Positions 1 to 64,000 of a stretch of 64,000 bases of DNA are shown here, in pieces. The stretch comes from Gemmatimonadota bacterium. Lineage in GTDB: Bacteria; Gemmatimonadota; Gemmatimonadetes; Gemmatimonadales; GWC2-71-9. The notes below the pieces were generated by a model. That model was not told the DNA's origin and did no database searches. It worked only from the letters and a program-made list of their open reading frames with translations. The position numbers and the translations under genes are program-made. The stretch's first letter is position 1. Every line of letters starts with the position of its first letter. Location: NCBI GenBank assembly GCA_003222195.1, contig QHVB01000025.1, forward strand, positions 248,001 through 312,000, read 5' to 3'.

Positions 1-724
1 AGAGCACGAGCGCCAGCGAGTAGAGATCGCTGCGGCCGTCCACGGCATCCCCCGACAACTGCTCCGGGCTCATGAACTCGGGCGTCCCGAGGACCAGGCC
101 CGTCTTGGTGACCTTCTGCCCGGCTTGATCACCCCCAACCGCCTTGGCGATCCCGAAGTCGACGACCTTCACCATATCGCCGCCGCTCCTGCGGCTGGAC
201 ACCATGATGTTGTCCGGCTTGAGATCGCGGTGCACGATGCCGAGGTCGTGCGCGGCCTGGAGCGCGTCGGCAGTCTGGAGGAAAATCGGCGTGGCGCGGG
301 GCAGGGGGAGCGCGCCCTCGCGTTCGATCACGTCGGTCAGCGGCTCGCCTTCGATGAACTCCATCGCGAGATAGATCAAGCCGTCTGGCGTCTCACCGAA
401 GTCGTAAATCGCGCAGACGTTGGCGTGGTTGATGCGGCTGGCGTTCGCGGCCTCGCGGTTGAAGCGCGCGACGGCGTCGGGATCGTGCACCATCGACGGA
501 TTCATCACCTTGATGGCGCTGCGCCGCCCCATCTTGACGTGCTCGGCGAGATAGACCTGACCCATGCCGCCTTCGCCCAGCTTCTTTACGACATGGTAGC
601 GATCGGCAACGATCTGGCCGACCAGGTCGCTCGCGGGCGCCGCCGACCGCAGCGTCTGCCCATCGTTGGGACAGAACTTCACGTCATCGGGATATTCGGT
701 GGAGCAGACCGGACAGATCTTCAT
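1..724 (-). CDS. Serine/threonine protein kinase with N-terminal zinc ribbon (partial, C-terminus beyond window)
   Basis: A Hanks-type kinase that would phosphorylate Ser/Thr on partner proteins. Reading from the ATG at 724, a CxxC/CxxC zinc ribbon (C4, C7, C18, with CPNDG in place of the last pair) precedes the kinase domain from about residue 43. Visible motifs are the Gly-rich loop GEGGMG (50-55), catalytic Lys72, HRDLKPDN with Asp167, DFG with Asp189, and GTPEFMSPEQ. The reading frame runs off the left edge just after RSDLYSLALVL, so any membrane or sensor region is unseen. The start codon overlaps the stop of the FHA gene by 4 bases (ATGA), so the two are probably co-translated; FHA proteins commonly read phospho-Thr signals from such kinases. 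Confidence 0.95.
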   Translation of the reverse strand, partial: MKICPVCSTEYPDDVKFCPNDGQTLRSAAPASDLVGQIVADRYHVVKKLGEGGMGQVYLAEHVKMGRRSAIKVMNPSMVHDPDAVARFNREAANASRINHANVCAIYDFGETPDGLIYLAMEFIEGEPLTDVIEREGALPLPRATPIFLQTADALQAAHDLGIVHRDLKPDNIMVSSRRSGGDMVKVVDFGIAKAVGGDQAGQKVTKTGLVLGTPEFMSPEQLSGDAVDGRSDLYSLALVL

Positions 725-1683
725 GCCGGGATGGGTGCGGCGGCGGGCAGCTCGACCCGCAGCAGCTTGTCGCCCACCATGATGCGTGAGCCGTGCTGCA
801 GCGGCATCGCGCCGCGCGCCGCGATGGCGACGCCATTGCGGCTGTGATCGTCGACCAATACGAAATCAGCATCCTCGGAGCGCACCGTCGCGTGCTGCGC
901 GCTCATCGACGGATCGTACGGGAAGATCCAGTCGCCGCGCTCGCGGCCGACGTGAATGTCGCGGCCGGGGGAGAGTTGAATGACGTCGCGCGAGCTGCCG
1001 TCGGTGCGAAGCTGCGTCAGACTGGCGATGTCGGCGCTCGGCACCATGCTCCCCATGCGCTTGGTCGCGTCGGCTTCGACGGTGTGCGGCCCGGGGTAGC
1101 CGAGCCGCTTGAAGCGCAGCACCTGCGAGCCGATCAGGATCAGGTCACCGTCGGTCAGGAGGTAAGGACCTTCGAGAAAGACCCACGTGCCGTTGCGGCT
1201 GCCGAGGTCGCGTACTTCGAGGCGCCCTTCCTCCCACGACAGCTTGGCGTGCAGTGGGGAGAGAAACTGGTCCTCCGGGAACTGGATATCGCCTTCGGTG
1301 CGCCCGATGGTCGTCGCGGCGTGCTTGCGCTCAAAGCGCGCCAATTCGGTGGCCAACTCGGAAACCAGAACCAGTGTGAGGGAGTGATCGGCGCGTCGGT
1401 CGGGAATGAGGCGGCGGTCGAGTGCTCCCGCGCCGGGCGAGGTGACCACCGATCCGCACACCGGGCAGGGAGCGTCTGTCGGCGCATTGCCCTCCAAGCC
1501 TGGCCCGCTGGTGCGCGAGACCAGCCCGCCGCCGCCGCCTCCGCCGCCCCCCCCGCCCCCCCCGCCCGCGACGACGGCGGCTCGCGCGGCCGCCGCTTTG
1601 GTCAGCGGCTTGCCGCAATCGGAGCAGAATTGCGCGCCGGCGTCGTTCTGCCGGCCGCAATATTGGCAAGCGCTCAGGGCCAT
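721..1683 (-). CDS. Double FHA-domain protein with zinc ribbon
   Basis: A 320-residue cytoplasmic phosphopeptide-binding protein. It starts with a four-cysteine zinc ribbon (C6, C9, C20, C23), then a polyglycine run (about 40-53), then a lone CPVC pair at 73-76. Two FHA domains follow. The first is at about 105-195, with IGR at 126-128, SPLHAK at 142-147 and SRNGT at 162-166. The second is at about 235-312, with VGR at 245-247, SAQHAT at 261-266 and SRNG at 281-284. The Arg/Ser/Asn residues that contact phospho-Thr are kept in both. It lies upstream of and overlaps the kinase gene by 4 bases, so it is a likely kinase partner or substrate reader. It is divergent from the amidase gene across only 45 bases. 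Confidence 0.92.
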   Translation of the reverse strand: MALSACQYCGRQNDAGAQFCSDCGKPLTKAAAARAAVVAGGGGGGGGGGGGGGLVSRTSGPGLEGNAPTDAPCPVCGSVVTSPGAGALDRRLIPDRRADHSLTLVLVSELATELARFERKHAATTIGRTEGDIQFPEDQFLSPLHAKLSWEEGRLEVRDLGSRNGTWVFLEGPYLLTDGDLILIGSQVLRFKRLGYPGPHTVEADATKRMGSMVPSADIASLTQLRTDGSSRDVIQLSPGRDIHVGRERGDWIFPYDPSMSAQHATVRSEDADFVLVDDHSRNGVAIAARGAMPLQHGSRIMVGDKLLRVELPAAAPIPA

Positions 1684-1728
1684 AACGTTAGGTGGCCCAA
1701 TCTATTGCTCGACGCTACCTTGCGCCAC

Positions 1729-3600
1729 ATGCGACTCGTGTTGGCCGCGCTGTTTGTCGCGGCACTGTGCGGCTGCGCCTCTCGCGTGCCCTCGGTCCGC
1801 CCGTCCCCCGTCCCTCGTCCTTCTTCAGTCGCCGCCTCGCGAGAGCCATTGCACATCACCATCGTCTATCCCGACACCGCCGAGCCGATCCAGGCACAGG
1901 ATTCGTCGTTCCTGTTCGGGAGTGTGGGCCGCGGGCGTGGCGATGTCGCGTTGTCGATCAACGGCTTCCCGGTTCACGTGGCTCCCAACGGCAGCTGGCT
2001 CGCCTGGATACCGCTGCCGAACGATTCACTGGCGCATTTCCAGATCGTGGCGCGCGCGGGGATCGGCGTTGAGCAGCAGGATACCACCTTCGTTGCGCGC
2101 ATCGCTCAGCCGTACCGCCCACCGCCGGGCGTCAGCGTGTGGATCGACACAACGAGCTTCACGCCGACCGACACACTCGCATTTCCCGCCGGCGAAGGCG
2201 TTCGGCTGTCGGTTCGGGCGGCGCCGGGTGCGCGCGTGCGGCTGCGCATGGAAGGGACGAAAGGGGAGGTCTGGTTCGTCCCCGACACGCTGCCGGGAGA
2301 GCCGGCGTGGGGCGTCCGCGCGTTCGGCACCGATACGAGCGCCTATCGTCTGCCGCCGGCGGCCGACCGCTACGTCGCGTGGCTGCCCGCCACGTCGCTC
2401 TGCGACGCGATCGTCGAAGCAATCGTTGGAACCGATACCGCGCGGGCGATCTGGCCATTGGTGCTCGACACGCTCGATCGCGCGCGCCCGAGCGTGGTTG
2501 TGCTCAACGACGACACGGCGCACACGGGCAAGACCGATAGCCTGACGGTCGGCAAAGCTGTCCCGTACGGCACGTACAACTGGTTCTTCCCACTCGGCAC
2601 GACCTCGGTCGCGACGGCGCGCTGGGGCAGCCAGACGCGGCTCCAATTGTCGCGCGGTGCGATCGCGTGGGTGAACACGGCGGACGTGGTACCGCTCGCG
2701 CCCGGCACGCCGCCACCGGGCGGCATCGTCGGCTCGGTGCGGCTGATCGCAGGACCGCGTTCGCTGGTCCTGCGTGTCCCGCTCCCCACGCACGTGCCCT
2801 ATAAAGTAGAAGAGGACGAGAAGAGCCTCACGCTGCGGCTGTACGGTGTCGCCTCGGATGTGAACTGGATGCAGTATGGCGGGACGGATCCGTACGTGAC
2901 GCGCCTGACCTACGCGCAGCCCGCGTCCGATGAGGTAACGATCATGGTAGCGCTGGCAGGTCGGGTGTGGGGCTATCGCACGCGGTGGAGCGGCCGCGAT
3001 CTGCTGCTCGAGATCCGCCGGCCTCCGGTCATCGACCCACGCCGGCCGCTCGCCCGCCGCACCATTGTCCTGGACCCGGGCCATCCGCCGCTTGGCTCGA
3101 AGGGTCCGGCGGGCCTGTGGGAGCCGGTCGCCACTCTCGCGGTCGCCCAGCAGGCGAAGACGCTGCTCGAGCGGGCGGGAGCGACGGTGCTTCTGACGCG
3201 GACCGACTCGACGCCGGTCGAGCTGTTTCCGCGCACCCGGTTTGCCGAGGAGCACGATGCCGATGTGCTCGTCTCGATCCACGCCAACGCGCTGCCCGAC
3301 GGAGTGAATCCCTTCGTCAACAACGGGACCAGCGTGTACTACTTCCATCCCCGCAGTGTCGCGCTCGCGCGCGCGCTCGATCGCGGGCTGGTTGGGGAGC
3401 TGGGGATTCGGGACTTGGGAATGGGAAGGGGAGATTATGCGCTCGTGCGCAATCCCTGGATGCCATCAGCATTGACCGAGGGATTGTTCATGATGATTCC
3501 GGAACAGGAGGCCATGCTGTTGTCTCCCGAAGGCCGGCTTCGATACGCGCGCGGCGTCGTCCGTGGCATCGAAGACTTCTTCCGCGAGATGGCCCGGTGA
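1729..3600 (+). CDS. N-acetylmuramoyl-L-alanine amidase (Amidase_3) lipoprotein
   Basis: Predicted to cleave the amide bond between MurNAc and the stem peptide of peptidoglycan. The ATG at 1729 gives a lipoprotein signal with lipobox LCGC, placing the lipidated Cys at 16. A long beta-rich N-terminal part (about 40-440) holds no domain I can name with confidence. The C-terminal amidase_3 domain (about 443-620) keeps the zinc and catalytic set: DPGH His452, Glu465 (LWEP), His518 in SIHANA, and catalytic Glu584 in LTEG. At 623 residues it is much longer than a bare amidase. Pro/Ser residues just after the lipobox are encoded by a C-rich repetitive stretch (1800-1826). The stop codon overlaps the start of the next gene by 4 bases. 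Confidence 0.9.
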   Translation: MRLVLAALFVAALCGCASRVPSVRPSPVPRPSSVAASREPLHITIVYPDTAEPIQAQDSSFLFGSVGRGRGDVALSINGFPVHVAPNGSWLAWIPLPNDSLAHFQIVARAGIGVEQQDTTFVARIAQPYRPPPGVSVWIDTTSFTPTDTLAFPAGEGVRLSVRAAPGARVRLRMEGTKGEVWFVPDTLPGEPAWGVRAFGTDTSAYRLPPAADRYVAWLPATSLCDAIVEAIVGTDTARAIWPLVLDTLDRARPSVVVLNDDTAHTGKTDSLTVGKAVPYGTYNWFFPLGTTSVATARWGSQTRLQLSRGAIAWVNTADVVPLAPGTPPPGGIVGSVRLIAGPRSLVLRVPLPTHVPYKVEEDEKSLTLRLYGVASDVNWMQYGGTDPYVTRLTYAQPASDEVTIMVALAGRVWGYRTRWSGRDLLLEIRRPPVIDPRRPLARRTIVLDPGHPPLGSKGPAGLWEPVATLAVAQQAKTLLERAGATVLLTRTDSTPVELFPRTRFAEEHDADVLVSIHANALPDGVNPFVNNGTSVYYFHPRSVALARALDRGLVGELGIRDLGMGRGDYALVRNPWMPSALTEGLFMMIPEQEAMLLSPEGRLRYARGVVRGIEDFFREMAR

Positions 3601-6371
3601 GCACCACGCACCACGCACCACGCACCATACTGTTGTTTGTCACCCTGCTCACCACACCAGCCGCCGCTCAGGACCCGTCAGGTCATTGGCGCACGCTTCA
3701 CACGCAGCACTTCCGCGTCCACTTCCGTCCCGAGTATCGCGCCCGGGCCGTGGTGGCCGCACGCGAGGCCGAACGCGCCTACGCGCTGCTCTCCGGTGAG
3801 CTGCATCCCCCGCGCGGCATCATCGACCTGACGCTCTCCGACGACGTCGATGCAGCCAATGGCTTCACCACCGTCTTTCCTTCGAATCGGTTCACGATCT
3901 TTCTTGTGCCGCCCGTGACGGATCCCGGATTGCAGAACTACGACAGTTGGGATCGCCTGGTGATCGTACACGAGCTGACGCACGTCTTCCATCTGGACCG
4001 CTCGCGCGGGCTCTGGAAGACGCTGCAGGCGGTGTTCGGCCGGGCACCCGGCCTCTTCCCCAACCAATATCAGCCGAGCTGGGTGATCGAGGGGCTGGCC
4101 ACGTACTACGAGTCGCGCTTCACCACCGGCGGTCGCGCCGACGGCACCTTCCATCGCGAGATCGTCGGCGCCGATGCCGCGGCGGGTCGCGCGCGATCTC
4201 CGTGGGATGCGCTGTACTTCTCACGCTGGCCGGACGGGCTCGCGCCCTACGCCTACGGCAGCCGCTTCTGGGATTATGTGTCGCGGACCGCCGGGGACTC
4301 CGTGGTCCCGCATTTCATCGAGGCCACGAGCGGTCAGCTCATACCATTTCGCGTGGGACGCCAGCTGCGCCACGCGGGCGTGCCCAACGCATTGACCGAC
4401 GTGTGGACCCGTTCCGTCGTTGCCGCCGCGCCGGAACGGTCCGGCACTCGCAGCCAGCTGATCGACGGGCGGTTGCGTTTCGAGCCGGTGCCGCGCATCG
4501 CTGCGAACGGGCGCAGCCTCGCGTATGTCCACGACGACTGGCGCGGGGCGCGCCGCTTGCGCGTCATCGATCCGGCGACTGGAGCGGTGCTGCGGTCGCA
4601 TCGGGTCAACGGCCAGGTGAGCTATGACTGGCTCGGCGACACGCTGGTCGTCGCACAGCTCGACTACACCGCGCGCTGGACTGTGCGCAGCGATCTCTGG
4701 CGCTGGTCTCCGGACGGTGCGTGGACGCGAGTGACCACCGGTGCCCGGGTCATGGAGCCCCGAACCGGCGGCGGCCTGCTCTCGACCTTGAAGCTCACCC
4801 CCGGCGGCGAGATGCCGAGTGCGGGAGCGCAGGCGAACGATGCGACCTGGGGACCAGCGGTGCCCTCGCCTGACGGTCGTTGGATGGTGGCGCCGCGAAA
4901 TCGGCATGGGCGCTGGGCTTTGGTGCGCTGGCGGGCCGGCGCGCCCGAGTCCGTGGAAGTGCTCGCGCAGGCGGCCTCGGGAAGCGTGGTCGCGGACCCG
5001 GTGTGGTCGTCGGATGACGTGCTGTTTGTGATGGATGCCGGCGGCTTCCCGCAGATTCATCGCTGGCGCGCAGGCGCAGGCATCACCCAGGTGACCGACG
5101 AACCGCTCGGCGCGCGCGCGCCGGCGCCGCTCGCTGACGGCCGGGTGGCATTTGCGACGCTGGGGAATGATGGCTGGGAGCTGCGCGCCGTTGCGCCCGT
5201 TGCGCTACCGCCGCGCCCCGTAACGCTGCCCGCACCGCTGGCCTTCGACTCCGCACCGCCCGTCGCGATGCGCGAGACCGGCTACGCCTCGTGGGGCTCG
5301 CTGCGGCCGCATTTCTGGATTCCGCTCGGCCTCGATGCTGGACAGGCCGGCCGCTTCCTCGGCGCGGCGACCGCCGGCGCCGACGCCGTCGGACGCTACA
5401 CGTACGTGGTCGAGGCCCTGTTGTCCGGGTCGCCGGCCCGCGCGCAGGGGTACTTCTTCCTGCTGAGTCAGGCGCTGGGCGATCCCACGCTCGATTTTTA
5501 CCTCTCCAACGACTGGTCGCTGACCGGCATCGACAGCACCGGCCACGTCGTGTCGTCGGAGCACCGTCAGGGCTCGATCGGCGCGACGGTGCTGGCGCAT
5601 CGCTGGCGCAGCTTCGTCTCGCTGCGCGTCGCGGCGGAGTATGAAGGCAGGCGATACGTCTCCATTCCCGATACGAATCTCGCGGCTATCTGCAATGGCT
5701 GCATCAATCGGGACCAAGTCGGCGGATCCGCCACCCTCGCGCTCGGCTCGGTCGTGGCCGCACCGCTCTCAGTGTCGCTGCAAGACGGCGCGACGGCCGC
5801 GTTGCTGTATCGGCGGAAGGAAGAGCAGGGCACCGACCGCTGGCTCAACGAAGTGCGCGCGCGCGGCAATTTCTACGCGCGTCTCGGGCCTCGGATGGGA
5901 TTTGCCTATCCCGTCCTCGCGCTGCGCGCCGCGATCGGCGCGCTGGACGGACCGATTCCCGATCGCTTGTCCGTCGGTGGTGTGTCGCAAGGCGGCGTGA
6001 ACTTCGGATTCGGGGAGGCGGGGGCGACGTTCCGCACGTTTCCGGTGCGCGGGTATGCGTCCGGCGCGGTGCAGGGTCGCCGCGCTGCAACGCTGACGGC
6101 TGAGTACCGCGTGCCCGTCACGCTGCTCGGTCGATTGCTGGGTCACCTCCCGTTCGGGGCCGACAAACTCGCCTTCGCCGTGTTCGGCGATGTCGGCGAC
6201 GCATGGAATGTCGGGGAGCCGGCGCGACTGCATCGCCTGCGCTCGATTGGCGCGGAGTTGATCGGCGACATGACGGTCAGCTACGATCTACCGTTGCGTG
6301 TCCGGTTGGGCGTCGCGCAGCCCGCGACCGGTCATCCTCAGGTCTACGCCGCATTTGCCGCCGATTTCTGA
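3597..6371 (+). CDS. Secreted HExxH metallopeptidase fused to a TolB-like propeller and an Omp85-like barrel
   Basis: Starts at GTG 3597, coupled to the amidase stop (GTGA). It is 924 residues long with a signal peptide of about 24 residues ending near PAAAQ. A gluzincin peptidase region carries HELTH at 125-129 and the third zinc ligand Glu165 in EGLATYYE, resembling peptidase-MA-like enzymes. Next come repeated blade-like segments (about 215-520) of the TolB/WD40-like type. The C-terminal third is rich in alternating beta strands, with the FPVRGY motif typical of the surface-antigen (Omp85/D15) barrel, a GDVGDAW segment and a terminal Phe. I infer a protease anchored to or displayed by the outer membrane. 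The signal-peptide start is written by a CACCACG tandem repeat (3601-3629). Confidence 0.82.
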   Translation: MSTTHHAPRTILLFVTLLTTPAAAQDPSGHWRTLHTQHFRVHFRPEYRARAVVAAREAERAYALLSGELHPPRGIIDLTLSDDVDAANGFTTVFPSNRFTIFLVPPVTDPGLQNYDSWDRLVIVHELTHVFHLDRSRGLWKTLQAVFGRAPGLFPNQYQPSWVIEGLATYYESRFTTGGRADGTFHREIVGADAAAGRARSPWDALYFSRWPDGLAPYAYGSRFWDYVSRTAGDSVVPHFIEATSGQLIPFRVGRQLRHAGVPNALTDVWTRSVVAAAPERSGTRSQLIDGRLRFEPVPRIAANGRSLAYVHDDWRGARRLRVIDPATGAVLRSHRVNGQVSYDWLGDTLVVAQLDYTARWTVRSDLWRWSPDGAWTRVTTGARVMEPRTGGGLLSTLKLTPGGEMPSAGAQANDATWGPAVPSPDGRWMVAPRNRHGRWALVRWRAGAPESVEVLAQAASGSVVADPVWSSDDVLFVMDAGGFPQIHRWRAGAGITQVTDEPLGARAPAPLADGRVAFATLGNDGWELRAVAPVALPPRPVTLPAPLAFDSAPPVAMRETGYASWGSLRPHFWIPLGLDAGQAGRFLGAATAGADAVGRYTYVVEALLSGSPARAQGYFFLLSQALGDPTLDFYLSNDWSLTGIDSTGHVVSSEHRQGSIGATVLAHRWRSFVSLRVAAEYEGRRYVSIPDTNLAAICNGCINRDQVGGSATLALGSVVAAPLSVSLQDGATAALLYRRKEEQGTDRWLNEVRARGNFYARLGPRMGFAYPVLALRAAIGALDGPIPDRLSVGGVSQGGVNFGFGEAGATFRTFPVRGYASGAVQGRRAATLTAEYRVPVTLLGRLLGHLPFGADKLAFAVFGDVGDAWNVGEPARLHRLRSIGAELIGDMTVSYDLPLRVRLGVAQPATGHPQVYAAFAADF

Positions 6372-6389
6372 AAACACTGGCGCTTTCTG

Positions 6390-6418
6390 TTGACCGTCTC
6401 TGGGGCGAACCCTAAGTT
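6390..6418 (+). promoter_or_regulatory. Probable sigma-70-type promoter for the kinase at 6443
   Basis: TTGACC at 6390-6395 and TAAGTT at 6413-6418 are separated by exactly 17 bases. Transcription would begin near 6425, leaving a leader of about 18 bases with a weak GGAG before the TTG start. This is pattern evidence only. Confidence 0.5.
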
Positions 6419-6442
6419 AGCCCCGTCCCCTCGGAGATCGGA

Positions 6443-8293
6443 TTGTACTGCTCTCGCTGTGGCACCCAGAATAAGGACACCGCGAAGTTCTGCGACTCTT
6501 GCGGCCTCGACCTGACGGCGATGACGCCCACCGGCGTGCGCGCCGAGGCGGCGGACATCGCCGAAATCGACATGGTGCGCCAGGAGCTCGACGCGGAGTA
6601 CGAAATCCTCGAAGAGCTGGGGCGCGGCGGCATGGCGATCGTGTTCAAGGCGAAAGAGAAGCAGCTCGACCGCGAAGTCGCGATCAAGGTGCTGCCGTTC
6701 TCGCTCGCGTTCGACAAGGAATTCGTCGAGCGGTTCCAGCGCGAGGCGCGCACGTCGGCGAAGCTCGAACACCCGAACATCATCCCGATTTACCGGGTCG
6801 GGAAATCGGGCCGGATCATTTACTTCGTCATGAAGTTTCTGCGGGGCAAGCCGCTCTCCAGCATCCTGGTGGCGCGTGGCTCGCTACCTCCCGCCGAGAT
6901 CAAGAAGATCCTCGCCGAAGTGGGCCGCGCGCTCGCCTACGCCCACAAGAAGGAAATCGTCCATCGCGACATCAAGCCCGACAACATCATGTTCGATGAG
7001 CACGGGCACGCGGTGGTCACCGACTTCGGCATCGCGAAGGCGGCGTCGGGCGGCAAGCTGACCGGGACCGGAATGTCGATCGGCACGCCGCACTACATGA
7101 GTCCCGAGCAGGCCAAGGCGCAGCCGCTCGACGGTCGCAGCGACATTTATTCGCTGGGCGTCGTGGCCTACCAGTGTCTCACCGGTGGCGTGCCGTTCGA
7201 CGGTGAGGATTCCTTCTCCATCGGCTACAAGCACATCATGGAGGAGATTCCCACCCCGCCGCTCGAGAATCCCGAGCAGCGCCAGCTGTTCGAGATCGTC
7301 CGGAAGATGATGGCCAAGACGCCGGCGCAGCGCTTCCAGAACGCCGACGAGTTGATCAGCGTGCTCGAGGGCGGCCGCTCCGTCTCCTTCACCACCGATG
7401 CGACGCTCGCGATGCCGTCGCTGGCGGGCGTGCGGATCGCCTCCGCACCGACGACGCCATTGCCGCGCGCGACCGGGACGCGTCCACCTGTCGATGGAGC
7501 TGTACCCGCTACGCTGACGGGGGAGCAACCGCGCCGTTCCGTGCTCTCGGGACTGTTGCTGTGGCTCCTGGTCGTCGGCGCGGTGTTCGGTGGCGGCGGG
7601 TTCTACGCGTACAAACAGGGGCTGATCTTCGCCAAGTCACCGGGCGGACCGCCCGACTCGACGACCGCCCGCGATACGACGCGCCTCGCTGCGGGCGACA
7701 CGACAAGAACGGGAGATACCAGCCATACGACGGCGGTCGAGCCTCCGCCGCCAGCGCCCGGTGAGCCCGGGAAGCTCGTGCTCCAGAATCTGCCGCAAGG
7801 GGCCCGCGTCATGATCGACGGACAGCCGGTCCGCGGCAATCAGGTCGACCTCCCCTCCGGGGTCCGTCACCTGACGGTGCGGGCCAGCGGTTTTCGAATG
7901 TATGACCGTCAGGTCATCATCACCGCGGGTGAGACCTACAACGTGCGGGTCGACATGCAGACCAGCGAGGATACCGGCGGGCCATGCGACCAGTTTGGAC
8001 CTGCCTACAATCAGGACAACCTCTGCTTCGACACACGTCCGCTGCCGCTGTCGCCGACCCTCATTCCAGTGGCGGCGGACGTACCGATCTTTCCCCGTCA
8101 GGCGATCCTGCTCGTGCGCGTCTCTCGCAACGGCACGACGATGGAAGCGCGCGTGTTCGTTCCCTCCAACGTCGAGACGTTCAACAACGAAGCTCTCGAT
8201 ATGGCCAAGAACCTCCGCTGGAATCCGGCTCAGAAAAACGGTGAGCCGACCGAGGCGTGGGTGCAGTGGCCATTCCAGCCCGTACGCCAGTAG
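6443..8293 (+). CDS. Serine/threonine kinase with zinc ribbon, membrane anchor, PEGA domain and TonB-like C-terminus
   Basis: A 616-residue transmembrane kinase starting at TTG 6443, chosen because the zinc ribbon (C3, C6, C17, C20) begins immediately. The kinase domain (about 53-310) has GRGGMA, Lys82, HRDIKPDN with Asp176, DFG with Asp194, and GTPHYMSPEQ, so it looks active. A linker leads to one membrane segment at about 367-392. Outside the membrane lie a Thr/Asp-rich stretch, a PEGA domain (about 445-505, LPQGARVMIDG) and a C-terminal segment (540-613) resembling the TonB C-terminal fold. A TonB-like end on a kinase is unusual and suggests sensing at the cell envelope. A preceding promoter is visible, and the end overlaps the next gene. 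Confidence 0.93.
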   Translation: MYCSRCGTQNKDTAKFCDSCGLDLTAMTPTGVRAEAADIAEIDMVRQELDAEYEILEELGRGGMAIVFKAKEKQLDREVAIKVLPFSLAFDKEFVERFQREARTSAKLEHPNIIPIYRVGKSGRIIYFVMKFLRGKPLSSILVARGSLPPAEIKKILAEVGRALAYAHKKEIVHRDIKPDNIMFDEHGHAVVTDFGIAKAASGGKLTGTGMSIGTPHYMSPEQAKAQPLDGRSDIYSLGVVAYQCLTGGVPFDGEDSFSIGYKHIMEEIPTPPLENPEQRQLFEIVRKMMAKTPAQRFQNADELISVLEGGRSVSFTTDATLAMPSLAGVRIASAPTTPLPRATGTRPPVDGAVPATLTGEQPRRSVLSGLLLWLLVVGAVFGGGGFYAYKQGLIFAKSPGGPPDSTTARDTTRLAAGDTTRTGDTSHTTAVEPPPPAPGEPGKLVLQNLPQGARVMIDGQPVRGNQVDLPSGVRHLTVRASGFRMYDRQVIITAGETYNVRVDMQTSEDTGGPCDQFGPAYNQDNLCFDTRPLPLSPTLIPVAADVPIFPRQAILLVRVSRNGTTMEARVFVPSNVETFNNEALDMAKNLRWNPAQKNGEPTEAWVQWPFQPVRQ

Positions 8294-8793
8294 TCCACCC
8301 CACAGCGTTCATCGCGCCCAGCGCCGTCGTGCTGGGCGATGTGACGCTGGGCCCTCGCTCCAGCGTGTGGTACCAGGCCGTGCTGCGCGGTGACATGGCG
8401 CCGATCGTGATCGGGGAGGCAACCAATCTCCAGGACGCGACGATCGTCCACGTGGATGAGGGGAAGCCGGCCTTGATCGGCGCACGGGTGGGCGTTGGGC
8501 ACCGGGTCATCCTGCACGCCTGCACCGTGGAGGACGACTGTCTCATCGGGATGGGCTCTATCCTTCTTAATGACGTGCATGTGGGCACGGGGAGTGTGAT
8601 CGCCGCGGGAGCGGTCGTGCCGGAGGGGATGCGCGTCCCGCCCGGCTCGCTCGTCATGGGTGTGCCCGCCCGTGTCGTCCGTCACGTCGACGATGGTCTG
8701 CGTGCCCGAATCAAGGGAACCTGGGAGCATTACGTTGAGGAGGCGGCCCGACATCGGCGTGGAGCGTTCCCGGTGGAGAGAACAACTTTGTGA
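8257..8793 (+). CDS. Gamma carbonic anhydrase-like hexapeptide-repeat protein
   Basis: A left-handed beta-helix protein of 178 residues built from hexapeptide repeats (PSAVVLGDVTLGPRSSVW, then VGVGHRV and GTGSVIAAGAVV). The three histidines that bind metal in gamma-class carbonic anhydrases appear to be kept in IVHVDEG and GHRVILHAC. These proteins form trimers in the cytoplasm. Many family members lack measured carbonic anhydrase activity and are called YrdA/PaaY-like, so substrate cannot be assigned. The start is uncertain: GTG 8257 or GTG 8266, both inside the end of the kinase gene. Confidence 0.88.
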   Translation: MGAVAIPARTPVVHPTAFIAPSAVVLGDVTLGPRSSVWYQAVLRGDMAPIVIGEATNLQDATIVHVDEGKPALIGARVGVGHRVILHACTVEDDCLIGMGSILLNDVHVGTGSVIAAGAVVPEGMRVPPGSLVMGVPARVVRHVDDGLRARIKGTWEHYVEEAARHRRGAFPVERTTL

Positions 8794-8923
8794 TGTTGAT
8801 ACTCGGAGTGCGAGTCGCGACAACGAGAGTCTTCAGTCTTGCCGGGCTCTACTCGCGCGCCTACCTTGGGCCTCCACGTTCCGCTAACTTCCTAAATTCA
8901 ACTCGATTCGCCGTGAGATTCGC

Positions 8924-11386
8924 ATGACCGCATCTGAAGCTCGGCTTGATCTGAATGCCAACGCCCTGACCGTCCTCGAGCGCCGGTACCTCGTGAAGGA
9001 CGACCAGGGGAAGCCCGTGGAGCACCCGCGGGACCTGTTCTGGCGGGTGGCCCGCACGATTGCGGCGCCCGACCGGACCTACGGGGCGTCAGACCGGGCG
9101 GTGGAGAGCCTGGCCGAGACGTTTTTCGAGCTCATGGCGACCCGGGTGTGGATGCCCAACTCTCCCACCCTGATGAACGCCGGCCGGCCGCTCGGCCAGC
9201 TGTCGGCGTGCTTCGTGCTCCCTGTGGAAGACGCCCTCTCCAACGGCCGCTCGGGCATCTACGACACGCTCCGGGCGATGGCGCTGGTGCATCAGTCGGG
9301 CGGCGGGACCGGATTCTCGTTCTCCAGATTGCGCCCCAAGAACGACGTCGTCCGTTCGACGATGGGTGTAGCGTCCGGGCCCGTCTCGTTCATGAAGCTG
9401 TATGACGCCTCGACGGATGTGGTGAAGCAGGGCGGCACGCGCCGCGGCGCGAACATGGGCATCCTGCGGGTGGATCATCCGGACATCATGGATTTCATCC
9501 ACTGCAAAGACGACCTGACGCAGGTCACGAACTTCAACATTTCGGTCGCGGTCACGGACGCCTTCATGGTCGCGCTCGAGGCCGGGAAGTCCTACGACCT
9601 GATCCACCCCCGCACCGGCAAGGTCGTCGGCCAGCTCGACGCCCGCGATGTGTTCAAGCAGATCGTGCACGGCGCCTGGAAGACGGGCGAGCCGGGCGTG
9701 TTCTTCATCGATCGCGCCAACTACTACAACCCCGTGCCGCACCTCGGGAGCTACGAGGCCACGAACCCCTGCGGCGAGCAGCCGCTGCTCCCGTACGACG
9801 TGTGCAATCTCGGCTCGGTCAACGTCGGCCTGTTCGTCAAGAACGGGGCGGTGGATTGGGATGGCCTCCGGACGGTCGTGCATCTCACCACTCACTTCCT
9901 CGACAACGTCATCGACGCGAACAAGTACCCGCTCACCGAGATCGACGATCTGGCGAAGCGGATCCGCCGCATCGGCCTCGGGATCATGGGCTGGGCCGAC
10001 CTGCTCGTGCGGCTCGGCATCCCGTACAACTCCGATGAAGGCGTCGCGCTCGGCCGCCAGATGATGGAGTTCATCGACGAAGAGTCGAAGGTCGCGTCGG
10101 AAAAGCTGGCGGAGCAGCGCGGCACGTTCGCGGAGTGGGAGCGGTCGATCTGGGGACCGGACGCCACCTGCGCCCGCAATGCGCGCGGCGAGCGGATCCG
10201 CCCAATGCGGAAACTGCGTAACTGCAACCTGACCACCGTGGCGCCCACCGGCACGATCTCGATCATTGCCGGCTGCTCCTCGGGGATCGAGCCGCTCTTC
10301 GCCGTGGCGTTCATGCGCAACCAGGCAGCCGTCTTCATGCCGGATGTGAATGAGGACTTCGTGGCGATCGCCAAGCGCGAAGGTTGGTACTCGGATGAGC
10401 TCATGAAGAAGATCGCCGAGGCGGGGCACATCCACTTCGACGCGGTGCCGGAGCAGTGGCAGCGCGTCTTCGTGACGGCGCACGACGTGACGCCCGAGTG
10501 GCACATCCAGATGCAGGCCGCGTTCCAGGAGTTCACCGACTCGGCGATCTCCAAGACGAGCAATTTCCCGAACGAGGCCACCGAGGAGTACGTCGAGCAG
10601 ATCTATCGCTACGCCTACCAGCTCGGCTGCAAGGGCGTGACGGTGTATCGTGACGGCGCGCGTGAGAACCAGGTGCTTTCGACTGGAGCGACAGCCAAGA
10701 AGGCTCAGGAGAGCGCTGTCACTGGAGTGGGGAAGGACGCGCTGACCGAGGCGCTGAGCCGCATCGCCGAGCTCGAGACCGAGCTCCATCTCACGAAGGA
10801 GCGCCTGCACGACGTCGAAGCGGAGAACCTGCAGCGCCGCGCCAAGCGCTCGCGTCCGGATCTGCTCAAAGGCTCGACGCGCCGCATCGAGTCCCCGCTC
10901 GGGACGATGTACGTGACGATCACCGAAGACGACAAGGGCCAGCCGTTCGAAGTCTTCATGTCGCTCGGCAAGGCGGGCGGCGCCCTGATGGCGGACGTCG
11001 AGGCGATCGGCCGGCTCATTTCGCTCGCGCTGCGCTCCGGCGTGCCGCTCCCCGAGATCTACCGGCAGCTCCGCGGCATCTCGTCGGACCGGGCGGTCGG
11101 CCTCGGCCCGAACAAGGTCATGTCGGTGCCGGACGCGATCGGCATTGCGATCGAGAAGTGGATGCAGGACAAGCAGGGGGTGCAGCAGGAGCTCCTCGAT
11201 AGTACCCGATCCCCGGAGCGCGCGCCGACAGAGGTCATCCTGGGCTCGGCGGGGGATACAGCCCTGAGAGCGGCGCGCGGCCCCGAGCAGGACTTCATCG
11301 GCGCCTGCCCCGACTGTGGCTCGCAGCTGGCATTCATCGAGGGATGTGCGAAATGTCACGTCTGTGGCTTTTCGGAGTGCGGTTGA
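8924..11386 (+). CDS. nrdJ: Adenosylcobalamin-dependent ribonucleoside reductase (class II)
   Basis: Reduces ribonucleotides to deoxyribonucleotides using a B12-derived radical, so it works with or without oxygen. It is 820 residues long. Visible are the first redox Cys96 in SACFVLP, GGGTGFSFSRLRP near 127-137, and the active-site NPCGE at 281-285 followed by PYDVCNLGSVN (Cys294). The KTSNFPNEAT and KGVTVYRDGAR segments are typical of the class II enzyme. The C-terminal tail is a cysteine cluster (CPDCG, then CAKCHVCG) that likely relays electrons and binds zinc. It stands alone after a 130-base gap; I see no obvious cobalamin riboswitch box there. No NrdR gene or box is seen nearby. Confidence 0.96.
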   Translation: MTASEARLDLNANALTVLERRYLVKDDQGKPVEHPRDLFWRVARTIAAPDRTYGASDRAVESLAETFFELMATRVWMPNSPTLMNAGRPLGQLSACFVLPVEDALSNGRSGIYDTLRAMALVHQSGGGTGFSFSRLRPKNDVVRSTMGVASGPVSFMKLYDASTDVVKQGGTRRGANMGILRVDHPDIMDFIHCKDDLTQVTNFNISVAVTDAFMVALEAGKSYDLIHPRTGKVVGQLDARDVFKQIVHGAWKTGEPGVFFIDRANYYNPVPHLGSYEATNPCGEQPLLPYDVCNLGSVNVGLFVKNGAVDWDGLRTVVHLTTHFLDNVIDANKYPLTEIDDLAKRIRRIGLGIMGWADLLVRLGIPYNSDEGVALGRQMMEFIDEESKVASEKLAEQRGTFAEWERSIWGPDATCARNARGERIRPMRKLRNCNLTTVAPTGTISIIAGCSSGIEPLFAVAFMRNQAAVFMPDVNEDFVAIAKREGWYSDELMKKIAEAGHIHFDAVPEQWQRVFVTAHDVTPEWHIQMQAAFQEFTDSAISKTSNFPNEATEEYVEQIYRYAYQLGCKGVTVYRDGARENQVLSTGATAKKAQESAVTGVGKDALTEALSRIAELETELHLTKERLHDVEAENLQRRAKRSRPDLLKGSTRRIESPLGTMYVTITEDDKGQPFEVFMSLGKAGGALMADVEAIGRLISLALRSGVPLPEIYRQLRGISSDRAVGLGPNKVMSVPDAIGIAIEKWMQDKQGVQQELLDSTRSPERAPTEVILGSAGDTALRAARGPEQDFIGACPDCGSQLAFIEGCAKCHVCGFSECG

Positions 11387-11456
11387 CTCGAGGCGACCGT
11401 ACACGCTGTGACTCTAGTCACGACGGGTACTTGCGCGGCTAGGTAGTCTACAGGCT

Positions 11457-11846
11457 ATGGAAATCGCCAACCGGATGGTCACGCCCACGCGCCTTCAAGT
11501 GAAGGGCTGGGCGCGGGTCGGGCCCGCCGGCGCCCACACGCTGCGGCGCGGCGCCTGGTATCCCGTCGTTCGCATCTCCTCGAGCAACATCGTCGTGCTC
11601 GACGTGAACCGGCACAACGTGCCCGTCGATCGGCGCTTCCTCGAGATTCGCTATCATCCCCCGGAGCGGTGGACGATCGTGCGCTGCGAGCCGCGCGTGA
11701 TCGAACGGCTCGGACGAATCTTCCCGCTGACGTACGCCGTGTGTCCGGCATGCCGGCATCGACAAGGGATTGAAGCCAGGACCAATGAAATGACATGTGA
11801 CCGCTGTCATAAATCGGCCGCCATGGCATGGGACGAGCTCTCCTAA
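11457..11846 (+). CDS. Small zinc-ribbon protein of unknown function (paralogue A)
   Basis: A 129-residue protein that I do not recognise as a named family. An N-terminal beta-rich region containing GWARVG and LRRGAWYPVV is followed by a C-terminal zinc ribbon, TYAVCPACRHRQ and then CDRCHK. It is clearly related to the protein at 12610-12999, which has the same length and shares LRRGAWYP, the PPxxW segment, TYAVCPxCxxRQ and CxRC. The two copies flank a MOSC gene. A near-perfect inverted repeat, GTGACT-ct-AGTCAC (11408-11421), lies 35 bases upstream and could be an operator. A strong terminator follows the gene. Confidence 0.75.
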   Translation: MEIANRMVTPTRLQVKGWARVGPAGAHTLRRGAWYPVVRISSSNIVVLDVNRHNVPVDRRFLEIRYHPPERWTIVRCEPRVIERLGRIFPLTYAVCPACRHRQGIEARTNEMTCDRCHKSAAMAWDELS

Positions 11847-11907
11847 AATCCCAAAGCGCGGACCTGCAACGACTAGGCTACAGACGCACCGCGGTAAACG
11901 GTCAAAC

Positions 11908-11950
11908 GTCAACGGGACAACCATGCAAGGGTTGTCCCGTTGACTTTTTA
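11908..11950 (+). terminator. Intrinsic terminator
   Basis: A perfect 15-base-pair stem (11908-11922 with 11930-11944), a 7-base loop and a run of five T residues immediately after form a textbook rho-independent terminator for the plus-strand zinc-ribbon gene. It sits between convergent genes. The minus-strand side lacks a comparable T run. Confidence 0.92.
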
Positions 11951-11992
11951 CTGTGGCCCGCTGCTGCGTCTGAGGCCTAGCTTTTGCATTTC

Positions 11993-12571
11993 CTAAAGAA
12001 TTGCGATCTGATCTCCCAGGGAAACAGTACCGACTCCCTCACCTACGCAATAGAACCCCCGCATCCCGTTGTCCAGAAACTGGAGATGCTTTTTCAGCTC
12101 TTCCGGCTCGACCTGTTTTCCGAGTGCCCATCCCGTAAACGGCCGGCACGGATGCGCGACTTGGAGAATCTTCAGTCGCACCCGCTCCTTCCCATCCGGC
12201 GCCAGGATGGCGACCCCGTTCGCGAGGTCGTCATAGCCGAGTCGCCGGTCGCTCGTCGCAAGGATGTTCTCCCCCGCGCACCCGATTTCCACGCGATCGC
12301 CGAAGTGCTCGCGCATCGCGTCGTAGTGGGACGTGAAGCCGAGCGAGATGCCGTGCAGCCCATCTTCGTTTTTGGTGTAGGGATGGTCGCGGTGATGTAC
12401 GTCCACGATCCAGCTGCCATCCGCGGTGCCCCCCAGCGCGCCGTCGGGCGTGACGTTGAGCGCCGGTACGGAAAGCAGTGGAGTGGGATCGTAGACGCGG
12501 GTGGGCTTGTCGCCGCGCTTCAGCGAGTCGCGTTGGATCTGCAGCCGGGTGACCGTACCGATTGTGCGCAT
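11993..12571 (-). CDS. MOSC-domain protein
   Basis: A 192-residue cytoplasmic protein of the MOSC (molybdenum cofactor sulfurase C-terminal) fold, as seen in YiiM-like proteins. Indicators are LSVPALNVTPDGALGG, HHRDHPYT, GDRVEIGCAGENI and the single conserved-type cysteine in VAHPCRPFTGW. MOSC proteins bind or pass on sulfur or molybdenum cofactor, but the substrate cannot be told from sequence. The gene is flanked by the two zinc-ribbon paralogues, converging on the first and diverging from the second across about 38 bases. Confidence 0.85.
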   Translation of the reverse strand: MRTIGTVTRLQIQRDSLKRGDKPTRVYDPTPLLSVPALNVTPDGALGGTADGSWIVDVHHRDHPYTKNEDGLHGISLGFTSHYDAMREHFGDRVEIGCAGENILATSDRRLGYDDLANGVAILAPDGKERVRLKILQVAHPCRPFTGWALGKQVEPEELKKHLQFLDNGMRGFYCVGEGVGTVSLGDQIAIL

Positions 12572-12609
12572 AACGGAACTTAGCAGGATGTGCTAGATTG
12601 GCCCCCCTC

Positions 12610-12999
12610 ATGCCCCCGGGTCCTCCTCCGTCCCCGGGCCCGCGCGGATGGGCCCGGTGCCTGGACAACGTCGCCGACCTGCTGCGTCGCGGCGCGTGGT
12701 ACCCGATCGTCGACGACAGTGACGACGACAAGGTGGTCATCGAAGTCCGCAAGAAACCGGTGCGTATCAGCCGCGTCGACGTCACCGTTCGTGAAGCACC
12801 CCCCGATCAATGGAGTGTCGTCGTCCGCACGGGCGTGCTCCGCCCCACCCTGGGCGGCAGGGAAGGGGAGGAGGTCACTACCACGTACGCCGTCTGTCCG
12901 CAGTGCCAGGAGCGGCAGGATTTCAGCGGCAAGCCCGACGCGATGAAATGCCTGCGCTGCAAGAAGGAGTCGAAGGTCGACTGGTCGGAGACCTGCTGA
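12610..12999 (+). CDS. Small zinc-ribbon protein of unknown function (paralogue B)
   Basis: Starting at ATG 12610, this is a 129-residue protein, exactly the length of its paralogue at 11457. It shares GWAR, LRRGAWYP, PPDQW, TYAVCPQCQERQ and CLRCKK. A TTG at 12598 is also in frame but would add only four residues and break the length match. A Pro-rich start precedes the shared beta-rich region, and the four-cysteine ribbon closes the protein. The function is unknown. A binding or scaffold role through zinc is a guess. Confidence 0.72.
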   Translation: MPPGPPPSPGPRGWARCLDNVADLLRRGAWYPIVDDSDDDKVVIEVRKKPVRISRVDVTVREAPPDQWSVVVRTGVLRPTLGGREGEEVTTTYAVCPQCQERQDFSGKPDAMKCLRCKKESKVDWSETC

Positions 13000-13016
13000 G
13001 CCTCGCCGTGCCCATC

Positions 13017-13064
13017 TTGCGGGGCGTGGAAATATTTAGTATGTTAACTATCAACATGTTAACA
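13017..13064 (+). promoter_or_regulatory. Promoter and inverted-repeat operator of the MarR gene
   Basis: A -35-like TTGCGG (13017-13022) and -10-like TATGTT (13040-13045) are 17 bases apart. Overlapping the -10 is an inverted repeat, TGTTAAC (13042-13048) and GTTAACA (13058-13064), separated by 9 bases. This is strikingly AT-rich for this GC-rich window and lies directly before a MarR gene. Self-repression through this site is the likely arrangement. Confidence 0.6.
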
Positions 13065-13088
13065 TCTGACCACAGCTAACCCCGACGG

Positions 13089-13550
13089 ATGTCAGACCGA
13101 TCCGAACTGGCCTTACAACTCACCGACGCCGTGGTCGCGGCTCAGCAAGCAATCGAGCGCGCCGGCAATCGCGCCTATAAGAGCTTCGGGCTTTCGCAGC
13201 GGGCCCACGCCGTGATGGCGGCGGTCGATCTGGGGGGCCCGGACGGGGCCCGGCCGAGCGACGTCGCGAGCGCGCTGGGCGTGTCGCGGGCCGCGGCCAC
13301 GACCTTCATCCAGCGCCTCGAGGCCAAGGGGTTCGTCGAGACGACGACTGATCCGGATGACGACCGCGGGGTTCGCGTGACGCTGTCCCGTCATGGTTTG
13401 GAGGTCCTGCTGCGCGTGGGACAGCTCGAACGCCGCCTCGCCGCCCGCACGATCGAAGGGATGCCCGCGTCCGCGATGTCGCGCACGATTCAAGTGCTTC
13501 ACGAGCTCAAGCAGCGCCTCGCGCAGAAATCACTTGAGGTCGTGCGCTGA
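13089..13550 (+). CDS. MarR-family transcriptional regulator
   Basis: A 153-residue winged-helix dimer. The recognition segment RPSDVASALGVSRAAATTFIQRLEAKGFVETTTDPDDDRGVRV carries the usual MarR helix-turn-helix and the beta-wing DDDRG. MarR proteins are typically released from DNA by small aromatic or oxidative signals, but the ligand is not predictable here. An inverted repeat overlapping its promoter suggests autoregulation. No exporter or detoxification gene is directly adjacent, so its other targets are unknown. Confidence 0.93.
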   Translation: MSDRSELALQLTDAVVAAQQAIERAGNRAYKSFGLSQRAHAVMAAVDLGGPDGARPSDVASALGVSRAAATTFIQRLEAKGFVETTTDPDDDRGVRVTLSRHGLEVLLRVGQLERRLAARTIEGMPASAMSRTIQVLHELKQRLAQKSLEVVR

Positions 13551-13760
13551 GTCTGGATACCGATGTGCGAATCTTTATGCAGCCGACAGCCGCCCGCCGT
13601 CGGTTCGCTGTGACTTCATGTAGTACTTCAACAGTCTGCTTCATACGCATTTATTTCAACGCTTTATTCCTGCAGAGAGCCGCATTGTCATTCCTTCTGA
13701 GCCATCGGCGAACAGTCTCAAGCTGGCCACTTTTCCACATCTCACACGCTGCGTGCAATT

Positions 13761-15185
13761 GTGGATAACTCGACGAACGGGGTCCCGACCATCCGCCGCA
13801 CCAAGATCGTCGCCACGCTCGGACCGGCGACCGGCAATCAGTCGGCCGTCGGCGCTCTGCTCCAGGCGGGTGCCAACGTGCTGCGCATCAACGCCTCGCA
13901 CGGCACTCCGGAGCAGCGCGCCGAGTGGATCGCGGCGATCCGCCGCGTCGCCTCCAGCGCCGATTTGCCCGTCGCCGTCCTGCTCGATCTCCAGGGACCG
14001 CGCATTCGCGTCGGGGATCTCCCGGCTCCGCGCGAGCTCACGCCGGGCCAGCAGGTGGTGTTTGCCCCCGAGGATATCGCGCGGGGAGACGAGCTGCCCA
14101 CCACGTATGATCGCCTCGCCGCCGACGCGCGTGTCGGCTCGCCGATCCTGCTGAATGACGGACTGCTTTCGGTCGAGGTGACGCGAGTCGAGGCGCCGCG
14201 CGTGCGCGGCCGGGTGATCGACGGGGGGATTCTGACGGCGCACAAGGGGATGAACCTCCCCGGTGTGCACGTCTCGGCGCCGGCGCTCACCGAAAAGGAT
14301 CGCGAGGACGTCCAGGACGCCGTGAAGATCGGAGTGGACTACCTCGCGCTCTCGTTTGTGCGTCGTCCCGAGGACATCGAAGAGCTGCGTCGCCTCGTTC
14401 CCGCGACGATCAAGCTCGTGGCGAAGATCGAAAAGGCGACGGCCCTCGAGAACCTCGACAAGATCGTGTCCGTGTCCGACGCCGTGATGGTCGCGCGCGG
14501 CGACCTCGGTGTCGAGCTGCCGTTTGAGCAGGTGCCGCTGGTGCAGAAGCGTCTCATCAGCGAAGCGAATCATCAGGGCAAACCGGTGATCACCGCGACG
14601 CAGATGCTCGAGTCGATGGTTCACAATCCCCGTCCCACACGCGCCGAGGCATCCGATGTCGCCAACGCGATTCTCGACGGCACCGATGCGGTCATGCTCT
14701 CGGCCGAGACAGCGGTGGGGCAGTACCCGCTGGAGGCGGTGCGCGCCATGGATCGCATCATTCGCGAAATGGAGCGTAGTCCGCTCCGCCACCGGGAAGA
14801 GCGCCGTATGGCGGGGGTAGCGGTCCACACCGAGGACGCCATCGCGTGGGGCACCCACGCGGTGGCGCGCATGCTCAAGACGCCGCTGATCGTGACGCTG
14901 ACCAAGGGCGGGTTCACCGCGCGTAAAGTCGCGGCCCTCCGTCCCCCCGTTCCGATTCTGGCTGTGACGACCGAAGCGACGACGTTCCGCCAGCTGGCGC
15001 TCGTCTGGGGCGTGATTCCCGTTCTGGTCGACCACGTCCCCGGTTACGACGCGATGCTGACCGTCGTGCGCGACCTGATTCTCAAGCGCCAGTACGCAAA
15101 GAAGGGCGACTGTATCGTCATGACGGCTGGCGTCCCATGGGACGTCTCCGGCAGCACCAACCTCATCAAGGTCGAGGTCGTGTGA
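13761..15185 (+). CDS. pyk: Pyruvate kinase
   Basis: Converts phosphoenolpyruvate and ADP to pyruvate and ATP, the last step of glycolysis. The protein has 474 residues from GTG 13761. It shows RRTKIVATLGPAT, KIEKATALENLDKIV, MVARGDLGVELP, the signature ITATQMLESM and NAILDGTDAVMLSAETAVGQYP. Two substrate-site segments differ from the common form: NASHG in place of NFSHG and LDLQGPRIRVG in place of LDTKGPEIR. The 210 bases upstream hold no clear promoter or RNA element. A coupled PhnP-like gene follows after one base. Confidence 0.95.
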   Translation: MDNSTNGVPTIRRTKIVATLGPATGNQSAVGALLQAGANVLRINASHGTPEQRAEWIAAIRRVASSADLPVAVLLDLQGPRIRVGDLPAPRELTPGQQVVFAPEDIARGDELPTTYDRLAADARVGSPILLNDGLLSVEVTRVEAPRVRGRVIDGGILTAHKGMNLPGVHVSAPALTEKDREDVQDAVKIGVDYLALSFVRRPEDIEELRRLVPATIKLVAKIEKATALENLDKIVSVSDAVMVARGDLGVELPFEQVPLVQKRLISEANHQGKPVITATQMLESMVHNPRPTRAEASDVANAILDGTDAVMLSAETAVGQYPLEAVRAMDRIIREMERSPLRHREERRMAGVAVHTEDAIAWGTHAVARMLKTPLIVTLTKGGFTARKVAALRPPVPILAVTTEATTFRQLALVWGVIPVLVDHVPGYDAMLTVVRDLILKRQYAKKGDCIVMTAGVPWDVSGSTNLIKVEVV

Positions 15186-15186
15186 C

Positions 15187-15969
15187 GTGCGGTTGACCTT
15201 CCTCGGGACCGGCACGTCGTTCGGCGTGCCACAGATCGGCTGCCGTTGCCCCACCTGCACATCCACGGACCCTCGCGACCGGCGCGCGCGCACCGCCGCA
15301 TTGATCGAGACCAACGGGAAGCGATTCCTGATCGACACGCCGCCTGAGCTGCGGCTGCAGCTCGTCGCGGCCACCGTCGATCACGTGGACGCGGTGCTCT
15401 TCACGCATGCGCACGCCGATCACGTCCACGGTATCGACGACCTGCGGGCGCTGTCGGTGCGCCAGGGTGCCATGCTTCCGGCGTACGGCTCGCGCGCGAC
15501 GATGGCGGAGCTCACCGCCAAGTTTCCCTACATCTTCGATCCCGCGATCGTCGTGCCGGTGGGGACCAGCAAGCCCGAGCTCGCGGCGCACGTGCTCGAG
15601 CCCGGGAGGACCGCGTCGATCGCCGGCGTCGCGGTGCTGCCGGTGTCGCTACCGCACGGGGATCATGAGGTCTTTGGGTATCGCATCGGACCGGTGGCAT
15701 ATCTCACCGACGTGAAAGTGATTCCCGAGAGTGTGATCGACGCGCTGCAGGATCTCGACGTTCTGGTCCTGAATGCGCTCCTGTCGCGTCCGCATCCGCT
15801 GCATCTCTCCGTTCCAGAAGCGGTCGCCGCCGCACAGCGTGTCGGTGCGCGTCGCACGTTCTTCACGCATCTCACGCATGAAAACACGCACGCCGCGCTG
15901 GCGGCGAAGCTGCCTGCCGGTATCGCGCCGGCGTATGACGGGCTGGTTATCGACTTACCCGGGGCATAG
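15187..15969 (+). CDS. MBL-fold metallohydrolase, PhnP-like
   Basis: A 260-residue metallo-beta-lactamase-fold enzyme with the metal motif HAHADH at 74-79, later ligands in SLPHGDH, YLTDVK and the closing FFTHLTHENTH. An N-terminal GCRCPTC cluster (C19, C21, C24) matches the extra zinc site of PhnP-type cyclic phosphodiesterases. The family hydrolyses cyclic phosphate esters such as phosphoribosyl 1,2-cyclic phosphate, but no phosphonate genes are nearby. The role may therefore be general nucleotide or RNA-end repair. The GTG start directly follows the pyk stop. Confidence 0.87.
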   Translation: MRLTFLGTGTSFGVPQIGCRCPTCTSTDPRDRRARTAALIETNGKRFLIDTPPELRLQLVAATVDHVDAVLFTHAHADHVHGIDDLRALSVRQGAMLPAYGSRATMAELTAKFPYIFDPAIVVPVGTSKPELAAHVLEPGRTASIAGVAVLPVSLPHGDHEVFGYRIGPVAYLTDVKVIPESVIDALQDLDVLVLNALLSRPHPLHLSVPEAVAAAQRVGARRTFFTHLTHENTHAALAAKLPAGIAPAYDGLVIDLPGA

Positions 15970-15999
15970 ATTCTGCCGCGAGGAGGGAACGCAGAGCTC

Positions 16000-17331
16000 A
16001 TGCTCAAGGAAAGCGCCGATATAGACGCGCTGGTGCGCAAGGCGGTCTTCGGGACCGAAGACGAGAAAGCGTACGCGCGCTGGATGATCTGGGAGATGGG
16101 GCAAAAGGCCGGCGTGCGGCCGGCCTCGATTCACGAGCTGTACCTGGCGCGGGGACGCGGGGAAGTGCCGGCGTTCACGACGCCCGCGATGAATGTCCGG
16201 ATCCTCGCGTACGACACCGGTCGCGCGATCTTCCGCGCGGCGAAACGCCTCGATGCCGGCGCGATCATCTGCGAGATTGCGCGCAGCGAGATCGCCTACA
16301 CCGATCAGCGGCCCGCCGAGTACGTCGCGGTCATGACGGCCGCTGCGCTGCGCGAAGGGTTCACGGGCCCGCTGTTCATTCAGGGCGATCACGTCCAGGT
16401 CAACGCCAAGAAATACGCCGCCGACGCGGAGGCCGAGCTCAACGCGCTCCGCGCGCTCATTGAGGAAGAGCTGCACGCCGGGTTCTACAACATCGACGTC
16501 GACACCTCGACCCTGGTCGACCTTTCCAAGCCCAATCTCGAGGAGCAGCAGCGCACGAACTACGAGCGCGCCGCCGAGCTCACAAAATTCATCCGCGACC
16601 GCGAGCCGGATGGCGTCACCGTGTCGGTGGGGGCGGAGATCGGTGAAGTCGGCGGGAAGAACAGCGACGTGCATGAGCTCAAAGCCTTCATGGAGGGCTA
16701 CAACCGGACCCTCACGCGGTTCGGTACCTCGCCCGGCATTTCGAAGATCTCGGTGCAGACCGGGACGAGCCACGGCGGCGTCGTGCTGCCCGACGGCTCG
16801 ATCGCGAAGGTGCAACTCGATCTCGCGGCGTTGAAAGCCCTGTCGCACGACGCCCGGACGAAATACCGTCTCGGCGGCGCCGTGCAACACGGCGCTTCGA
16901 CGCTGCCGCCGGAAGCCTTCTCCAAGTTCCCGGAGTGCGAGGCGGTCGAGATCCACTTGGCGACGAATTTCCAGACGATCGTCATGGATCATCCCGCCCT
17001 GCCCAATGATTTGCGTCGGGAGTTGAACGAGTGGGTGAAGCGGGAAGCGAAAGAGGAGTGGAAGAAGGGTGACACCGAAGAGCAATTCATCTACAAGAGC
17101 CGCAAGAAAGCAATCGGTCCCTTCAAGCAGCGGTTCTGGGATCTCCCAGAGGCTGTTCGGGCGAAAATCGGCGCCGATCTCGAGAAAACGTTCGCGTTCC
17201 TGTTCGAGCAGCTCCGCGTGAAGGGCACGCGCGCGGCGACCGACCGCTACGTCAAACCAACGCTCGATTCCCATGCGGCGCCGCGGGCGGCGCTTGTCTC
17301 AGCGCCCGACGACGCGGAAGCGGGCGAATGA
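16000..17331 (+). CDS. Class II fructose-bisphosphate aldolase family protein
   Basis: A zinc-dependent TIM-barrel aldolase of 443 residues. Its nearest well-known activity is splitting fructose-1,6-bisphosphate into the two triose phosphates. Indicators are FIQGDHVQVN (metal His), YNIDVDTSTLVDL, GAEIGEVGGKNSDVHE, QTGTSHGGVV and GGAVQHGAST, which hold the expected histidine ligands. It is longer than bacterial FbaA (about 350), with an extra N-terminal helix region and a C-terminal tail. It could instead act on a related ketose phosphate. It sits near pyruvate kinase and is coupled to ytxH by a 4-base overlap. Confidence 0.85.
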   Translation: MLKESADIDALVRKAVFGTEDEKAYARWMIWEMGQKAGVRPASIHELYLARGRGEVPAFTTPAMNVRILAYDTGRAIFRAAKRLDAGAIICEIARSEIAYTDQRPAEYVAVMTAAALREGFTGPLFIQGDHVQVNAKKYAADAEAELNALRALIEEELHAGFYNIDVDTSTLVDLSKPNLEEQQRTNYERAAELTKFIRDREPDGVTVSVGAEIGEVGGKNSDVHELKAFMEGYNRTLTRFGTSPGISKISVQTGTSHGGVVLPDGSIAKVQLDLAALKALSHDARTKYRLGGAVQHGASTLPPEAFSKFPECEAVEIHLATNFQTIVMDHPALPNDLRRELNEWVKREAKEEWKKGDTEEQFIYKSRKKAIGPFKQRFWDLPEAVRAKIGADLEKTFAFLFEQLRVKGTRAATDRYVKPTLDSHAAPRAALVSAPDDAEAGE

Positions 17332-17666
17332 GCGAGCGGAGTAGCGGCTTCGGGGCCTTCTTGCTCGGCATCGTCCTCGGTGCGGTGGCGGGCTTCGTGT
17401 TCGCGCCGACCGAAGGCGGCGAGACTACGCGGCGCAAGGTGTCGAAGGGCCTGCACAACCTGAAGGAGCTCGCCGAGGATAAGGTCGACGAAGTGCGTGG
17501 GCTCCTAAAGGAAGCCAAAGAGGAAGCGGAGGAGTCCGACGCGGAGGAGGACGACGAGCCGGAGGTCACGACGCGCGAGCAGCTTCGCCGCAGGCTCGAG
17601 GCCGCGCGCCGCCGCCGGGCCCGTCCTCCGGCCGCCTCTGATGAGGAGGACGAGCCCCTCGCGTGA
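17328..17666 (+). CDS. YtxH-domain small membrane protein
   Basis: A 112-residue protein with one N-terminal membrane helix (GAFLLGIVLGAVAGFVFAP) followed by the YtxH signature APTEGGETTRRKVSKG. A long charged region rich in Glu, Asp and Arg follows, likely coiled or disordered, and faces the cytoplasm. YtxH proteins are linked to general or cell-envelope stress in Firmicutes; the role here is unknown. The ATG overlaps the aldolase stop and the end overlaps the YihY start, giving translational coupling on both sides. Confidence 0.85.
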   Translation: MSERSSGFGAFLLGIVLGAVAGFVFAPTEGGETTRRKVSKGLHNLKELAEDKVDEVRGLLKEAKEEAEESDAEEDDEPEVTTREQLRRRLEAARRRRARPPAASDEEDEPLA

Positions 17667-18499
17667 ATGGGGAAGGCGGCTGGCACCGCACGGTCACCGG
17701 TGTCATCCGGCGGACCCTCGAAGCCGCGTACGAAGACAATATCCCGTTCCTCGCCAGTGCCGTCTCGTTCGACATCCTTCTCACCGCAATCCCCTTCGTC
17801 GGCCTGGTCCTCGCCGTCGTCGGCTACCTCGTCGAGTACCAGTTTGCTATTCACCAGCTGAACGTCCACGAGCTGTTGCAGCGCTTCCTGCCGGAGTCGA
17901 GCGAGGGGAGCACGGACCGCTTCGGATTCATCGAACGCGCCCTCGGCGACCTCGTCGTCCGCCGCGGCAAGCTCACGATGCTCGCCGCGCCCCTGTTCCT
18001 GTGGTTCTCGACTCGTATGTTCGGAGGGCTGCGTGCGGCCCTGAATGAAGTCTTCGACACGGAGGAGAATCGCCCCTGGCCGGTTGCCAAGCTGACCGAT
18101 CTCGCGATGGTCTTCGTCGGCGGAGCGCTGTTTCTCGCCAACGCCTTCGCCTCCACCGGAAGGGGCGTCGAGGCCCAGCTCGGCACGCTCCTGTTCAGCA
18201 CGGTCCTGTTCTTCCTCATTTTCAAATTCCTGCCCAGCCGGCGCATCTACTGGCGCACCGGCCTCGTGGCGTCGTTGTTCTGCGCCGTCGGGTTCGAGGT
18301 CGCGAAGCGGTTGTACACGCTGTACGTCTCGCACTTCGTCACCCTGGACCGCGCGGCGTCGAGCGCCAATCTGATCGCGGTCCTCTTGCTGCTCCTGTGG
18401 ATCTACTATACGGCGTTCGTCTTTCTGCTGGGCGGCGAGGTGGCGGAGACGTACGATCTGATGCGCATGCGACGCCTGCAACGCGTGCGCCTCGGATGA
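17663..18499 (+). CDS. YihY/virulence factor BrkB family membrane protein
   Basis: A 278-residue inner-membrane protein with about six membrane segments (for example around 30-55, 110-130, 145-170, 185-200 and 230-258). The family signature region NIPFLASAVSFDILLTAIPF opens it, and LLWIYYTAFVFLLGGEVAE closes it. It was once misnamed RNase BN; the true function is unresolved, possibly transport. The GTG start overlaps the YtxH stop. Confidence 0.92.
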   Translation: MNGEGGWHRTVTGVIRRTLEAAYEDNIPFLASAVSFDILLTAIPFVGLVLAVVGYLVEYQFAIHQLNVHELLQRFLPESSEGSTDRFGFIERALGDLVVRRGKLTMLAAPLFLWFSTRMFGGLRAALNEVFDTEENRPWPVAKLTDLAMVFVGGALFLANAFASTGRGVEAQLGTLLFSTVLFFLIFKFLPSRRIYWRTGLVASLFCAVGFEVAKRLYTLYVSHFVTLDRAASSANLIAVLLLLLWIYYTAFVFLLGGEVAETYDLMRMRRLQRVRLG

Positions 18500-19527
18500 C
18501 TCCGCCACCGATCGATCTCCGCTCCGATACCGTCACCAAGCCGTCGCCAGGAATGCGGCGCGCCATGGCGGAGGCCGAGGTCGGCGACGATGTGCTGGAC
18601 GGCGATCCCACGACCCGCCGGCTCGAGCAGCGCATCGCCGAGTTGCTCGGCACCGAAGACGCCCTGTTCTTTCCGTCGGGCACGCAGGCCAATCAGACCG
18701 GCATCGCGCTCGTCACCGAGCCGGGCACCGAGCTGCTGCTCGAAGCCAACGCGCACCTCGTGCACTCCGAGGTGGCCGGCGTCGCCGCGCTGTCGGGCGT
18801 GCAGATCCGGCCGATCACCACGCCCGAGGGCCTGCTCACCGCCGACCTGGTCCGCGGCGCCCTGCGGGCTCCATCCCCACACGTCCCGCGCATCAGGGCA
18901 CTTGCGATCGAGAACACGCACAACACCGCCGGGGGGCGCGTGCTCGATGCCGCAGGGGTCGACGGGCTGACGCGCGCGGCGCGCGACGCGCGACTCGCGG
19001 TCCACCTCGACGGGGCGCGGCTCTGGAACGCCGCCGTGGCCGCCGGCGTGGCGCCCGCGCGGCTGGCACAGGGCGCCGATACGGTGATGGTGAGCATCTC
19101 GAAGGGACTCGGCTGTCCCGTGGGGTCATGCCTCGGATTCAAGCGGGAGTGGCGCGCCCGCGCGTGGGAGATCCGCAAACGCCTGGGGGGCGGGATGCGC
19201 CAGTCGGGGATTCTCGCCGCGGCGGGATTGTACGCGCTCGATCACAACCTGGCGCGCATCGGTGAGGACCACGCGAACGCCAAACGCTTCGCCGAGCTTC
19301 TGTCCGGCAGTCCGACCGTCCGACCGTCCGCCCCAGAGTCCAACATCGTGATGGTCGACCTGCTGCGCAGCGGTGACACACCCGAGTCGGTGTCGCAGCG
19401 GCTGGCGCAGGCCGGAGTCCGGCTCGCGCCGTGGGGACCGCGGCGCCTGCGCGCGGTCACGCATCTCGACATCACGAGGGCCGACGTCGAGCGAGCGGCG
19501 CGAATCATTCTGGAGACGCTCGCGTGA
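18496..19527 (+). CDS. ltaE: Low-specificity L-threonine aldolase (GntG/LtaE type)
   Basis: A PLP enzyme that splits L-threonine or allo-threonine into glycine and acetaldehyde. The 343-residue protein begins with DLRSDTVTKPSPGMRRAM and shows FFPSGTQANQ, IENTHNTAGG, HLDGARLWNA and the PLP lysine K203 in SISKGLGCPVG. The ATG overlaps the YihY stop (ATGA). Around 19305-19332 a small TCCGACCG tandem repeat encodes a SPTVRPSAP linker before the C-terminal domain. Confidence 0.93.
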   Translation: MTPPPIDLRSDTVTKPSPGMRRAMAEAEVGDDVLDGDPTTRRLEQRIAELLGTEDALFFPSGTQANQTGIALVTEPGTELLLEANAHLVHSEVAGVAALSGVQIRPITTPEGLLTADLVRGALRAPSPHVPRIRALAIENTHNTAGGRVLDAAGVDGLTRAARDARLAVHLDGARLWNAAVAAGVAPARLAQGADTVMVSISKGLGCPVGSCLGFKREWRARAWEIRKRLGGGMRQSGILAAAGLYALDHNLARIGEDHANAKRFAELLSGSPTVRPSAPESNIVMVDLLRSGDTPESVSQRLAQAGVRLAPWGPRRLRAVTHLDITRADVERAARIILETLA

Positions 19528-21368
19528 GCACGCGGCCCGAGCCCAAGTCACAGCCCATGCCGATGGATCGCGCGATCCTGTGGAACCCGCCGGCCGCGGC
19601 GGGCACGACGAGCCCTGGGGGACGCTCCACCAGCCGCTCGCCCTATCCGATCTTCTTTCAGCAGGAAGCGGTCATCGCTCTGCAGGAGCACATCAAAAGC
19701 TCGCCGACGCAGGCGATTTTCGGATTCCTGATCGGCGATGTCTATCGAGATCCAGAAGCCGGCGCGCTCTATACCGTTATCGACAAAACGCTGAAACTCA
19801 GCCAGGCGATCTACGGCGATAAGACGGAAATCGTCGTCTCACGTTTGTGGGAACGGATGCTGGAGCAACTGCGTAAGGCGTCGGCCACCTTGCTGGGGTG
19901 GTATCACAGTCATCCGGGGCAGGGCGGCTACCTCACCCCACACGATGTCGAGACCCACGAGAAGTTCTTCACGGAGCCGTGGCAGGTCGCGATTCTGCTC
20001 GCGGCCGAAGCGGGCGGCCTCACTGGACGATTCTTTCGCGCGACCCAGGGCGCCGCCGATTGGTTCAAGACACCGCTGCCGTTCTACGAGCTCCTGCAAC
20101 CTGAGTCCATCAAGCCAGACGGCAAGAAACGCTCGTTCATCACCTGGAGGAATTACAAGCCGTACGGGCCGACACTCACGGGACCGAAGCCCGCGGTGAA
20201 GCCGCCCCCCGCACCTGAGCCGCCGGAGCCACCGCCGCCGCCTCCGAAAGCTGAAGGACCGGAGGACGAGGAAGTCGAAGCCAAGGCTGAAGAGGCGCCC
20301 AAGCCCCCGAAGACCAAGGAAAAGCCGGCCGCCAAAGAGCGCGGGTTGTTCGGGTTCCGCATCATGCGCTCGAGCGCCGACGACATTCCCGTCGTCAAGA
20401 CGAGCGCCGACGACGAACCCGCGCCGCCCCCCGAGCCGGTTCCTCCCCCTCCTAAGATCTCCGCCAAGACCCGTCCTGCCGCGCCGGTATTTGTGCCCGA
20501 GAAACCGCTTGCCCCGCCGCCGCCCCCGCCCCCCCCGCCGCCCCCGCCGCCCCCGCCGGCAGCATCTCACAAGCCAGACGACCTGCCGTGGGCTGTCACC
20601 CCAGAATCAGTGGCATCGATTCCGCCGCCGTCGCCGATGCTGTATCCACCTCCTGCGCCGCGGCGCCCGTCGGGCCCCAAGTTTCGGTTGCTCGAAGAGG
20701 AGCCCCAGAAAAAGCCCACCCCCGTCGCCGTTCCGAAGCCGCGTCGCCGCAGACGCCGCGGCCCCTGGCTCAAGCGGCTGACGATTCTCCTGCTGGTCGC
20801 CGGCGTGGGCGCCGGGGGATACTGGTACTTCGCGCTGCGCAAACCGCACGTGACGCCGCCTTGGGTGGGCTGGTTGGACCGCGCGAAGCAGTTCGTCTCG
20901 AAGATCACAGCCCGCAAGCCCGCGCCGCCGCCGCCGGCCACGGCGCGTCGCCGGCCCGCGGGCAGTGCGCCGCCCGCAGCGCTGCCACCTGCAGCGGTGC
21001 CCCCGCCAATCACGGTGCCACAACCCGTCACGGTACCACACCCCGTCACGGTGCCGCAGCCCGTGCCAAAGCCGCCCGCCGTCGCGGCATCACCGTTTGC
21101 GCGCTTTGATCGCCTGAGCGACTCGCTGTCGCATGCGGTGCGCAATTTCCACGATCGCGCGGCGTTGTTTGAGAACGGCCGAATGGATTGCGGCGGCCTG
21201 GCTACCGGGCTCGTGGCGATGGAAAACCTCTGGATGACCTACAACGCCGAGCGACGGGCACGCATGGCGTCATTCGATCAGCGTCGCGCGACGCAGGATC
21301 AGGCCATGTACGCGGCCGTGGATTCGGTCGAAAGCCGCTACGAGCACTCCGGATGTCCGCGGCCATAG
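19524..21368 (+). CDS. JAMM/MPN metallopeptidase-like protein with polyproline region and membrane anchor
   Basis: A 614-residue protein from GTG 19524. Residues about 40-190 form an MPN/JAB domain with the zinc motif HSHP (128-131) and Asp141 in GYLTPHD, close to eukaryotic AMSH deubiquitinases. The position of the catalytic Glu (three before the Gly of the ExxG motif) is Ala64 in QAIFGFLIG, so activity is uncertain. Residues 220-405 are Pro-rich with an 18-residue polyproline tract; RRRRRR precedes a membrane segment (418-437). A second Pro-rich stretch of TVPxPV repeats (about 498-515) leads to a small helical C-terminal domain with two cysteines. No ubiquitin-like, E1 or E2 gene is nearby. 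Confidence 0.82.
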   Translation: MSTRPEPKSQPMPMDRAILWNPPAAAGTTSPGGRSTSRSPYPIFFQQEAVIALQEHIKSSPTQAIFGFLIGDVYRDPEAGALYTVIDKTLKLSQAIYGDKTEIVVSRLWERMLEQLRKASATLLGWYHSHPGQGGYLTPHDVETHEKFFTEPWQVAILLAAEAGGLTGRFFRATQGAADWFKTPLPFYELLQPESIKPDGKKRSFITWRNYKPYGPTLTGPKPAVKPPPAPEPPEPPPPPPKAEGPEDEEVEAKAEEAPKPPKTKEKPAAKERGLFGFRIMRSSADDIPVVKTSADDEPAPPPEPVPPPPKISAKTRPAAPVFVPEKPLAPPPPPPPPPPPPPPPAASHKPDDLPWAVTPESVASIPPPSPMLYPPPAPRRPSGPKFRLLEEEPQKKPTPVAVPKPRRRRRRGPWLKRLTILLLVAGVGAGGYWYFALRKPHVTPPWVGWLDRAKQFVSKITARKPAPPPPATARRRPAGSAPPAALPPAAVPPPITVPQPVTVPHPVTVPQPVPKPPAVAASPFARFDRLSDSLSHAVRNFHDRAALFENGRMDCGGLATGLVAMENLWMTYNAERRARMASFDQRRATQDQAMYAAVDSVESRYEHSGCPRP

Positions 21369-22330
21369 GTGGGTTGATCGCCGTGCTCCTCCTGCTGCAG
21401 GGCTCCGCACCGCTGCGGAAGAGCGATCTCGTGCGCCTGCTGTCGGGATCCGCGCTGTCGTCCGCCGAGCTCGCACAGCTCGTCAGCCGCCACTGCTTGA
21501 CGTTCGAGCCGACGGAGCGCGATCGCCACGATTTCCGGTTGCTCGGTGCGGATTCCGCGATGGTTGCCGCGGTCGAGGGGTGCGCGCGCCGCTCGGCGGC
21601 ACGTCGCGCCGTTGTGGTGGCGCACGTGCGGGCCACCTCGAAACCGCCGGCCGCCCCTCCTCCACCCCCTCCAGCGCCGCTAGCGCCCCCAGCACCACCA
21701 CCATCCCCCAGGGCCTCCGAACGGTCCGGTTTCGTTTCCGGCGGTGGGCAGCGCGGCACTGCCGCAACGCAGCTGCCGCGTCCATTGGTCTTCGAGGCTC
21801 GCGACTCGATCGGCGCGCTGCTGCCGGCTCAGACGGTGGCGTTCACGGGCATCAACGCGCGCATTCAGCCGCCCACAGCCGCGACGGACGCTGCTGGACA
21901 GGTCCGCGTTGGGGTGACGCTCGGCGAGCGGGCGGGCTCGGCGACGGTGATCGGGACGATCGGGGTCGTCGAAAAGCAGGTCGCCTTCAACGTCGCGGCC
22001 GGGCCGGCGGCGCAGCTCGCGGTGGCGTGCGGTCTCTCGAGCGTTTCGGGTCATTTCGCGATCCGGCCCGACAGCGAGATCGTGCTGCGCGTCTCGGCAC
22101 AGGATGCGTTCGCCAACGCCACGCCGTTACTCGGCCTCCGCGCCGCCGTCGCCGACGCGCGCATCTTCCGCGTCATGCACATCGCGCAAGACAGCACGCT
22201 CGGCACGGTGACGCTGAAGCCTGATCAGGCGGGAACGACCAGTCTCGCGGTGATTGCGAATGGGATGCGGCAGTATCTCACGGTGACGGTCCCACCGCGC
22301 GCTGCGCCTGGAAACGTTGACTGTCGCTGA
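21353..22330 (+). CDS. Secreted protein with Pro-rich linker and Ig-like (Big) domains
   Basis: A 325-residue exported protein whose ATG at 21353 lies inside the end of the JAMM gene (16-base overlap). A signal peptide (SAAIGGLIAVLLLLQGSA) precedes a small helical region with RKSDLVRLLSGSALSSAELAQLV. A polyproline linker (about 103-118) follows, then two beta-sandwich stretches with TAATDAAGQVRVGVTLGE and LKPDQAGTTSLAVIANG, typical of bacterial Ig-like domains. The exact family is not certain. Its coupling and shared Pro-rich design suggest it works with the JAMM protein at the envelope. Confidence 0.65.
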   Translation: MSAAIGGLIAVLLLLQGSAPLRKSDLVRLLSGSALSSAELAQLVSRHCLTFEPTERDRHDFRLLGADSAMVAAVEGCARRSAARRAVVVAHVRATSKPPAAPPPPPPAPLAPPAPPPSPRASERSGFVSGGGQRGTAATQLPRPLVFEARDSIGALLPAQTVAFTGINARIQPPTAATDAAGQVRVGVTLGERAGSATVIGTIGVVEKQVAFNVAAGPAAQLAVACGLSSVSGHFAIRPDSEIVLRVSAQDAFANATPLLGLRAAVADARIFRVMHIAQDSTLGTVTLKPDQAGTTSLAVIANGMRQYLTVTVPPRAAPGNVDCR

Positions 22331-22335
22331 TTCCT

Positions 22336-22373
22336 GTTAACCGCTGTGCGTCGGTTGACCGTTAGCGGTTGAC
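22336..22373. repeat. Inverted and direct repeat between Ig-like gene and ffs
   Basis: GTTAACCGCT (22336-22345) pairs with AGCGGTTGAC (22364-22373) with one mismatch. The motif CGGTTGACCG is also directly repeated (22352 and 22366). It may act as a weak bidirectional terminator between the convergent Ig-like gene and SRP RNA gene, but it has no T run. Confidence 0.3.
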
Positions 22374-22389
22374 CGTGGCCCAGTAAAAT

Positions 22390-22486
22390 GCCCCAGGCAC
22401 CCCGCAACGAATCCCGACATCGCTTAGCGCTGCTCCCTGCGGGGGCCTGACGCGGTTCACGAGCGGAAAGCCTGCGGACCTGGGGC
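22390..22486 (-). ncRNA. ffs: Bacterial small signal recognition particle RNA (4.5S)
   Basis: On the minus strand this 97-base segment folds end to end: GCCCCAGG at the 5' end pairs with CCTGGGGC at the 3' end, then CCGCA pairs with TGCGG. It carries the Ffh-binding signature GTCAGG, a short C/G stem and GGGAGCAGC, followed by GCTAAGCGATG and TTCGTTGCGG, as in other bacterial 4.5S RNAs. The RNA scaffolds Ffh and FtsY for membrane-protein targeting. The usual GGAA tetraloop is replaced by CCGCA. It lies next to dnaX, as in many bacteria, but points the other way. A well-spaced promoter ends 6 bases before the predicted 5' end. Confidence 0.85.
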
Positions 22487-22492
22487 ACACGA

Positions 22493-22521
22493 AATATCAA
22501 CTCTCAATGATCAATGTTCAA
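22493..22521 (-). promoter_or_regulatory. Promoter of the SRP RNA gene
   Basis: On the minus strand, TTGAAC (22516-22521) and GATATT (22493-22498) are spaced by 17 bases. The predicted start of the RNA at 22486 falls 7 bases past the -10 box. It lies within an AT-rich palindromic repeat. Confidence 0.65.
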
Positions 22522-22550
22522 TGTCCATTGATCATTGGACATTCTACATT
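22501..22550. repeat. AT-rich palindromic repeat (copy 1)
   Basis: Contains overlapping units of ATGATCAATG, TCAATGTCCATTGA and TGATCATTGGACATT, which are palindromic and contrast sharply with the GC-rich surroundings. A close relative lies at about 56995-57055, sharing TGATCATTGGACATT and repeated TGATCATTG units. This copy contains the outward-facing promoters of ffs and dnaX. Confidence 0.7.
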
Positions 22551-22563
22551 CGCGCTTTAATGT
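22535..22563 (+). promoter_or_regulatory. Promoter of dnaX-ybaB-recR
   Basis: TTGGAC (22535-22540) and TAATGT (22558-22563) are 17 bases apart, giving a short leader before the dnaX ATG at 22576. It is divergent from the ffs promoter. Confidence 0.5.
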
Positions 22564-22575
22564 AGATTTCCACCG

Positions 22576-24210
22576 ATGATCGCGCTCGCCCGCAAGTATC
22601 GTCCGAAGCAGTTCTCCGATCTCATCGCCCAGGACCACGTGGCTGCCGCGCTACGCGGCGCGGTGGCGCAAGGGCGCGTCGCCCACGGGTACCTGTTCGC
22701 CGGGCCACGCGGCGTCGGCAAGACCACGGCGGCCCGCATCCTGGCGATGGCCCTGAATTGCGAGCGCCGGAGTGGAAGCACCACCGGCGAGCCGTGCGGC
22801 GAATGCGATGCCTGCCGGCGCATCTGGACCGGCGCGGCCAACCTGGATGTCGTCGAGCTCGACGCCGCGTCCAACCGCGGCGTGGACGATGCCCGCGATC
22901 TCCGCGAGCGCGCCATGTACGCCGCCAGTACCGAATCGGGCTCAAAGGTTTACATCGTCGATGAAGCGCACATGCTCACCCGCGAGGCGTGGAACGCGCT
23001 GCTCAAGATTCTCGAGGAGCCGCCGCCCCGCGTCGTGTTCGTGTTCGCGACCACCGAGCCGCAGAAGATCGCTAATACGGCGGCACCGATTCTGTCACGA
23101 CTGCAGCGGTTCGACTTCCGCCGCATCGGCCCGCACGCCATCGTCGCCCGGCTGAAAGAGGTGGCCCGGACCGAGCAGCTGCAGGTCGACGACGACGCGC
23201 TGCATCTCATCGCTCGCAGCGCCAACGGCGGGATGCGCGACGCGCTGTCGCTGCTCGATCAAGTGCTTTCCTTCGGCGAAGGCGCGGTCACCGCGGCGCG
23301 GGTGCGCGAAGTGCTGGGACTGATTCCCGACGAGCTGTACAGCGAGATGCTGCGCGCCATCGTGGAGCGCGACTCCGGAGCCATTTTTCCTCTGGTCGAC
23401 CGGCTGCTCGAGGCCGGCGCGGACCTCGGCGAATTCGTAAACGGGGCCGCCGAGACGCTCCGCGCGCTGTTGCTGGTCGGCGTGGGTGGCCAGCCGGAAG
23501 GAATCACGGAGGGGCTGATGGCGGTCGTGCGCGAGTATGCGCCGCAGTTGCCGCCATCCGATATCGTCCGGCTGCTGACGATCCTGAGCGAGTCGGAAGA
23601 GCGGTTGAGCCGGAGCGCGAATCAGCGGCTGCTCGTGGAGGTGCTCTTGCTGCGATGGGCGATGTTGGATCGCACGGTGGAATTGTCGGAGGTGATTGAC
23701 GCATTGAAAGAGGGGAAGGGGGACGCGGGACGGGGGAAGGGTAACCCGCCCGCTAACGCTCTTGCGCCGTCGGCGCATGCAGTACCCGTCCCCCCTCCCG
23801 CTTCCCCCGTCCCCGGGATGAAGTTGGAGCCCACGCTCGAGAACGTGCGCTCGGTATGGACGCAAGTCGTGAGCGACGCCCGCGGCAAGACACCGCTGCT
23901 CGGCAGCCTGCTCGCGGAATCGGAGGTCGCCGCTGTCGAGGGCCGCGACGTCCTCCTGCGACCCGGACACGCGGTGCACGCCGAGGGACTCGAACGACAG
24001 CGCGAAACGATTGCGCAGCTGGTCGGACGCTACATCAGCGAGGCGCCGCGGATCAAAGTCGTCGAGCAGGGCGCCGGCAAGACCGCTGCGTCGCCGCCGT
24101 CACGCATGACCGCCGAGGGGGCTAGTGCGGAGCGCCTCAAGAGTCTGCGCGCAAAAGACCCCACCCTGAGCGCCGCCGTAGACGCATTAGATTTGGAGCT
24201 GCTCGAGTAG
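22576..24210 (+). CDS. dnaX: DNA polymerase III subunit gamma/tau
   Basis: The clamp-loader ATPase, 544 residues. It has Walker A GPRGVGKTT (43-51), the zinc module (C62, C74, C77, C80), Walker B with VDEAH (128-132), and LEEPPPRVVFVFATTEP with the downstream SRLQRFDF. Residues about 377-416 form a Pro/Gly/Lys linker written by a GC-rich inverted repeat, followed by a C-terminal domain. I see no A-rich slippery site like the one that makes the short gamma form in E. coli. It heads the classic dnaX-ybaB-recR order. Confidence 0.96.
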   Translation: MIALARKYRPKQFSDLIAQDHVAAALRGAVAQGRVAHGYLFAGPRGVGKTTAARILAMALNCERRSGSTTGEPCGECDACRRIWTGAANLDVVELDAASNRGVDDARDLRERAMYAASTESGSKVYIVDEAHMLTREAWNALLKILEEPPPRVVFVFATTEPQKIANTAAPILSRLQRFDFRRIGPHAIVARLKEVARTEQLQVDDDALHLIARSANGGMRDALSLLDQVLSFGEGAVTAARVREVLGLIPDELYSEMLRAIVERDSGAIFPLVDRLLEAGADLGEFVNGAAETLRALLLVGVGGQPEGITEGLMAVVREYAPQLPPSDIVRLLTILSESEERLSRSANQRLLVEVLLLRWAMLDRTVELSEVIDALKEGKGDAGRGKGNPPANALAPSAHAVPVPPPASPVPGMKLEPTLENVRSVWTQVVSDARGKTPLLGSLLAESEVAAVEGRDVLLRPGHAVHAEGLERQRETIAQLVGRYISEAPRIKVVEQGAGKTAASPPSRMTAEGASAERLKSLRAKDPTLSAAVDALDLELLE

Positions 24211-24246
24211 CTTGCCAACAGTGACGCGAGGGGTAACTTTCGACAT

Positions 24247-24567
24247 ATGGCGGATTTATCTAGCCTGCTCCAGCTCTCCCAGCAGATGCAGGGGCGGCTT
24301 ACCGAGATCCAGACACAGCTGGCGCAGCAGACATTGACGGTCTCGGCCGGTGGCGGCATGGTCCAGGCCACGGTCGACGGGCGGGGGCACATTCGCGGCA
24401 TTAAGATCGATCCTCAGGCGGTCAGCCAGGGGGACATCGAGATGCTGGAAGATCTCGTCCTTGCCGCGGTGGCGGAGGCGCAGAAGCGCGCGGCCGAATT
24501 GTATCAGGCCGAGGTGCGAAAGCTGGCGTCGGGTCTGCCCTTCCCATTCCAGCTGCCGACGCTGTAG
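24247..24567 (+). CDS. YbaB/EbfC family nucleoid-associated protein
   Basis: A 106-residue DNA-binding dimer. An N-terminal helical part rich in Gln (LLQLSQQMQGRLTEIQTQLAQQ) precedes the conserved GGGMVQATVDGRGHIRGIKIDPQAV and the helix DLVLAAVAEAQKRAAELYQ. Length and position between dnaX and recR are typical of the family. Confidence 0.95.
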   Translation: MADLSSLLQLSQQMQGRLTEIQTQLAQQTLTVSAGGGMVQATVDGRGHIRGIKIDPQAVSQGDIEMLEDLVLAAVAEAQKRAAELYQAEVRKLASGLPFPFQLPTL

Positions 24568-24581
24568 GCCCTGCGGCGCCC

Positions 24582-25184
24582 GTGTCCGCCATCGAGGAGC
24601 TCGTGGCGGAGCTCGCTAAGCTCCCCGGCATCGGACGCAAGACCGCTCAACGGCTCACGTTCCATCTACTGAAGCAACCTACGGAAACCGCGGAGCGGCT
24701 GGCGGACGCCATCCGGCGGGTCCGCGGGAAGGTCATGCCGTGCCGGACGTGCGGCAATCTCGCGGATGAGGATCCGTGCCCGATCTGCCGCGACCCGCGG
24801 CGCGATGCGGCCTTGCTCTGCGTGGTCGAAGAATCGGGTGACGTCAGCGCGATCGAGCGCGCCGGCCGCTACCGCGGCCGCTATCACGTCCTGGGCGGCC
24901 GCATCTCGCCCCTGGATGGCATCGGGCCCGACGAGCTGCATCTCGACCGGCTGCTCGCGAGGTTGACGAACGGCTCGGAGGTGCGTGAGGTTATCGTCGC
25001 CACAAATCCCTCGATGGAGGGGGAGGCGACCGCCACGTATCTCCAGCAGATCCTGAAGCCGATCGGCGTGCGGGTCACGCGGATCGCGCGGGGCCTACCG
25101 GTCGGTGGCGACCTGGAGTATGCCGACGCGGTGACCATCGCTCAGGCGCTGGCGGCACGGCGCGAGATGTCGGAGACCGACTAG
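24582..25184 (+). CDS. recR: Recombination mediator RecR
   Basis: Works with RecO (and RecF) to load RecA on single-stranded DNA gaps. The 200-residue protein from GTG 24582 has the helix-hairpin-helix LPGIGRKTAQRL (14-25), the zinc finger C54, C57, C66, C69, and a Toprim domain with CVVEESGDV and ATNPSMEGEATA. The C-terminal ARGLPVGGDLEYAD Walker-like segment is intact. It is the last member of the dnaX-ybaB-recR set. Confidence 0.97.
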   Translation: MSAIEELVAELAKLPGIGRKTAQRLTFHLLKQPTETAERLADAIRRVRGKVMPCRTCGNLADEDPCPICRDPRRDAALLCVVEESGDVSAIERAGRYRGRYHVLGGRISPLDGIGPDELHLDRLLARLTNGSEVREVIVATNPSMEGEATATYLQQILKPIGVRVTRIARGLPVGGDLEYADAVTIAQALAARREMSETD

Positions 25185-25198
25185 CCTCTAGGAGGAGC

Positions 25199-25681
25199 AT
25201 GGCCGGGGCCGCAAGCTGGTCTTTCAACGAGAACGATTTCAAGCAAATCCAGACGCACCTGCAGGCGTTCCTCCGTGACTCGAACGCCCGCTGTGCGCTG
25301 CTCGTAGACCGCAACGGCCAGCTCGTCGCCACCGTCGGGGAAACGCCGCAGTTCGACCCCACCGCCTTCGCTTCCCTCACGGCCGCCGATTTCAGCGCCA
25401 ATGACCAGCTCGCGAAAATGATCGGGGAAGCCGAGTTCGCGTCGCTCGTGCATCAGGGCGAGCGCGAGTCGATGTTCCTCGCCGATGTGGCCAAGCGCGT
25501 CATCCTCGTGGTGCTGTTCGATCAGCGCGCGACGCTGGGGCTCGTGAAGCTCAAGGCGAAAGGAGCGGTCGAGAACCTGAACAAGGTGTTCGCGGAGATG
25601 TTCAATCGGGTCGGGACGGGCCAGGCCCAGAAGGGCGTGCTCGAAGGGGCTGAGGACGAAATTGACAAACTCTTCGGTTAG
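25199..25681 (+). CDS. Roadblock/LC7 domain protein (MglB-like)
   Basis: A 160-residue cytoplasmic protein of the roadblock fold. Indicators are the helix FRDSNARCALLVDRNGQLVATVGE, the ASLTAADFSANDQLAKMIGE middle and VILVVLFDQRATLGLVKLKA. In Myxococcus, MglB of this fold is the GTPase-activating partner of MglA, and here the gene directly precedes an MglA homologue by 12 bases. A strong AGGAGG sits before the ATG. Confidence 0.9.
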   Translation: MAGAASWSFNENDFKQIQTHLQAFLRDSNARCALLVDRNGQLVATVGETPQFDPTAFASLTAADFSANDQLAKMIGEAEFASLVHQGERESMFLADVAKRVILVVLFDQRATLGLVKLKAKGAVENLNKVFAEMFNRVGTGQAQKGVLEGAEDEIDKLFG

Positions 25682-25693
25682 AGGGACGCGCCC

Positions 25694-26368
25694 ATGTCGA
25701 TGATCAACTACGCGTCCCGCGAGATCAACTGCAAGCTCGTCTACTATGGGCCGGGCCTCGGTGGGAAAACGACCAACCTGGAACACATCTATGGGAAGGT
25801 CTCGCCCAACACGCGCGGCAAGATGATCTCGCTCGCCACCGAAACCGAGCGCACGCTCTTTTTCGACTTTCTCCCCGTCGATCTCGGCACGATCCGCGGC
25901 TTCAAGACGCGCTTCCACCTGTACACTGTTCCCGGGCAGGTCTACTACAACGCCAGCCGTAAGCTGATTCTCAAAGGCGTGGACGGGATCGTGTTCGTGG
26001 CCGACAGCCAGATCGAGCGCATGGAAGCCAACGTCGAGTCGATGCAGAACCTGTATGACAACATGGCGGAGTACGGCTACGACCTGACCAAGATCCCGTT
26101 CGCGATTCAGTACAACAAGCGCGACCTCCCCAACGCCGCGCCCATCAAGGATCTCCAGGCGTCGTTGAACCCCGGCTGGCCGATCGAAGACGCGGCACGC
26201 CAGAAGCCGACGCCCGATCCCGCACACCCGGGGGAGAACCTCGTCGAGAAGATCGGCGGTGACTGGGTTGGCAAGGCAACCTACCATGAGGCCGTGGCAG
26301 TCCGCGGCGACGGCGTATTCGACACCCTGAAAGCGGTGAGCAAACTCGTTCTCAAGACGTTGAGCTGA
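25694..26368 (+). CDS. mglA: MglA-type small Ras-like GTPase
   Basis: A 224-residue GTPase with P-loop GPGLGGKTT (19-27), the TVPGQ G3 segment (78-82) and NKRD G4 motif (141-144). It has the bacterial MglA feature of Gly in the P-loop position occupied in Ras by Gly12, and a long insert near 150-185 ([14 protein letters not shown]). MglA sets cell polarity and controls motility in Myxococcus and related bacteria. Its GAP-like partner is the preceding gene. Confidence 0.92.
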
Positions 26369-26379
26369 AAGCCAGTTCG

Positions 26380-27033
26380 ATGCGGTGGACTCTGCCGAAC
26401 ATCATCACGCTGGCGCGCATCTGCCTCACGCCCGTCATCGCGTTGCTTCCCTTCATCCAGGGGTACTGGCCCAAAGTCATCGCCTTCGTCGTCTTTCTCA
26501 TCGCGGCGTTCTCGGATCTGGTCGACGGGTATCTCGCCCGCCGCTATGGGAAGATCAGCGAGCTCGGCATGCTGCTCGATCCCATCGCCGACAAGCTGCT
26601 GCTCTTCGCCACACTGATTCCCATCTTCTGGATGACCCGTCACCCCACGATCCTGGCCCGCGACAAGGTGGATTACGCGATCCCGTGGTGGGGCAGCCTG
26701 CCGGTCTGGGTCGCGCTGCTGCTCGTGGGGCGTGAGGTGTTGATCACGGCGTTCCGTTTCTTTGCCAAGCGCCGCGGCATCGTGATTCCGGCCATGGGCG
26801 CCGGGAAGCTGAAGGCGGTCGCGCAGAACATCTTCATCGGCGCGACGATCGCCTGGTTCGCCTGGAAGGACGCCATTGCGCAGATGCATCTCGCCGGCGA
26901 CTTCCGCAACTTTTGGGATCAGTTCCACGGCTGGTTCGTGGCGATCACGCTGGCGGGCGCCATCGTGCTGACGATCTACTCCCTCCTCGTCTACCTCTAC
27001 CGCTACCGGGCGCTCTTCAAAGTCGGCAAGTGA
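26380..27033 (+). CDS. pgsA: CDP-diacylglycerol-glycerol-3-phosphate 3-phosphatidyltransferase
   Basis: Makes phosphatidylglycerophosphate, the first committed step to phosphatidylglycerol. It is a 217-residue membrane protein with the CDP-alcohol phosphotransferase motif DLVDGYLAR (46-54) through GMLLDPIAD (63-71), supplying Asp46, Asp49, Asp67 and Asp71. Several membrane segments are visible. Its stop overlaps the GTG of cinA. Confidence 0.95.
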   Translation: MRWTLPNIITLARICLTPVIALLPFIQGYWPKVIAFVVFLIAAFSDLVDGYLARRYGKISELGMLLDPIADKLLLFATLIPIFWMTRHPTILARDKVDYAIPWWGSLPVWVALLLVGREVLITAFRFFAKRRGIVIPAMGAGKLKAVAQNIFIGATIAWFAWKDAIAQMHLAGDFRNFWDQFHGWFVAITLAGAIVLTIYSLLVYLYRYRALFKVGK

Positions 27034-28280
27034 AGCTCGAAGTCGTCACGATCGGCACCGAGCTGCTGTTGGGCCAAATCATCGATACGAATGCGGCCGA
27101 GCTGGGCCGGGCACTGGCCGGCGCAGGCGTGGAAGTTGTCCGGCACGTCTCCGTCGCCGATCGTCCCGAGGCCATCCGCGCCGCAGTCGCCGAAGCGCTG
27201 GATCGCACCGGCTTCGTCCTGACGACGGGCGGCCTCGGCCCCACGCGCGACGACATCACGAAGCGGGAGGTCGCCGGCCTCTTGGGCAAGCCTCTCGAGC
27301 TGGACGCCGCGGTGTTGCGCGCGCTCGAGGAACGCTTCCAGCGACTCGGCCGCGCCATGCCGGCCGTGAACCGCACGCAAGCAGAGGTTCCCGCCGGTGC
27401 GACGGTCTTGCCGAATCCTCGGGGCACCGCGCCGGGCCTTTGGGTCGAAGACCGCGGCCGCGTGGTCGTCATGCTCCCCGGCGTCCCGTCGGAAATGCGG
27501 GGGTTGCTTGCCGAAGAAGTGCTGCCACGGCTCGCGCAACGAAACCCGGGAACGGTCGTCCGCTCGCGCACGGTGCGCACGACCGGCATCGCGGAGTCCG
27601 CGCTGGCCGAGCGCGTCGGCGCGATCGAAGAGGAAATCGCGCCGCTCACCTTGGCTTACCTTCCTTCAGTCGAAGGCGTGGAGCTCCGCGTGACGGCTTG
27701 GGGACTGCGCGCCGATGACGCGGAGCGCCGTCTCGCTGCCGCAACGACGCAGCTGCGCGAGCGCGCCGCAGAGCACTGCTATGGCGAAGACGGGACGGAT
27801 CTCGCCGCTGTCGTGCTGAATCAGCTGCGCGCGCGTAAAGCGCGACTCGTCGTGGCCGAATCCTGCACGGGTGGTCTCGTGAGCGGCCGGATCACGGCCG
27901 TTCCCGGCGCCTCCGATGTGTTCATCGGTGGGGTCGTCGCTTACGACAACGTCGTCAAAAGCGGTATGCTCGATGTCCCTCCCGAGCTGCTCGAGAGGCA
28001 TGGCGCCGTGTCGGAAGCCGTCGTCGCTGCGATGGCCGAGGGTGTACAGCGGCAATTTGCCGTGGATGCGGCGATCGCGGTCACGGGGATCGCCGGCCCG
28101 ACCGGTGGTACGCCGGAGAAACCGGTGGGGACGGTCTGGATGGCGGCGCGCTACGGATCCGAGGCCCCCCGAGCGCTGAAACGCATTTTCCCCGGGGATC
28201 GCGGCGAGATCCGCGCTCGCGCCGCGCAGGCCGCAATCGATCTGTTGCGACGCCTCCTCGCAGGGGGGGGCCACCAATGA
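27030..28280 (+). CDS. cinA: CinA family protein (competence/damage-inducible, nicotinamide-nucleotide amidase)
   Basis: A 416-residue two-domain protein from GTG 27030. The N-terminal molybdopterin-binding-like domain (GTELLLGQIIDTNA, LTTGGLGPTRDDIT) acts as a pyrophosphatase in this family. The C-terminal PncC domain (AESCTGGLVSGRIT, GVVAYDNVVK, AVTGIAGPTGGTPEKPVGTVW) deamidates nicotinamide mononucleotide. Both active-site regions are present, so NAD by-product recycling is the likely role. It is coupled to pgsA and to the next hydrolase by 4-base overlaps. Confidence 0.95.
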   Translation: MKLEVVTIGTELLLGQIIDTNAAELGRALAGAGVEVVRHVSVADRPEAIRAAVAEALDRTGFVLTTGGLGPTRDDITKREVAGLLGKPLELDAAVLRALEERFQRLGRAMPAVNRTQAEVPAGATVLPNPRGTAPGLWVEDRGRVVVMLPGVPSEMRGLLAEEVLPRLAQRNPGTVVRSRTVRTTGIAESALAERVGAIEEEIAPLTLAYLPSVEGVELRVTAWGLRADDAERRLAAATTQLRERAAEHCYGEDGTDLAAVVLNQLRARKARLVVAESCTGGLVSGRITAVPGASDVFIGGVVAYDNVVKSGMLDVPPELLERHGAVSEAVVAAMAEGVQRQFAVDAAIAVTGIAGPTGGTPEKPVGTVWMAARYGSEAPRALKRIFPGDRGEIRARAAQAAIDLLRRLLAGGGHQ

Positions 28281-29053
28281 ATCGCATCAACGCACCCGAC
28301 GGGACGCCCCTCGTGTACGACGCGTATGAGCCGGCGCAGCCCGCCGTCGCGGTGCTCTTCCTGCACGACTGGTATCCTCAGCCCACGGGCCTGGCGGAGG
28401 CCTTCGCGGAAACCGGGGCGCAGCTCCGGGACGCGGGATTCGCCGCGTACTTGCTGGATCAGCGAGGGTCTGGTCGCTCCGGCGGGCGGCGCGGACATCT
28501 GTCGCGCTTCAGCCAGCTGCTCGGCGACCTGCAAGCCTTCCGTCGTGCCGTCCGCCGCCGGCAGGACATTCCGCAGATCCTCGTCGGGCACGGATTCGGC
28601 GGGCTCATCGTGCTGCGGTATCTCGAGACCCAGCCGGGCGAGCCGCCGGTGGCCGCCGTCGTCGCGTGTCCCTGGTTGGCCTCCCGCGTCCGCCCCGCAG
28701 TCTGGAAACGCCTGGCGGCGAGGCTCGCCGACCTCTGGCCCACGCTCCCCACGGGACGAGGCGCGGCCTACATGACGGCGGGCGCACGGGCCGAGCTGCA
28801 GTGGGCCCAGCGCGCAGTCGTCGCCGACTGCCAGCGAATCGAGCGGCCGCTGCTGCTGTTGCTCGGCGAGTCGGACGAGGTGATCGACGCGAGCGCGGTC
28901 CGCGGTCTCGCCGATCAACTCGGGTCGCGGGCCACCGTGCTCGCCTATCCCGCGTTGGGTCACGACCTTCTCACGGACAGAGGCGTGCGTCGGGAATTGA
29001 GTGGCTTCATCGCCGAGTTCCGATCTGTCGGTCACCATCCAAGGATCGCGTGA
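28277..29053 (+). CDS. Alpha/beta hydrolase of the monoacylglycerol-lipase type, nucleophile serine missing
   Basis: A 258-residue alpha/beta hydrolase with HDW oxyanion region (residues 30-32), DQRGSGRSGGRRGH, and the late Asp (GESDEVID) and His (GHDLL) of the triad. The nucleophile elbow reads GHGFGG instead of GHSxGG, so the serine is replaced by glycine. The protein may be inactive, use another residue, or be a non-catalytic binder. It overlaps cinA by 4 bases. Confidence 0.85.
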   Translation: MNRINAPDGTPLVYDAYEPAQPAVAVLFLHDWYPQPTGLAEAFAETGAQLRDAGFAAYLLDQRGSGRSGGRRGHLSRFSQLLGDLQAFRRAVRRRQDIPQILVGHGFGGLIVLRYLETQPGEPPVAAVVACPWLASRVRPAVWKRLAARLADLWPTLPTGRGAAYMTAGARAELQWAQRAVVADCQRIERPLLLLLGESDEVIDASAVRGLADQLGSRATVLAYPALGHDLLTDRGVRRELSGFIAEFRSVGHHPRIA

Positions 29054-29116
29054 CCCCGGGGCTTCCGTCCTGAGTTTTGCCGTCTATCTTGTTGTCAGAC
29101 TGAAAGTTCCAAATCC

Positions 29117-29716
29117 ATGACCAATAAACGCCACGCGCATTCGCCGCCGCATCAAGCTACTCCCCCACGCGCTCCGTCTCTCGATCCCGACACGGGAGAA
29201 CCGCTGGAGACCACAGCTGCGTCTGCTGCGCCGGCACCCGGTGCGCCCGCGGCGTCTCAACCAGCGCCGGAGGCGTCCGAGGTAGAGGTTTGGAAGGATC
29301 GGCATCTCCGACTCGCCGCCGAGTACGACAACTTCCGCAAGCGGTCCGCCAAAGAGCGCGCCGAGGTGTGGGGGCGGGCGCAGGCGGAGATCGTGTCGCG
29401 GCTCGCTGACGCCCTCGACGATCTGTCGCGCTTCGCGCACATCGATCCGGCGGAGATCGATTCGAAGACGCTGCACGATGGCGTCGATCTCGTGGAGCGA
29501 AAGATCTGGAAGGAGCTCGAGGCCATCGGCGTCACCCGGATCGATCAGGCGGGCGTCCCGTTCGATCCGCACGTGCACGAGGCGGTCACCACGCAGCCGG
29601 CCCCGAAACCGGAGCTCGATCACACCGTAGGCCAGGTGGTGCAACCAGGCTATAAGATGCGCGATACATTGCTGCGGCCGGCACGGGTGGTGGTGCTGAC
29701 CTGGCAGGGACAGTAA
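29117..29716 (+). CDS. grpE: Nucleotide exchange factor GrpE
   Basis: Releases ADP from DnaK. The 199-residue protein has a disordered Pro/Ala N-terminus, then the coiled-coil signature WKDRHLRLAAEYDNFRKRSAKER, and a beta domain with GVPFDPHVHEAV and VVQPGYKMRDTLLRPARVVV. It starts at ATG 29117 and overlaps dnaJ by one base (TAATG). No CIRCE element is seen upstream and no dnaK gene is in the window. Confidence 0.95.
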   Translation: MTNKRHAHSPPHQATPPRAPSLDPDTGEPLETTAASAAPAPGAPAASQPAPEASEVEVWKDRHLRLAAEYDNFRKRSAKERAEVWGRAQAEIVSRLADALDDLSRFAHIDPAEIDSKTLHDGVDLVERKIWKELEAIGVTRIDQAGVPFDPHVHEAVTTQPAPKPELDHTVGQVVQPGYKMRDTLLRPARVVVLTWQGQ

Positions 29717-30798
29717 TGGCAGCACAGCGCGACTACTATCAGGTGTTGGGAGTCGCCGAAACTGCCACGACGGATGAAATCAAGAAGGCATTCCGGCGGC
29801 TGGCCAAGCAGTACCACCCCGATCGCAATCCCAACAATCCGCAGGCGGCCGAGCGCTTCAAGGAGATCAACGAAGCGCACGACGTGTTGAGCGATACCGA
29901 GAAGCGCAAGAAGTACGATCAGCTGCGCCGCTACGGTGCCTTTGCCGGTCCCGGAGGCTTTAGCGGAGGTAGCGGCGCCCGACGCGGCCGCAGCGCACCG
30001 CAGGACAGCGGCGACTTCGACATCTCGGACCTTGGCGGCCTGGGCGACATCTTCTCGTCGATTTTCGGACGACGTGGCGCCGGTCGCGAGGCTGAGCCGG
30101 AGGAAACCGAGACCGAGGTCACGATTCCGTTCCGCACTGCCGCGCTCGGCGGCACGGTGCCGATCACGCTCGCGATGCCCGAAGTCTGTCCGACGTGTGG
30201 TGGATCTGGCGCCGCGAAGGGCGCCACCATCAACACCTGCCCCGAGTGCAAAGGGCGCGGCACGGTGTCGTTCGGGCAGGGTGGATTCGCCGTCAACCGT
30301 CCGTGTCCGGTCTGTCGCGGCAAGGGAACGGTGCCCTCACAGCGTTGCCCGACGTGTCGGGGCAGCGGCGAGCTGCGCGTCGAGAAGCGAATCAACGTCG
30401 ATATTCCTGCTGGGGTCGAGGACGGTACGCGGCTGCGGCTCAAGAATCAGGGACCGAAAGGCCGTGGCGATCTCATCGTCGAGATCCATATTGCGCCGGA
30501 TCGCTTCTTTCGGCGCGAAGGACTCGATCTGATCGGCGTCGTGCCGATCAATCTGGCGCAGGCGCTGCTCGGCTCGCGGATCAAGGTCAAGACGCTCAAC
30601 GACAAGCGCGTCGTGTTACGGATTCCACCGGGCACGCAGCACGGCCAGAAATTCCGCATCCCGGGTCATGGCATCGAAAAGAACGGCCGGCGCGGGGACA
30701 TGTACGTGGAGGCACACGTCACGCTGCCCGAGAAGCTCAGCGCCGAGGAGCAGGAGGCGGTCAAGAGTTTTGCGGAGAAGGCGGGCTTGAAGTACTGA
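29716..30798 (+). CDS. dnaJ: Chaperone DnaJ
   Basis: A 360-residue co-chaperone that stimulates DnaK. The J domain has HPD at 34-36, and a Gly/Ser-rich linker follows (about 77-100). The zinc region holds four CxxCxGxG repeats from C158 (CPTCGGSG, CPECKGRG, CPVCRGKG, CPTCRGSG). Two C-terminal beta domains end the protein. It forms a two-gene unit with grpE. Confidence 0.97.
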   Translation: MAAQRDYYQVLGVAETATTDEIKKAFRRLAKQYHPDRNPNNPQAAERFKEINEAHDVLSDTEKRKKYDQLRRYGAFAGPGGFSGGSGARRGRSAPQDSGDFDISDLGGLGDIFSSIFGRRGAGREAEPEETETEVTIPFRTAALGGTVPITLAMPEVCPTCGGSGAAKGATINTCPECKGRGTVSFGQGGFAVNRPCPVCRGKGTVPSQRCPTCRGSGELRVEKRINVDIPAGVEDGTRLRLKNQGPKGRGDLIVEIHIAPDRFFRREGLDLIGVVPINLAQALLGSRIKVKTLNDKRVVLRIPPGTQHGQKFRIPGHGIEKNGRRGDMYVEAHVTLPEKLSAEEQEAVKSFAEKAGLKY

Positions 30799-30845
30799 CG
30801 AGTGTCCTGCAACTTGGCCTGTTGCCGTCTCACAACGGTTCTTGA

Positions 30846-30918
30846 TGGGGTGTAGGTCAACTGGCAGACCGCCCGGCTGTTAACCGGGAAGTTGGAGGTT
30901 CGAGTCCTCCCGCCCCAG
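30846..30918 (+). tRNA. tRNA-Asn (GTT)
   Basis: A cloverleaf of 73 bases. The acceptor TGGGGTG pairs with CGCCCCA (one T-G), the D arm is GGTC...GACC, the anticodon stem CCCGG/CCGGG encloses CTGTTAA with anticodon GTT, and the T arm is GGAGG/CCTCC with TTCGAGT. CCA is not encoded. It ends 2 bases before the stop of the opposing GH27 gene. Confidence 0.95.
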
Positions 30919-30920
30919 TT

Positions 30921-32102
30921 TCAGTTACGTCCCGCCTCCAGTGACGGGGTGATGCGGACCATCACGACGCCGTGTGCCGGCACCGTGGCGTTGAAGCGGT
31001 CGGTCATCGCGCCGACGTCGCTGTGGGTCCAGAGATCGCGCACGCGCGCGGAGCCCCGCACCCCCAGCGCGCGCCATGACGCCGTGACGACGGTCTGCAA
31101 ACCCGACCGGTTGAGCAGGACCACGGCGCGCGAGCCATCGGCGAGCGGTTTGGACCAGACCTGGAGGTCCGGCGCCGGTTCCTGCACCAACATTCCCTGC
31201 ACGCCCAACGAGTCTTGGTCAACCGCGATCACCTCTTTGTTGGTGAGCATGTCGCGCGTCACCGCGGTCATGGTGCGGACATCGTTGCCGGCCATGAGCG
31301 GCGCGGCCATGACGGCCCACAGACTGAAGTGGGCGCGGTACTCGTCGTCCGTCATGCCCCCATTGCCCACTTCCAGCATATCGGGATCGTTCCAGGCGCC
31401 CGGGCTGGCGGCGTGCCCGTGCTGACTCGAGAGGTCCAGGATGGCGATCATGCTGGCCCACCGGTCACCGATGTCGCCGGTGGTGCGCCACAAGTTGCCG
31501 GTGCGTGGGCCCCACTCCCACGGCTGGTTCGAGCCCCACTCGCAGATACTAAAGACGATCGGGCGCCGCGCTTTGGCGAGGGCATCGCGGAACTTGGCAT
31601 ACTGGGTCGGCGCGTCGAGCCCCTCTGAGTTGCACCAATCCTCCTTGACGTAGTCCACGCCCCACTCGGCGAACGTGCGCGCATCGATCTCCTCCGAGCC
31701 GTAGGTCCCGGGGCGGCCTTGGCACGTGAGGCGACCGGCATCCGTGTAGATCCCGAACTTCAGCCCCTTGGAATGCACGTAGTCGGCGAGCGGCTTGATT
31801 CCACCCGGGAAGCGGGCGGAGTCGGCCACGAGCCGGCCAGCGCGGTCGCGCGCGACTTGCCAGCAGTCGTCGATCACGACGTACTCGTATCCCGCGTCGC
31901 GCAACCCGCCCGAGACCATCGCGTCCGCCGTTTCCCGGATCAGCTGGGCGCTCACGTTGCAATGAAAGTGATTCCAGCTGTTCCATCCCAGCGGGGGCGT
32001 GCGGGCGAGACCATTGTCGAGCAGGGGCGCGTAGGACGAACGAGCGTGACCGGTGCCGAATACGAGCGCGAGGCAGAGCAGCATCGGGAATCGCGCGGAC
32101 AC
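30921..32102 (-). CDS. Alpha-galactosidase, glycoside hydrolase family 27
   Basis: Hydrolyses terminal alpha-galactosides (or related alpha-linked sugars) from oligosaccharides. The catalytic region begins with TPPLGWNSWNHFHC and holds YEYVVIDDCW, the nucleophile Asp in YVKEDWCN and the acid/base Asp in WNDPDMLEVGNGGMTDDEYR. A C-terminal beta domain closes it. I chose GTG 32102, giving 393 residues and a signal peptide ending near GTGHA; ATG 32084 is also possible, while the longer frame to 32240 has a poor N-terminus. Secretion to the periplasm fits the neighbouring sugar locus. Confidence 0.92.
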   Translation of the reverse strand: MSARFPMLLCLALVFGTGHARSSYAPLLDNGLARTPPLGWNSWNHFHCNVSAQLIRETADAMVSGGLRDAGYEYVVIDDCWQVARDRAGRLVADSARFPGGIKPLADYVHSKGLKFGIYTDAGRLTCQGRPGTYGSEEIDARTFAEWGVDYVKEDWCNSEGLDAPTQYAKFRDALAKARRPIVFSICEWGSNQPWEWGPRTGNLWRTTGDIGDRWASMIAILDLSSQHGHAASPGAWNDPDMLEVGNGGMTDDEYRAHFSLWAVMAAPLMAGNDVRTMTAVTRDMLTNKEVIAVDQDSLGVQGMLVQEPAPDLQVWSKPLADGSRAVVLLNRSGLQTVVTASWRALGVRGSARVRDLWTHSDVGAMTDRFNATVPAHGVVMVRITPSLEAGRN

Positions 32103-32275
32103 GATGGGCCTCTTCGGGGGGGGGGAGTGCCGTGGCAAGGCCGCAAGGCGCATGCCGTTCGTCCCGCCGTTGCCCTGGTGCAGCGGGTGCCGTACGCGTG
32201 CCGCACCTCGGGGCCGCTCGCCGTTCGCTTCATTCCGCAACCGGCGGGCACGCGCCTTGCCTACCGGAGGCTCGA

Positions 32276-32713
32276 ATGAAGCGCGACGTCCGCTACCTCG
32301 TCGTCGCCGGCGCGATCGCCTGCGGGGGGGGCCCCGCGCCTCCGGGGCAATCCACGCCTGGGACCGGCGCGGTCACCACGGTCGTCCCGTCCGAAACGGA
32401 TGCGCGCGTGACGCGGGTGGAGGAGATGTTGCGCGGCGTGCCTGGCCTCGAGGTCACCCAGCTTCCGGACGGGAACTATCGGCTCCGCATCCGTGGCCGG
32501 CGCAGCATCCGAGGCGATTCCGACAACGATAATCCCCTGCTCGTGCTGGACGGCATCACGATCCCGAACGAGTCCATCGGGAGCATGCTGGCGGACATTG
32601 CGCCCAGCGACGTAGCGCGCATCGAGGTACTCAAGGATGCGGCGGCGACAGGCATGTACGGATCACGCGGCGCCAACGGCGTGATCGTCATTACCACCAA
32701 ACGGGCACGATAG
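32276..32713 (+). CDS. Stand-alone TonB-receptor plug-like lipoprotein
   Basis: A 145-residue protein with a strong GGAGG before its ATG. The start MKRDVRYLVVAGAIACGGG looks like a lipoprotein signal with Cys at 16. The rest is a plug domain as at the start of SusC/RagA receptors: VEEMLRGVPGLEV, RIRGRRSIRGDSDNDNPLLVLDG, DVARIEVLKDAAATGMYGSRGANGVIVITTK. There is no barrel; the frame stops right after the plug. It is followed after 11 bases by a small beta-barrel gene that could be its partner. Confidence 0.8.
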   Translation: MKRDVRYLVVAGAIACGGGPAPPGQSTPGTGAVTTVVPSETDARVTRVEEMLRGVPGLEVTQLPDGNYRLRIRGRRSIRGDSDNDNPLLVLDGITIPNESIGSMLADIAPSDVARIEVLKDAAATGMYGSRGANGVIVITTKRAR

Positions 32714-32724
32714 GAGGCACCGCC

Positions 32725-33273
32725 GTGGCGTGTCGCATCACGCGGTTGGCGGTTGTGTTCGCGCTGGTCAGCGCCGTTCCCGCCGCTGGACAACAGGCCG
32801 GAGCCGTCGAGCTCGGCGCGTTCGCGCGGTACACCAATTTCGATAACAGCCTGGCGATGGCGAACACGTTCGGCGCGGGTGGGCGAGTGTCGGTCGCGCT
32901 CCGGCCCAGGTTCGCGTTCGAGCTCGATCTGTCGCGCACCAGGGCCTCGACTGACCGGACGGGGAGTTCGGTGACGTACACGCCGCTGCACGCCCGCGTG
33001 ATCGGGGCGCTCCCAGCCGGGGAACGCATGGACGTTCTCGTGGGAGGGGGCTACGTGCGCAACTCGTACGGTGGTGCCTTCGAGGCGAGCGACGACGGCG
33101 TCTCGGCTATTCTGGGGCTGCGCTATCACGCGAGCAACCGGGTGTGGATGCGTCTCGGCGTTGACCTCGACCTCATGTTCCACCCGTCGAGCACGAGTCC
33201 CTTCTCCTTCTACAACGGCAACTGGAGCCTGCAGCTCGGTGCCGGCGCGCGCCTCACCGGCGGCGGCTCATAG
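32725..33273 (+). CDS. Small outer-membrane beta-barrel protein
   Basis: A 182-residue exported protein from GTG 32725, with a signal peptide ending at VPAAGQQ. The rest alternates hydrophobic and polar residues in about eight strands (VELGAFARYTNF, VSVALRPRFAFELDLS, MDVLVGGGYVRNSYG, AILGLRYH, MRLGVDLDLMF, WSLQLGAGARL), as in OmpA/OmpW-like eight-stranded barrels. The role is unknown. It converges with uxaC and overlaps it by 6 bases. Confidence 0.75.
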   Translation: MACRITRLAVVFALVSAVPAAGQQAGAVELGAFARYTNFDNSLAMANTFGAGGRVSVALRPRFAFELDLSRTRASTDRTGSSVTYTPLHARVIGALPAGERMDVLVGGGYVRNSYGGAFEASDDGVSAILGLRYHASNRVWMRLGVDLDLMFHPSSTSPFSFYNGNWSLQLGAGARLTGGGS

Positions 33274-34629
33274 GTGATAGGTCTGCTTCGCTAGGTCGTA
33301 CGCGAGTGCGCGCGCCATGACGCGCGCATCACTCTCGTCGATCACGTGGCGCGCGACGAGTCCGGCGAGGTAGTTGGCATCCATGCGGCGCGCCAGGTCA
33401 TGCCGTGCCGGGATCGAGCAAAACGCTCGCGTGTCGTCGTTGAACCCTGCGGTTTTGTAGATTCCCGCCGTCTCCGTCGTCCGCTCGCGGAACCGCCGCA
33501 TCCCCTCCATCGAATCGAAGAACCACCACGGCGGACCGAGGCGCACCGCCGGGTAGTGCCCGGCCAGTGGCGCTAACTCCCGGCTGTAGGTGGACTCGTC
33601 CAACGTGAACAGGACCAGCGTCAGCCGTGGGTCGTTGCCGTAGGTGTTCAGCAGCGGACGCAGGTTGCGCGTGAACTCCGTCGCCACCGGGATGTCGCCG
33701 CCCATGTGGGGACCGAAGCGCTCGAACACTTGGCTGTTGTGGTCGCGGAGCGCGCCCGCGTGGAGCTGTATCACGAGACCGTCGGTCAGCGACAAGCGAG
33801 CCATTTCCATCAGCATGTGGGCAGTGAAGCGGCGCTCGTCTTCGAGCGTAGCCTCGCCCTGCCGCGCCCGCTGAAACAGGCGCTCTGCTTCCTCCTCGGG
33901 CAGGAGGGCGGTGTACGGTTCGAGCACCGCGTGATCGGTCGCGGTGGCACCCAGCTGCTTGAAGTACGCACGGCGGTCGGCGATTGCGCGTACGAAGCTG
34001 GTGCAATCGCGCGCGCCGAGCGCGTCGAATTCGTGCGAGGCGATCTTGAACAACGCGTCCGGCCGAAACGTCGGGATGACGCGGCCCTTCCAGCCGGATT
34101 TGCGGATCGCCTCATGGTGCTCCAGGCTGTCGGTCGCCGCGTCGGTCGTCGCCAACACCTCGATGTTGAAGCGCTCGAACAGCGCGCGCGGCCGGAACTC
34201 GGCGCTCTGGAGCTTTTCAACTATTTGGTCGTAAATCCGTGAAGCAGTTTCGCCGGATAGCGAAGACCGAATACCGAATACCGCCTCTAGTTCATAATCG
34301 AGCCACGCCCCGCTCGGCGTGCCGCGAAACAGGTAATAGTGCTTAGCGAATAGTTGCCAGATGTGCCGAGGGTCGCCTTTCAGCAGGTCATCGAGCGGCA
34401 CCCCGTTGGCATACAACAGACGCAGGATGTAGTGATCGGGCTTAACGATCAGCGAGGCCGGCTCGGGGAACGCCGCGTTCTCGGCGAGAACGCGCGCGTC
34501 CACGTGGCCGTGAGGCGACACGATCGGGAGATCCCGCGTCTCGGCGTACAACTCGCGGGCGACCCGTCGTACCGACGGATCGGGGTCAAAGTAGCGATCC
34601 GGATTTAGAATCGAGTCCCTAGCCCCCAA
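33268..34629 (-). CDS. uxaC: Uronate isomerase
   Basis: Isomerises D-glucuronate to D-fructuronate and D-galacturonate to D-tagaturonate. The 453-residue TIM-barrel metalloenzyme has SPHGHVD near the start, DHYILRLLYANGV, and later WWFFDSMEGMRRFRE and CSIPARHDLARRMDANYLAGLV. The start at TTG 34629 is the best in frame and gives normal family length (about 470). Near 34262-34290 a TATTCGG tandem repeat encodes part of a loop (AVFGIRSSLSG). This is the entry enzyme for the uronate pathway spread over this locus. Confidence 0.95.
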   Translation of the reverse strand: MGARDSILNPDRYFDPDPSVRRVARELYAETRDLPIVSPHGHVDARVLAENAAFPEPASLIVKPDHYILRLLYANGVPLDDLLKGDPRHIWQLFAKHYYLFRGTPSGAWLDYELEAVFGIRSSLSGETASRIYDQIVEKLQSAEFRPRALFERFNIEVLATTDAATDSLEHHEAIRKSGWKGRVIPTFRPDALFKIASHEFDALGARDCTSFVRAIADRRAYFKQLGATATDHAVLEPYTALLPEEEAERLFQRARQGEATLEDERRFTAHMLMEMARLSLTDGLVIQLHAGALRDHNSQVFERFGPHMGGDIPVATEFTRNLRPLLNTYGNDPRLTLVLFTLDESTYSRELAPLAGHYPAVRLGPPWWFFDSMEGMRRFRERTTETAGIYKTAGFNDDTRAFCSIPARHDLARRMDANYLAGLVARHVIDESDARVMARALAYDLAKQTYHL

Positions 34630-34650
34630 GCCCTAGGCCCCAGGCCCTAG
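34613..34650. repeat. Dispersed CCCTAGCCCC-type repeat (intergenic copy)
   Basis: Tandem variants of CCCTAGGCCCCAGG fill the junction between uxaC and the next gene and cover both the uxaC start and the neighbour's stop. Related 24-base units occur inside the two MFS genes (37562-37585 and 50953-50976). Confidence 0.6.
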
Positions 34651-35957
34651 ACAGTCGGCGTCCAGCCTGGCGCGTACTCCCGCTGCCAATAGGCCATCGC
34701 CGCATCGTCGCCCTGGATATGGCCGGTCGCGGGATCGACGCGGAGCGCGCGACCCGTCCACTGCGCGATGTTGCCGAGATGGCACAGCAGCACGCTCCTC
34801 GCCCCTTCCTCGATCGGCTGGCGGAGCGCTGCGCCGGTGCGAATCGCGGCCACGAAGTTCTCGATGTGCAGGCGGGTCATGTCGTCGTCGGAGCTGATGT
34901 TGAGACCGTCACCCGCCTGCGTCGCGAGATTCTGCTTGACGACCGTGTTCTTGAGGTCGTAGACGACGTACCCGTCGCGGTCCATCACCACGCTCCCGGT
35001 CGTGCCGAGGATTGCGGTACCGCGCGAGCGGCCGTAGGTGGCCAGGCCGTTGCAGCTCTGTCCCTCCCAGATGATGGTCTTCCCGCCGGGGAACTCGAAC
35101 GCGGCTTCCTGGGTGTCGGGGAACTCCCAGTCATCGTCGAAGTGATAGCGACCGCCGGTCGACGTCACGCGAGTGCAGCGGTCTACGCCCAACGCCCAGC
35201 GGCACACGTCGATCTCGTGCGTACCGTTGTTGGCGATCTCGCCCGTGCCCCAGCGCCGGAACCAATGCCAGTTGTAGTGGATCACGTTGTCGTGGTAGGG
35301 CGTGTGAGGCGCCGGGCCCTGCCACAACTCGTAGTCGAGGTTTCCGGGCACCGGCGCGGGCTTACCCCGCCCGATGGTGCCCCTCGTGTTGGCATACCAG
35401 GCGCGGGCCTGGTACGGCTTCCCGATGAGTCCCTCGCGAACCGCCTGGACGACCTCCATGGAGCGCGGGGCCGAACGCTGCTGCGTGCCCATCTGCACGA
35501 CTCGGCCGTGTTTGCGCTGCGCTTCCACGAGCAGCTCGCCTTCGCGCGCGTTGTGCCCGCACGGCTTCTCCAGGTAGACGTGCTTGCCGGCCGACATTGC
35601 GAGGATGGCGGCGGGCGCGTGCCAGTGATCGGGCGGCGCGATCACGAGCGCGTCGATAGACTTGTCGTCGAGCGCGCGCCGGAAGTCGGCGAGGCTTTTC
35701 ACCGATTTGCCCTGCGCCTGGCTCACGGTCGCTGCAGCCTTCGCGAGCACCGTGCTGTCCACGTCGCACACCGCGGCGACCTCGGCGTTGGGCGTCTTGG
35801 CGAACGTTTTCGCCAGCACGGTCCCGCGGCCGTTCAGGCCCATCACGCAGACGACGACCTTTTCACTCGGGGAGCCGGAACCGAACAGCGGCACACGGGC
35901 CGCCATCAGGCCGAGCCCCGCGCTGGAAATGGTTTTCACGAAGCGACGGCGTTTCAT
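34647..35957 (-). CDS. Gfo/Idh/MocA family oxidoreductase, Tat-exported
   Basis: A 436-residue NAD(P)-dependent sugar oxidoreductase. The twin-arginine signal MKRRRFVKTISSAGLGLMAA marks export in folded form. The Rossmann domain begins VVVCVMGLNGRGTVLA, and HVYLEKPCGHN carries the family EKP catalytic motif with Lys. The C-terminal region includes HYNWHWFRRWGTGEIANNGTHEIDVCRW. Exported members often act on oxidised or 3-keto sugars with tightly bound cofactor. It overlaps the upstream DUF1080 gene by 4 bases. Confidence 0.93.
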   Translation of the reverse strand: MKRRRFVKTISSAGLGLMAARVPLFGSGSPSEKVVVCVMGLNGRGTVLAKTFAKTPNAEVAAVCDVDSTVLAKAAATVSQAQGKSVKSLADFRRALDDKSIDALVIAPPDHWHAPAAILAMSAGKHVYLEKPCGHNAREGELLVEAQRKHGRVVQMGTQQRSAPRSMEVVQAVREGLIGKPYQARAWYANTRGTIGRGKPAPVPGNLDYELWQGPAPHTPYHDNVIHYNWHWFRRWGTGEIANNGTHEIDVCRWALGVDRCTRVTSTGGRYHFDDDWEFPDTQEAAFEFPGGKTIIWEGQSCNGLATYGRSRGTAILGTTGSVVMDRDGYVVYDLKNTVVKQNLATQAGDGLNISSDDDMTRLHIENFVAAIRTGAALRQPIEEGARSVLLCHLGNIAQWTGRALRVDPATGHIQGDDAAMAYWQREYAPGWTPTV

Positions 35958-36700
35958 AGTGGCCTCACTTTGATGCTGCGGAAATAGACTTCGTCACCGT
36001 GGTCCTGCAAGACGATGTGGCCGCGTCGCTTTTGTCCGAACCCAGGGATCGTCTTGTACTTGCTCGCCGCGAGTAGGGAATCCATGCGCGCGGTGCCGAG
36101 CTCGAACTCGACGACTTTCTGCCCGTTGAGCCAGTGCTCGCCGTGGTTGCCGCGGAACACGATGCGCGAGCGGTTCCACTGACCCACGCGTTGCAGGTGC
36201 TTCCGGTCGTTGGGCGCGATCAGGTCGTACAGCGCGGCGGCGCGGTGGCTCGGAAGCTTGCCGTCCTCGTGCCGGTCGTCATCGAGCATCTGATACTCGA
36301 AGCCGAGAGCGGAGTGGGTGGGGCCGCCCTGGGTGCCCGCGCCGCCTTGGGCCAGCGACATCGCTTCGGACACGTTGTATTTGACGCCGCTGTTCGCGCC
36401 CGGCGTGACTTTCCACTCGAAGCTCAGCTCGAAATCCGCGAACGAGTCCACGGTCATGAGGTCGCCGCCGACGAGCGGCCGCCCGTCGGCCACGCGTGGC
36501 ACGTTCCCGCTCGCGATCTTCTTGATCGCGCCGTCCACGACGACCCAGTGGCCGGTGGGGACGGTGTCGTAGCCCAGGCCGCGCCATCCGGCGAGCGTGT
36601 GGCCGTCGAAGAGCAGGCGCCAGCCGGCAGTGCGTTCGGCGGGGGTGAGCGTGTTGGGACTGGATTGGAGTAGAGAGAGGAACAGAACGGCAGCTATCAT
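35954..36700 (-). CDS. DUF1080 (3-keto-disaccharide hydrolase) domain protein
   Basis: A 248-residue exported protein with a short signal (MIAAVLFLSLLQSSP) and the concanavalin-like DUF1080 domain: GWRLLFDGHTLAGWRG, GGDLMTVDSFADFELSFEWKVTPGANSGVKYNV, ALGFEYQMLDDDRH, WNRSRIVFRGNHGEHWLNGQKVVEF and YFRSIKVRPL. The family is named for hydrolysis of 3-keto-glycosides. It is coupled to a Tat-exported oxidoreductase that could make or use such keto sugars. Confidence 0.9.
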   Translation of the reverse strand: MIAAVLFLSLLQSSPNTLTPAERTAGWRLLFDGHTLAGWRGLGYDTVPTGHWVVVDGAIKKIASGNVPRVADGRPLVGGDLMTVDSFADFELSFEWKVTPGANSGVKYNVSEAMSLAQGGAGTQGGPTHSALGFEYQMLDDDRHEDGKLPSHRAAALYDLIAPNDRKHLQRVGQWNRSRIVFRGNHGEHWLNGQKVVEFELGTARMDSLLAASKYKTIPGFGQKRRGHIVLQDHGDEVYFRSIKVRPL

Positions 36701-36732
36701 AGAGTAGACCTCTAGACCCTTTCTTTTCTCTC

Positions 36733-36945
36733 CAAAAGGAAGCGAGAGAGCATGTCATCCTGAGCGCCGAAGGCGCGAAGGACCTGCTTTTCGGTGGCCG
36801 ATCCTTCGCCATGCGTGCGTACTCACCAAAAGCATGTCCATCAAAAGCAGGTCCACCAAAAGCAGGTCCTTCGCTTCGCTCAGGATGACAAGCCGCTGCT
36901 TGCTTTTTAAAAAAGAAAAACGAAGCAAGAGAGGCTGTCATCTGA
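36733..36945. repeat. MITE-like inverted repeat with flanking direct repeats
   Basis: TGTCATCCTGAGCG and GCGAAGGACCTGC (36753-36789) are mirrored at 36859-36890, giving about 30-base inverted arms around a core of AAAAGCAGGTCCACC-type tandem units. A degenerate direct repeat (AAAAxGAAGCxAGAGAG followed by TGTCATC) lies on either side at about 36735 and 36915; the right copy runs into the exuT stop. The GTCATCCTGAGCG family is widespread in environmental bacterial genomes. No transposase is encoded. Confidence 0.8.
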
Positions 36946-38176
36946 CTTCGACCGGTTCCAGCCGCGGCGCCAGCAAATGAATGATCGTCCACGCCGTGAC
37001 GTAGGCAAATCCGCAGACAGCGAAGATCGAGGCGTAGTTGCCCCCCGTCGCGTCGAGAATCAGGCCGGTGAGCAATTGGAACAGCACGCCGCCCATCGCG
37101 CCGGCGAAGCCCCCGATGCCGGAGACGGACGCCACGGCGCTCGGCGGGAACATGTCGCTCGCGAGCGTATAGACGTTGGCCGACCAGCCTTGGTGCGCGG
37201 CGGCCGCCAGGCTGATGATGAGGACCGCGCCCCACAGGCTTCCGACGCGCGGCGCCAGGGCGGTGGGCACGATCGCGAGCGCCATCAGCAGCATCGCCGT
37301 TTTGCGCGCGCGGTTCACAGTCCAGCCGCGTTTGATCAGACTACTCGACAGCCAGCCGCCGCCGATAGATCCCACGTCCGCGATGACATACACCGTAATA
37401 AGAGGAAGGGCGACCTGCGCGAGCTTGACGCCGTAGGTCCGGTCCAGGAATTTCGGCAGCCAATACAGATAGAACCACCAGACCGGATCGGCGAGGAACT
37501 TGCCGGCGACGATGGCCCATGTCTGGCGTACGGTGAGGAGGCGGAGCCACGGAACGCGGGGCTCGGGGCTAGGGGTTGGGGCCTCGTGGCTCGGGCTTCG
37601 GTATAGTGCCAACCACAGAAACAGCCACAAGAATCCCAGCGACCCCGTCACGACAAACGCCCAGCGCCAGCCCCAGTTCAGCGCGATCAACGGAACGATG
37701 AGCGGCGTAAGGATCGCGCCGGTGTTCGTGCCGGCGTTGAAGATGCCCGTGGCGAGGGCCCGCTCCTCTTTGGGGAACCATTGGCCCACGCTCTTGATGG
37801 CGCCGGGAAAGTTGGCGGACTCGCCGAGGCCGAGCAGCGCGCGCGCGGCGGCAAAGGCCGCGGTGGTGCGGGCGAACGCATGGCCGATCGCCGCGAGGCT
37901 CCACACGACGACCGCGGTGGCAAAGCCGCGCCGCACACCCACGCGGTCGAGCCACCATCCAGCGATTAGGAAGCCGAATGCGTAAACAAACGTGAACGAG
38001 TAGACCACGGCCGCGTACTGCGACTCGGACCAGTGGAGCTCGAGCTGCAACGTCGGCGCGAGGATGCTCAGCACCTGCCGATCCATGTAGTTGATCGTGG
38101 TGACAGCAAACAGCAGGGCGCAAATCGTCCAGCGGTAGCCGAGGCGGGGCGTTGGGGGGGCGGCCGTGGACGTCAC
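36938..38176 (-). CDS. exuT: MFS hexuronate transporter (ExuT-like, ACS family)
   Basis: A 412-residue inner-membrane symporter with 12 predicted helices. The N-terminal TTINYMDRQVLSILAPTLQLELHW and LGLGESANFPGAIKSVGQWFPKEERALATGIFNAG match the anion:cation symporter family that imports glucuronate and galacturonate. It starts at GTG 38176, overlapping the uxaA stop. The central loop between helices 6 and 7 (HEAPTPSPEPR) is encoded by a dispersed repeat shared with the other MFS gene at 50360. The context in the uronate cluster supports uronate import. Confidence 0.9.
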   Translation of the reverse strand: MTSTAAPPTPRLGYRWTICALLFAVTTINYMDRQVLSILAPTLQLELHWSESQYAAVVYSFTFVYAFGFLIAGWWLDRVGVRRGFATAVVVWSLAAIGHAFARTTAAFAAARALLGLGESANFPGAIKSVGQWFPKEERALATGIFNAGTNTGAILTPLIVPLIALNWGWRWAFVVTGSLGFLWLFLWLALYRSPSHEAPTPSPEPRVPWLRLLTVRQTWAIVAGKFLADPVWWFYLYWLPKFLDRTYGVKLAQVALPLITVYVIADVGSIGGGWLSSSLIKRGWTVNRARKTAMLLMALAIVPTALAPRVGSLWGAVLIISLAAAAHQGWSANVYTLASDMFPPSAVASVSGIGGFAGAMGGVLFQLLTGLILDATGGNYASIFAVCGFAYVTAWTIIHLLAPRLEPVEVR

Positions 38177-39687
38177 AGTGTGACGCCTTCTTTCCAGATC
38201 GCGATCTCGCGGTAGCCGTGCTTCTCGTTGTTGGCGAGCTTCCGCCCTGACGCCACGTCGAGGATCAGTGCGAACAGCTCGTCCGCGAGCTGGTCCATCG
38301 TCGCGGTACCGTCGAGGAACGCTCCCGCGTTGAGATCGATCCAATGCGGCTTCTTCTCGGCAATCGCGGTGTTGGACGAGATCTTGAGCGTGGGCACGGG
38401 GAAACCGAGCGGGGTGCCGCGGCCCGTCGTGAAGAGCAGCACGGTGGCGCCGCTCGCGACCAGGGCCGTGGACGACACGCCGTCGTTCCCTGGCGATTCG
38501 AGCAGCGCCAGACCTCCCGCTCCCGTCGCCGCGGGCGCGCCGTACCGCAGCACCTGCGTCACGGCGGCTTGGCCGCCTTTCTGGATCGCGCCCAGCGATT
38601 TCTCTTCGAGCGTGGTCAGGCCCCCCGCGACGTTGCCCGGCGACGGGTTCTCGTAGATCGGCTGCCCGTGGCGGATGAAGTAAGCCTTGAAATCGTTGAT
38701 CAGGGTGACGATCTGCCGAAACACGGTCTCGTCGACCGCCCGGTTCATCAGCAGCCGCTCGGCCCCGAACATCTCCGGCACTTCGGTGAGGATCACGCCG
38801 CCGCCCAGCGCGGTCACCCGGTCGGCGATGCGCCCGACGAGCGGGTTCGCCGTGATGCCGCTCAACCCGTCCGAGCCGCCGCATTTGTGGCCGAGGATGA
38901 GATCGGACGCGGGGCACTCCTCGCGACGATCGCCCCTCATTGCGGCGACGAGCTGCCCCAGGGCCTCTAGCCCCGCGTCCACCTCGTCGGTGACGTCCTG
39001 CGAATTAAAAAACCGGAGGCGGTCGCGGTCGACGGTGCCCGCGAGCTCGAGGAGCGCGTCCATCTGGTTGTTCTCGCAGCCGAGGCCGAGGACCAGGACG
39101 CCGCCCGCGTTGGGATGGCGCAGCAGGCCGGCGAGGGTCCGCTGCGTGTTGCGGAGGTCGTCGCCCAGCTGGCCGCATCCGTAGGGGTGCGAGAAGCTGT
39201 AGACGCCGTCAAGGCGCCCCTGGAACCGCGCCGCGCCTTCGCGCGCAATGCGCTCTGCCGCATGGTTCACGCAGCCGACCGTGTTGAGGATCCACACCTC
39301 GTTGCGCGTACCGACGCGGCCGTTGGGTCGGCGGTAGCCCATGAACGTGGGGGCGGGTAGGGACGCAGCATGCTGCGCCCCTACCGCCCGGGCCGGCTCG
39401 TATGAATACTCGAGCACGCCCTCCAGGCACGTCTTGAGATTGTGCGAGTGGACCCACGCGCCACAGGCGATCGGCGCAGTCGCGGCGCCGATGGGGAAGC
39501 CGTATTTGACGACCGTTTGTCCGCGCGCGAGCGGACGTAACGCGACCTTGTGACCGGCGGGGACGTCCTCGGCGAGCACGACGCGCTCGCCTTCGACCAC
39601 CAGGTCCTCCCCCGCGGCGAGCGCTTGAACCGCCACCGCGACGTCATCCGCCGGGTGGATTCTGACGGCCCGGGCGGCCAGGGTCAC
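38173..39687 (-). CDS. uxaA: Altronate dehydratase
   Basis: Dehydrates D-altronate to 2-keto-3-deoxygluconate. The 504-residue protein has an N-terminal SAF domain (to about 100), then the dehydratase domain beginning YRRPNGRVGTRNEVWILNTVGCVNH and including SFSHPYGCGQLGDD, GCENNQ, GHKCGGSDGLSGITANP and SPGNDGVSSTALVASGATVLLFTTGRGTP. The interdomain linker contains VGAQHAAS, encoded by a palindromic repeat (39356-39385). It is coupled to exuT at one end and to the DUF6807 gene at the other. Confidence 0.95.
   Translation of the reverse strand: MTLAARAVRIHPADDVAVAVQALAAGEDLVVEGERVVLAEDVPAGHKVALRPLARGQTVVKYGFPIGAATAPIACGAWVHSHNLKTCLEGVLEYSYEPARAVGAQHAASLPAPTFMGYRRPNGRVGTRNEVWILNTVGCVNHAAERIAREGAARFQGRLDGVYSFSHPYGCGQLGDDLRNTQRTLAGLLRHPNAGGVLVLGLGCENNQMDALLELAGTVDRDRLRFFNSQDVTDEVDAGLEALGQLVAAMRGDRREECPASDLILGHKCGGSDGLSGITANPLVGRIADRVTALGGGVILTEVPEMFGAERLLMNRAVDETVFRQIVTLINDFKAYFIRHGQPIYENPSPGNVAGGLTTLEEKSLGAIQKGGQAAVTQVLRYGAPAATGAGGLALLESPGNDGVSSTALVASGATVLLFTTGRGTPLGFPVPTLKISSNTAIAEKKPHWIDLNAGAFLDGTATMDQLADELFALILDVASGRKLANNEKHGYREIAIWKEGVTL
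39356..39385. repeat. In-frame palindromic repeat, copy 1 (inside uxaA)
   Basis: A 30-base palindrome with one mismatch pair, centred at 39370/39371, of the form GGTAGGGaCGCAGCA followed by its reverse complement. Read on the minus strand it encodes VGAQHAASL in the linker between the SAF and dehydratase domains. The same element, in the same frame, occurs at 40667-40694. Confidence 0.9.
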
Positions 39688-40742
39688 CGGGTGAAATCCC
39701 GGTAATACGTCTCGATCTGGTCGGGTGTGGCGGTCCCGGAGAGGATCACGATCCGGTGACGAAACGTCGTCGATTGTCCCGGCGCCAGCCGGAAGTTGCG
39801 CTCGCTCTTTCCGTTCGTGAACACCTTCTCGCCGAGCGGATTGGCGGCAAAGAGGCCGTAGCCGCGGGCGTGCCAGTAGGTCGGGAACCCCACGTTCCCA
39901 GGATGGTCGAGAATCGCGAGCGTCACGGGCTCCCCCTGTACGACGCCCGTCAGCATCGTCCAGCGCCCGCGCGTACCCCAGACCGAGTCGCCCTCGATGC
40001 CCTCGGAGCTGTGATAGTGACCGGTGACGCCCTCGTTGTTGAGCATGGGGACCGTCGTGGCGTGTCCGGCTGCATCGGTGAACACCTCTGGCGTGTTAGC
40101 GGGCTGTTCCAGCGGCCGCGCCACGCGCAGACCGATCAGCCCTTCCTTATTATCGGTGAAGGTGACGGGTGCGGCGAGCGCCGTCAGGGTCGTGATCCGA
40201 TCAATGGTGCGCAGTCCGTCCGCGGCCCGGAAGGCGAAGCGGGTGTCCTCGCGCAGCAGCGGCTTGCCTTGGGAGTTCACCCAGTCGGCCGTTACCTCGA
40301 GCGCCCCTTCTCCAGACCCGCTCTGGGCGCGGCGCACGGCGCGATGGAGAATGGTGCCCATCTTGTCGGCCCGCGCCGTCGGGATCGCGTCCGAGTTGTT
40401 CCAGAAGTCCAGCCCGTTCACGTCCCCGTGATCGAACCAGAGCCCGACCTGGTGCGGGTGATCGACGCGCTCTCCCGGCCGGGGGTCGAGAGGCCAGCCG
40501 CGTGTGACGACGACGCCCGACGCCGCGCGGAGCGGGTAGAGCGCCGGCTTCTTGAGCGTCGTCGGCCAGATGTAGGAAGTGAAGGGTTTGCCGTCGACCA
40601 GTACGTCGACCCGCCGCAGATCTTCGTGCGGCACGACTTCGATGCGGGGCGCTACACCCTGCGCGTGTAGGGGCGCAGCATGCTGCGCCCCTACCCACGT
40701 CACAGCCAGACCCAGCCACCACGACAGCCAAGGCTTGCGCAT
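39684..40742 (-). CDS. DUF6807/PmoA-like secreted protein
   Basis: A 352-residue exported protein. ATG 40742 is preceded by GAGGAGG and is preferred to TTG 40760. The signal peptide region (MRKPWLSWWLGLAVTW) runs into VGAQHAAPLHAQG, which is encoded by the palindromic repeat. The mature part carries the family pattern PFTSYIWP, KPALYPLRAASG, RVDHPHQVGLWFDHGDVNGLDFWNN and a closing FRHRIVILSG. The family is found in sugar-use loci and is often labelled methane oxygenase PmoA, though no methane chemistry is implied. A role in glycoside breakdown is inferred from context. Confidence 0.8.
   Translation of the reverse strand: MRKPWLSWWLGLAVTWVGAQHAAPLHAQGVAPRIEVVPHEDLRRVDVLVDGKPFTSYIWPTTLKKPALYPLRAASGVVVTRGWPLDPRPGERVDHPHQVGLWFDHGDVNGLDFWNNSDAIPTARADKMGTILHRAVRRAQSGSGEGALEVTADWVNSQGKPLLREDTRFAFRAADGLRTIDRITTLTALAAPVTFTDNKEGLIGLRVARPLEQPANTPEVFTDAAGHATTVPMLNNEGVTGHYHSSEGIEGDSVWGTRGRWTMLTGVVQGEPVTLAILDHPGNVGFPTYWHARGYGLFAANPLGEKVFTNGKSERNFRLAPGQSTTFRHRIVILSGTATPDQIETYYRDFTR
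40667..40694. repeat. In-frame palindromic repeat, copy 2 (inside DUF6807 gene)
   Basis: A perfect 28-base palindrome, GTAGGGGCGCAGCA followed by its reverse complement. On the minus strand it encodes VGAQHAAPL at the end of the signal peptide. It is nearly identical to the copy in uxaA and in the same reading frame relative to its gene. Confidence 0.93.
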
Positions 40743-40756
40743 GGTGTTCCGCCTCC

Positions 40757-42106
40757 TCAACCCATCACGATGTCTTGCTTGCCATCATCGAACATCACCT
40801 TGCGGCCGGTGTGCATCGCGGCGACGGTCATGCACAGGGCCACGGCGTGGCTGTAGCCGGCGTCGATGTTCGCGTTGGTCTTGCCACGCGAGCGGACGCA
40901 CTCCATCCAGTTCCGCACGTTGGCAGTGGTGGAAGAGTCGCCGCCGGTGTTCGCCGCGGTCTCCGTCGGCGCCACCTCGGAGAGCTTCATCGTGGGCAGC
41001 TGGTTCGCCTTCATGCCCATTTCCGCCGCGGAGCGCTCGGTGAGCCCGCCGTTGGGCGAGATCTCGTTCGTATCGAGGTTCAACATCCCCGCGTTCGAGT
41101 AGTACAGTTCCTTCGTGCCCCCGGCGCCGTTCGTCATGCGCGACGCGTACACCACCTGGAAGCCCTTGGTGGGATCGTCGAGCGGCCCGTATTCGAACAC
41201 GATCGTGGCCGTATCCCAGTTCTTGCGACCGTCCTTCCACAGGTAGACGCCGCCGTTGGCCACGACACTGCGCGGGCGCGGGAAGCCGGTGAACCAGTGC
41301 ACCGTATCGATCTGGTGGACCATCCACTGGTCCGGGATCCCCGAGGAATAGGGCCAGAAGAGGCGGTACTCGAGGTACTTGCGGGGATCCCATGCCTCGA
41401 ACGGCATGTACGCCAGAAAGCGCTTCCAATCAGTGTCCGTCTCCTTGATCGTCGAGACGAGCTGGGGCCGGCGCCAACGCCCGGGCTGATTCACGTTCCA
41501 CGTCATCTCCGCCATGACGATGTCGCCGAACTTCCCCGACCGGATGAACTCGTTGGCGGCCTGATAGTTGGCGGCGCTGCGTCGCTGGGTGCCGATCTGC
41601 ACGACGCGGTCCGACTTCTTCACGGCGTCGCGGATCGCGATGGCCTGCTCCATGCTGTGAGCGAGCGGCTTCTCGATGTACGCGTCCTTCCCGGCCTGGA
41701 TCGCCTCGACGCCGTGGTAGGCGTGCAGGAAGTCGGGGGTCGAGATCATCACGGCGTCGGCGACCTTCGCCGCGTACATCTCCTCGTTGTTCCGGAACGC
41801 GCGCGGCTTCGCGCCCATCACGCGCTCGATCTCGGCCACGCCTTCGTCGCGGCGCCGGTTCCAGATGTCCGACACGGCGACAATCTCGAAGTTCAGCGCG
41901 GGGCCGGCGGCCTTGAACGCCGGGAGCAGCGCCTGGCGGAACCGGTCGGAGAACCCGACGATCCCCACGCGGACGCGGTCGTTCGCGCCCAGGATGCGCG
42001 CGTAGCTCGCTGCCGGGATCGACACCGCGGCGATGCCAGCGGCCGCCGTCTTCACAAACTCGCGACGAGGCATCCGCTGCTCCTTGTTGTTCTTATGACT
42101 GGACAT
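40757..42106 (-). CDS. Gfo/Idh/MocA family oxidoreductase, Tat-exported
   Basis: A 449-residue oxidoreductase. ATG 42106 with a GGGAGG upstream is chosen; ATG 42073 is an alternative that starts at the Tat signal PRREFVKTAAAGIAAVSIPA. The Rossmann fold begins VRVGIVGFSDRFRQALLPAF, and DAYIEKPLAHS holds the catalytic Lys. WRRPQLV and PDQWMVHQIDTVHWFTG lie in the substrate domain. The protein belongs to a different subgroup from the one at 34647. It likely acts on a sugar or keto-sugar outside the cytoplasm. Confidence 0.92.
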   Translation of the reverse strand: MSSHKNNKEQRMPRREFVKTAAAGIAAVSIPAASYARILGANDRVRVGIVGFSDRFRQALLPAFKAAGPALNFEIVAVSDIWNRRRDEGVAEIERVMGAKPRAFRNNEEMYAAKVADAVMISTPDFLHAYHGVEAIQAGKDAYIEKPLAHSMEQAIAIRDAVKKSDRVVQIGTQRRSAANYQAANEFIRSGKFGDIVMAEMTWNVNQPGRWRRPQLVSTIKETDTDWKRFLAYMPFEAWDPRKYLEYRLFWPYSSGIPDQWMVHQIDTVHWFTGFPRPRSVVANGGVYLWKDGRKNWDTATIVFEYGPLDDPTKGFQVVYASRMTNGAGGTKELYYSNAGMLNLDTNEISPNGGLTERSAAEMGMKANQLPTMKLSEVAPTETAANTGGDSSTTANVRNWMECVRSRGKTNANIDAGYSHAVALCMTVAAMHTGRKVMFDDGKQDIVMG

Positions 42107-42118
42107 CTGCACCTCCCG

Positions 42119-42997
42119 TCAGGATTGGGTGCGGCGCCGCACCGAAAGGCCCGCCAATACGCCGCGCATGTAAGCGAACGACTGTTTCATCCCGGGCAAG
42201 GGGTCGTCGGCGTCGATCTCGTACTCGAGGTTGACGTAGCCCGCGAAGCGCATCGCCGCGAGCTGCCGGAAGATGTCGACGATCGGGACCGCGCCCTCGC
42301 CCACGATGCACTGGCTGGCCTTCGCCGACAAGTCGCGCAGGTCCTTGGCGTGCATGTCGAGCAGCCGCGGCCCCGCGTCGGCGATTGCCCGCACGACGTC
42401 GGTGCCGGTCCGCACAGTATGCCCGATGTCGATGCACAGACCCATGCGGCCGTCCATCGTCCGGACCTGCTTCAGCACGTCGTAGGGGGAGGGGAAGTGC
42501 GTGTCCTCCGGCCCGTGGTTGTGGATCGCGACCTTGATGTCGTACCGCTTGGCGAAGCGCTCGATGCGCGGAAGGATCACGGGGTCGGCGGTGGCGACGA
42601 TGAGGGACATCCCCGCGCCTCTCGCGTACGCGAAGTACTTCTCGACGTCGGGGTCGGTGTCCTGCTCGAAGGTGATCGTGCCGCCGCCGACGATCTGGAG
42701 CCCGGCGGCTTCGAATTCGCGCCGCGCCGCGGCCAGCTCCTGGGGCGCCAGCTCGTATGGTAGGTGGACCGATTTGAGGTTGATGTAGGGGGTGCCCAGC
42801 GCCTTCACCATCTCGATGGCCTGGGCGCGCGGGAACTTGCGGAGCGAGTAGCTGGCGACGCCCAGCCTCACCCCCTCGCTCCCCCTTCCAGAGTCCTCAC
42901 CCCCTGTCCCCCTCTCCGTTCCGGGGAGGGGGGACGTCATGCGGGGAGCAAGGATCGCCGCCGCGCTCGTCGTCAGAAACGTCCGCCGGTCGGGCAC
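42119..42997 (-). CDS. Sugar phosphate isomerase/epimerase-type TIM barrel, exported
   Basis: A 292-residue protein from GTG 42997. The start MPDRRTFLTTSAAAILAPRM is a Tat-like signal. The TIM barrel shows LGVASYSLRKFP, VAIHNHGPED, GLCIDIGHTVRTG, LLDMHAKDLRD and YVNLEYEID, with the metal-binding Glu/Asp/His residues of the xylose isomerase-like family. Between signal and barrel lies an odd linker, SPLPGTERGTGGEDSGRGSEG, written by a GC-rich repeat. Relatives work on 3-keto or C-glycosides, which fits the locus. Confidence 0.87.
   Translation of the reverse strand: MPDRRTFLTTSAAAILAPRMTSPLPGTERGTGGEDSGRGSEGVRLGVASYSLRKFPRAQAIEMVKALGTPYINLKSVHLPYELAPQELAAARREFEAAGLQIVGGGTITFEQDTDPDVEKYFAYARGAGMSLIVATADPVILPRIERFAKRYDIKVAIHNHGPEDTHFPSPYDVLKQVRTMDGRMGLCIDIGHTVRTGTDVVRAIADAGPRLLDMHAKDLRDLSAKASQCIVGEGAVPIVDIFRQLAAMRFAGYVNLEYEIDADDPLPGMKQSFAYMRGVLAGLSVRRRTQS
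42867..42934. repeat. GC-rich repeat inside the epimerase-like gene
   Basis: Contains two CTCACCCCC units (CCTCACCCCCTCGCTCCCCC and CCTCACCCCCTGTCCCCCTC) followed by a short CTCCGTTCCGGGGAG hairpin. It is read in frame as the linker after the Tat signal. A short related stretch, CCCTCACCCCGGGAAGGAG, ends the gene at 56082. Confidence 0.65.
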
Positions 42998-42999
42998 GC

Positions 43000-44658
43000 T
43001 CAGTACCCCGGGTTCTGGGGGTACGGGATGCTGGTGCGGTCGATCTGGATCTGCGGGATCGGTCGCAGCACGTGGAACGGCTTGATGTTGTTCTTGGCGT
43101 CGGGGTTGTACAGCCTGACCCGGCTCAGCAGGGAGTGCGTTCGCACCAGGTCGAACCAGCGCGTGATTTCGCCCGCGAGCTCGCGGGCGCGCTCGTCGAG
43201 GATGGCATCGAGCGTCAGCTGATCGACGGTCAGCTCCATCTCCGTTTCGTGTCCGGGGATGGCGGCGCGCCGCCGCACGGCGTTGATGTATGGCAGGCCT
43301 TCGGCGGGCCGGCCATCACGCATCAGCGCCTCGGCAGCGATCAGATATGTGTCGGCCAACCGTGCGACGAAGAAGTCCCGCGAGCCACGTGTCTCGTTGA
43401 TCGAGGACCTGAACGGATCGTGGAACTTGTTCAAGGACGGAAACATGTTGTCCTGGTATGGTGAGGCCTGGCCGAGGTAGGCGCGGGGTGTAAACACGGT
43501 GTACGGCTTCGTCCGCGCCAGGACGGTGTCGGCGTCCGTCGTCGAGACATAAACCGCGGTGTCGCCGAGCCCGAACTTGGGGACACCTTGCGCGTTCTTC
43601 GGGATATTCGCCGCATTGTTGGCATACCACACGCGCGTGAACTGGGCGTCGTAGCGCGAGTCCTTGGTGCGGTCGAAAAGACCCAACAGGTACCAGGTCG
43701 GCCGGAACCGCTTGAACGGACGGCCATTCGCGACGTCACGCGTCATCCCGGGCCATACGTCGTACTGCGCCAGGAAATAGAGGTGCCCACTGTTGCCGGG
43801 GCCGGTGGTCAGGGGATCGGTCGTGAACTGGATCGACCAGATGACCTCCTGATTGCGCTCGTTGGCGAAGTCGAAGACATCCTTGAAGCGCGGCAGCAGC
43901 GCGTACGGTCCCGAGTTGATCACGCGCTGGGCGTAGTCGGCCGCGTTCGTGAAGTCTCCCGCCTGCCGTTTCGATACCTCGTCGGCGGCCGAGTCGGCAT
44001 CGCGGATGCGTGTCAGGTACACTTTGGCGAGGAGATGCTGCGCCGCCCCCTTGGTCGCCCGTCCAGACTGTTTCTGAACGGCGGGAAGGTTCGCTTCCGC
44101 GTACTTCAAGTCGGCGATCATCGCATCGTACACGGAATCGACCGGGGCGCGGGTGGCCTCAGTGGTGGGACTCGTCGTCTCGTGCAGCGTCAGCGTCAGC
44201 GGCCCGTACATCTGCACCAGGTCGAAGTAGTACACGGCGCGCAGGAAGCGGGCTTCCGCCACCCGTTGGGCCTTCAGCGCCGAATCCATGACGACGACCG
44301 GCGCCTGGTCGATCGCCGCGTTGGTGGTGTTGATGGCGCGGTAGAAATCGACCCACGTGTCCTGGACAAACTGCGCGGTGGGGTTCAGCTGGGTTGTGTA
44401 GTCGTTGATGTACTTGTAACTGCCGTCGGCGCCCTTGGTGAAGATGTCGGTGCCGAACTCGGTGACCGTGAATCCTCGTTCCTGCGCGTAAAAGCTGCGC
44501 AGCGGCTCGTAGGACGCATTAACGAGGGATTCGAAGACGGCCTGCGTGCCGTAGGAGCCGGGCGTCAAGCCGGTGACGACGTCTTCATCCAGGTTCACGC
44601 ACGCGGGGAGTCCCGCCAGCAGCGCGGCGCCGACTAGAGCGATCGTGTGTTTGTGCAT
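43000..44658 (-). CDS. susD: SusD/RagB-type glycan-binding lipoprotein
   Basis: A 552-residue surface lipoprotein with the signal MHKHTIALVGAALLAGLPAC, lipidated at Cys20. Family segments include VESLVNASYEPLR-like helices, RAINTTNAAIDQAP, AEARFLRAVYYFDLVQMYG, RATKGAAQHLLAKVYLTR, and the C-terminal YLIAAEALMRDGRPAEGLPYINAVRRRA and ARELAGEITRWFDLVRTHSL. It forms the lid of the SusC channel and captures oligosaccharides. It sits 12 bases downstream of susC. Confidence 0.93.
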   Translation of the reverse strand: MHKHTIALVGAALLAGLPACVNLDEDVVTGLTPGSYGTQAVFESLVNASYEPLRSFYAQERGFTVTEFGTDIFTKGADGSYKYINDYTTQLNPTAQFVQDTWVDFYRAINTTNAAIDQAPVVVMDSALKAQRVAEARFLRAVYYFDLVQMYGPLTLTLHETTSPTTEATRAPVDSVYDAMIADLKYAEANLPAVQKQSGRATKGAAQHLLAKVYLTRIRDADSAADEVSKRQAGDFTNAADYAQRVINSGPYALLPRFKDVFDFANERNQEVIWSIQFTTDPLTTGPGNSGHLYFLAQYDVWPGMTRDVANGRPFKRFRPTWYLLGLFDRTKDSRYDAQFTRVWYANNAANIPKNAQGVPKFGLGDTAVYVSTTDADTVLARTKPYTVFTPRAYLGQASPYQDNMFPSLNKFHDPFRSSINETRGSRDFFVARLADTYLIAAEALMRDGRPAEGLPYINAVRRRAAIPGHETEMELTVDQLTLDAILDERARELAGEITRWFDLVRTHSLLSRVRLYNPDAKNNIKPFHVLRPIPQIQIDRTSIPYPQNPGY

Positions 44659-44670
44659 GGCTGTATTCCT

Positions 44671-47600
44671 CTATATGCCCAGGGTGACGCCCATCATCAG
44701 TGTCCGGTAGCTCGGCACGCCCGAGTTCAAGGCCGATTCGGGGTCCAGGCCCCTGAACTGCGTGAACATGAACGGGTCCAGGGCGCTCGCGTAGATCCGC
44801 AGCGACCGAGCCCGCATCCAGCGCAGACGCCCGGTGATCGTGTAGCCCACGGTGATGGTGCGCACCTTGATGAACGAGCCGTCCCCGTACCCCCGAATCC
44901 CCCCGTAGTCCGGATTCTCTTGCGCGGCGTTGGGGCGGGGTTCGGTGTTCGAGGGGTTGGTCGGCGTCCAGTAGTTGACGTAGATGTTGTTATAGCGCCC
45001 GGCGAGCGTGCTCTGACCTCCATTGCGGAGCGAGTCCTGCACCAGGAAGCCGAGCCGCGCCACGGCCATGACGGAGAGGTCTATCCCCTTCCAATCGAGC
45101 CGGCTGGTCACACTCGTCGTCCACCGGGGGAACGTGGTGCCGAGGATGATGCGATCGTTCTGGTCGATCTTCCCGTCGCCGTTCTGGTCGATCACGCGGA
45201 TTTGGCCGGGTCTCCGCCCGTACCGCTGTGCCTCGCCGGAAATGGAGTCCTGGATCTGCCAGATGCCGCCGAACTGGTAATCGTACGCGACGGAGATTGG
45301 ATGGCCGACGAACCACTTGTTGCCGGGGTCGCTCAGCAGGCCGCTCGACAGACGCACGATCCGGTTTCGGTTCGCGGCGGCGTTGACCTCCACGTTCCAA
45401 CGCATCCCGTGCCAGTCCTGGACGAGCAGCGTGGCGAGCGCCACTTCGACGCCGGTGTTGCGCGTTGCGCCGACGTTCTCAAGAATGTTCGAATAGCCGC
45501 TCGTCGGCGGGAGCTGGCGCTCCATAATCAAGTCGCGGGTGTCGGCCCGGTAATAGTCGATCGACCCGGAGACGCGATTGTTCGCCATCGTGAACTCGAG
45601 TCCGGCGTCCATCTGGGTCGTCTTCTCCCAACGCAAATCCGGGTTCGGCAGCGTGCCGGGACGGAAGCCGACGGCGGGCTGGTCGAGGAACGAGTACATC
45701 GTCCGCGTCAGGGACCCTTCGGTCTGATAGGGATCGATCGCGGTGTTGCCGGTGCGGCCGTAACTGGCCCGCAGCTTCAAGTCGGAGAACAGCCCGGTGC
45801 CGCGAATGAAGGGTTCCTCGGAGAGCCGCCAGGCGAGCGCCACCGATGGGAACACCCCGTACTTCTGTCCCGGCGCGAGCCGTGACGATCCGTCGACGCG
45901 ACCGCTCACCGTCAGCAGATAGCGGTCCTTGAAGGTGTAGTTGACGCGCGCCATGAACGACTGCAGCGCCCACGCCGACAGCCCACTTCCCAGCCAGTCG
46001 GGCTTCAGCCCGGACCCCAAGTCGAAGAACTTCTGATGCTCGTACGGCAGTCCCGTCACCTGCATGCTGTCGCGCTCGGTCCGCTCCTGCTGGATGCTGT
46101 AGAGTGCGGTGGCATCGACGCGGTGGTCGGTCCCGAGATTGCGGCGGAAGGTGAGGATGTTGTCGAGGGTGTAGGCGAACGTCTTGCTCTCCCACATCGC
46201 CGCGTCGGAGCTGCTGCCTTGCCACTGCTGGGTCTGCGCGCCCCGGAACTGGCCCCGCCGAGAGAACGTCAAGTCCGCGCCGAAGTTCACGCGCCAGGAG
46301 AGCGCCGGACTCAGATCGTAGCCAGCGAATAGCGTGCCGAAGAGGCGCGTGCGAATCCGGTCGTCCGTCCAGTTCTGGATGTCCGAGAGGGGGTTGACGC
46401 GTTGGCCGTCGGGGGTGGGTTTGAAAAGAATCGCGCCCGTGCTGTCGAACGCCATCCCCAAGGGGTTGTTGGTGAGCGCCTCGGTGTAGACGGGGTCGCC
46501 ACGACCCACGTTTTGCTCGGTGCGGATCAGGGAGGTCGAGCTGCCGACGCGCAGCCGCGGTGACAGTTCATGGTCGAAGTTGAGACGCATCGAGCGCCGC
46601 TCGAAATCCTGGGCCTTGACGATCCCCCGCTGCTTGAGCTGGCCGGCGGTCAGGGCGAAGTGCGTCTGGTCGCTACCGCCCGTGACGCCGATCTCATTGC
46701 TCACCTGCGCACCCTCCTGTAGCACCAGGTCCTGCCAATCCGTCCAGCGGCCAGCCTGGAGCGCTGCTAGGGTCCCGTCGGGCCCGAAGAGCTTCGCATC
46801 GGCGGAGTCGCACACGGCGACGCCCGGGGCGCACTTGTAGTTGTTGCGCGCGCGCTCGGCCTCGCGCCGGTACTCGGCGAACTCCGGACCGTTGAACAGG
46901 GGGACACGCCGGAGTGGCGCCTGATATCCGGCGTACGAGTCGTATGTGACGTTCGTCGCACCGGCGCGTCCCTTGCGCGTCGTGATGAGCACGACGCCGT
47001 TCGCGCCGCGCGAGCCATAGATCGCCGTCGCCGACGCATCCTTGAGCACTTCGATCGACTCGATGTCCCTCGGGTTCAGGTCGCCGACGCCGCCCGCCAT
47101 CGGGATCCCGTCGAGCACGTACAGGGGATCGTTCGACGCCTTCAGCGAGCGCTCGCCCCGCAGGCGGACGCGAATGCCGTCGCCCGGCTTGTTGCCGGTC
47201 GTCACGACATCCACGCCGGGCACGCGGCCCTTGATCGCTTCGATCACATTCACCTTGGGCACTTCGTGGACGTCATCGGTTCCCACCGACGCCACGGACC
47301 CCGTTACGTCGCGGCGGACCTGGGTGCCGTATCCGACCACCACGATCTCCTGGAGCGCCACGGCCAGCTGGGTCAACTGGAAGTCCGCCGTGGTAGTTTG
47401 TCCCGCCGTCACGACGACGCCCGTGACCTCTCCCAGCGCGTAGCCGATGATCTGCGCCTGCACTCGGTACGTGCCGGGCGGGACGTCGGGGATCGTGTAA
47501 CGTCCCGCCGAGTCCGCCCGGGCACTGAAGCGGGTCCCTGCCACCGTGACCCGGGTGTCCCACAAGGGGGCTCCCGTCGCCTGGGCGCGCACCACACCCG

Positions 47601-47766
47601 CGATCGTGCCCGTTTCCTGGGCTCGAGCGATTTGGAGCGGCAGCAGCGCGATGAGGGTGAGCAGAACGGCGGGGAGATGTGTTGATGAGGGGACGACCGG
47701 CCACGCGGGGATGGCATTGGACGCACTACAACACCCCAGCGCGGCTCGACGGCGAACCTGCCACAT
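44671..47766 (-). CDS. susC: SusC/RagA family TonB-linked outer-membrane receptor
   Basis: A 1031-residue TonB-dependent importer of oligosaccharides. ATG 47766 follows a clear GGAGG. The signal sequence (about 1-50) ends LLPLQIARAQ. The carboxypeptidase-regulatory-like domain spans about 52-135 (GTIAGVVRAQATGAPL, GRYTIPDVPPGTYRVQ). A TonB-box-like region and the plug follow, with IKGRVPGVDVVTTG and YGSRGANGVVLITTRKG, then a 22-strand barrel. It pairs with SusD and is divergent from the GMC dehydrogenase operon. Confidence 0.95.
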   Translation of the reverse strand: MWQVRRRAALGCCSASNAIPAWPVVPSSTHLPAVLLTLIALLPLQIARAQETGTIAGVVRAQATGAPLWDTRVTVAGTRFSARADSAGRYTIPDVPPGTYRVQAQIIGYALGEVTGVVVTAGQTTTADFQLTQLAVALQEIVVVGYGTQVRRDVTGSVASVGTDDVHEVPKVNVIEAIKGRVPGVDVVTTGNKPGDGIRVRLRGERSLKASNDPLYVLDGIPMAGGVGDLNPRDIESIEVLKDASATAIYGSRGANGVVLITTRKGRAGATNVTYDSYAGYQAPLRRVPLFNGPEFAEYRREAERARNNYKCAPGVAVCDSADAKLFGPDGTLAALQAGRWTDWQDLVLQEGAQVSNEIGVTGGSDQTHFALTAGQLKQRGIVKAQDFERRSMRLNFDHELSPRLRVGSSTSLIRTEQNVGRGDPVYTEALTNNPLGMAFDSTGAILFKPTPDGQRVNPLSDIQNWTDDRIRTRLFGTLFAGYDLSPALSWRVNFGADLTFSRRGQFRGAQTQQWQGSSSDAAMWESKTFAYTLDNILTFRRNLGTDHRVDATALYSIQQERTERDSMQVTGLPYEHQKFFDLGSGLKPDWLGSGLSAWALQSFMARVNYTFKDRYLLTVSGRVDGSSRLAPGQKYGVFPSVALAWRLSEEPFIRGTGLFSDLKLRASYGRTGNTAIDPYQTEGSLTRTMYSFLDQPAVGFRPGTLPNPDLRWEKTTQMDAGLEFTMANNRVSGSIDYYRADTRDLIMERQLPPTSGYSNILENVGATRNTGVEVALATLLVQDWHGMRWNVEVNAAANRNRIVRLSSGLLSDPGNKWFVGHPISVAYDYQFGGIWQIQDSISGEAQRYGRRPGQIRVIDQNGDGKIDQNDRIILGTTFPRWTTSVTSRLDWKGIDLSVMAVARLGFLVQDSLRNGGQSTLAGRYNNIYVNYWTPTNPSNTEPRPNAAQENPDYGGIRGYGDGSFIKVRTITVGYTITGRLRWMRARSLRIYASALDPFMFTQFRGLDPESALNSGVPSYRTLMMGVTLGI

Positions 47767-48021
47767 GGGAGACCTCCGGATGGGCGCAGAATTCCGAATT
47801 CCACTCTGCGGCGCAAAGCGCGTGCCCCGAAGTGATGCTTGTCACGAGACGGTCGCTCGTGTTGCGTTGTGGCGTTTACGCAGCACCGCATGGCGTTCGC
47901 GCCACGGGCCCGGACTCGCTCGGGCAAGCGCCGGCGCCGCGCGCGTCCGGGGACGCCCTGCGCCAGATCCCCGGGGATCTGGTCCTTTCGCATCGCGCGC
48001 AGTTACTCTATCCCGATCCGC
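47767..48021. other. Divergent intergenic region between susC and the gluconate-dehydrogenase subunit gene
   Basis: This 255-base gap must hold both divergent promoters. The only structured element I see is an imperfect inverted repeat, GTGTTGCG (47859-47866) with CGCAGCAC (47879-47886), which could be an operator. No clear -35/-10 pair stands out, and no open frame with a plausible start fits. Confidence 0.35.
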
Positions 48022-48663
48022 ATGCCGCGCCCTGACTCGACCTCGGATTCGCCCGACGCGCTGCGCACGATCGACCGGCGTGAAGCGCTGCGGCGCGCCG
48101 CACTCATGCTGGGGGGCGTCATCTCGGCGCCCGTCATCGCGGGCGTGCTCGCGGGATGCGAGGGCCGCCCGGGGCGGGGGGGAGGGGGAGGGGGGCGCCG
48201 CTCGGGCGCGCTGTCGTCCGAGCAGCTGGAGCTCGTCGCCACGATCGCCGAGCACATCCTCCCGGAGACCGACACGCCAGGGGCGCGCGCCGTGGGCGTA
48301 CACGAGTTCATCGACGCGATGCTGGCGGAGGGATACGCGGGCGAGGACCGCGCGCGATTTTTTGCCGGGCTCACGGACGTAGACGCCCGCGCGCGGGCGG
48401 CGTGCGGCCGCCCGTTCCTGGAATGCGCGCGGGTGCAGCAGCGCGCTGTGCTCGACGATCTGGACCGCGAGACATTCACCCGGCCCCTCCCGGGGCTCGC
48501 GCGCACCGAAGTCCCGTTCTTCCGCACGTTCAAGGAGCTGACGCTCGTCGGCTACTACACGTCCGAGGTCGGCGCCACGCGCGAGCTGCACCACGAGCCG
48601 GTGCCGGGGCGCTACGCCGGATGTGTGCCCCTCGCCGAGATCGGCCGGACGTGGGCGGTGTGA
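48022..48663 (+). CDS. Gluconate 2-dehydrogenase subunit 3 family protein
   Basis: A 213-residue exported small subunit. DRREALRRAALMLGGVISAPVIAGVLAGC is a Tat-like signal with a lipobox Cys, followed by a Gly-rich linker. The family domain starts LSSEQLELVATIAEHILPETDTPGARAVGVHEFIDAML and ends LTLVGYYTSEVGATRELHHEPVPGRYAGC. These subunits escort and anchor a GMC flavoprotein in the periplasm; that gene follows with a 4-base overlap. Confidence 0.92.
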   Translation: MPRPDSTSDSPDALRTIDRREALRRAALMLGGVISAPVIAGVLAGCEGRPGRGGGGGGRRSGALSSEQLELVATIAEHILPETDTPGARAVGVHEFIDAMLAEGYAGEDRARFFAGLTDVDARARAACGRPFLECARVQQRAVLDDLDRETFTRPLPGLARTEVPFFRTFKELTLVGYYTSEVGATRELHHEPVPGRYAGCVPLAEIGRTWAV

Positions 48664-50363
48664 GCCCGCGGATGGAGGAGCCCTACGACGCGATCGTCGT
48701 AGGCTCCGGCATTACCGGCGGGTGGGCAGCCAAAGAGCTCACCGAGAAGGGCCTGCGGACCCTTGTCGTCGAACGCGGCCGGCACGTCGAGCACGGCACC
48801 GGCTATGTGACCGAGTCGCTCCAGCCCTGGCAGCTGCCGCACCGCGGGCGCGGCGAGCCGGCGTCGTACGAGCGTGACTACCCTATCCAGAGCACGAACT
48901 ACGCGTTCTCCGAGGCGACGCGGCATTTCTTCGTGAGCGATCGGGAGCACCCCTACGTCACGCCCGACGCCAAGCCCTTCCGCTGGATCCGCGGCTATCA
49001 GCTGGGCGGGCGCTCTCTCATTTGGGGCCGAGCCTCGTGGCGCTGGAGCGACCTCGATTTCGAGGCGAATCTGCGAGACGGGCACGGCGTCGATTGGCCT
49101 ATCCGCTACCGCGATCTTGCGCCCTGGTACGCGTACGTGGAGCGCTTCGTGGGCGTGAGCGGTGAACGGTTGGGGCTCCCGCATCTTCCCGACGGAGAGT
49201 TCCTCCCGGCGTGGGAGATGAACTGCGCGGAGCGCGCGGTGCAGCGGGGTATCGAGCGCGCGTTCCCCGGGCGGCACATGACGATGACGCGCGTCGCGAA
49301 CCTCACGCGCGCCCACCTGGGCCGCGGGCCGTGCCAGGCGCGCAATCAGTGCGCCCGCGGCTGCAGCTTCAGCGGGTACTTCTCGAGTCTCTCGGCGACG
49401 CTCCCTGCGGCGCGGCAGACGGGCCGGCTGACGGTGGTGACCGACGCGATCGTGCACAGCGTCATCTATGACGAGCGGCGCGATCGGGCGGCGGGAGTGC
49501 GAGTGATCGACGCGAAGACCAAGGCAACGCGCGAGTACTTCGGGCGGGTCATCTTTCTGTGCGCGTCGACGCTCGCCACGGCGCAGATCCTGCTGAACTC
49601 GAAGAGCGCGCGCTTCGCGACGGGCCTGGCCAACTCGAGCGGCGAGGTCGGCCGCAACCTGATGGACCACATCTCCAAGGCGGGCGCGCGCGGGGCCGTC
49701 CCGGGGCTCGAGGACAAATACGTCTATGGCCGGCGTCCCACCGGGACGTACATCCCCCGGTTTCGCAACTTGGGCCGGTCGGGCGAAGCGAGGGTGGGGT
49801 TCCTGCGCGGCTACGGGATTCAGGCGGGGGCGAGCCGGGAAGGGTGGGCGCGCGGCGCGGACGAGCCGGGCCTCGGCGTCGAGCTGAAAGAACGGCTGCG
49901 CGAGCCGGGACCGTGGCAGATCAGCCTGCAGGGGTACGGCGAGTGCCTGCCGCGCCACGAAAACTACGTGGACTTGGACCCGGTGCGGACGGATCAGTGG
50001 GGGATTCCGCTGCTCCGCATCCAGTGCGCGTGGAGCGACAACGAGCGGGCCATTCGCGCGGACGTCAAGACGCAAGCCGCGGAGATGCTCGATCGCGCCG
50101 GGTGCCGCGACGTGGAGACGTACGACGACGACGGACCACCTGGCTTCAGCGTGCACGAGATGGGCACCGCGCGCATGGGCCGCGACCCCAAGACCTCCGT
50201 CCTCAATACGCATAACCAGGCGCACGACGTGCCGAATCTCTTCGTTTCGGACGGCGCCTGCATGGCCAGCTCGTCGTGCGTGAATCCCTCGCTCACCTAC
50301 ATGGCCCTCACGGCGCGCGCCGTGGACCACGCGGTGAACGAGCTGAAGCGCCAGAATTTGTGA
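48660..50363 (+). CDS. GMC family FAD-dependent sugar dehydrogenase (large subunit)
   Basis: A 567-residue flavoprotein from GTG 48660. The FAD motif GSGITGGW starts at residue 15, with [11 protein letters not shown] following. [21 protein letters not shown], a Cys-rich [13 protein letters not shown] and the C-terminal [20 protein letters not shown] and [18 protein letters not shown] are typical of gluconate/glucoside 3-dehydrogenase large subunits. It has no signal of its own and is probably co-exported with subunit 3. It could oxidise the C3 hydroxyl of glycosides, feeding the keto-sugar enzymes nearby. Confidence 0.92.
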
Positions 50364-51559
50364 GCGTTCGGCGTGCGCAGGCGCAGGTCGCCGCGACGTC
50401 GTTCCTGGCGCTGTTCGCGATCGTCGGGCTCGCGCTCTACGGCCTGCCGTTCTTTTACGACTTCATGGTGCGCGACTTCGGCTGGTCGCGCGCCCAGGTG
50501 ACCTCCGGGAACGCGCTCAGCAAGCTCCTGGTGGGACCGCTGTTCGGTTTTCTGGCCGGGTGGACGGTGGACCGCTTCGGCCCACGCCGTCTGATGGTGG
50601 CCGGAATTCTCATGGCGGGCATCGCGCTCGTCGGGCTTGGCATGATCCACACGCTCGCCGGCTTCTATCTCTTCTATCTCTTCAACGCGCTCGGCAATGT
50701 CTGCGGCGGCCCGCTCCCGAACCAGGTCTTGCTGTCGCGCTGGTTCACCGCAGCCCGCGGCCGCGCCATGGGCTTCGCTTACCTCGGCATCGGCCTCGGC
50801 GGTGCGCTGGTGCCGTTCCTCGCCGTGTGGCTGACGCGCGCGGTCGGGTGGCAAGGCGCCCTGCAGGTGCTCGGCGCGTTGATCATCATCGTCGCCCTCC
50901 CGCTGGCGCTCGTCGTCAAGGAGTCTCCAGCAGGCTCGGCTGGGCACACCCCGAGTCCCCAGCCCCTAGCCCCGAGCTCCGCTTCAATCGGTTCCGTCCT
51001 CGGTGCGCCCGCGTTTTATCTGCTCCTCGTCGGCAGCATGTGCTCGATCGCCGCGGTGGGAGGCACGAACCAGCACCTGAAGCTGTTCCTGAGCCTCGAC
51101 CACGGGTACTCACAGGCCGGGGCGGCGCAGATCGCTTCGCTCGTCCTGGCCTCGAGCCTTGTTGGCCGCCTGGGAGCCGGGTGGCTCGCGGATCGCTTCG
51201 CGAAGAAGTACGTGATGCTGCTGATCTATTTGCTCGTCGTCTCGGCGATTCCGCTGCTCTTCCTGAAGGATGCCCGCGGCACGATCTATCTGTTTGCGGT
51301 CGTCTTCGGCCTCGGTCTGGGCGGCGAATACATGGTCATCCCGCTGATGGCGGGCGAGCTGTTCGGCGTGCGCGTGCTGGGGCGCACGATGGGCGTGGTG
51401 CTCACGGGGGATGGGATCGCCGAAGCAGTCGCGCCTTGGGTCGTCGGCCGGATGCATGACGCGTCCGGCAGCTACACGAACGGCTTTCTGGCGCTCATCG
51501 GCTGCGCGCTAACCGGAGCGATCGCGGTGGCTCTGTTGCCACGCGGCGTGAGGCCGTGA
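50360..51559 (+). CDS. MFS transporter (OFA/monocarboxylate-like)
   Basis: A 399-residue 12-helix transporter starting at GTG 50360, overlapping the GMC stop. DRFGPRRLMVAG and LGMIHTLAGFYLFYLFNALGNVCGGPLPNQVLLSRWFTAARGRAMG resemble the oxalate/formate antiporter and monocarboxylate branch. The loop between helices 6 and 7 (GHTPSPQPLAPSS) is encoded by a dispersed repeat matching 22 of 24 bases with the one in exuT. It is the likely importer for the product of the following oxidoreductase/DUF993/epimerase genes. Confidence 0.9.
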   Translation: MSVRRAQAQVAATSFLALFAIVGLALYGLPFFYDFMVRDFGWSRAQVTSGNALSKLLVGPLFGFLAGWTVDRFGPRRLMVAGILMAGIALVGLGMIHTLAGFYLFYLFNALGNVCGGPLPNQVLLSRWFTAARGRAMGFAYLGIGLGGALVPFLAVWLTRAVGWQGALQVLGALIIIVALPLALVVKESPAGSAGHTPSPQPLAPSSASIGSVLGAPAFYLLLVGSMCSIAAVGGTNQHLKLFLSLDHGYSQAGAAQIASLVLASSLVGRLGAGWLADRFAKKYVMLLIYLLVVSAIPLLFLKDARGTIYLFAVVFGLGLGGEYMVIPLMAGELFGVRVLGRTMGVVLTGDGIAEAVAPWVVGRMHDASGSYTNGFLALIGCALTGAIAVALLPRGVRP

Positions 51560-52722
51560 GGATCGGCATCATCATGAACGGCGTCACCGGGCGCATGGGA
51601 TTGAACCAGCACCTCGTGCGCTCGATCGTCGCCATCCGGGAGCAGGGCGGGGTAAGGCTCGCCGGCGGCGAGCGGTTGCTCCCCGATCCGATCCTCGTGG
51701 GGCGGAGCGAGGAGAAACTGCGCGAGATCGCCGGCGCCCACGGCATCGAGCGGGTCTCGACCGACCTCGATGCCTGCCTCGCCGACCCCGGCGACGCGGT
51801 GTACTTCGACGCGACGTTGACGAGTCTTCGGGCCGATCACGTGCGGCGCGCCATCGCGGCCGGCAAGCACGTCTACTGCGAGAAGCCGCTCGCCCCCACC
51901 ACGGCGGAGGCGCTGGACCTCGCTCGGCGGGCGGAGCGCCGCCCCGTCAAGCACGGCGTGGTCCAGGACAAGCTGTTCCTCCCGGGGGTCGGCAAGTTGA
52001 AGCGGCTGGTTGACGACGGCTTCTTCGGCAGGATCCTGAGCGTGCGTGGCGAATTCGGGTATTGGGTTTTCGAGGGCGACGCCGGCGGACCGCCCCCGCA
52101 ACGCCCCTCCTGGAACTATCGCAAAGCGGACGGTGGCGGAGTCATCCTCGACATGTTCGCCCATTGGCGCTACCTGCTCGATCACACTTTCGGCGCTGTG
52201 CGAGCCGTGCAGTGCACCGGCGCGACGCACATTCCCGAGCGCGTGGACGAGCGCGGGCAGCGCTATGCGGCGACGGCAGACGACGCAGCGTACGCCACGT
52301 TCGTGCTGAAGGCTCGGCAGGGCGGGGGCGACATCATCGTCCAGTTCAACTCCTCGTGGACGGTCCGCGTCTATCGTGATGACCTGTTGCAGATCCAGGT
52401 CGACGGGACCCTGGGGAGCGCCGTGGCGGGCCTGCGCACGTGCAAGACACAGTCGCGCGCCGCCACGCCGCGCCCCATATGGAACCCCGATGTGCCGAAT
52501 ACCTTCGACTTCTATGCGCAGTGGCAAGAGGTCCCTGACTCGGGCGGGGAGCCCATAGACAACGCCTTCAAGGCGCAGTGGGAGCTGTTCCTGCGCCATG
52601 TGGCGGCGGACGGGCCGTTCCCGCACGACTTCCGGGAGGGCGCGAAGGGCGTGCAGCTCGCGGAGCTGGGGCTGCAGTCGTGGGCGGAGCGGCGGTGGGT
52701 GGATGTGCCGAGTCTGAGCTAA
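51556..52722 (+). CDS. Gfo/Idh/MocA family oxidoreductase (cytoplasmic)
   Basis: A 388-residue oxidoreductase without a signal, starting at GTG 51556 over the MFS stop. The Rossmann fold begins MRIGIIMNGVTGRMGLNQHLVRSI, an unusual loop with an extra TGRMG. HVYCEKPLAPT provides the catalytic Lys, and GGGVILDMFAHWRYLLDH is the usual substrate-binding helix. Its stop overlaps the DUF993 start (TAATG). It forms a unit with DUF993 and an epimerase-like protein. Confidence 0.93.
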   Translation: MRIGIIMNGVTGRMGLNQHLVRSIVAIREQGGVRLAGGERLLPDPILVGRSEEKLREIAGAHGIERVSTDLDACLADPGDAVYFDATLTSLRADHVRRAIAAGKHVYCEKPLAPTTAEALDLARRAERRPVKHGVVQDKLFLPGVGKLKRLVDDGFFGRILSVRGEFGYWVFEGDAGGPPPQRPSWNYRKADGGGVILDMFAHWRYLLDHTFGAVRAVQCTGATHIPERVDERGQRYAATADDAAYATFVLKARQGGGDIIVQFNSSWTVRVYRDDLLQIQVDGTLGSAVAGLRTCKTQSRAATPRPIWNPDVPNTFDFYAQWQEVPDSGGEPIDNAFKAQWELFLRHVAADGPFPHDFREGAKGVQLAELGLQSWAERRWVDVPSLS

Positions 52723-53879
52723 TGCCGCGCACCCTCAAGCTGCCGCGCGCTGACGGCTCGCTCGCGCCGTATACGGTTCGGGAGCCGCGCATGTGGCCGG
52801 CTCCCACGGCGCCGATCCGCAGCCGGGTCGCCTACGCCGCGGCGCACGTCGTGAGCGATCCGCATTCCGACGCTGCCGTCGACTGGGACGCCACACTCGC
52901 CTACCGCCGTCACCTCTGGTCGCTGGGCCTGGGCGTCGCCGAGGCGATGGACACGGCGCAGCGCGGCATGGGCCTCGATTGGCCGCTCGCGCGCGAGCTC
53001 ATCAGCCGGTCGGTGGCCGAAGCGCGGGCGGTGGACGGACTCATCGCCTGCGGCGCCGGCACCGATCAGCTCGCGCCCGACGCGGGCGTGACGCTGGACG
53101 ATGTCGAGCGCGCGTACGCGGAGCAGGTGGGTCACGTGGAAGAGCAGGGCGGGCGGGTGGTGCTGATGGCGAGCCGCGCCTTGGCCCGTGCCGGCCGCGG
53201 GCCCGACGACTACCGGCGCGCGTACGGGACGATCCTGCGGCAGGTGCGCCGGCCGGTCATCCTGCATTGGCTGGGCGACATGTTCGACCCGCAACTCACC
53301 GGGTACTGGGGCACCTCCGACATCCGCGCCGCGATGGACGTCTGTCTCGAGATCATCGCCGAGCACCGCGCCAAGGTGGACGGGATCAAGATCTCGCTAC
53401 TCGACCCGAACCTGGAGATCGAGATGCGCGCGCGCCTGCCCGCCGGCGTGCGGATGTACACGGGTGACGATTTCAACTACGACCGGCTGATTCTGGGCGA
53501 GGGGGGGGGCGCGCACAGCGACGCGCTGCTCGGCATCTTCGACGCGATCGCCCCCGCGGCGTCGGCGGCGCTGCAGGCGCTGGACCGGGGGGACGTGGCG
53601 GGGTACCGCGTGGTGCTCGCGCCCACCGTTCCGCTGTCGCGCCACATCTTCGAGCCCCCCACGTACGCCTACAAGACAGGGATAGTCTTCCTCGCGTATC
53701 TAAACGGGCACCAGGAGCACTTCCGGATGCTGGCGGGCGCGGAGAGCGGACGAGACGAATTCCACCTCGCGGAGCTGTTCCGCCTCGCCGACACTGCGGG
53801 GCTGCTCGCGGACCCGGAGCGCGCCGTGCAGCGGATGGAGCGCGTACTGACATGGACTCGGTCGCGCGCCTCAGTCTGA
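52722..53879 (+). CDS. DUF993 family protein
   Basis: A 385-residue protein of the DUF993 family, which resembles dihydrodipicolinate synthase-type TIM barrels. Indicators are MGLDWPLARELISRSVAEA, IACGAGTDQL, RPVILHWLGDMFDPQLTGYWGT, KVDGIKISLLDP (with a candidate Schiff-base Lys) and MYTGDDFNYDRLILGEGGGAHSDALLGIFDAIAP. The true substrate is not known to me. An aldolase or lyase on a sugar acid is a reasonable guess. It overlaps the next gene by 28 bases. Confidence 0.9.
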   Translation: MPRTLKLPRADGSLAPYTVREPRMWPAPTAPIRSRVAYAAAHVVSDPHSDAAVDWDATLAYRRHLWSLGLGVAEAMDTAQRGMGLDWPLARELISRSVAEARAVDGLIACGAGTDQLAPDAGVTLDDVERAYAEQVGHVEEQGGRVVLMASRALARAGRGPDDYRRAYGTILRQVRRPVILHWLGDMFDPQLTGYWGTSDIRAAMDVCLEIIAEHRAKVDGIKISLLDPNLEIEMRARLPAGVRMYTGDDFNYDRLILGEGGGAHSDALLGIFDAIAPAASAALQALDRGDVAGYRVVLAPTVPLSRHIFEPPTYAYKTGIVFLAYLNGHQEHFRMLAGAESGRDEFHLAELFRLADTAGLLADPERAVQRMERVLTWTRSRASV

Positions 53880-54664
53880 ACCAGATCACGACCGAGCGCG
53901 CGAGCCTCGGCGACACGGTCGACGCATGCGCGCGGCACGGCGTGCCGGCGATTGCGCTGTGGCGTCACAAGGTGGCGGAGACGGGCGTGGATCGGGCGGC
54001 GCGGATGGTGCGCGATGCGGGGCTGCGGGTGTCGAGCCTGTGCCGGGGCGGGATGTTCCCGGCGCCCACGTCGGCCGAGCGGGCGGCGCGGATCGACGAC
54101 AACCGGCGGGCGGTAGACGAGGCGGCGGCGCTCAGCGCCGAGGTGCTCGTTCTCGTGTGCGGGCCGGCGCCGGATCGGGACATCGCTGCGGCTCGGCGCA
54201 TGGTTGCCGACGGGATCGCGGCACTCGTTCCGTACGCCGCGGAGCGGCGCGTGCGCCTCGGGATCGAGCCACTCCACCCCGCCTTCGCCGCCGAGCGGTC
54301 GTGCATCACCACGCTGCGCGAGGCGCGCCGCCTCGCCGAGCGTTTCGATGCCGCCACGGTCGGCGTCGTGGCCGACGTGTACCACATCTGGTGGGACCCG
54401 GAGCTGTACGACGAGCTGGCGGGGGCGACCGGCAGGCTCGTCGGGTTCCACGTCTCCGACTGGCTCGTCCCCGTGCGCGACATCCTGATGAATCGCGGCA
54501 TGATGGGCGACGGCGTGATCGAGCTGCGGCGGATCCGCGAGGCCGTCGAGCGCGCCGGCTATGTCGACCCGATCGAGGTCGAGATCTTCAACCAGGCCGT
54601 GTGGGATACGCCGCTCGAGACGTTGATGCCATTGGTGAAGGAGCGGTATCTCGCGTGCGTGTAG
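53852..54664 (+). CDS. Sugar phosphate isomerase/epimerase-type TIM barrel (cytoplasmic)
   Basis: A 270-residue AP-endonuclease-2-like barrel. It shows SLNQITTERASLGDTVDACARHGVPAIALWRHKV, LGIEPLHPAFAAERSCI (metal Glu), GVVADVYHIWWDPEL, LVGFHVSDWL and IEVEIFNQAVWDTP, with the metal-binding residues in place. There is no export signal, unlike the other two in the locus. It is co-translated with DUF993 and likely shares its pathway. Confidence 0.9.
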   Translation: MDSVARLSLNQITTERASLGDTVDACARHGVPAIALWRHKVAETGVDRAARMVRDAGLRVSSLCRGGMFPAPTSAERAARIDDNRRAVDEAAALSAEVLVLVCGPAPDRDIAAARRMVADGIAALVPYAAERRVRLGIEPLHPAFAAERSCITTLREARRLAERFDAATVGVVADVYHIWWDPELYDELAGATGRLVGFHVSDWLVPVRDILMNRGMMGDGVIELRRIREAVERAGYVDPIEVEIFNQAVWDTPLETLMPLVKERYLACV

Positions 54665-54681
54665 CGGTCAATGGAGGAAGG

Positions 54682-56082
54682 ATGCGCAAGCTCTGGGTGC
54701 TGGCTCTGCTCGCGCCGCTGGTGTCGCGCGCGGCAGATCTCCCGACCAACTACGTCGCCGGCCAGCTGATCCAGCTGAACGACAACGGAGCGTGGTCCTG
54801 GTTCATGGACGAGCGGGCCATCGTGGACGACGGCAAGCTCATCGTCGGATCGGTGCGCGCCGTGGGTGACTATCGCAACGAGCGTGATCCCGACTGGGGC
54901 AACGTGGAGGTGTCGGTCTACGACCTCGCGTCGGGTGTCGCGCGGCATACGGTGCTGCATCGCCACTTGCAGCAGGACGACCACGCGAGCCCCGCATTCC
55001 TCGCGCTCCCGGACGGCCGCTACCTCGCGATGTATACGCAACACGGAGTGGAGCGGCGCATCTATTACCGGCTCGCGGAGCCTCGCAATCCCCTGCGGTG
55101 GGGACCGGCCACGACCTTCGATACGCCGGGGAGCGCCGCGCAGCCGCTGCGCGGCGACAACGTCACGTACTCGAATCTGTTCCGCCTGGCCTCGGGCCGC
55201 ATCGTGAACTTCTTCCGCGGCGTGGGCCTCGAGCCGAACTACATGTACTCCGACGACACCGCCCGCACCTGGCACTACGGCGGCCGGATGGCCCACGGCA
55301 AGAGCGGCGGGTACAGCCCGTATCTCAAGTACGCCTTCGACGGGGTGGCCACGATTCACTTCGTGATGACGGAAAACCACCCGCGCAATTACGACAACAG
55401 CCTGTATCACGCGTTCATCCGCGACGGTGCCATCTACCTGTCGGACGGAACTCGCCGTGGCAAGCTGAGCGAGACGACGGAGACGGACGTGAACGCGTGG
55501 GACCTGACCAAGGTGTTTCAGGGCGATCCCGACAACGTGGCCTGGATGTGCGACCTCGAGCTGGATACGGCTCAGCGGCCGTACGTGGTGTTCACCGTTC
55601 AGAAAGACGGCCGCGGCCTGCCGCGCGGCCAGGGAGGCTTCGACCACCGGTTCGATTACGCGCGCTGGGACGGATCGGCGTGGCGGGTGCACGAGATCGC
55701 CTACGCCGGCACCCGGCTCTACGCCGGGGAGGATGATTACACGGGCCTCGCCGCGCTCGATCCCAACAACCCCGACGTGGTGTACATCTCGACCGACGTC
55801 GAGCCCGTCACGGGCAAACCGCTCGTCAGTACGGCGGACGGCGAGCGCCATCACGAGCTGTTCCGCGGCACAACGCGCGACTTCGGCGCCACCTGGAGCT
55901 GGGAACCCATCACCGCCAACTCGACCATGGACAACCTGCGACCCATCATCCCCAGGTGGAAGGACCCTCGGACGGCGCTCGTGTGGATGCGGGGGAGCTA
56001 CAAGAACAACCACGGGGAGTGGACGACGGCGGTGGTGGCGACCATCCTGCCGCCCTCACCCCGGGAAGGAGCCGGTCGATGA
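54682..56082 (+). CDS. BNR_4 repeat protein, putative polysaccharide lyase or sialidase-fold enzyme
   Basis: A 466-residue exported protein with ATG 54682 after GGAGGAAGG and a signal MRKLWVLALLAPLVSRAAD. The seven-bladed propeller pattern includes GAWSWFMDERAIVDDGKLIVGSV, VYDLASGVARHTVLHRHLQQDDHASPAFLALPDGRYLAMYTQH, VTYSNLFRL and the late QKDGRGLPRGQGGFDHRFDYARWDG. This is the BNR_4 family, whose known members include ulvan- and uronate-type lyases, so cleavage of a uronate-containing glycan is likely. The C-terminal SPREGAGR is written by a repeat remnant. It is coupled to the next gene. Confidence 0.85.
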   Translation: MRKLWVLALLAPLVSRAADLPTNYVAGQLIQLNDNGAWSWFMDERAIVDDGKLIVGSVRAVGDYRNERDPDWGNVEVSVYDLASGVARHTVLHRHLQQDDHASPAFLALPDGRYLAMYTQHGVERRIYYRLAEPRNPLRWGPATTFDTPGSAAQPLRGDNVTYSNLFRLASGRIVNFFRGVGLEPNYMYSDDTARTWHYGGRMAHGKSGGYSPYLKYAFDGVATIHFVMTENHPRNYDNSLYHAFIRDGAIYLSDGTRRGKLSETTETDVNAWDLTKVFQGDPDNVAWMCDLELDTAQRPYVVFTVQKDGRGLPRGQGGFDHRFDYARWDGSAWRVHEIAYAGTRLYAGEDDYTGLAALDPNNPDVVYISTDVEPVTGKPLVSTADGERHHELFRGTTRDFGATWSWEPITANSTMDNLRPIIPRWKDPRTALVWMRGSYKNNHGEWTTAVVATILPPSPREGAGR

Positions 56083-56999
56083 CGACGCGTCGCGAATTCT
56101 TGGGCACATCCGCCGCACTGCTCGTTGCCCGCTACACGCGCCTGGTGTCCAGCCAGGCCCGTCTACCCCTCGGCTTCTCGACGCTGGGGTGCCCGCAGTG
56201 GAGCTGGTCGCAGATCCTCGACTTCGCAGCGGCGCACGGCTACGCCGCCGTCGAGCTGCGCGGGATACTGAAAGAGCTGGATCTCACGAAGGTCCCGGAG
56301 CTGACGGGCGAGCACGTGAGCGAGGCGAAGCGGCAGCTCGCGGCGCGCGGGCTCGTCGTGTCCTGCCTCGGCGCGTCGGCGCACATGCACGAGATGGACC
56401 CCGTCAAGCACGCCGCGCAGCTCGACGAGGCGCGCCGCTTCATCGATCTGGCCGACGCACTCGGCGCTCCCTACGTGCGGGTGTTCGGGAACGAGTACGT
56501 GGCAGGCGTGCCGCGCGCCGAGATGCTCGCGCACATCGCCGGCGCGCTACGCGAGCTCGGCGACTATGCCCGCCGCACGGGCGTCACCGTGGTCATCGAA
56601 TCCCACGGCGACTTCACCGATTCGCCGGCGCTGCTCGACATCCTCACGAAGGCCGACTCACCGAACGTGGCGCTGCTCTGGGACGCGCACCACACGTTCG
56701 TGTCGGGCAAGGAAGAGCCCGAGGACACGGTGCGGCAGCTGGGTCGTTACATCCGGCACGTGCATCTCAAGGACTCCGTCCCCGCGGCGACGGAGGGTGG
56801 TCGCCGGTACGTGCTGACGGGCACGGGCCAGGTACCGGTAAAGCGGCAGATCGAGGCGCTGGTGAAGCTGGGGTACCGCGGTTACTACAATTTCGAGTGG
56901 GAGAAGCGGTGGCATCCGGAGATCGAGGAGCCCGAGGTGGCGTTCGCCCAGTTCGCGGAGGTGGCTGCGGGGTATCTGCGCGAAGCGCGACGCGAATGA
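56079..56999 (+). CDS. Sugar phosphate isomerase/epimerase-type TIM barrel, Tat-exported
   Basis: A 306-residue protein whose start MTTRREFLGTSAALLVARY is a twin-arginine signal. The barrel shows LPLGFSTLGCPQWSWSQILDFAAAHGYAAVELRG, VVIESHGDFTD, LLWDAHHTFVSGKE, YIRHVHLKDS and YYNFEWEKRW. The metal-binding Glu, Asp and His positions are kept. The ATG overlaps the BNR_4 gene stop. It may act on 3-keto or unsaturated sugars released by the lyase. Confidence 0.9.
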   Translation: MTTRREFLGTSAALLVARYTRLVSSQARLPLGFSTLGCPQWSWSQILDFAAAHGYAAVELRGILKELDLTKVPELTGEHVSEAKRQLAARGLVVSCLGASAHMHEMDPVKHAAQLDEARRFIDLADALGAPYVRVFGNEYVAGVPRAEMLAHIAGALRELGDYARRTGVTVVIESHGDFTDSPALLDILTKADSPNVALLWDAHHTFVSGKEEPEDTVRQLGRYIRHVHLKDSVPAATEGGRRYVLTGTGQVPVKRQIEALVKLGYRGYYNFEWEKRWHPEIEEPEVAFAQFAEVAAGYLREARRE

Positions 57000-57055
57000 T
57001 CAATAATCAATGATCGATGATCATTGGACATTGATCATTGTTCATTGATCATTCG
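56995..57055. repeat. AT-rich palindromic repeat (copy 2)
   Basis: Built of TGATCATTG and CAATGATCA units plus TGATCATTGGACATTGATC, closely related to the copy at 22501-22550. It lies between convergent genes and supplies the last codons and stop of uxuA (SNDQ and TGA). It could act as a bidirectional terminator through its dyad symmetry. Confidence 0.75.
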
Positions 57056-58085
57056 AAATCCCCTCCCACAGCCCCTGCAGGTACATCGCGCCCAAGGCGC
57101 GATCGTACAGTCCGTAGCCCGGCCGTCCCCGCTCGCCCCAGATCATCCGGCCGTGATCGGGACGCATCGGGCCGGTGAATCCGGTGTCGTGCAGCGCGCG
57201 CAACACCTCTCTCAGGTCCACACCGCCGCAGGCGGAGGGATGCGGCGTCTCGTGGAACTGGTGCTCGCCGGTGATGCGCACATTGCGGCAGTGGGCGAAG
57301 TGAATGCGCCCCATCTCGCCGAGCCGCCGGGCCATGGCGGGGAGATCATTGTCGGGTCGCGCGCCGAGCGACCCGGTGCAGAACGTCACGCCGTTCGCCG
57401 GGCGGTCGACAAGCCCCACGAGCCGCTCGAGGTCCGGGCCGCGGCAGATGATCCGCGGCAACCCGAAGATGGACCAGGGTGGATCGTCGGGATGGATCGC
57501 CATCCGAACGCGGGCTTCCTCGGCGACCGGCACCACGCGCTCGAGGAAGTAGGCTAAGTGGTCCCACAATCGCTCGGTGTCGACGTCGCGGTATGCGGCG
57601 AGGAGCGCCTGCAGCTCGCCGGGCCCGTACGTCGCGGCCCATCCCGGCAGGTCGCTGGTCCCGTGCGCTAGGTTCACGGCGCGGAGGGCGCGGTCGTCGT
57701 AAGCGAGCGCGGTGGAGCCGTCCGCCAGCGGCATCGCGAGCTCGGTGCGCATCCAGTCGAACACGGGCATGAAGTTGTAGCACAGGACGGGGATTCCGAG
57801 CTCCCCCATCGCCCGCACGCTCTCGCAGTAGTTCGCGATGAGCCGGTCACGGGTAGGTCGACCCAGCTTGATGTCCTCGTGCACGGGGATGCTTTCGACG
57901 ACAGCAAGCGTGAGCCCGGCCGCATCGATGTCCCTGCCCAACCGCTCGAGCTGCTCGCGCGACCAGGGCGCGCCGACCGGAACGTCATACAGGGCGCTGA
58001 CCACGCCTCGGATGCCGGGGATCTGACGGATATGTGCGAGCGGGATCGGATCGGCGGCGCCGAACCAGCGGAACGTCAGGTACAC
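57042..58085 (-). CDS. uxuA: Mannonate dehydratase
   Basis: Dehydrates D-mannonate to 2-keto-3-deoxygluconate in the glucuronate branch. It has 347 residues, with MYLTFRWFGAADPIPLAHIRQIPGIRGVVSAL, WSREQLERLGRDIDAAGL, IPVLCYNFMPVFDWMRT, MAIHPDDPPWSIFGLPRII, GVTFCTGSLGARPDND, IHFAHCRNVRI and MRPDHGRMIWGE. All expected metal and catalytic His, Asp and Cys are visible. The end (ISNDQ) enters the AT-rich repeat. It overlaps kdgK by 10 bases. Confidence 0.96.
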   Translation of the reverse strand: MYLTFRWFGAADPIPLAHIRQIPGIRGVVSALYDVPVGAPWSREQLERLGRDIDAAGLTLAVVESIPVHEDIKLGRPTRDRLIANYCESVRAMGELGIPVLCYNFMPVFDWMRTELAMPLADGSTALAYDDRALRAVNLAHGTSDLPGWAATYGPGELQALLAAYRDVDTERLWDHLAYFLERVVPVAEEARVRMAIHPDDPPWSIFGLPRIICRGPDLERLVGLVDRPANGVTFCTGSLGARPDNDLPAMARRLGEMGRIHFAHCRNVRITGEHQFHETPHPSACGGVDLREVLRALHDTGFTGPMRPDHGRMIWGERGRPGYGLYDRALGAMYLQGLWEGISNDQ

Positions 58086-59065
58086 GCGTGCACTAACCGT
58101 TGGATGTCCTCGACGGTGGCGCGCCCGAAGTCCCCGGGGACGGCGAGCTTCAGGGCGCCCGCCGCGACCGCGAAGTCGAGCGCGGCGGCGGGCGTCTGCG
58201 CGCCGAGGAGCGCGGCGATCAGGCCGGCGGCAAAGCTGTCGCCTCCTCCGACGCGATCCACCACGCGCATCACGTGCCGCCGGCTCCGCGCAAGCGCGCG
58301 GGTGGCGGCGTCGTACAGCGTGGCGCTCCAGCCTTGCTCGCGCGCGCCGAGGATCTCCCGCTGCGTGATCGCGACGACACGACTACCGTAGCGCTCGGCA
58401 AGTAGCGGGCCGAGCGCGTCGCCCGTCGCATCGACGCCGAGCAGGGCACGCACAGCCTCACGGTTGCCGATCAAGACGTCGGCCTGGCGCACCAGCGGCT
58501 CGATCAATCCACGCGGATCCCGGCCTCGCCACAGCGCTTCCCGGTAGTTCAGGTCGAAGCTCACCGGCACCTGCCCCGCGCGGGCGCACGCCATGGCGCG
58601 TGCAAGCGCCGCGGCTGGCCCGTCCCCCAGCGCAGGCGTGATCCCGGTGGAGTGAAACCACGCCGCTCCAGCCAGCAGCGGCGCCCAGTCGATCTCGCTG
58701 GGATCGATTTGGGCGAGCGCCGAGCCCGCGCGGTCGTACACGACGCGCATGGAGCGCAGGTCCGCGCCCGGCTCCACGAAGTAGAGCCCGATCCGTATGC
58801 CGCCGCGCCGAATCGACGCGGTCCCGACGCCTTCGCGCTGGAGCGCAGCGAGCGCCGCATCGCCGAGCGGGCCTTCGGGCAGACGCGTTACATAGTCGGC
58901 CGTCAGACCCAGGTGGCTCAGCGCAACCGCGACGTTGGCCTCCGCCCCTCCGAAAAACGTGTGCAGCTCCGGCGACTCGAACAGTCGCTGCTCCCCCGGC
59001 GGGCTGAGCCGGAGCAGGAGCTCTCCGAAAGCGACCACGCGTGGCGCCCCAGCGGACAGACTCAC
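58076..59065 (-). CDS. kdgK: 2-keto-3-deoxygluconate kinase
   Basis: Phosphorylates KDG to KDPG. It is a 329-residue PfkB-family sugar kinase with VVAFGELLLRLSPPGEQRLFES, FFGGAEANVAVALSHLG, VSFDLNYREALW, the VVAITQRE nucleotide segment and the catalytic DRVGGGDSFAAGL. Both PfkB signatures are present. It is coupled to eda by a 4-base overlap and to uxuA by a 10-base overlap. Confidence 0.95.
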   Translation of the reverse strand: MSLSAGAPRVVAFGELLLRLSPPGEQRLFESPELHTFFGGAEANVAVALSHLGLTADYVTRLPEGPLGDAALAALQREGVGTASIRRGGIRIGLYFVEPGADLRSMRVVYDRAGSALAQIDPSEIDWAPLLAGAAWFHSTGITPALGDGPAAALARAMACARAGQVPVSFDLNYREALWRGRDPRGLIEPLVRQADVLIGNREAVRALLGVDATGDALGPLLAERYGSRVVAITQREILGAREQGWSATLYDAATRALARSRRHVMRVVDRVGGGDSFAAGLIAALLGAQTPAAALDFAVAAGALKLAVPGDFGRATVEDIQRLVHACT

Positions 59066-59727
59066 GCGGGTGCTCCGGTGAGCGGCCCGCGGGCGCCAGC
59101 GACGCAGTCGACGAGCGCCCGGGCGCGCGCCGTCAGCTCCGCCCAGGCGCCTTCACCCTGAGCGACGAGCGACGCGCTGACGAGCGCGCTCCCGACGCTG
59201 ACAGCCGCGGCGCCGGCGCGGATCCAGTCGCCTGCGTTCTCGAGCGACACCCCGCCGGACGGCACCACGCGCAGGATTGGCAGCGGGGCGAGCACTTCTC
59301 GCAAGTAGGGCGGGCCGACCGCGGACGCGGGGAACAGCTTCACTAGCGGTGCGCCGGCGCGCCACGCCTCCAGCAGCTCCGTCGGTGAAAACGCTCCGGG
59401 CAAACACGGGATGTGGTGGTCGCGACAGTAGCGAACGACGAAGCGATCGAACGCGGGGCTCACCACGAAACGCGCCCCGCGAGCGATGACGTCGCGGGCG
59501 GCCTTCACGTCGACCACTGTCCCCGCTCCGATCAAGCATCCCTTGAGTTCCGGGTCCGACGCGAGCCCGGCGATCGCCTCGAGCGCGCCCGGCGTCGTCA
59601 GCGTGATTTCCACGGCCGTCACGCCCCCCGCCGCGAGCGCGGCGGCCACGCCGCGGAGGCCGGTCGATTCGGGCAGCCGAACGACCGCGATCACGCCGCT
59701 CGCGAGCAAGGGGGGGGGCTCAGTCAT
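59062..59727 (-). CDS. eda: KDPG/KHG aldolase
   Basis: Splits KDPG into pyruvate and glyceraldehyde-3-phosphate. Starting at ATG 59727 it has 221 residues, normal for the family. Visible are GVIAVVRL, GVTAVEITLTTPGA with catalytic Glu40, GAGTVVD, FVVSPAFD, and the Schiff-base Lys130 in PLVKLFPAS, then GGVSLENAGDWIRAGAAAVSVGSAL. The start overlaps the uxaB stop by 8 bases. Confidence 0.96.
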   Translation of the reverse strand: MTEPPPLLASGVIAVVRLPESTGLRGVAAALAAGGVTAVEITLTTPGALEAIAGLASDPELKGCLIGAGTVVDVKAARDVIARGARFVVSPAFDRFVVRYCRDHHIPCLPGAFSPTELLEAWRAGAPLVKLFPASAVGPPYLREVLAPLPILRVVPSGGVSLENAGDWIRAGAAAVSVGSALVSASLVAQGEGAWAELTARARALVDCVAGARGPLTGAPA

Positions 59728-60955
59728 GGGCGAGCGCTGCCTCGACACCCTCGTGCTCGAGGACGCGCATCCAGCGCGTCGTGGCTGCGACGAACTCCGG
59801 GAGCCGCGACGCTTCCGCGAGCGACTCGACCGGCAATCGCAGGAGCGCGAGGTGCGCGGCGCACGCGAGCGCGAGGCCCTCGGGTGGGCGGCCTCGCCGC
59901 TTCCCGAAGGCGACAATGAGGGGCACGACCCGAATCCGCATCTTGGTCTCCTGATGGGTCAGGATCACGCGCCACTCGTGATCGAGCCACGGGTTTCGGA
60001 AGCGCTCCACGACTGACAGCGCGAACTCCTGAGCCGCGTCGCCCGGCAGGTCGGTAGCGGGGATGATCTCGTCGAACAACACCCGGCGCAAGAACGCGCC
60101 CAGCTGCGCGTGCTCGACCGCCTCGCGAACCGTCCGCACGCCGGCCAGAAGCGCGAGCGGCGCCACTGCGGTGTGGGTCGCGTTCAGGAGGCGGAGCTTG
60201 CGCTCTTGGTAGAAGCCGATGTCGGGTGCGAACACCACCGACTCGGGCCTAACGTCGATGGGAAACGCCGTCCGCAGCGCAGGCGGGTCGGCCTCGATGG
60301 CCCAGAACGAGTACGGCTCCGTGACGGTGAGCAGGGCATCCGCGTAGCCCAGGCCGGCCTCGAGGGCCGCGCGCTGGTCGGGGGGAGGAGCGCCGGGCGT
60401 AATGCGATCCACGAGCGAAGAACAAAACCGGACGCGGGCGGAGCGCCATGCGCGGAATTCTTCGCTTTGCGGTCCTTCCCGCGCCACTTCATCCACCATC
60501 GCGGCGAGCTGCCGTCCGTTGTCGGGGATCAGCTCAGTAGGAATCACGAAGAGCGTGGGGCCGTCGGGCAGGCGCTCGAAGCGGGCGCGCAGCACGTCGG
60601 TCAGCCGAGCGGGGAAGCCCGAGTCTAGCCGGAAGCCAGACTCGGTCACGTTGCTCACGATCACCTGGAGCTCCGGCCGCGCGGCCACCTCGCGCACCGC
60701 GTCCCACTCGCCGTCGGCGACGAGCGCGCGCGAGATCGACCCGATCAGGCGGGTCCGCTCGACGCGCTCGCCGCTCGACAGACCGCGTTCCAGCAGAGTG
60801 AACAGGCCGTCTTGCTCGTTCATCGCCCGTGCCCTTCCTTGCGGCGTGCTTTGCACGACCACAATCCGGCCGTTGAACGCGCCCGCGCGGTTGGCCGCGT
60901 CGACGGATGCGGCGCACAGGGCGCGCAGCAACACGCCGGTGCCGAACTGGAGCAC
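59720..60955 (-). CDS. uxaB: Tagaturonate reductase (altronate oxidoreductase)
   Basis: Reduces D-tagaturonate to D-altronate with NADH. At least 411 residues of the mannitol-dehydrogenase family are seen: VLQFGTGVLLRAL, NEQDGLFTLLERGL, VIVSNVTESGF, FCSSLVDRITPG, IGFYQERKLRLLNATHTAVAPLALLAGV and FRNPWLDHEWRVILTH, which match UxaB more closely than UxuB. The GTG at 60955 starts at the very first Rossmann strand. Matching residues (AYRRRELPER) continue upstream in the same frame without any ATG, GTG or TTG, so the true start may be the CTG at 61012 or may be disrupted. Confidence 0.88.
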   Translation of the reverse strand: MLQFGTGVLLRALCAASVDAANRAGAFNGRIVVVQSTPQGRARAMNEQDGLFTLLERGLSSGERVERTRLIGSISRALVADGEWDAVREVAARPELQVIVSNVTESGFRLDSGFPARLTDVLRARFERLPDGPTLFVIPTELIPDNGRQLAAMVDEVAREGPQSEEFRAWRSARVRFCSSLVDRITPGAPPPDQRAALEAGLGYADALLTVTEPYSFWAIEADPPALRTAFPIDVRPESVVFAPDIGFYQERKLRLLNATHTAVAPLALLAGVRTVREAVEHAQLGAFLRRVLFDEIIPATDLPGDAAQEFALSVVERFRNPWLDHEWRVILTHQETKMRIRVVPLIVAFGKRRGRPPEGLALACAAHLALLRLPVESLAEASRLPEFVAATTRWMRVLEHEGVEAALAHD

Positions 60956-61146
60956 GCGCTCTGGAAGCTCCCGCCGGCGGTACGCGCTCTCCGGCCAGTG
61001 GGCGTGACTCAGACTGGGAAGGATCCTCGCCTCGCATCTCGTGGGTCGGTGGATAAGCTGCGCGCAAACGCAGCGGACGCAAAGGTCGCGCGAACATCTT
61101 TCCCGTCGCCCGCGTATCAGATATACACACCAACCTGGCAGGCTTT

Positions 61147-61494
61147 ATGCTCCAGATGCGCCTCCTCTCCGTCGCCGCCCTGCTAGCCGCCTTGGCGTGC
61201 GTCAGTGCCGACATTCTAGTGCTCGATCCATCCGTACGACCGCAGACCAGTCCCCAGTCGATTCGGTTGATTGCACAGGAGCCCGCTCGACCGTATGTGG
61301 TGGTTGCGATCGTATCTGCGCGCGGGGACATCGAATCAGCTCGCAATCGACTCGTTAGAGAGGCGGCAAAGCTCGGCGGCCACGCCGTCCTCCTCGACAA
61401 TGGCTCATTGACCCGCATTGGCGGCGACAAGAGCACCGCCCAGCAAATCACCGGCAAAGTCATCGTCTACAGTGACTCGACGCGGACGAATTAG
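61147..61494 (+). CDS. Small putative lipoprotein, unknown function
   Basis: A 115-residue protein starting at ATG 61147 or ATG 61156. LLSVAALLAALACVS looks like a lipoprotein signal with the Cys at about 18. The mature part is one small alpha/beta domain, VVVAIVSARGDIESARNRLVREAAKLGGHAVLLDNG and ITGKVIVYSD, resembling small lipoproteins that check heavy-metal or YajQ-like folds only in outline. I do not recognise a named family. It precedes the DUF4112 gene on the same strand. Confidence 0.65.
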   Translation: MLQMRLLSVAALLAALACVSADILVLDPSVRPQTSPQSIRLIAQEPARPYVVVAIVSARGDIESARNRLVREAAKLGGHAVLLDNGSLTRIGGDKSTAQQITGKVIVYSDSTRTN

Positions 61495-61544
61495 AGGCAT
61501 TCACGTCGCCACCTAGTCTCGCGCGGCTCCGGAAGTTCGCGTAC

Positions 61545-61937
61545 GTGCTGGATGGACTCGGCCTCGATCCGATCCTCGGCTTGATTCCCGGTATCGGCGA
61601 TGCGGCTGGAGCCGTTCTCGCCGCGTGGATTCTCCTGGAAGCATTTCGCATGGGTGCCTCGCGAGCCACTTTGGTCCGGATGGCCGGCAATGTGGCGCTC
61701 GACGCCGGACTCGGCGCGATTCCCGTCCTCGGAGATATCTTCGACTTCGCATGGAAAGCCAATTTTCGGAACGTGACGCTGCTCGAGCGGCATCTGGCGG
61801 GGCCAGCGCAGGCGAGACGCGCGGACCGCTCATTCGTTTTGCTCGTGATTTCTGGCGTGCTTGCGCTGGCGCTCGGGCTGCTCGCGTTTGGGATCGTGCT
61901 GACGCGCTGGGTCTTGCGCGCACTGGGCGGCGCATGA
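61545..61937 (+). CDS. DUF4112 membrane protein
   Basis: A 130-residue inner-membrane protein with the DUF4112 pattern GLDPILGLIPGIGDAAGAVLAAWILLEAFRMGAS, VRMAGNVALDAGLGAIPVLGDIFDFAWKANFRN, and a C-terminal membrane helix. Similarity seems to begin a little earlier (LARLRKFAYVLDG) but no ATG, GTG or TTG lies in frame before GTG 61545. A non-standard or reinitiated start after the lipoprotein stop at 61494 is possible. The end overlaps the kinase ATG by 4 bases. Confidence 0.82.
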   Translation: MLDGLGLDPILGLIPGIGDAAGAVLAAWILLEAFRMGASRATLVRMAGNVALDAGLGAIPVLGDIFDFAWKANFRNVTLLERHLAGPAQARRADRSFVLLVISGVLALALGLLAFGIVLTRWVLRALGGA

Positions 61938-64000
61938 GAGGCAAGGCGCGCTCGGAGCCTTTCCCACCCATCGTCGCAGCACTCGCCGACCGCTATGCCG
62001 TCGAGCGGGAGCTGGGGCGCGGGGGAATGGCGACGGTGTACCTCGCCGAAGAGAAGAAGCACGGGCGAAAGGTCGCGATCAAAGTCCTGCGACCCGAAAT
62101 CACGGCCGGCCTCGGCCCCGATCGTTTTTTGCGCGAGATCGGCATTGCTGCCCAATTGGCTCACCCGCACATCGTCCCTCTGATCGACTCTGGCGAAGCC
62201 GCTGGACTGCTCTATTACGTGCAGCCCCACGTCCCTGGAGGATCGCTGCGCGAGCGTCTGACCGAGACGCGGCAGCTGCCGCTGAAAGACGCGTTGCGCA
62301 TCGCGCAGGAAGTCGGCGCCGGTCTCGATTTCGCGCACCGCCAGGGGTTCGTGCATCGCGACGTGAAGCCGGAGAACATTCTCTTCGCCGATGGGCACGC
62401 GCTGCTCGCGGACTTCGGCGTAGCGCGCGCCTGCTGCGACGCCGAGGAGGAAGCGGACGACAACGGCGCGATGGCGACGGAAGTCGGACTCGCGGTCGGT
62501 ACGCCTGAGTACATGAGTCCCGAGCAGGCGAGCGGGGAGGCCGATCTCAGCGCGGCAAGCGACGTCTACAGCCTCGCCTGCGTCGTCTACGAGATGCTCG
62601 CCGGCGAGCCGCCATTCCACGGCTCCGGCGCCCGTGCCGTGATGGCCAAGCAGGTGACCGAGACGCCGCGGCCGCTGCGCGGCCTGCGGCCAGAAGTCCC
62701 GATGTCCCTCGAGCGCGCCGTTGCCCGCGCGCTCGAGAAGAATCCCGCCCAACGCACCGCAAGTGCCGCCGATTTCGTCGCCCAGCTCCTGGCACCACCC
62801 GACAGCGCGCTGCTCCGCAGCCCCGCGGTCACGCGCTCGATCGCGGTGCTGCCCTTCATCAATGCCAGCCCGGACCCCGACAATGAATACCTGAGCGATG
62901 GCATCACCGATGAGCTGATCGACGCGCTCGTCAAGGTCACTGGCCTGCGCGTCGCCTCGCGGACGTCCGTGTTCGCGCTGAAGGGAAAGCCGCTCGACGT
63001 CCGAGCCGTGGGGGCGCTGCTCGGGACCGCTGTGGTCCTCGAGGGAACGGTGCGCAAGGCGGGAGACCGGCTGCGCATCACCGCCCAGCTCACATCCACC
63101 GAAGATGGCCGGCTCCTCTGGTCGCAGCGCTACGATCGCCAGCTCGTGGACGTGTTGGCGATTCAGGATGAGATCGCCGCGACGATCGTCAATACGTTGC
63201 GCGCGACGATGTTCGCCGACTTGTCCGAGCCGATCGCGCGGCGCTACACCGAAAACATCCAGGCGTATGGCCTCTATCTCAAAGGCCGATACGAGTGGAA
63301 CAAGCGTACCCAGGAAGGCGTCGCCGAGGCGATCCGCTACTTCGAGCGGGCGATCGCGGAGGATCCTGGTTACGCCCCCGCGTACGCCGGGCTCGCAGAT
63401 TCGTACTCGCTCGATGTCGATTACCGATCGATACCGGTCCAAGAGGCGTACCAGCGCGCCAAGGAATACGCGCGGAAGGCGCTGGCACTCGACGAGTCCG
63501 TACCGACTGCCCACGCCTCCCTCGCGTGGACCTTGTTCATTTACGACTGGCAGTGGGAGGAGGCGGAGCGTGAATTTCGCCGCGCGATCGCACTCAATCC
63601 GCGCTATGCGAGCGCGCATCAGTGGTTTGCGTTCCTGCTTGCGGCCCGCGGTCAGCAGGACGCGGCCCTGGTGGAAGGCCATACGGCGCTCGAGCTCGAT
63701 CCCGCTTCCGTGTCCGCACGGCGCGCCGTCGGGTGGCTGTACTACTACGCGCGCCGCTACCATCAAGCGCGCGAGCACCTCTCCCGCGCCATCGAAATGA
63801 ATCCGATGGCCGTGGAAAGCTACCGCATGCTCGGGAGCACCATGGCGCTCCAGGGCGACGTCACCGAGGCAGAGCGTGTGCTGCGAGAGGCGCTGACGCT
63901 GGAGGGAGCTGGCGCCTACTCGAAAGCAACACTCGGTTGGCTGCTCGCACGGTCCGGGAGACGCGCCGAAGCCGAGCAACTGCTGCGCGAGCTCGAACTG
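61934..64000 (+). CDS. Serine/threonine kinase fused to TolB-like and TPR regions (partial, C-terminus beyond window)
   Basis: At least 689 residues, open at the right edge. The kinase domain (about 21-280) has GRGGMA, Lys50, HRDVKPEN with Asp143, DFG with Asp160 and GTPEYMSPEQ. Next is a TolB/FlgO-like region SIAVLPFINASPDPDNEYLSDGITDELIDALVKV and GTVRKAGDRLRITAQL. TPR repeats follow from about residue 440 (AEAIRYFERAIAEDPGYAPAYAGLADSYS, EEAEREFRRAIALNPRYASAHQWFAFLLA). This layout is common in Gemmatimonadota and Acidobacteria, usually without a membrane helix. Downstream partners cannot be seen. Confidence 0.95.
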   Translation, partial: MRGKARSEPFPPIVAALADRYAVERELGRGGMATVYLAEEKKHGRKVAIKVLRPEITAGLGPDRFLREIGIAAQLAHPHIVPLIDSGEAAGLLYYVQPHVPGGSLRERLTETRQLPLKDALRIAQEVGAGLDFAHRQGFVHRDVKPENILFADGHALLADFGVARACCDAEEEADDNGAMATEVGLAVGTPEYMSPEQASGEADLSAASDVYSLACVVYEMLAGEPPFHGSGARAVMAKQVTETPRPLRGLRPEVPMSLERAVARALEKNPAQRTASAADFVAQLLAPPDSALLRSPAVTRSIAVLPFINASPDPDNEYLSDGITDELIDALVKVTGLRVASRTSVFALKGKPLDVRAVGALLGTAVVLEGTVRKAGDRLRITAQLTSTEDGRLLWSQRYDRQLVDVLAIQDEIAATIVNTLRATMFADLSEPIARRYTENIQAYGLYLKGRYEWNKRTQEGVAEAIRYFERAIAEDPGYAPAYAGLADSYSLDVDYRSIPVQEAYQRAKEYARKALALDESVPTAHASLAWTLFIYDWQWEEAEREFRRAIALNPRYASAHQWFAFLLAARGQQDAALVEGHTALELDPASVSARRAVGWLYYYARRYHQAREHLSRAIEMNPMAVESYRMLGSTMALQGDVTEAERVLREALTLEGAGAYSKATLGWLLARSGRRAEAEQLLRELEL

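Follow-up and report, generated by a model that had tools for sequence, protein, structure and literature searches.

A five-base apical loop in place of the GGAA tetraloop is the rule for SRP RNA in most of a Gemmatimonadota class

Introduction

Can an SRP RNA whose apical loop is not GGAA still serve as the working SRP RNA of its organism, and how might FtsY read such a tip? In E. coli, FtsY docks first on the tetraloop of the SRP RNA (PMC5454536; PMC4737761). The FtsY contacts to SRP RNA include Trp343, Ser362, Phe365, Asp366, Lys399, Val403 and Lys406 (PMC6059433), and the basic patch of E. coli FtsY is made up of K399, R402, K405 and K406 (PMC11404819). The question is raised by an ffs gene with the loop CCGCA in a Gemmatimonadota genome. 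The gene lies in a stretch of 64,000 nucleotides of contig QHVB01000025.1, which was analysed whole and is called the window here. We studied the gene, its relatives in the phylum, and the proteins Ffh and FtsY.

Results

The minus-strand segment 22486..22387 passed the gathering cut-off of the Rfam small bacterial SRP RNA model RF00169 (44.8 versus 40 bits, model positions 1-97, E-value 2e-6 in the window). The SRP RNA and its parts are as follows.

22387..22486, minus strand: ffs, small bacterial SRP RNA (4.5S-type), matching RF00169 over all 97 positions
22446..22451, minus strand: GUCAGG, 5' side of the Ffh-binding symmetric loop (from the sequence; nearly invariant in 59 relatives)
22443..22445, minus strand: CCC, 5' side of the apical closing stem (compensatory A-U/G-C/C-G changes at the outer pair)
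22438..22442, minus strand: CCGCA, apical pentaloop replacing GGAA (from the sequence; clade-wide N-Y-G-H-M loop)
22435..22437, minus strand: GGG, 3' side of the apical closing stem (compensatory changes in relatives)
22429..22434, minus strand: AGCAGC, 3' side of the Ffh-binding symmetric loop (from the sequence; nearly invariant in 59 relatives)

Minus-strand positions 22451..22429 thus read GTCAGG-CCC-CCGCA-GGG-AGCAGC. The Ffh-binding core GUCAGG/AGCAGC is present together with the symmetric and asymmetric internal loops, and the covariance search bore out the sequence-only reading of the locus as an SRP RNA gene that keeps both core motifs. The non-GNRA hairpin loop of that reading was also confirmed: the RF00169 consensus loop is GGAA, and CCGCA aligns to it only with an inserted position. 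A GNRA tetraloop is defined in sequence by four bases that start with G, have a purine in third place and end in A; CCGCA falls outside this class because it has five bases and begins with C. The GGAA/GNRA apical tetraloop, which is typical though not strictly defining of small bacterial SRP RNA, is absent. As in E. coli 4.5S RNA and RF00169, the gene encodes a single hairpin of about 100 nt with the GUCAGG/AGCAGC core and an asymmetric loop, in single copy; it differs from them in carrying five-base CCGCA where they have a GGAA/GNRA tetraloop. A search of the whole genome (3.5 Mb, 99.8% complete) with RF00169 returned this match only, leaving no better-scoring ffs elsewhere, and ffh and ftsY are both present in the genome. 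The clade covariance model R1 scored the gene at 98.7 bits, the window sequence being part of the R1 training set. Judged from its sequence, this functional-looking gene probably encodes the working SRP RNA of the organism.

We also considered whether the loop could be an assembly or sequencing error, or the gene a decayed copy with the real ffs elsewhere. An error was ruled out because the same loop recurs in many independently assembled genomes, and a decayed copy was ruled out by the single RF00169 match and the intact stem and core. No point in favour of either was found, and the chance of this explanation is negligible.

The five-base reading of the loop depends on how the closing stem is paired. 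When the window gene was folded as a single sequence, the result was only modestly better than that of shuffled sequences (z -2.0), and the stem was paired in a slipped register. In such a register, which is permitted by CCCCCGCAGGG, the three G of the stem in C-initial loops would pair one step over, leaving a four-base CGCA or CGAA loop and a 5' bulge. However, the slipped pairing is impossible for the GUGAA, GUGCA, UCGCC and UUGCC loops of relatives, and the consensus fold of 59 diverse pentaloop RNAs gave a three-pair closing stem around a five-base loop. The closing pairs showed compensating changes: the outer pair (column pair 46-56) was AU in 43, GC in 10 and CG in 6 of these RNAs and broken in none, and 17 of the 24 consensus pairs varied on both sides. 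We therefore give the slipped stem only a slim chance.

We then surveyed the apical loop in one phylum, Gemmatimonadota, with 395 genomes, and examined the tips of roughly 190 loci, taken both from named contigs and from coded genomes. An RF00169 match was found in 326 of the 395 genomes and exceeded the cut-off in 261. The strict pentaloop pattern matched 282/395 genomes; the reversed pattern matched about 40, and therefore about 10% of genomes are expected to match by chance. A tetraloop pattern was found in 69 genomes of the phylum scan. The five-base loop occurred in f1, the family of the window, and in f2, f3, f4, f5 and f7, while GGAA is the loop of three outlying families, f8, f10 and f11. 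The verified pentaloops were CCGCA, CCGAA, UCGCC, UUGCC, GUGAA, GUGCA, UCGCA, UCGAC, GCGCA, GCGAA and CCGCC, with CCGUA seen once. They fit the consensus N-Y-G-H-M, with a pyrimidine at base 2 and G at base 3 in every case. With tetraloops included, the first and last loop bases were C...A 72 times, U...C 44, G...A 42, U...A 3 and C...C once; their covariation gave independent contrasts of 3:0, too few for a test. Taken together, pentaloops predominate through most of the class, and the three outlying families retain GGAA. CCGCA is therefore not the isolated oddity that the sequence-only reading had implied.

The core itself also varied in some relatives. GUCAGG/AGCAGC is replaced by GCCAGG/AGCAAC, with both sides changed together (U.G to C.A), in L042, L029, L115, L172, L186 and others; on the DnaX tree this double change arose separately about three times. 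Other departures were GUGAGG in L162 and L163 and GUCAGA in L188, L189 and L140, in full-length genes scoring above 90 bits with the clade model.

A different form of the element was found in family f6, whose genomes had no above-threshold RF00169 match among the matches listed. The pattern GUCAGG-NCC-CCGCA-GGN-AGCAGC was present in 14 of 15 f6 genomes.

L436-L449, for example L440:1478-1566: f6 SRP-like hairpin with the pentaloop CCGCA (core pattern match)

At the four loci checked, this hairpin lies in an 80-90-nt gap between the tRNA-Glu(CTC) and tRNA-Val(CAC) genes. Its fold is a hairpin of about 48 nt whose basal stem shows compensated changes and whose asymmetric loop is 5:1-2; a second hairpin comes after it. 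The clade model recovered the core alone at 25-30 bits. The f6 element looks like a reduced SRP RNA located in a tRNA cluster, and the pentaloop recurs inside this SRP-like hairpin. With 261 of 395 genomes above the cut-off and f6 without a listed match, some SRP RNAs of the phylum are overlooked or given too low a score by the RF00169 model.

To follow loop length through the phylum, we used a DnaX tree with 135 pentaloop and 27 tetraloop rows (162 in all). At least 10 changes of loop length are needed on this tree. Tetraloop lineages with GAAA, GAGA, GGAA, GGCA and UAAC/UAGC were nested among pentaloops, and these are mostly GNRA loops or known GNRA mimics. Most simply, the loop went from four to five bases once, early on, and several lineages later returned to a tetraloop: to GAAA in at least three lineages, to GAGA in two, and to GGAA/GGCA, GGCA and UAAC/UAGC. 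We infer the direction of change by taking the GGAA families as outgroup of an unrooted tree. A single inserted pyrimidine separates GGAA from GUGAA and GCGAA, and GGCA from GUGCA, which suggests that the extra base entered behind loop base 1 and that G3 of the pentaloop would be the old second G of GGAA.

The divergent arrangement with dnaX noted in the sequence-only reading was correct, with ffs on the minus strand and dnaX starting at 22576 on the plus strand.

22576..24210, plus strand: dnaX, divergent neighbour (open reading frame; homologues adjoin ffs in most relatives)
22493..22498, minus strand: GATATT, probable -10 element of ffs (upstream regions of 138 loci aligned)

The best relatives of this dnaX bear the name Gemmatimonadota, in agreement with the phylum of the genome. 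In most relatives ffs lies upstream of dnaX, and the two genes are co-directional in 151 of 161 tree rows (about 94%). The orientation of ffs changed at least six times on the DnaX tree, and both orientations were found within the genus of the window. The 138 aligned loci gave a clade -10 consensus of TAnnTT at -12 to -7, and in most loci listed this element is correctly placed for ffs whichever way the gene points. In most cases, therefore, the whole transcription unit, promoter included, was inverted locally. The divergence in the window is such a local reversal, in which the -10 element moved together with the gene. Within one genus, the ffs unit (22383-22500 in the window; L001, L049, L052, L057) was inverted in place several times. 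Short TGATCA-rich repeats flank the unit on both sides in several genomes and may have helped inversion. The divergence from dnaX has no visible functional meaning. Five dnaX loci of close relatives (L064, L065, L066, L075, L123) had no ffs in the stretch examined; the gene may lie elsewhere or beyond the stretch, or be missing from the contigs.

Given that the tetraloop is where FtsY first docks in E. coli, we examined the docking surface in 94 Gemmatimonadota FtsY proteins (E. coli numbering). Q339, W343, D359, K399 and V403 were invariant whatever the loop, and R346 (92/94), R402 (91/94) and K/R406 (92/94) were kept irrespective of it. K405 of the E. coli basic patch was mostly A or G under all loop types. 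The compromised docking that had been suggested from the sequence was not borne out, because the docking residues are conserved. No residue switching with loop length was found at 14 docking or neighbouring positions in the 94 genomes.

One position followed the loop type. Asp366 was present in 54 of 60 pentaloop genomes, 6 of 7 with GGAA, the single one with GGCA and all four with UARC loops, but in only 1 of 16 GAAA and 1 of 4 GAGA genomes (lost in 18 of 20). By counts the association was strong (Fisher 1.3e-11), but it came from about five loop changes with two to four independent contrasts and was not significant after allowing for ancestry. Because of these few contrasts, the loss of Asp366 with GAAA/GAGA loops is a strong lead, not proof, for possible RNA-protein co-evolution. 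The pattern would fit a role of Asp366 in reading the second G of GGAA, a base that the pentaloop would keep as G3. The four UARC genomes keep Asp366 despite A as the second loop base.

We next weighed whether the loop has lost its role, FtsY in this class no longer docking on the tip, so that the loop drifts freely and targeting relies on the Ffh core and the distal site. The loop is non-GNRA and its first and last bases vary, as free drift would allow. Yet only about a dozen of the 1024 possible pentaloops occur, G3 is invariant and base 2 is always a pyrimidine; moreover, the returns to four bases led mostly to GNRA or GNRA-mimic loops, and the FtsY docking patch is nearly invariant. A lost role is thus quite improbable.

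The Ffh RNA-binding motif is intact. An Arg directly after the Ffh GxG (GSGR) was present in all pentaloop-clade members examined, whereas T, V or Q occupies this position in the GGAA outgroups. This Arg, common to the whole pentaloop clade and missing from the outgroups, would agree with a changed docking mode, in which the pentaloop does not mimic GNRA but offers a new element for recognition, its extra base touching FtsY or Ffh itself. That the base looped out of a GNRA-like pentaloop is often in contact with a protein (PMC12550061) points the same way. However, the Arg was retained in the lineages that returned to tetraloops, and no FtsY position was seen to switch with loop length, the patch residues being unchanged. 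Because it is kept in these lineages, the Arg is at most permissive and not a loop switch, and we consider a changed docking mode unlikely. Inspection of FtsY and Ffh for compensating changes, as the sequence-only reading proposed, gave this clade-wide Arg in Ffh and, at the 14 FtsY positions, no residue that switches with loop length.

Discussion

Our preferred reading, to which we give a probability of roughly 0.65, is that the gene encodes a working SRP RNA whose pentaloop arose by insertion of a pyrimidine into GGAA and forms a GNRA-like tip that docks on FtsY with one extra base. One pyrimidine would have entered the ancestral GGAA behind its first G, giving G-Y-GAA, and drift of the first, fourth and last loop bases would then have led to C-C-G-C-A in the window. 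The pentaloop most likely folds as a GNRA-like cap with a non-Watson-Crick first-last pair (G.A, U.C or C.A), in which the invariant G3 would stand in for the second G of GGAA, with one base looped out. This cap would dock on the same FtsY patch as GGAA (W343, F365/D366, K399, R402, K/R406), where Asp366, proposed to read the second G of GGAA, would find that G again as G3; docking would speed SRP-receptor assembly. We infer a GNRA-like fold, with a U-turn, a non-Watson-Crick first-last pair and stacked 3' bases, because the loops alternate with GNRA and UNAC loops and the FtsY patch is conserved; the three-dimensional fold, the docking and the identity of the looped-out base are predictions from sequence comparison.

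In solved structures, GNRA-like pentaloops hold their extra base at any of four sites, one of them between loop bases 1 and 2 (PMC12550061), and UNAC loops mimic GNRA with a U.C pair in place of G.A (PMC5311481). We favour a GNRA-like tip since solved caps tolerate an extra base and U...C can replace G...A. CCGCA itself, without the G.A pair that defines GNRA, speaks against such a cap.

Known systems resemble the Gemmatimonadota loop in part. GNRA-like pentaloops such as phage boxB show that five bases can still adopt a GNRA shape when one of them is looped out (PMC12550061), and a G at position 3 fits several registers. However, boxB starts with G, ends with A and binds the N peptide, whereas the Gemmatimonadota loop starts with C, U or G, its putative partner is FtsY and its fold is predicted. 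UNAC/UMAC tetraloops (PMC5311481) have the U...C first-last pair also seen in the UAAC/UAGC and UYGCC loops of relatives, but the window has C...A and most Gemmatimonadota loops have five bases. Some plastid SRP RNAs, whose apical loops are enlarged, likewise depart from the tetraloop and keep the core (PMC5115805). There, however, the Physcomitrella loop is about 10 nt long and lowers cpSRP54 affinity in a system that is losing its RNA (PMC5115805), whereas the Gemmatimonadota loop is short and under constraint, and the FtsY patch is preserved.

No paper on Gemmatimonadota SRP RNA or an SRP pentaloop was found in the open-access literature. We regard the pentaloop SRP RNA as a new feature provisionally, because the main SRP RNA surveys lay outside the literature searched. 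Pattern scans of viral contigs found no genuine-looking pentaloop SRP RNA, the clear SRP-like matches having GGAA or GAAA, which is weak evidence; a distant plasmid search used the E. coli core as query and is biased to GGAA.

A broader proposition is that the class replaced GGAA by an inserted-base pentaloop that FtsY still reads, that Asp366 co-evolves with the key G, and that f6 carries a minimal hairpin in a tRNA cluster. As a whole it is tentative, with the odds somewhat against it. This class-wide natural replacement, with its repeated tetraloop returns and a receptor residue that tracks the loop, offers ready-made variants for testing how FtsY reads the RNA.
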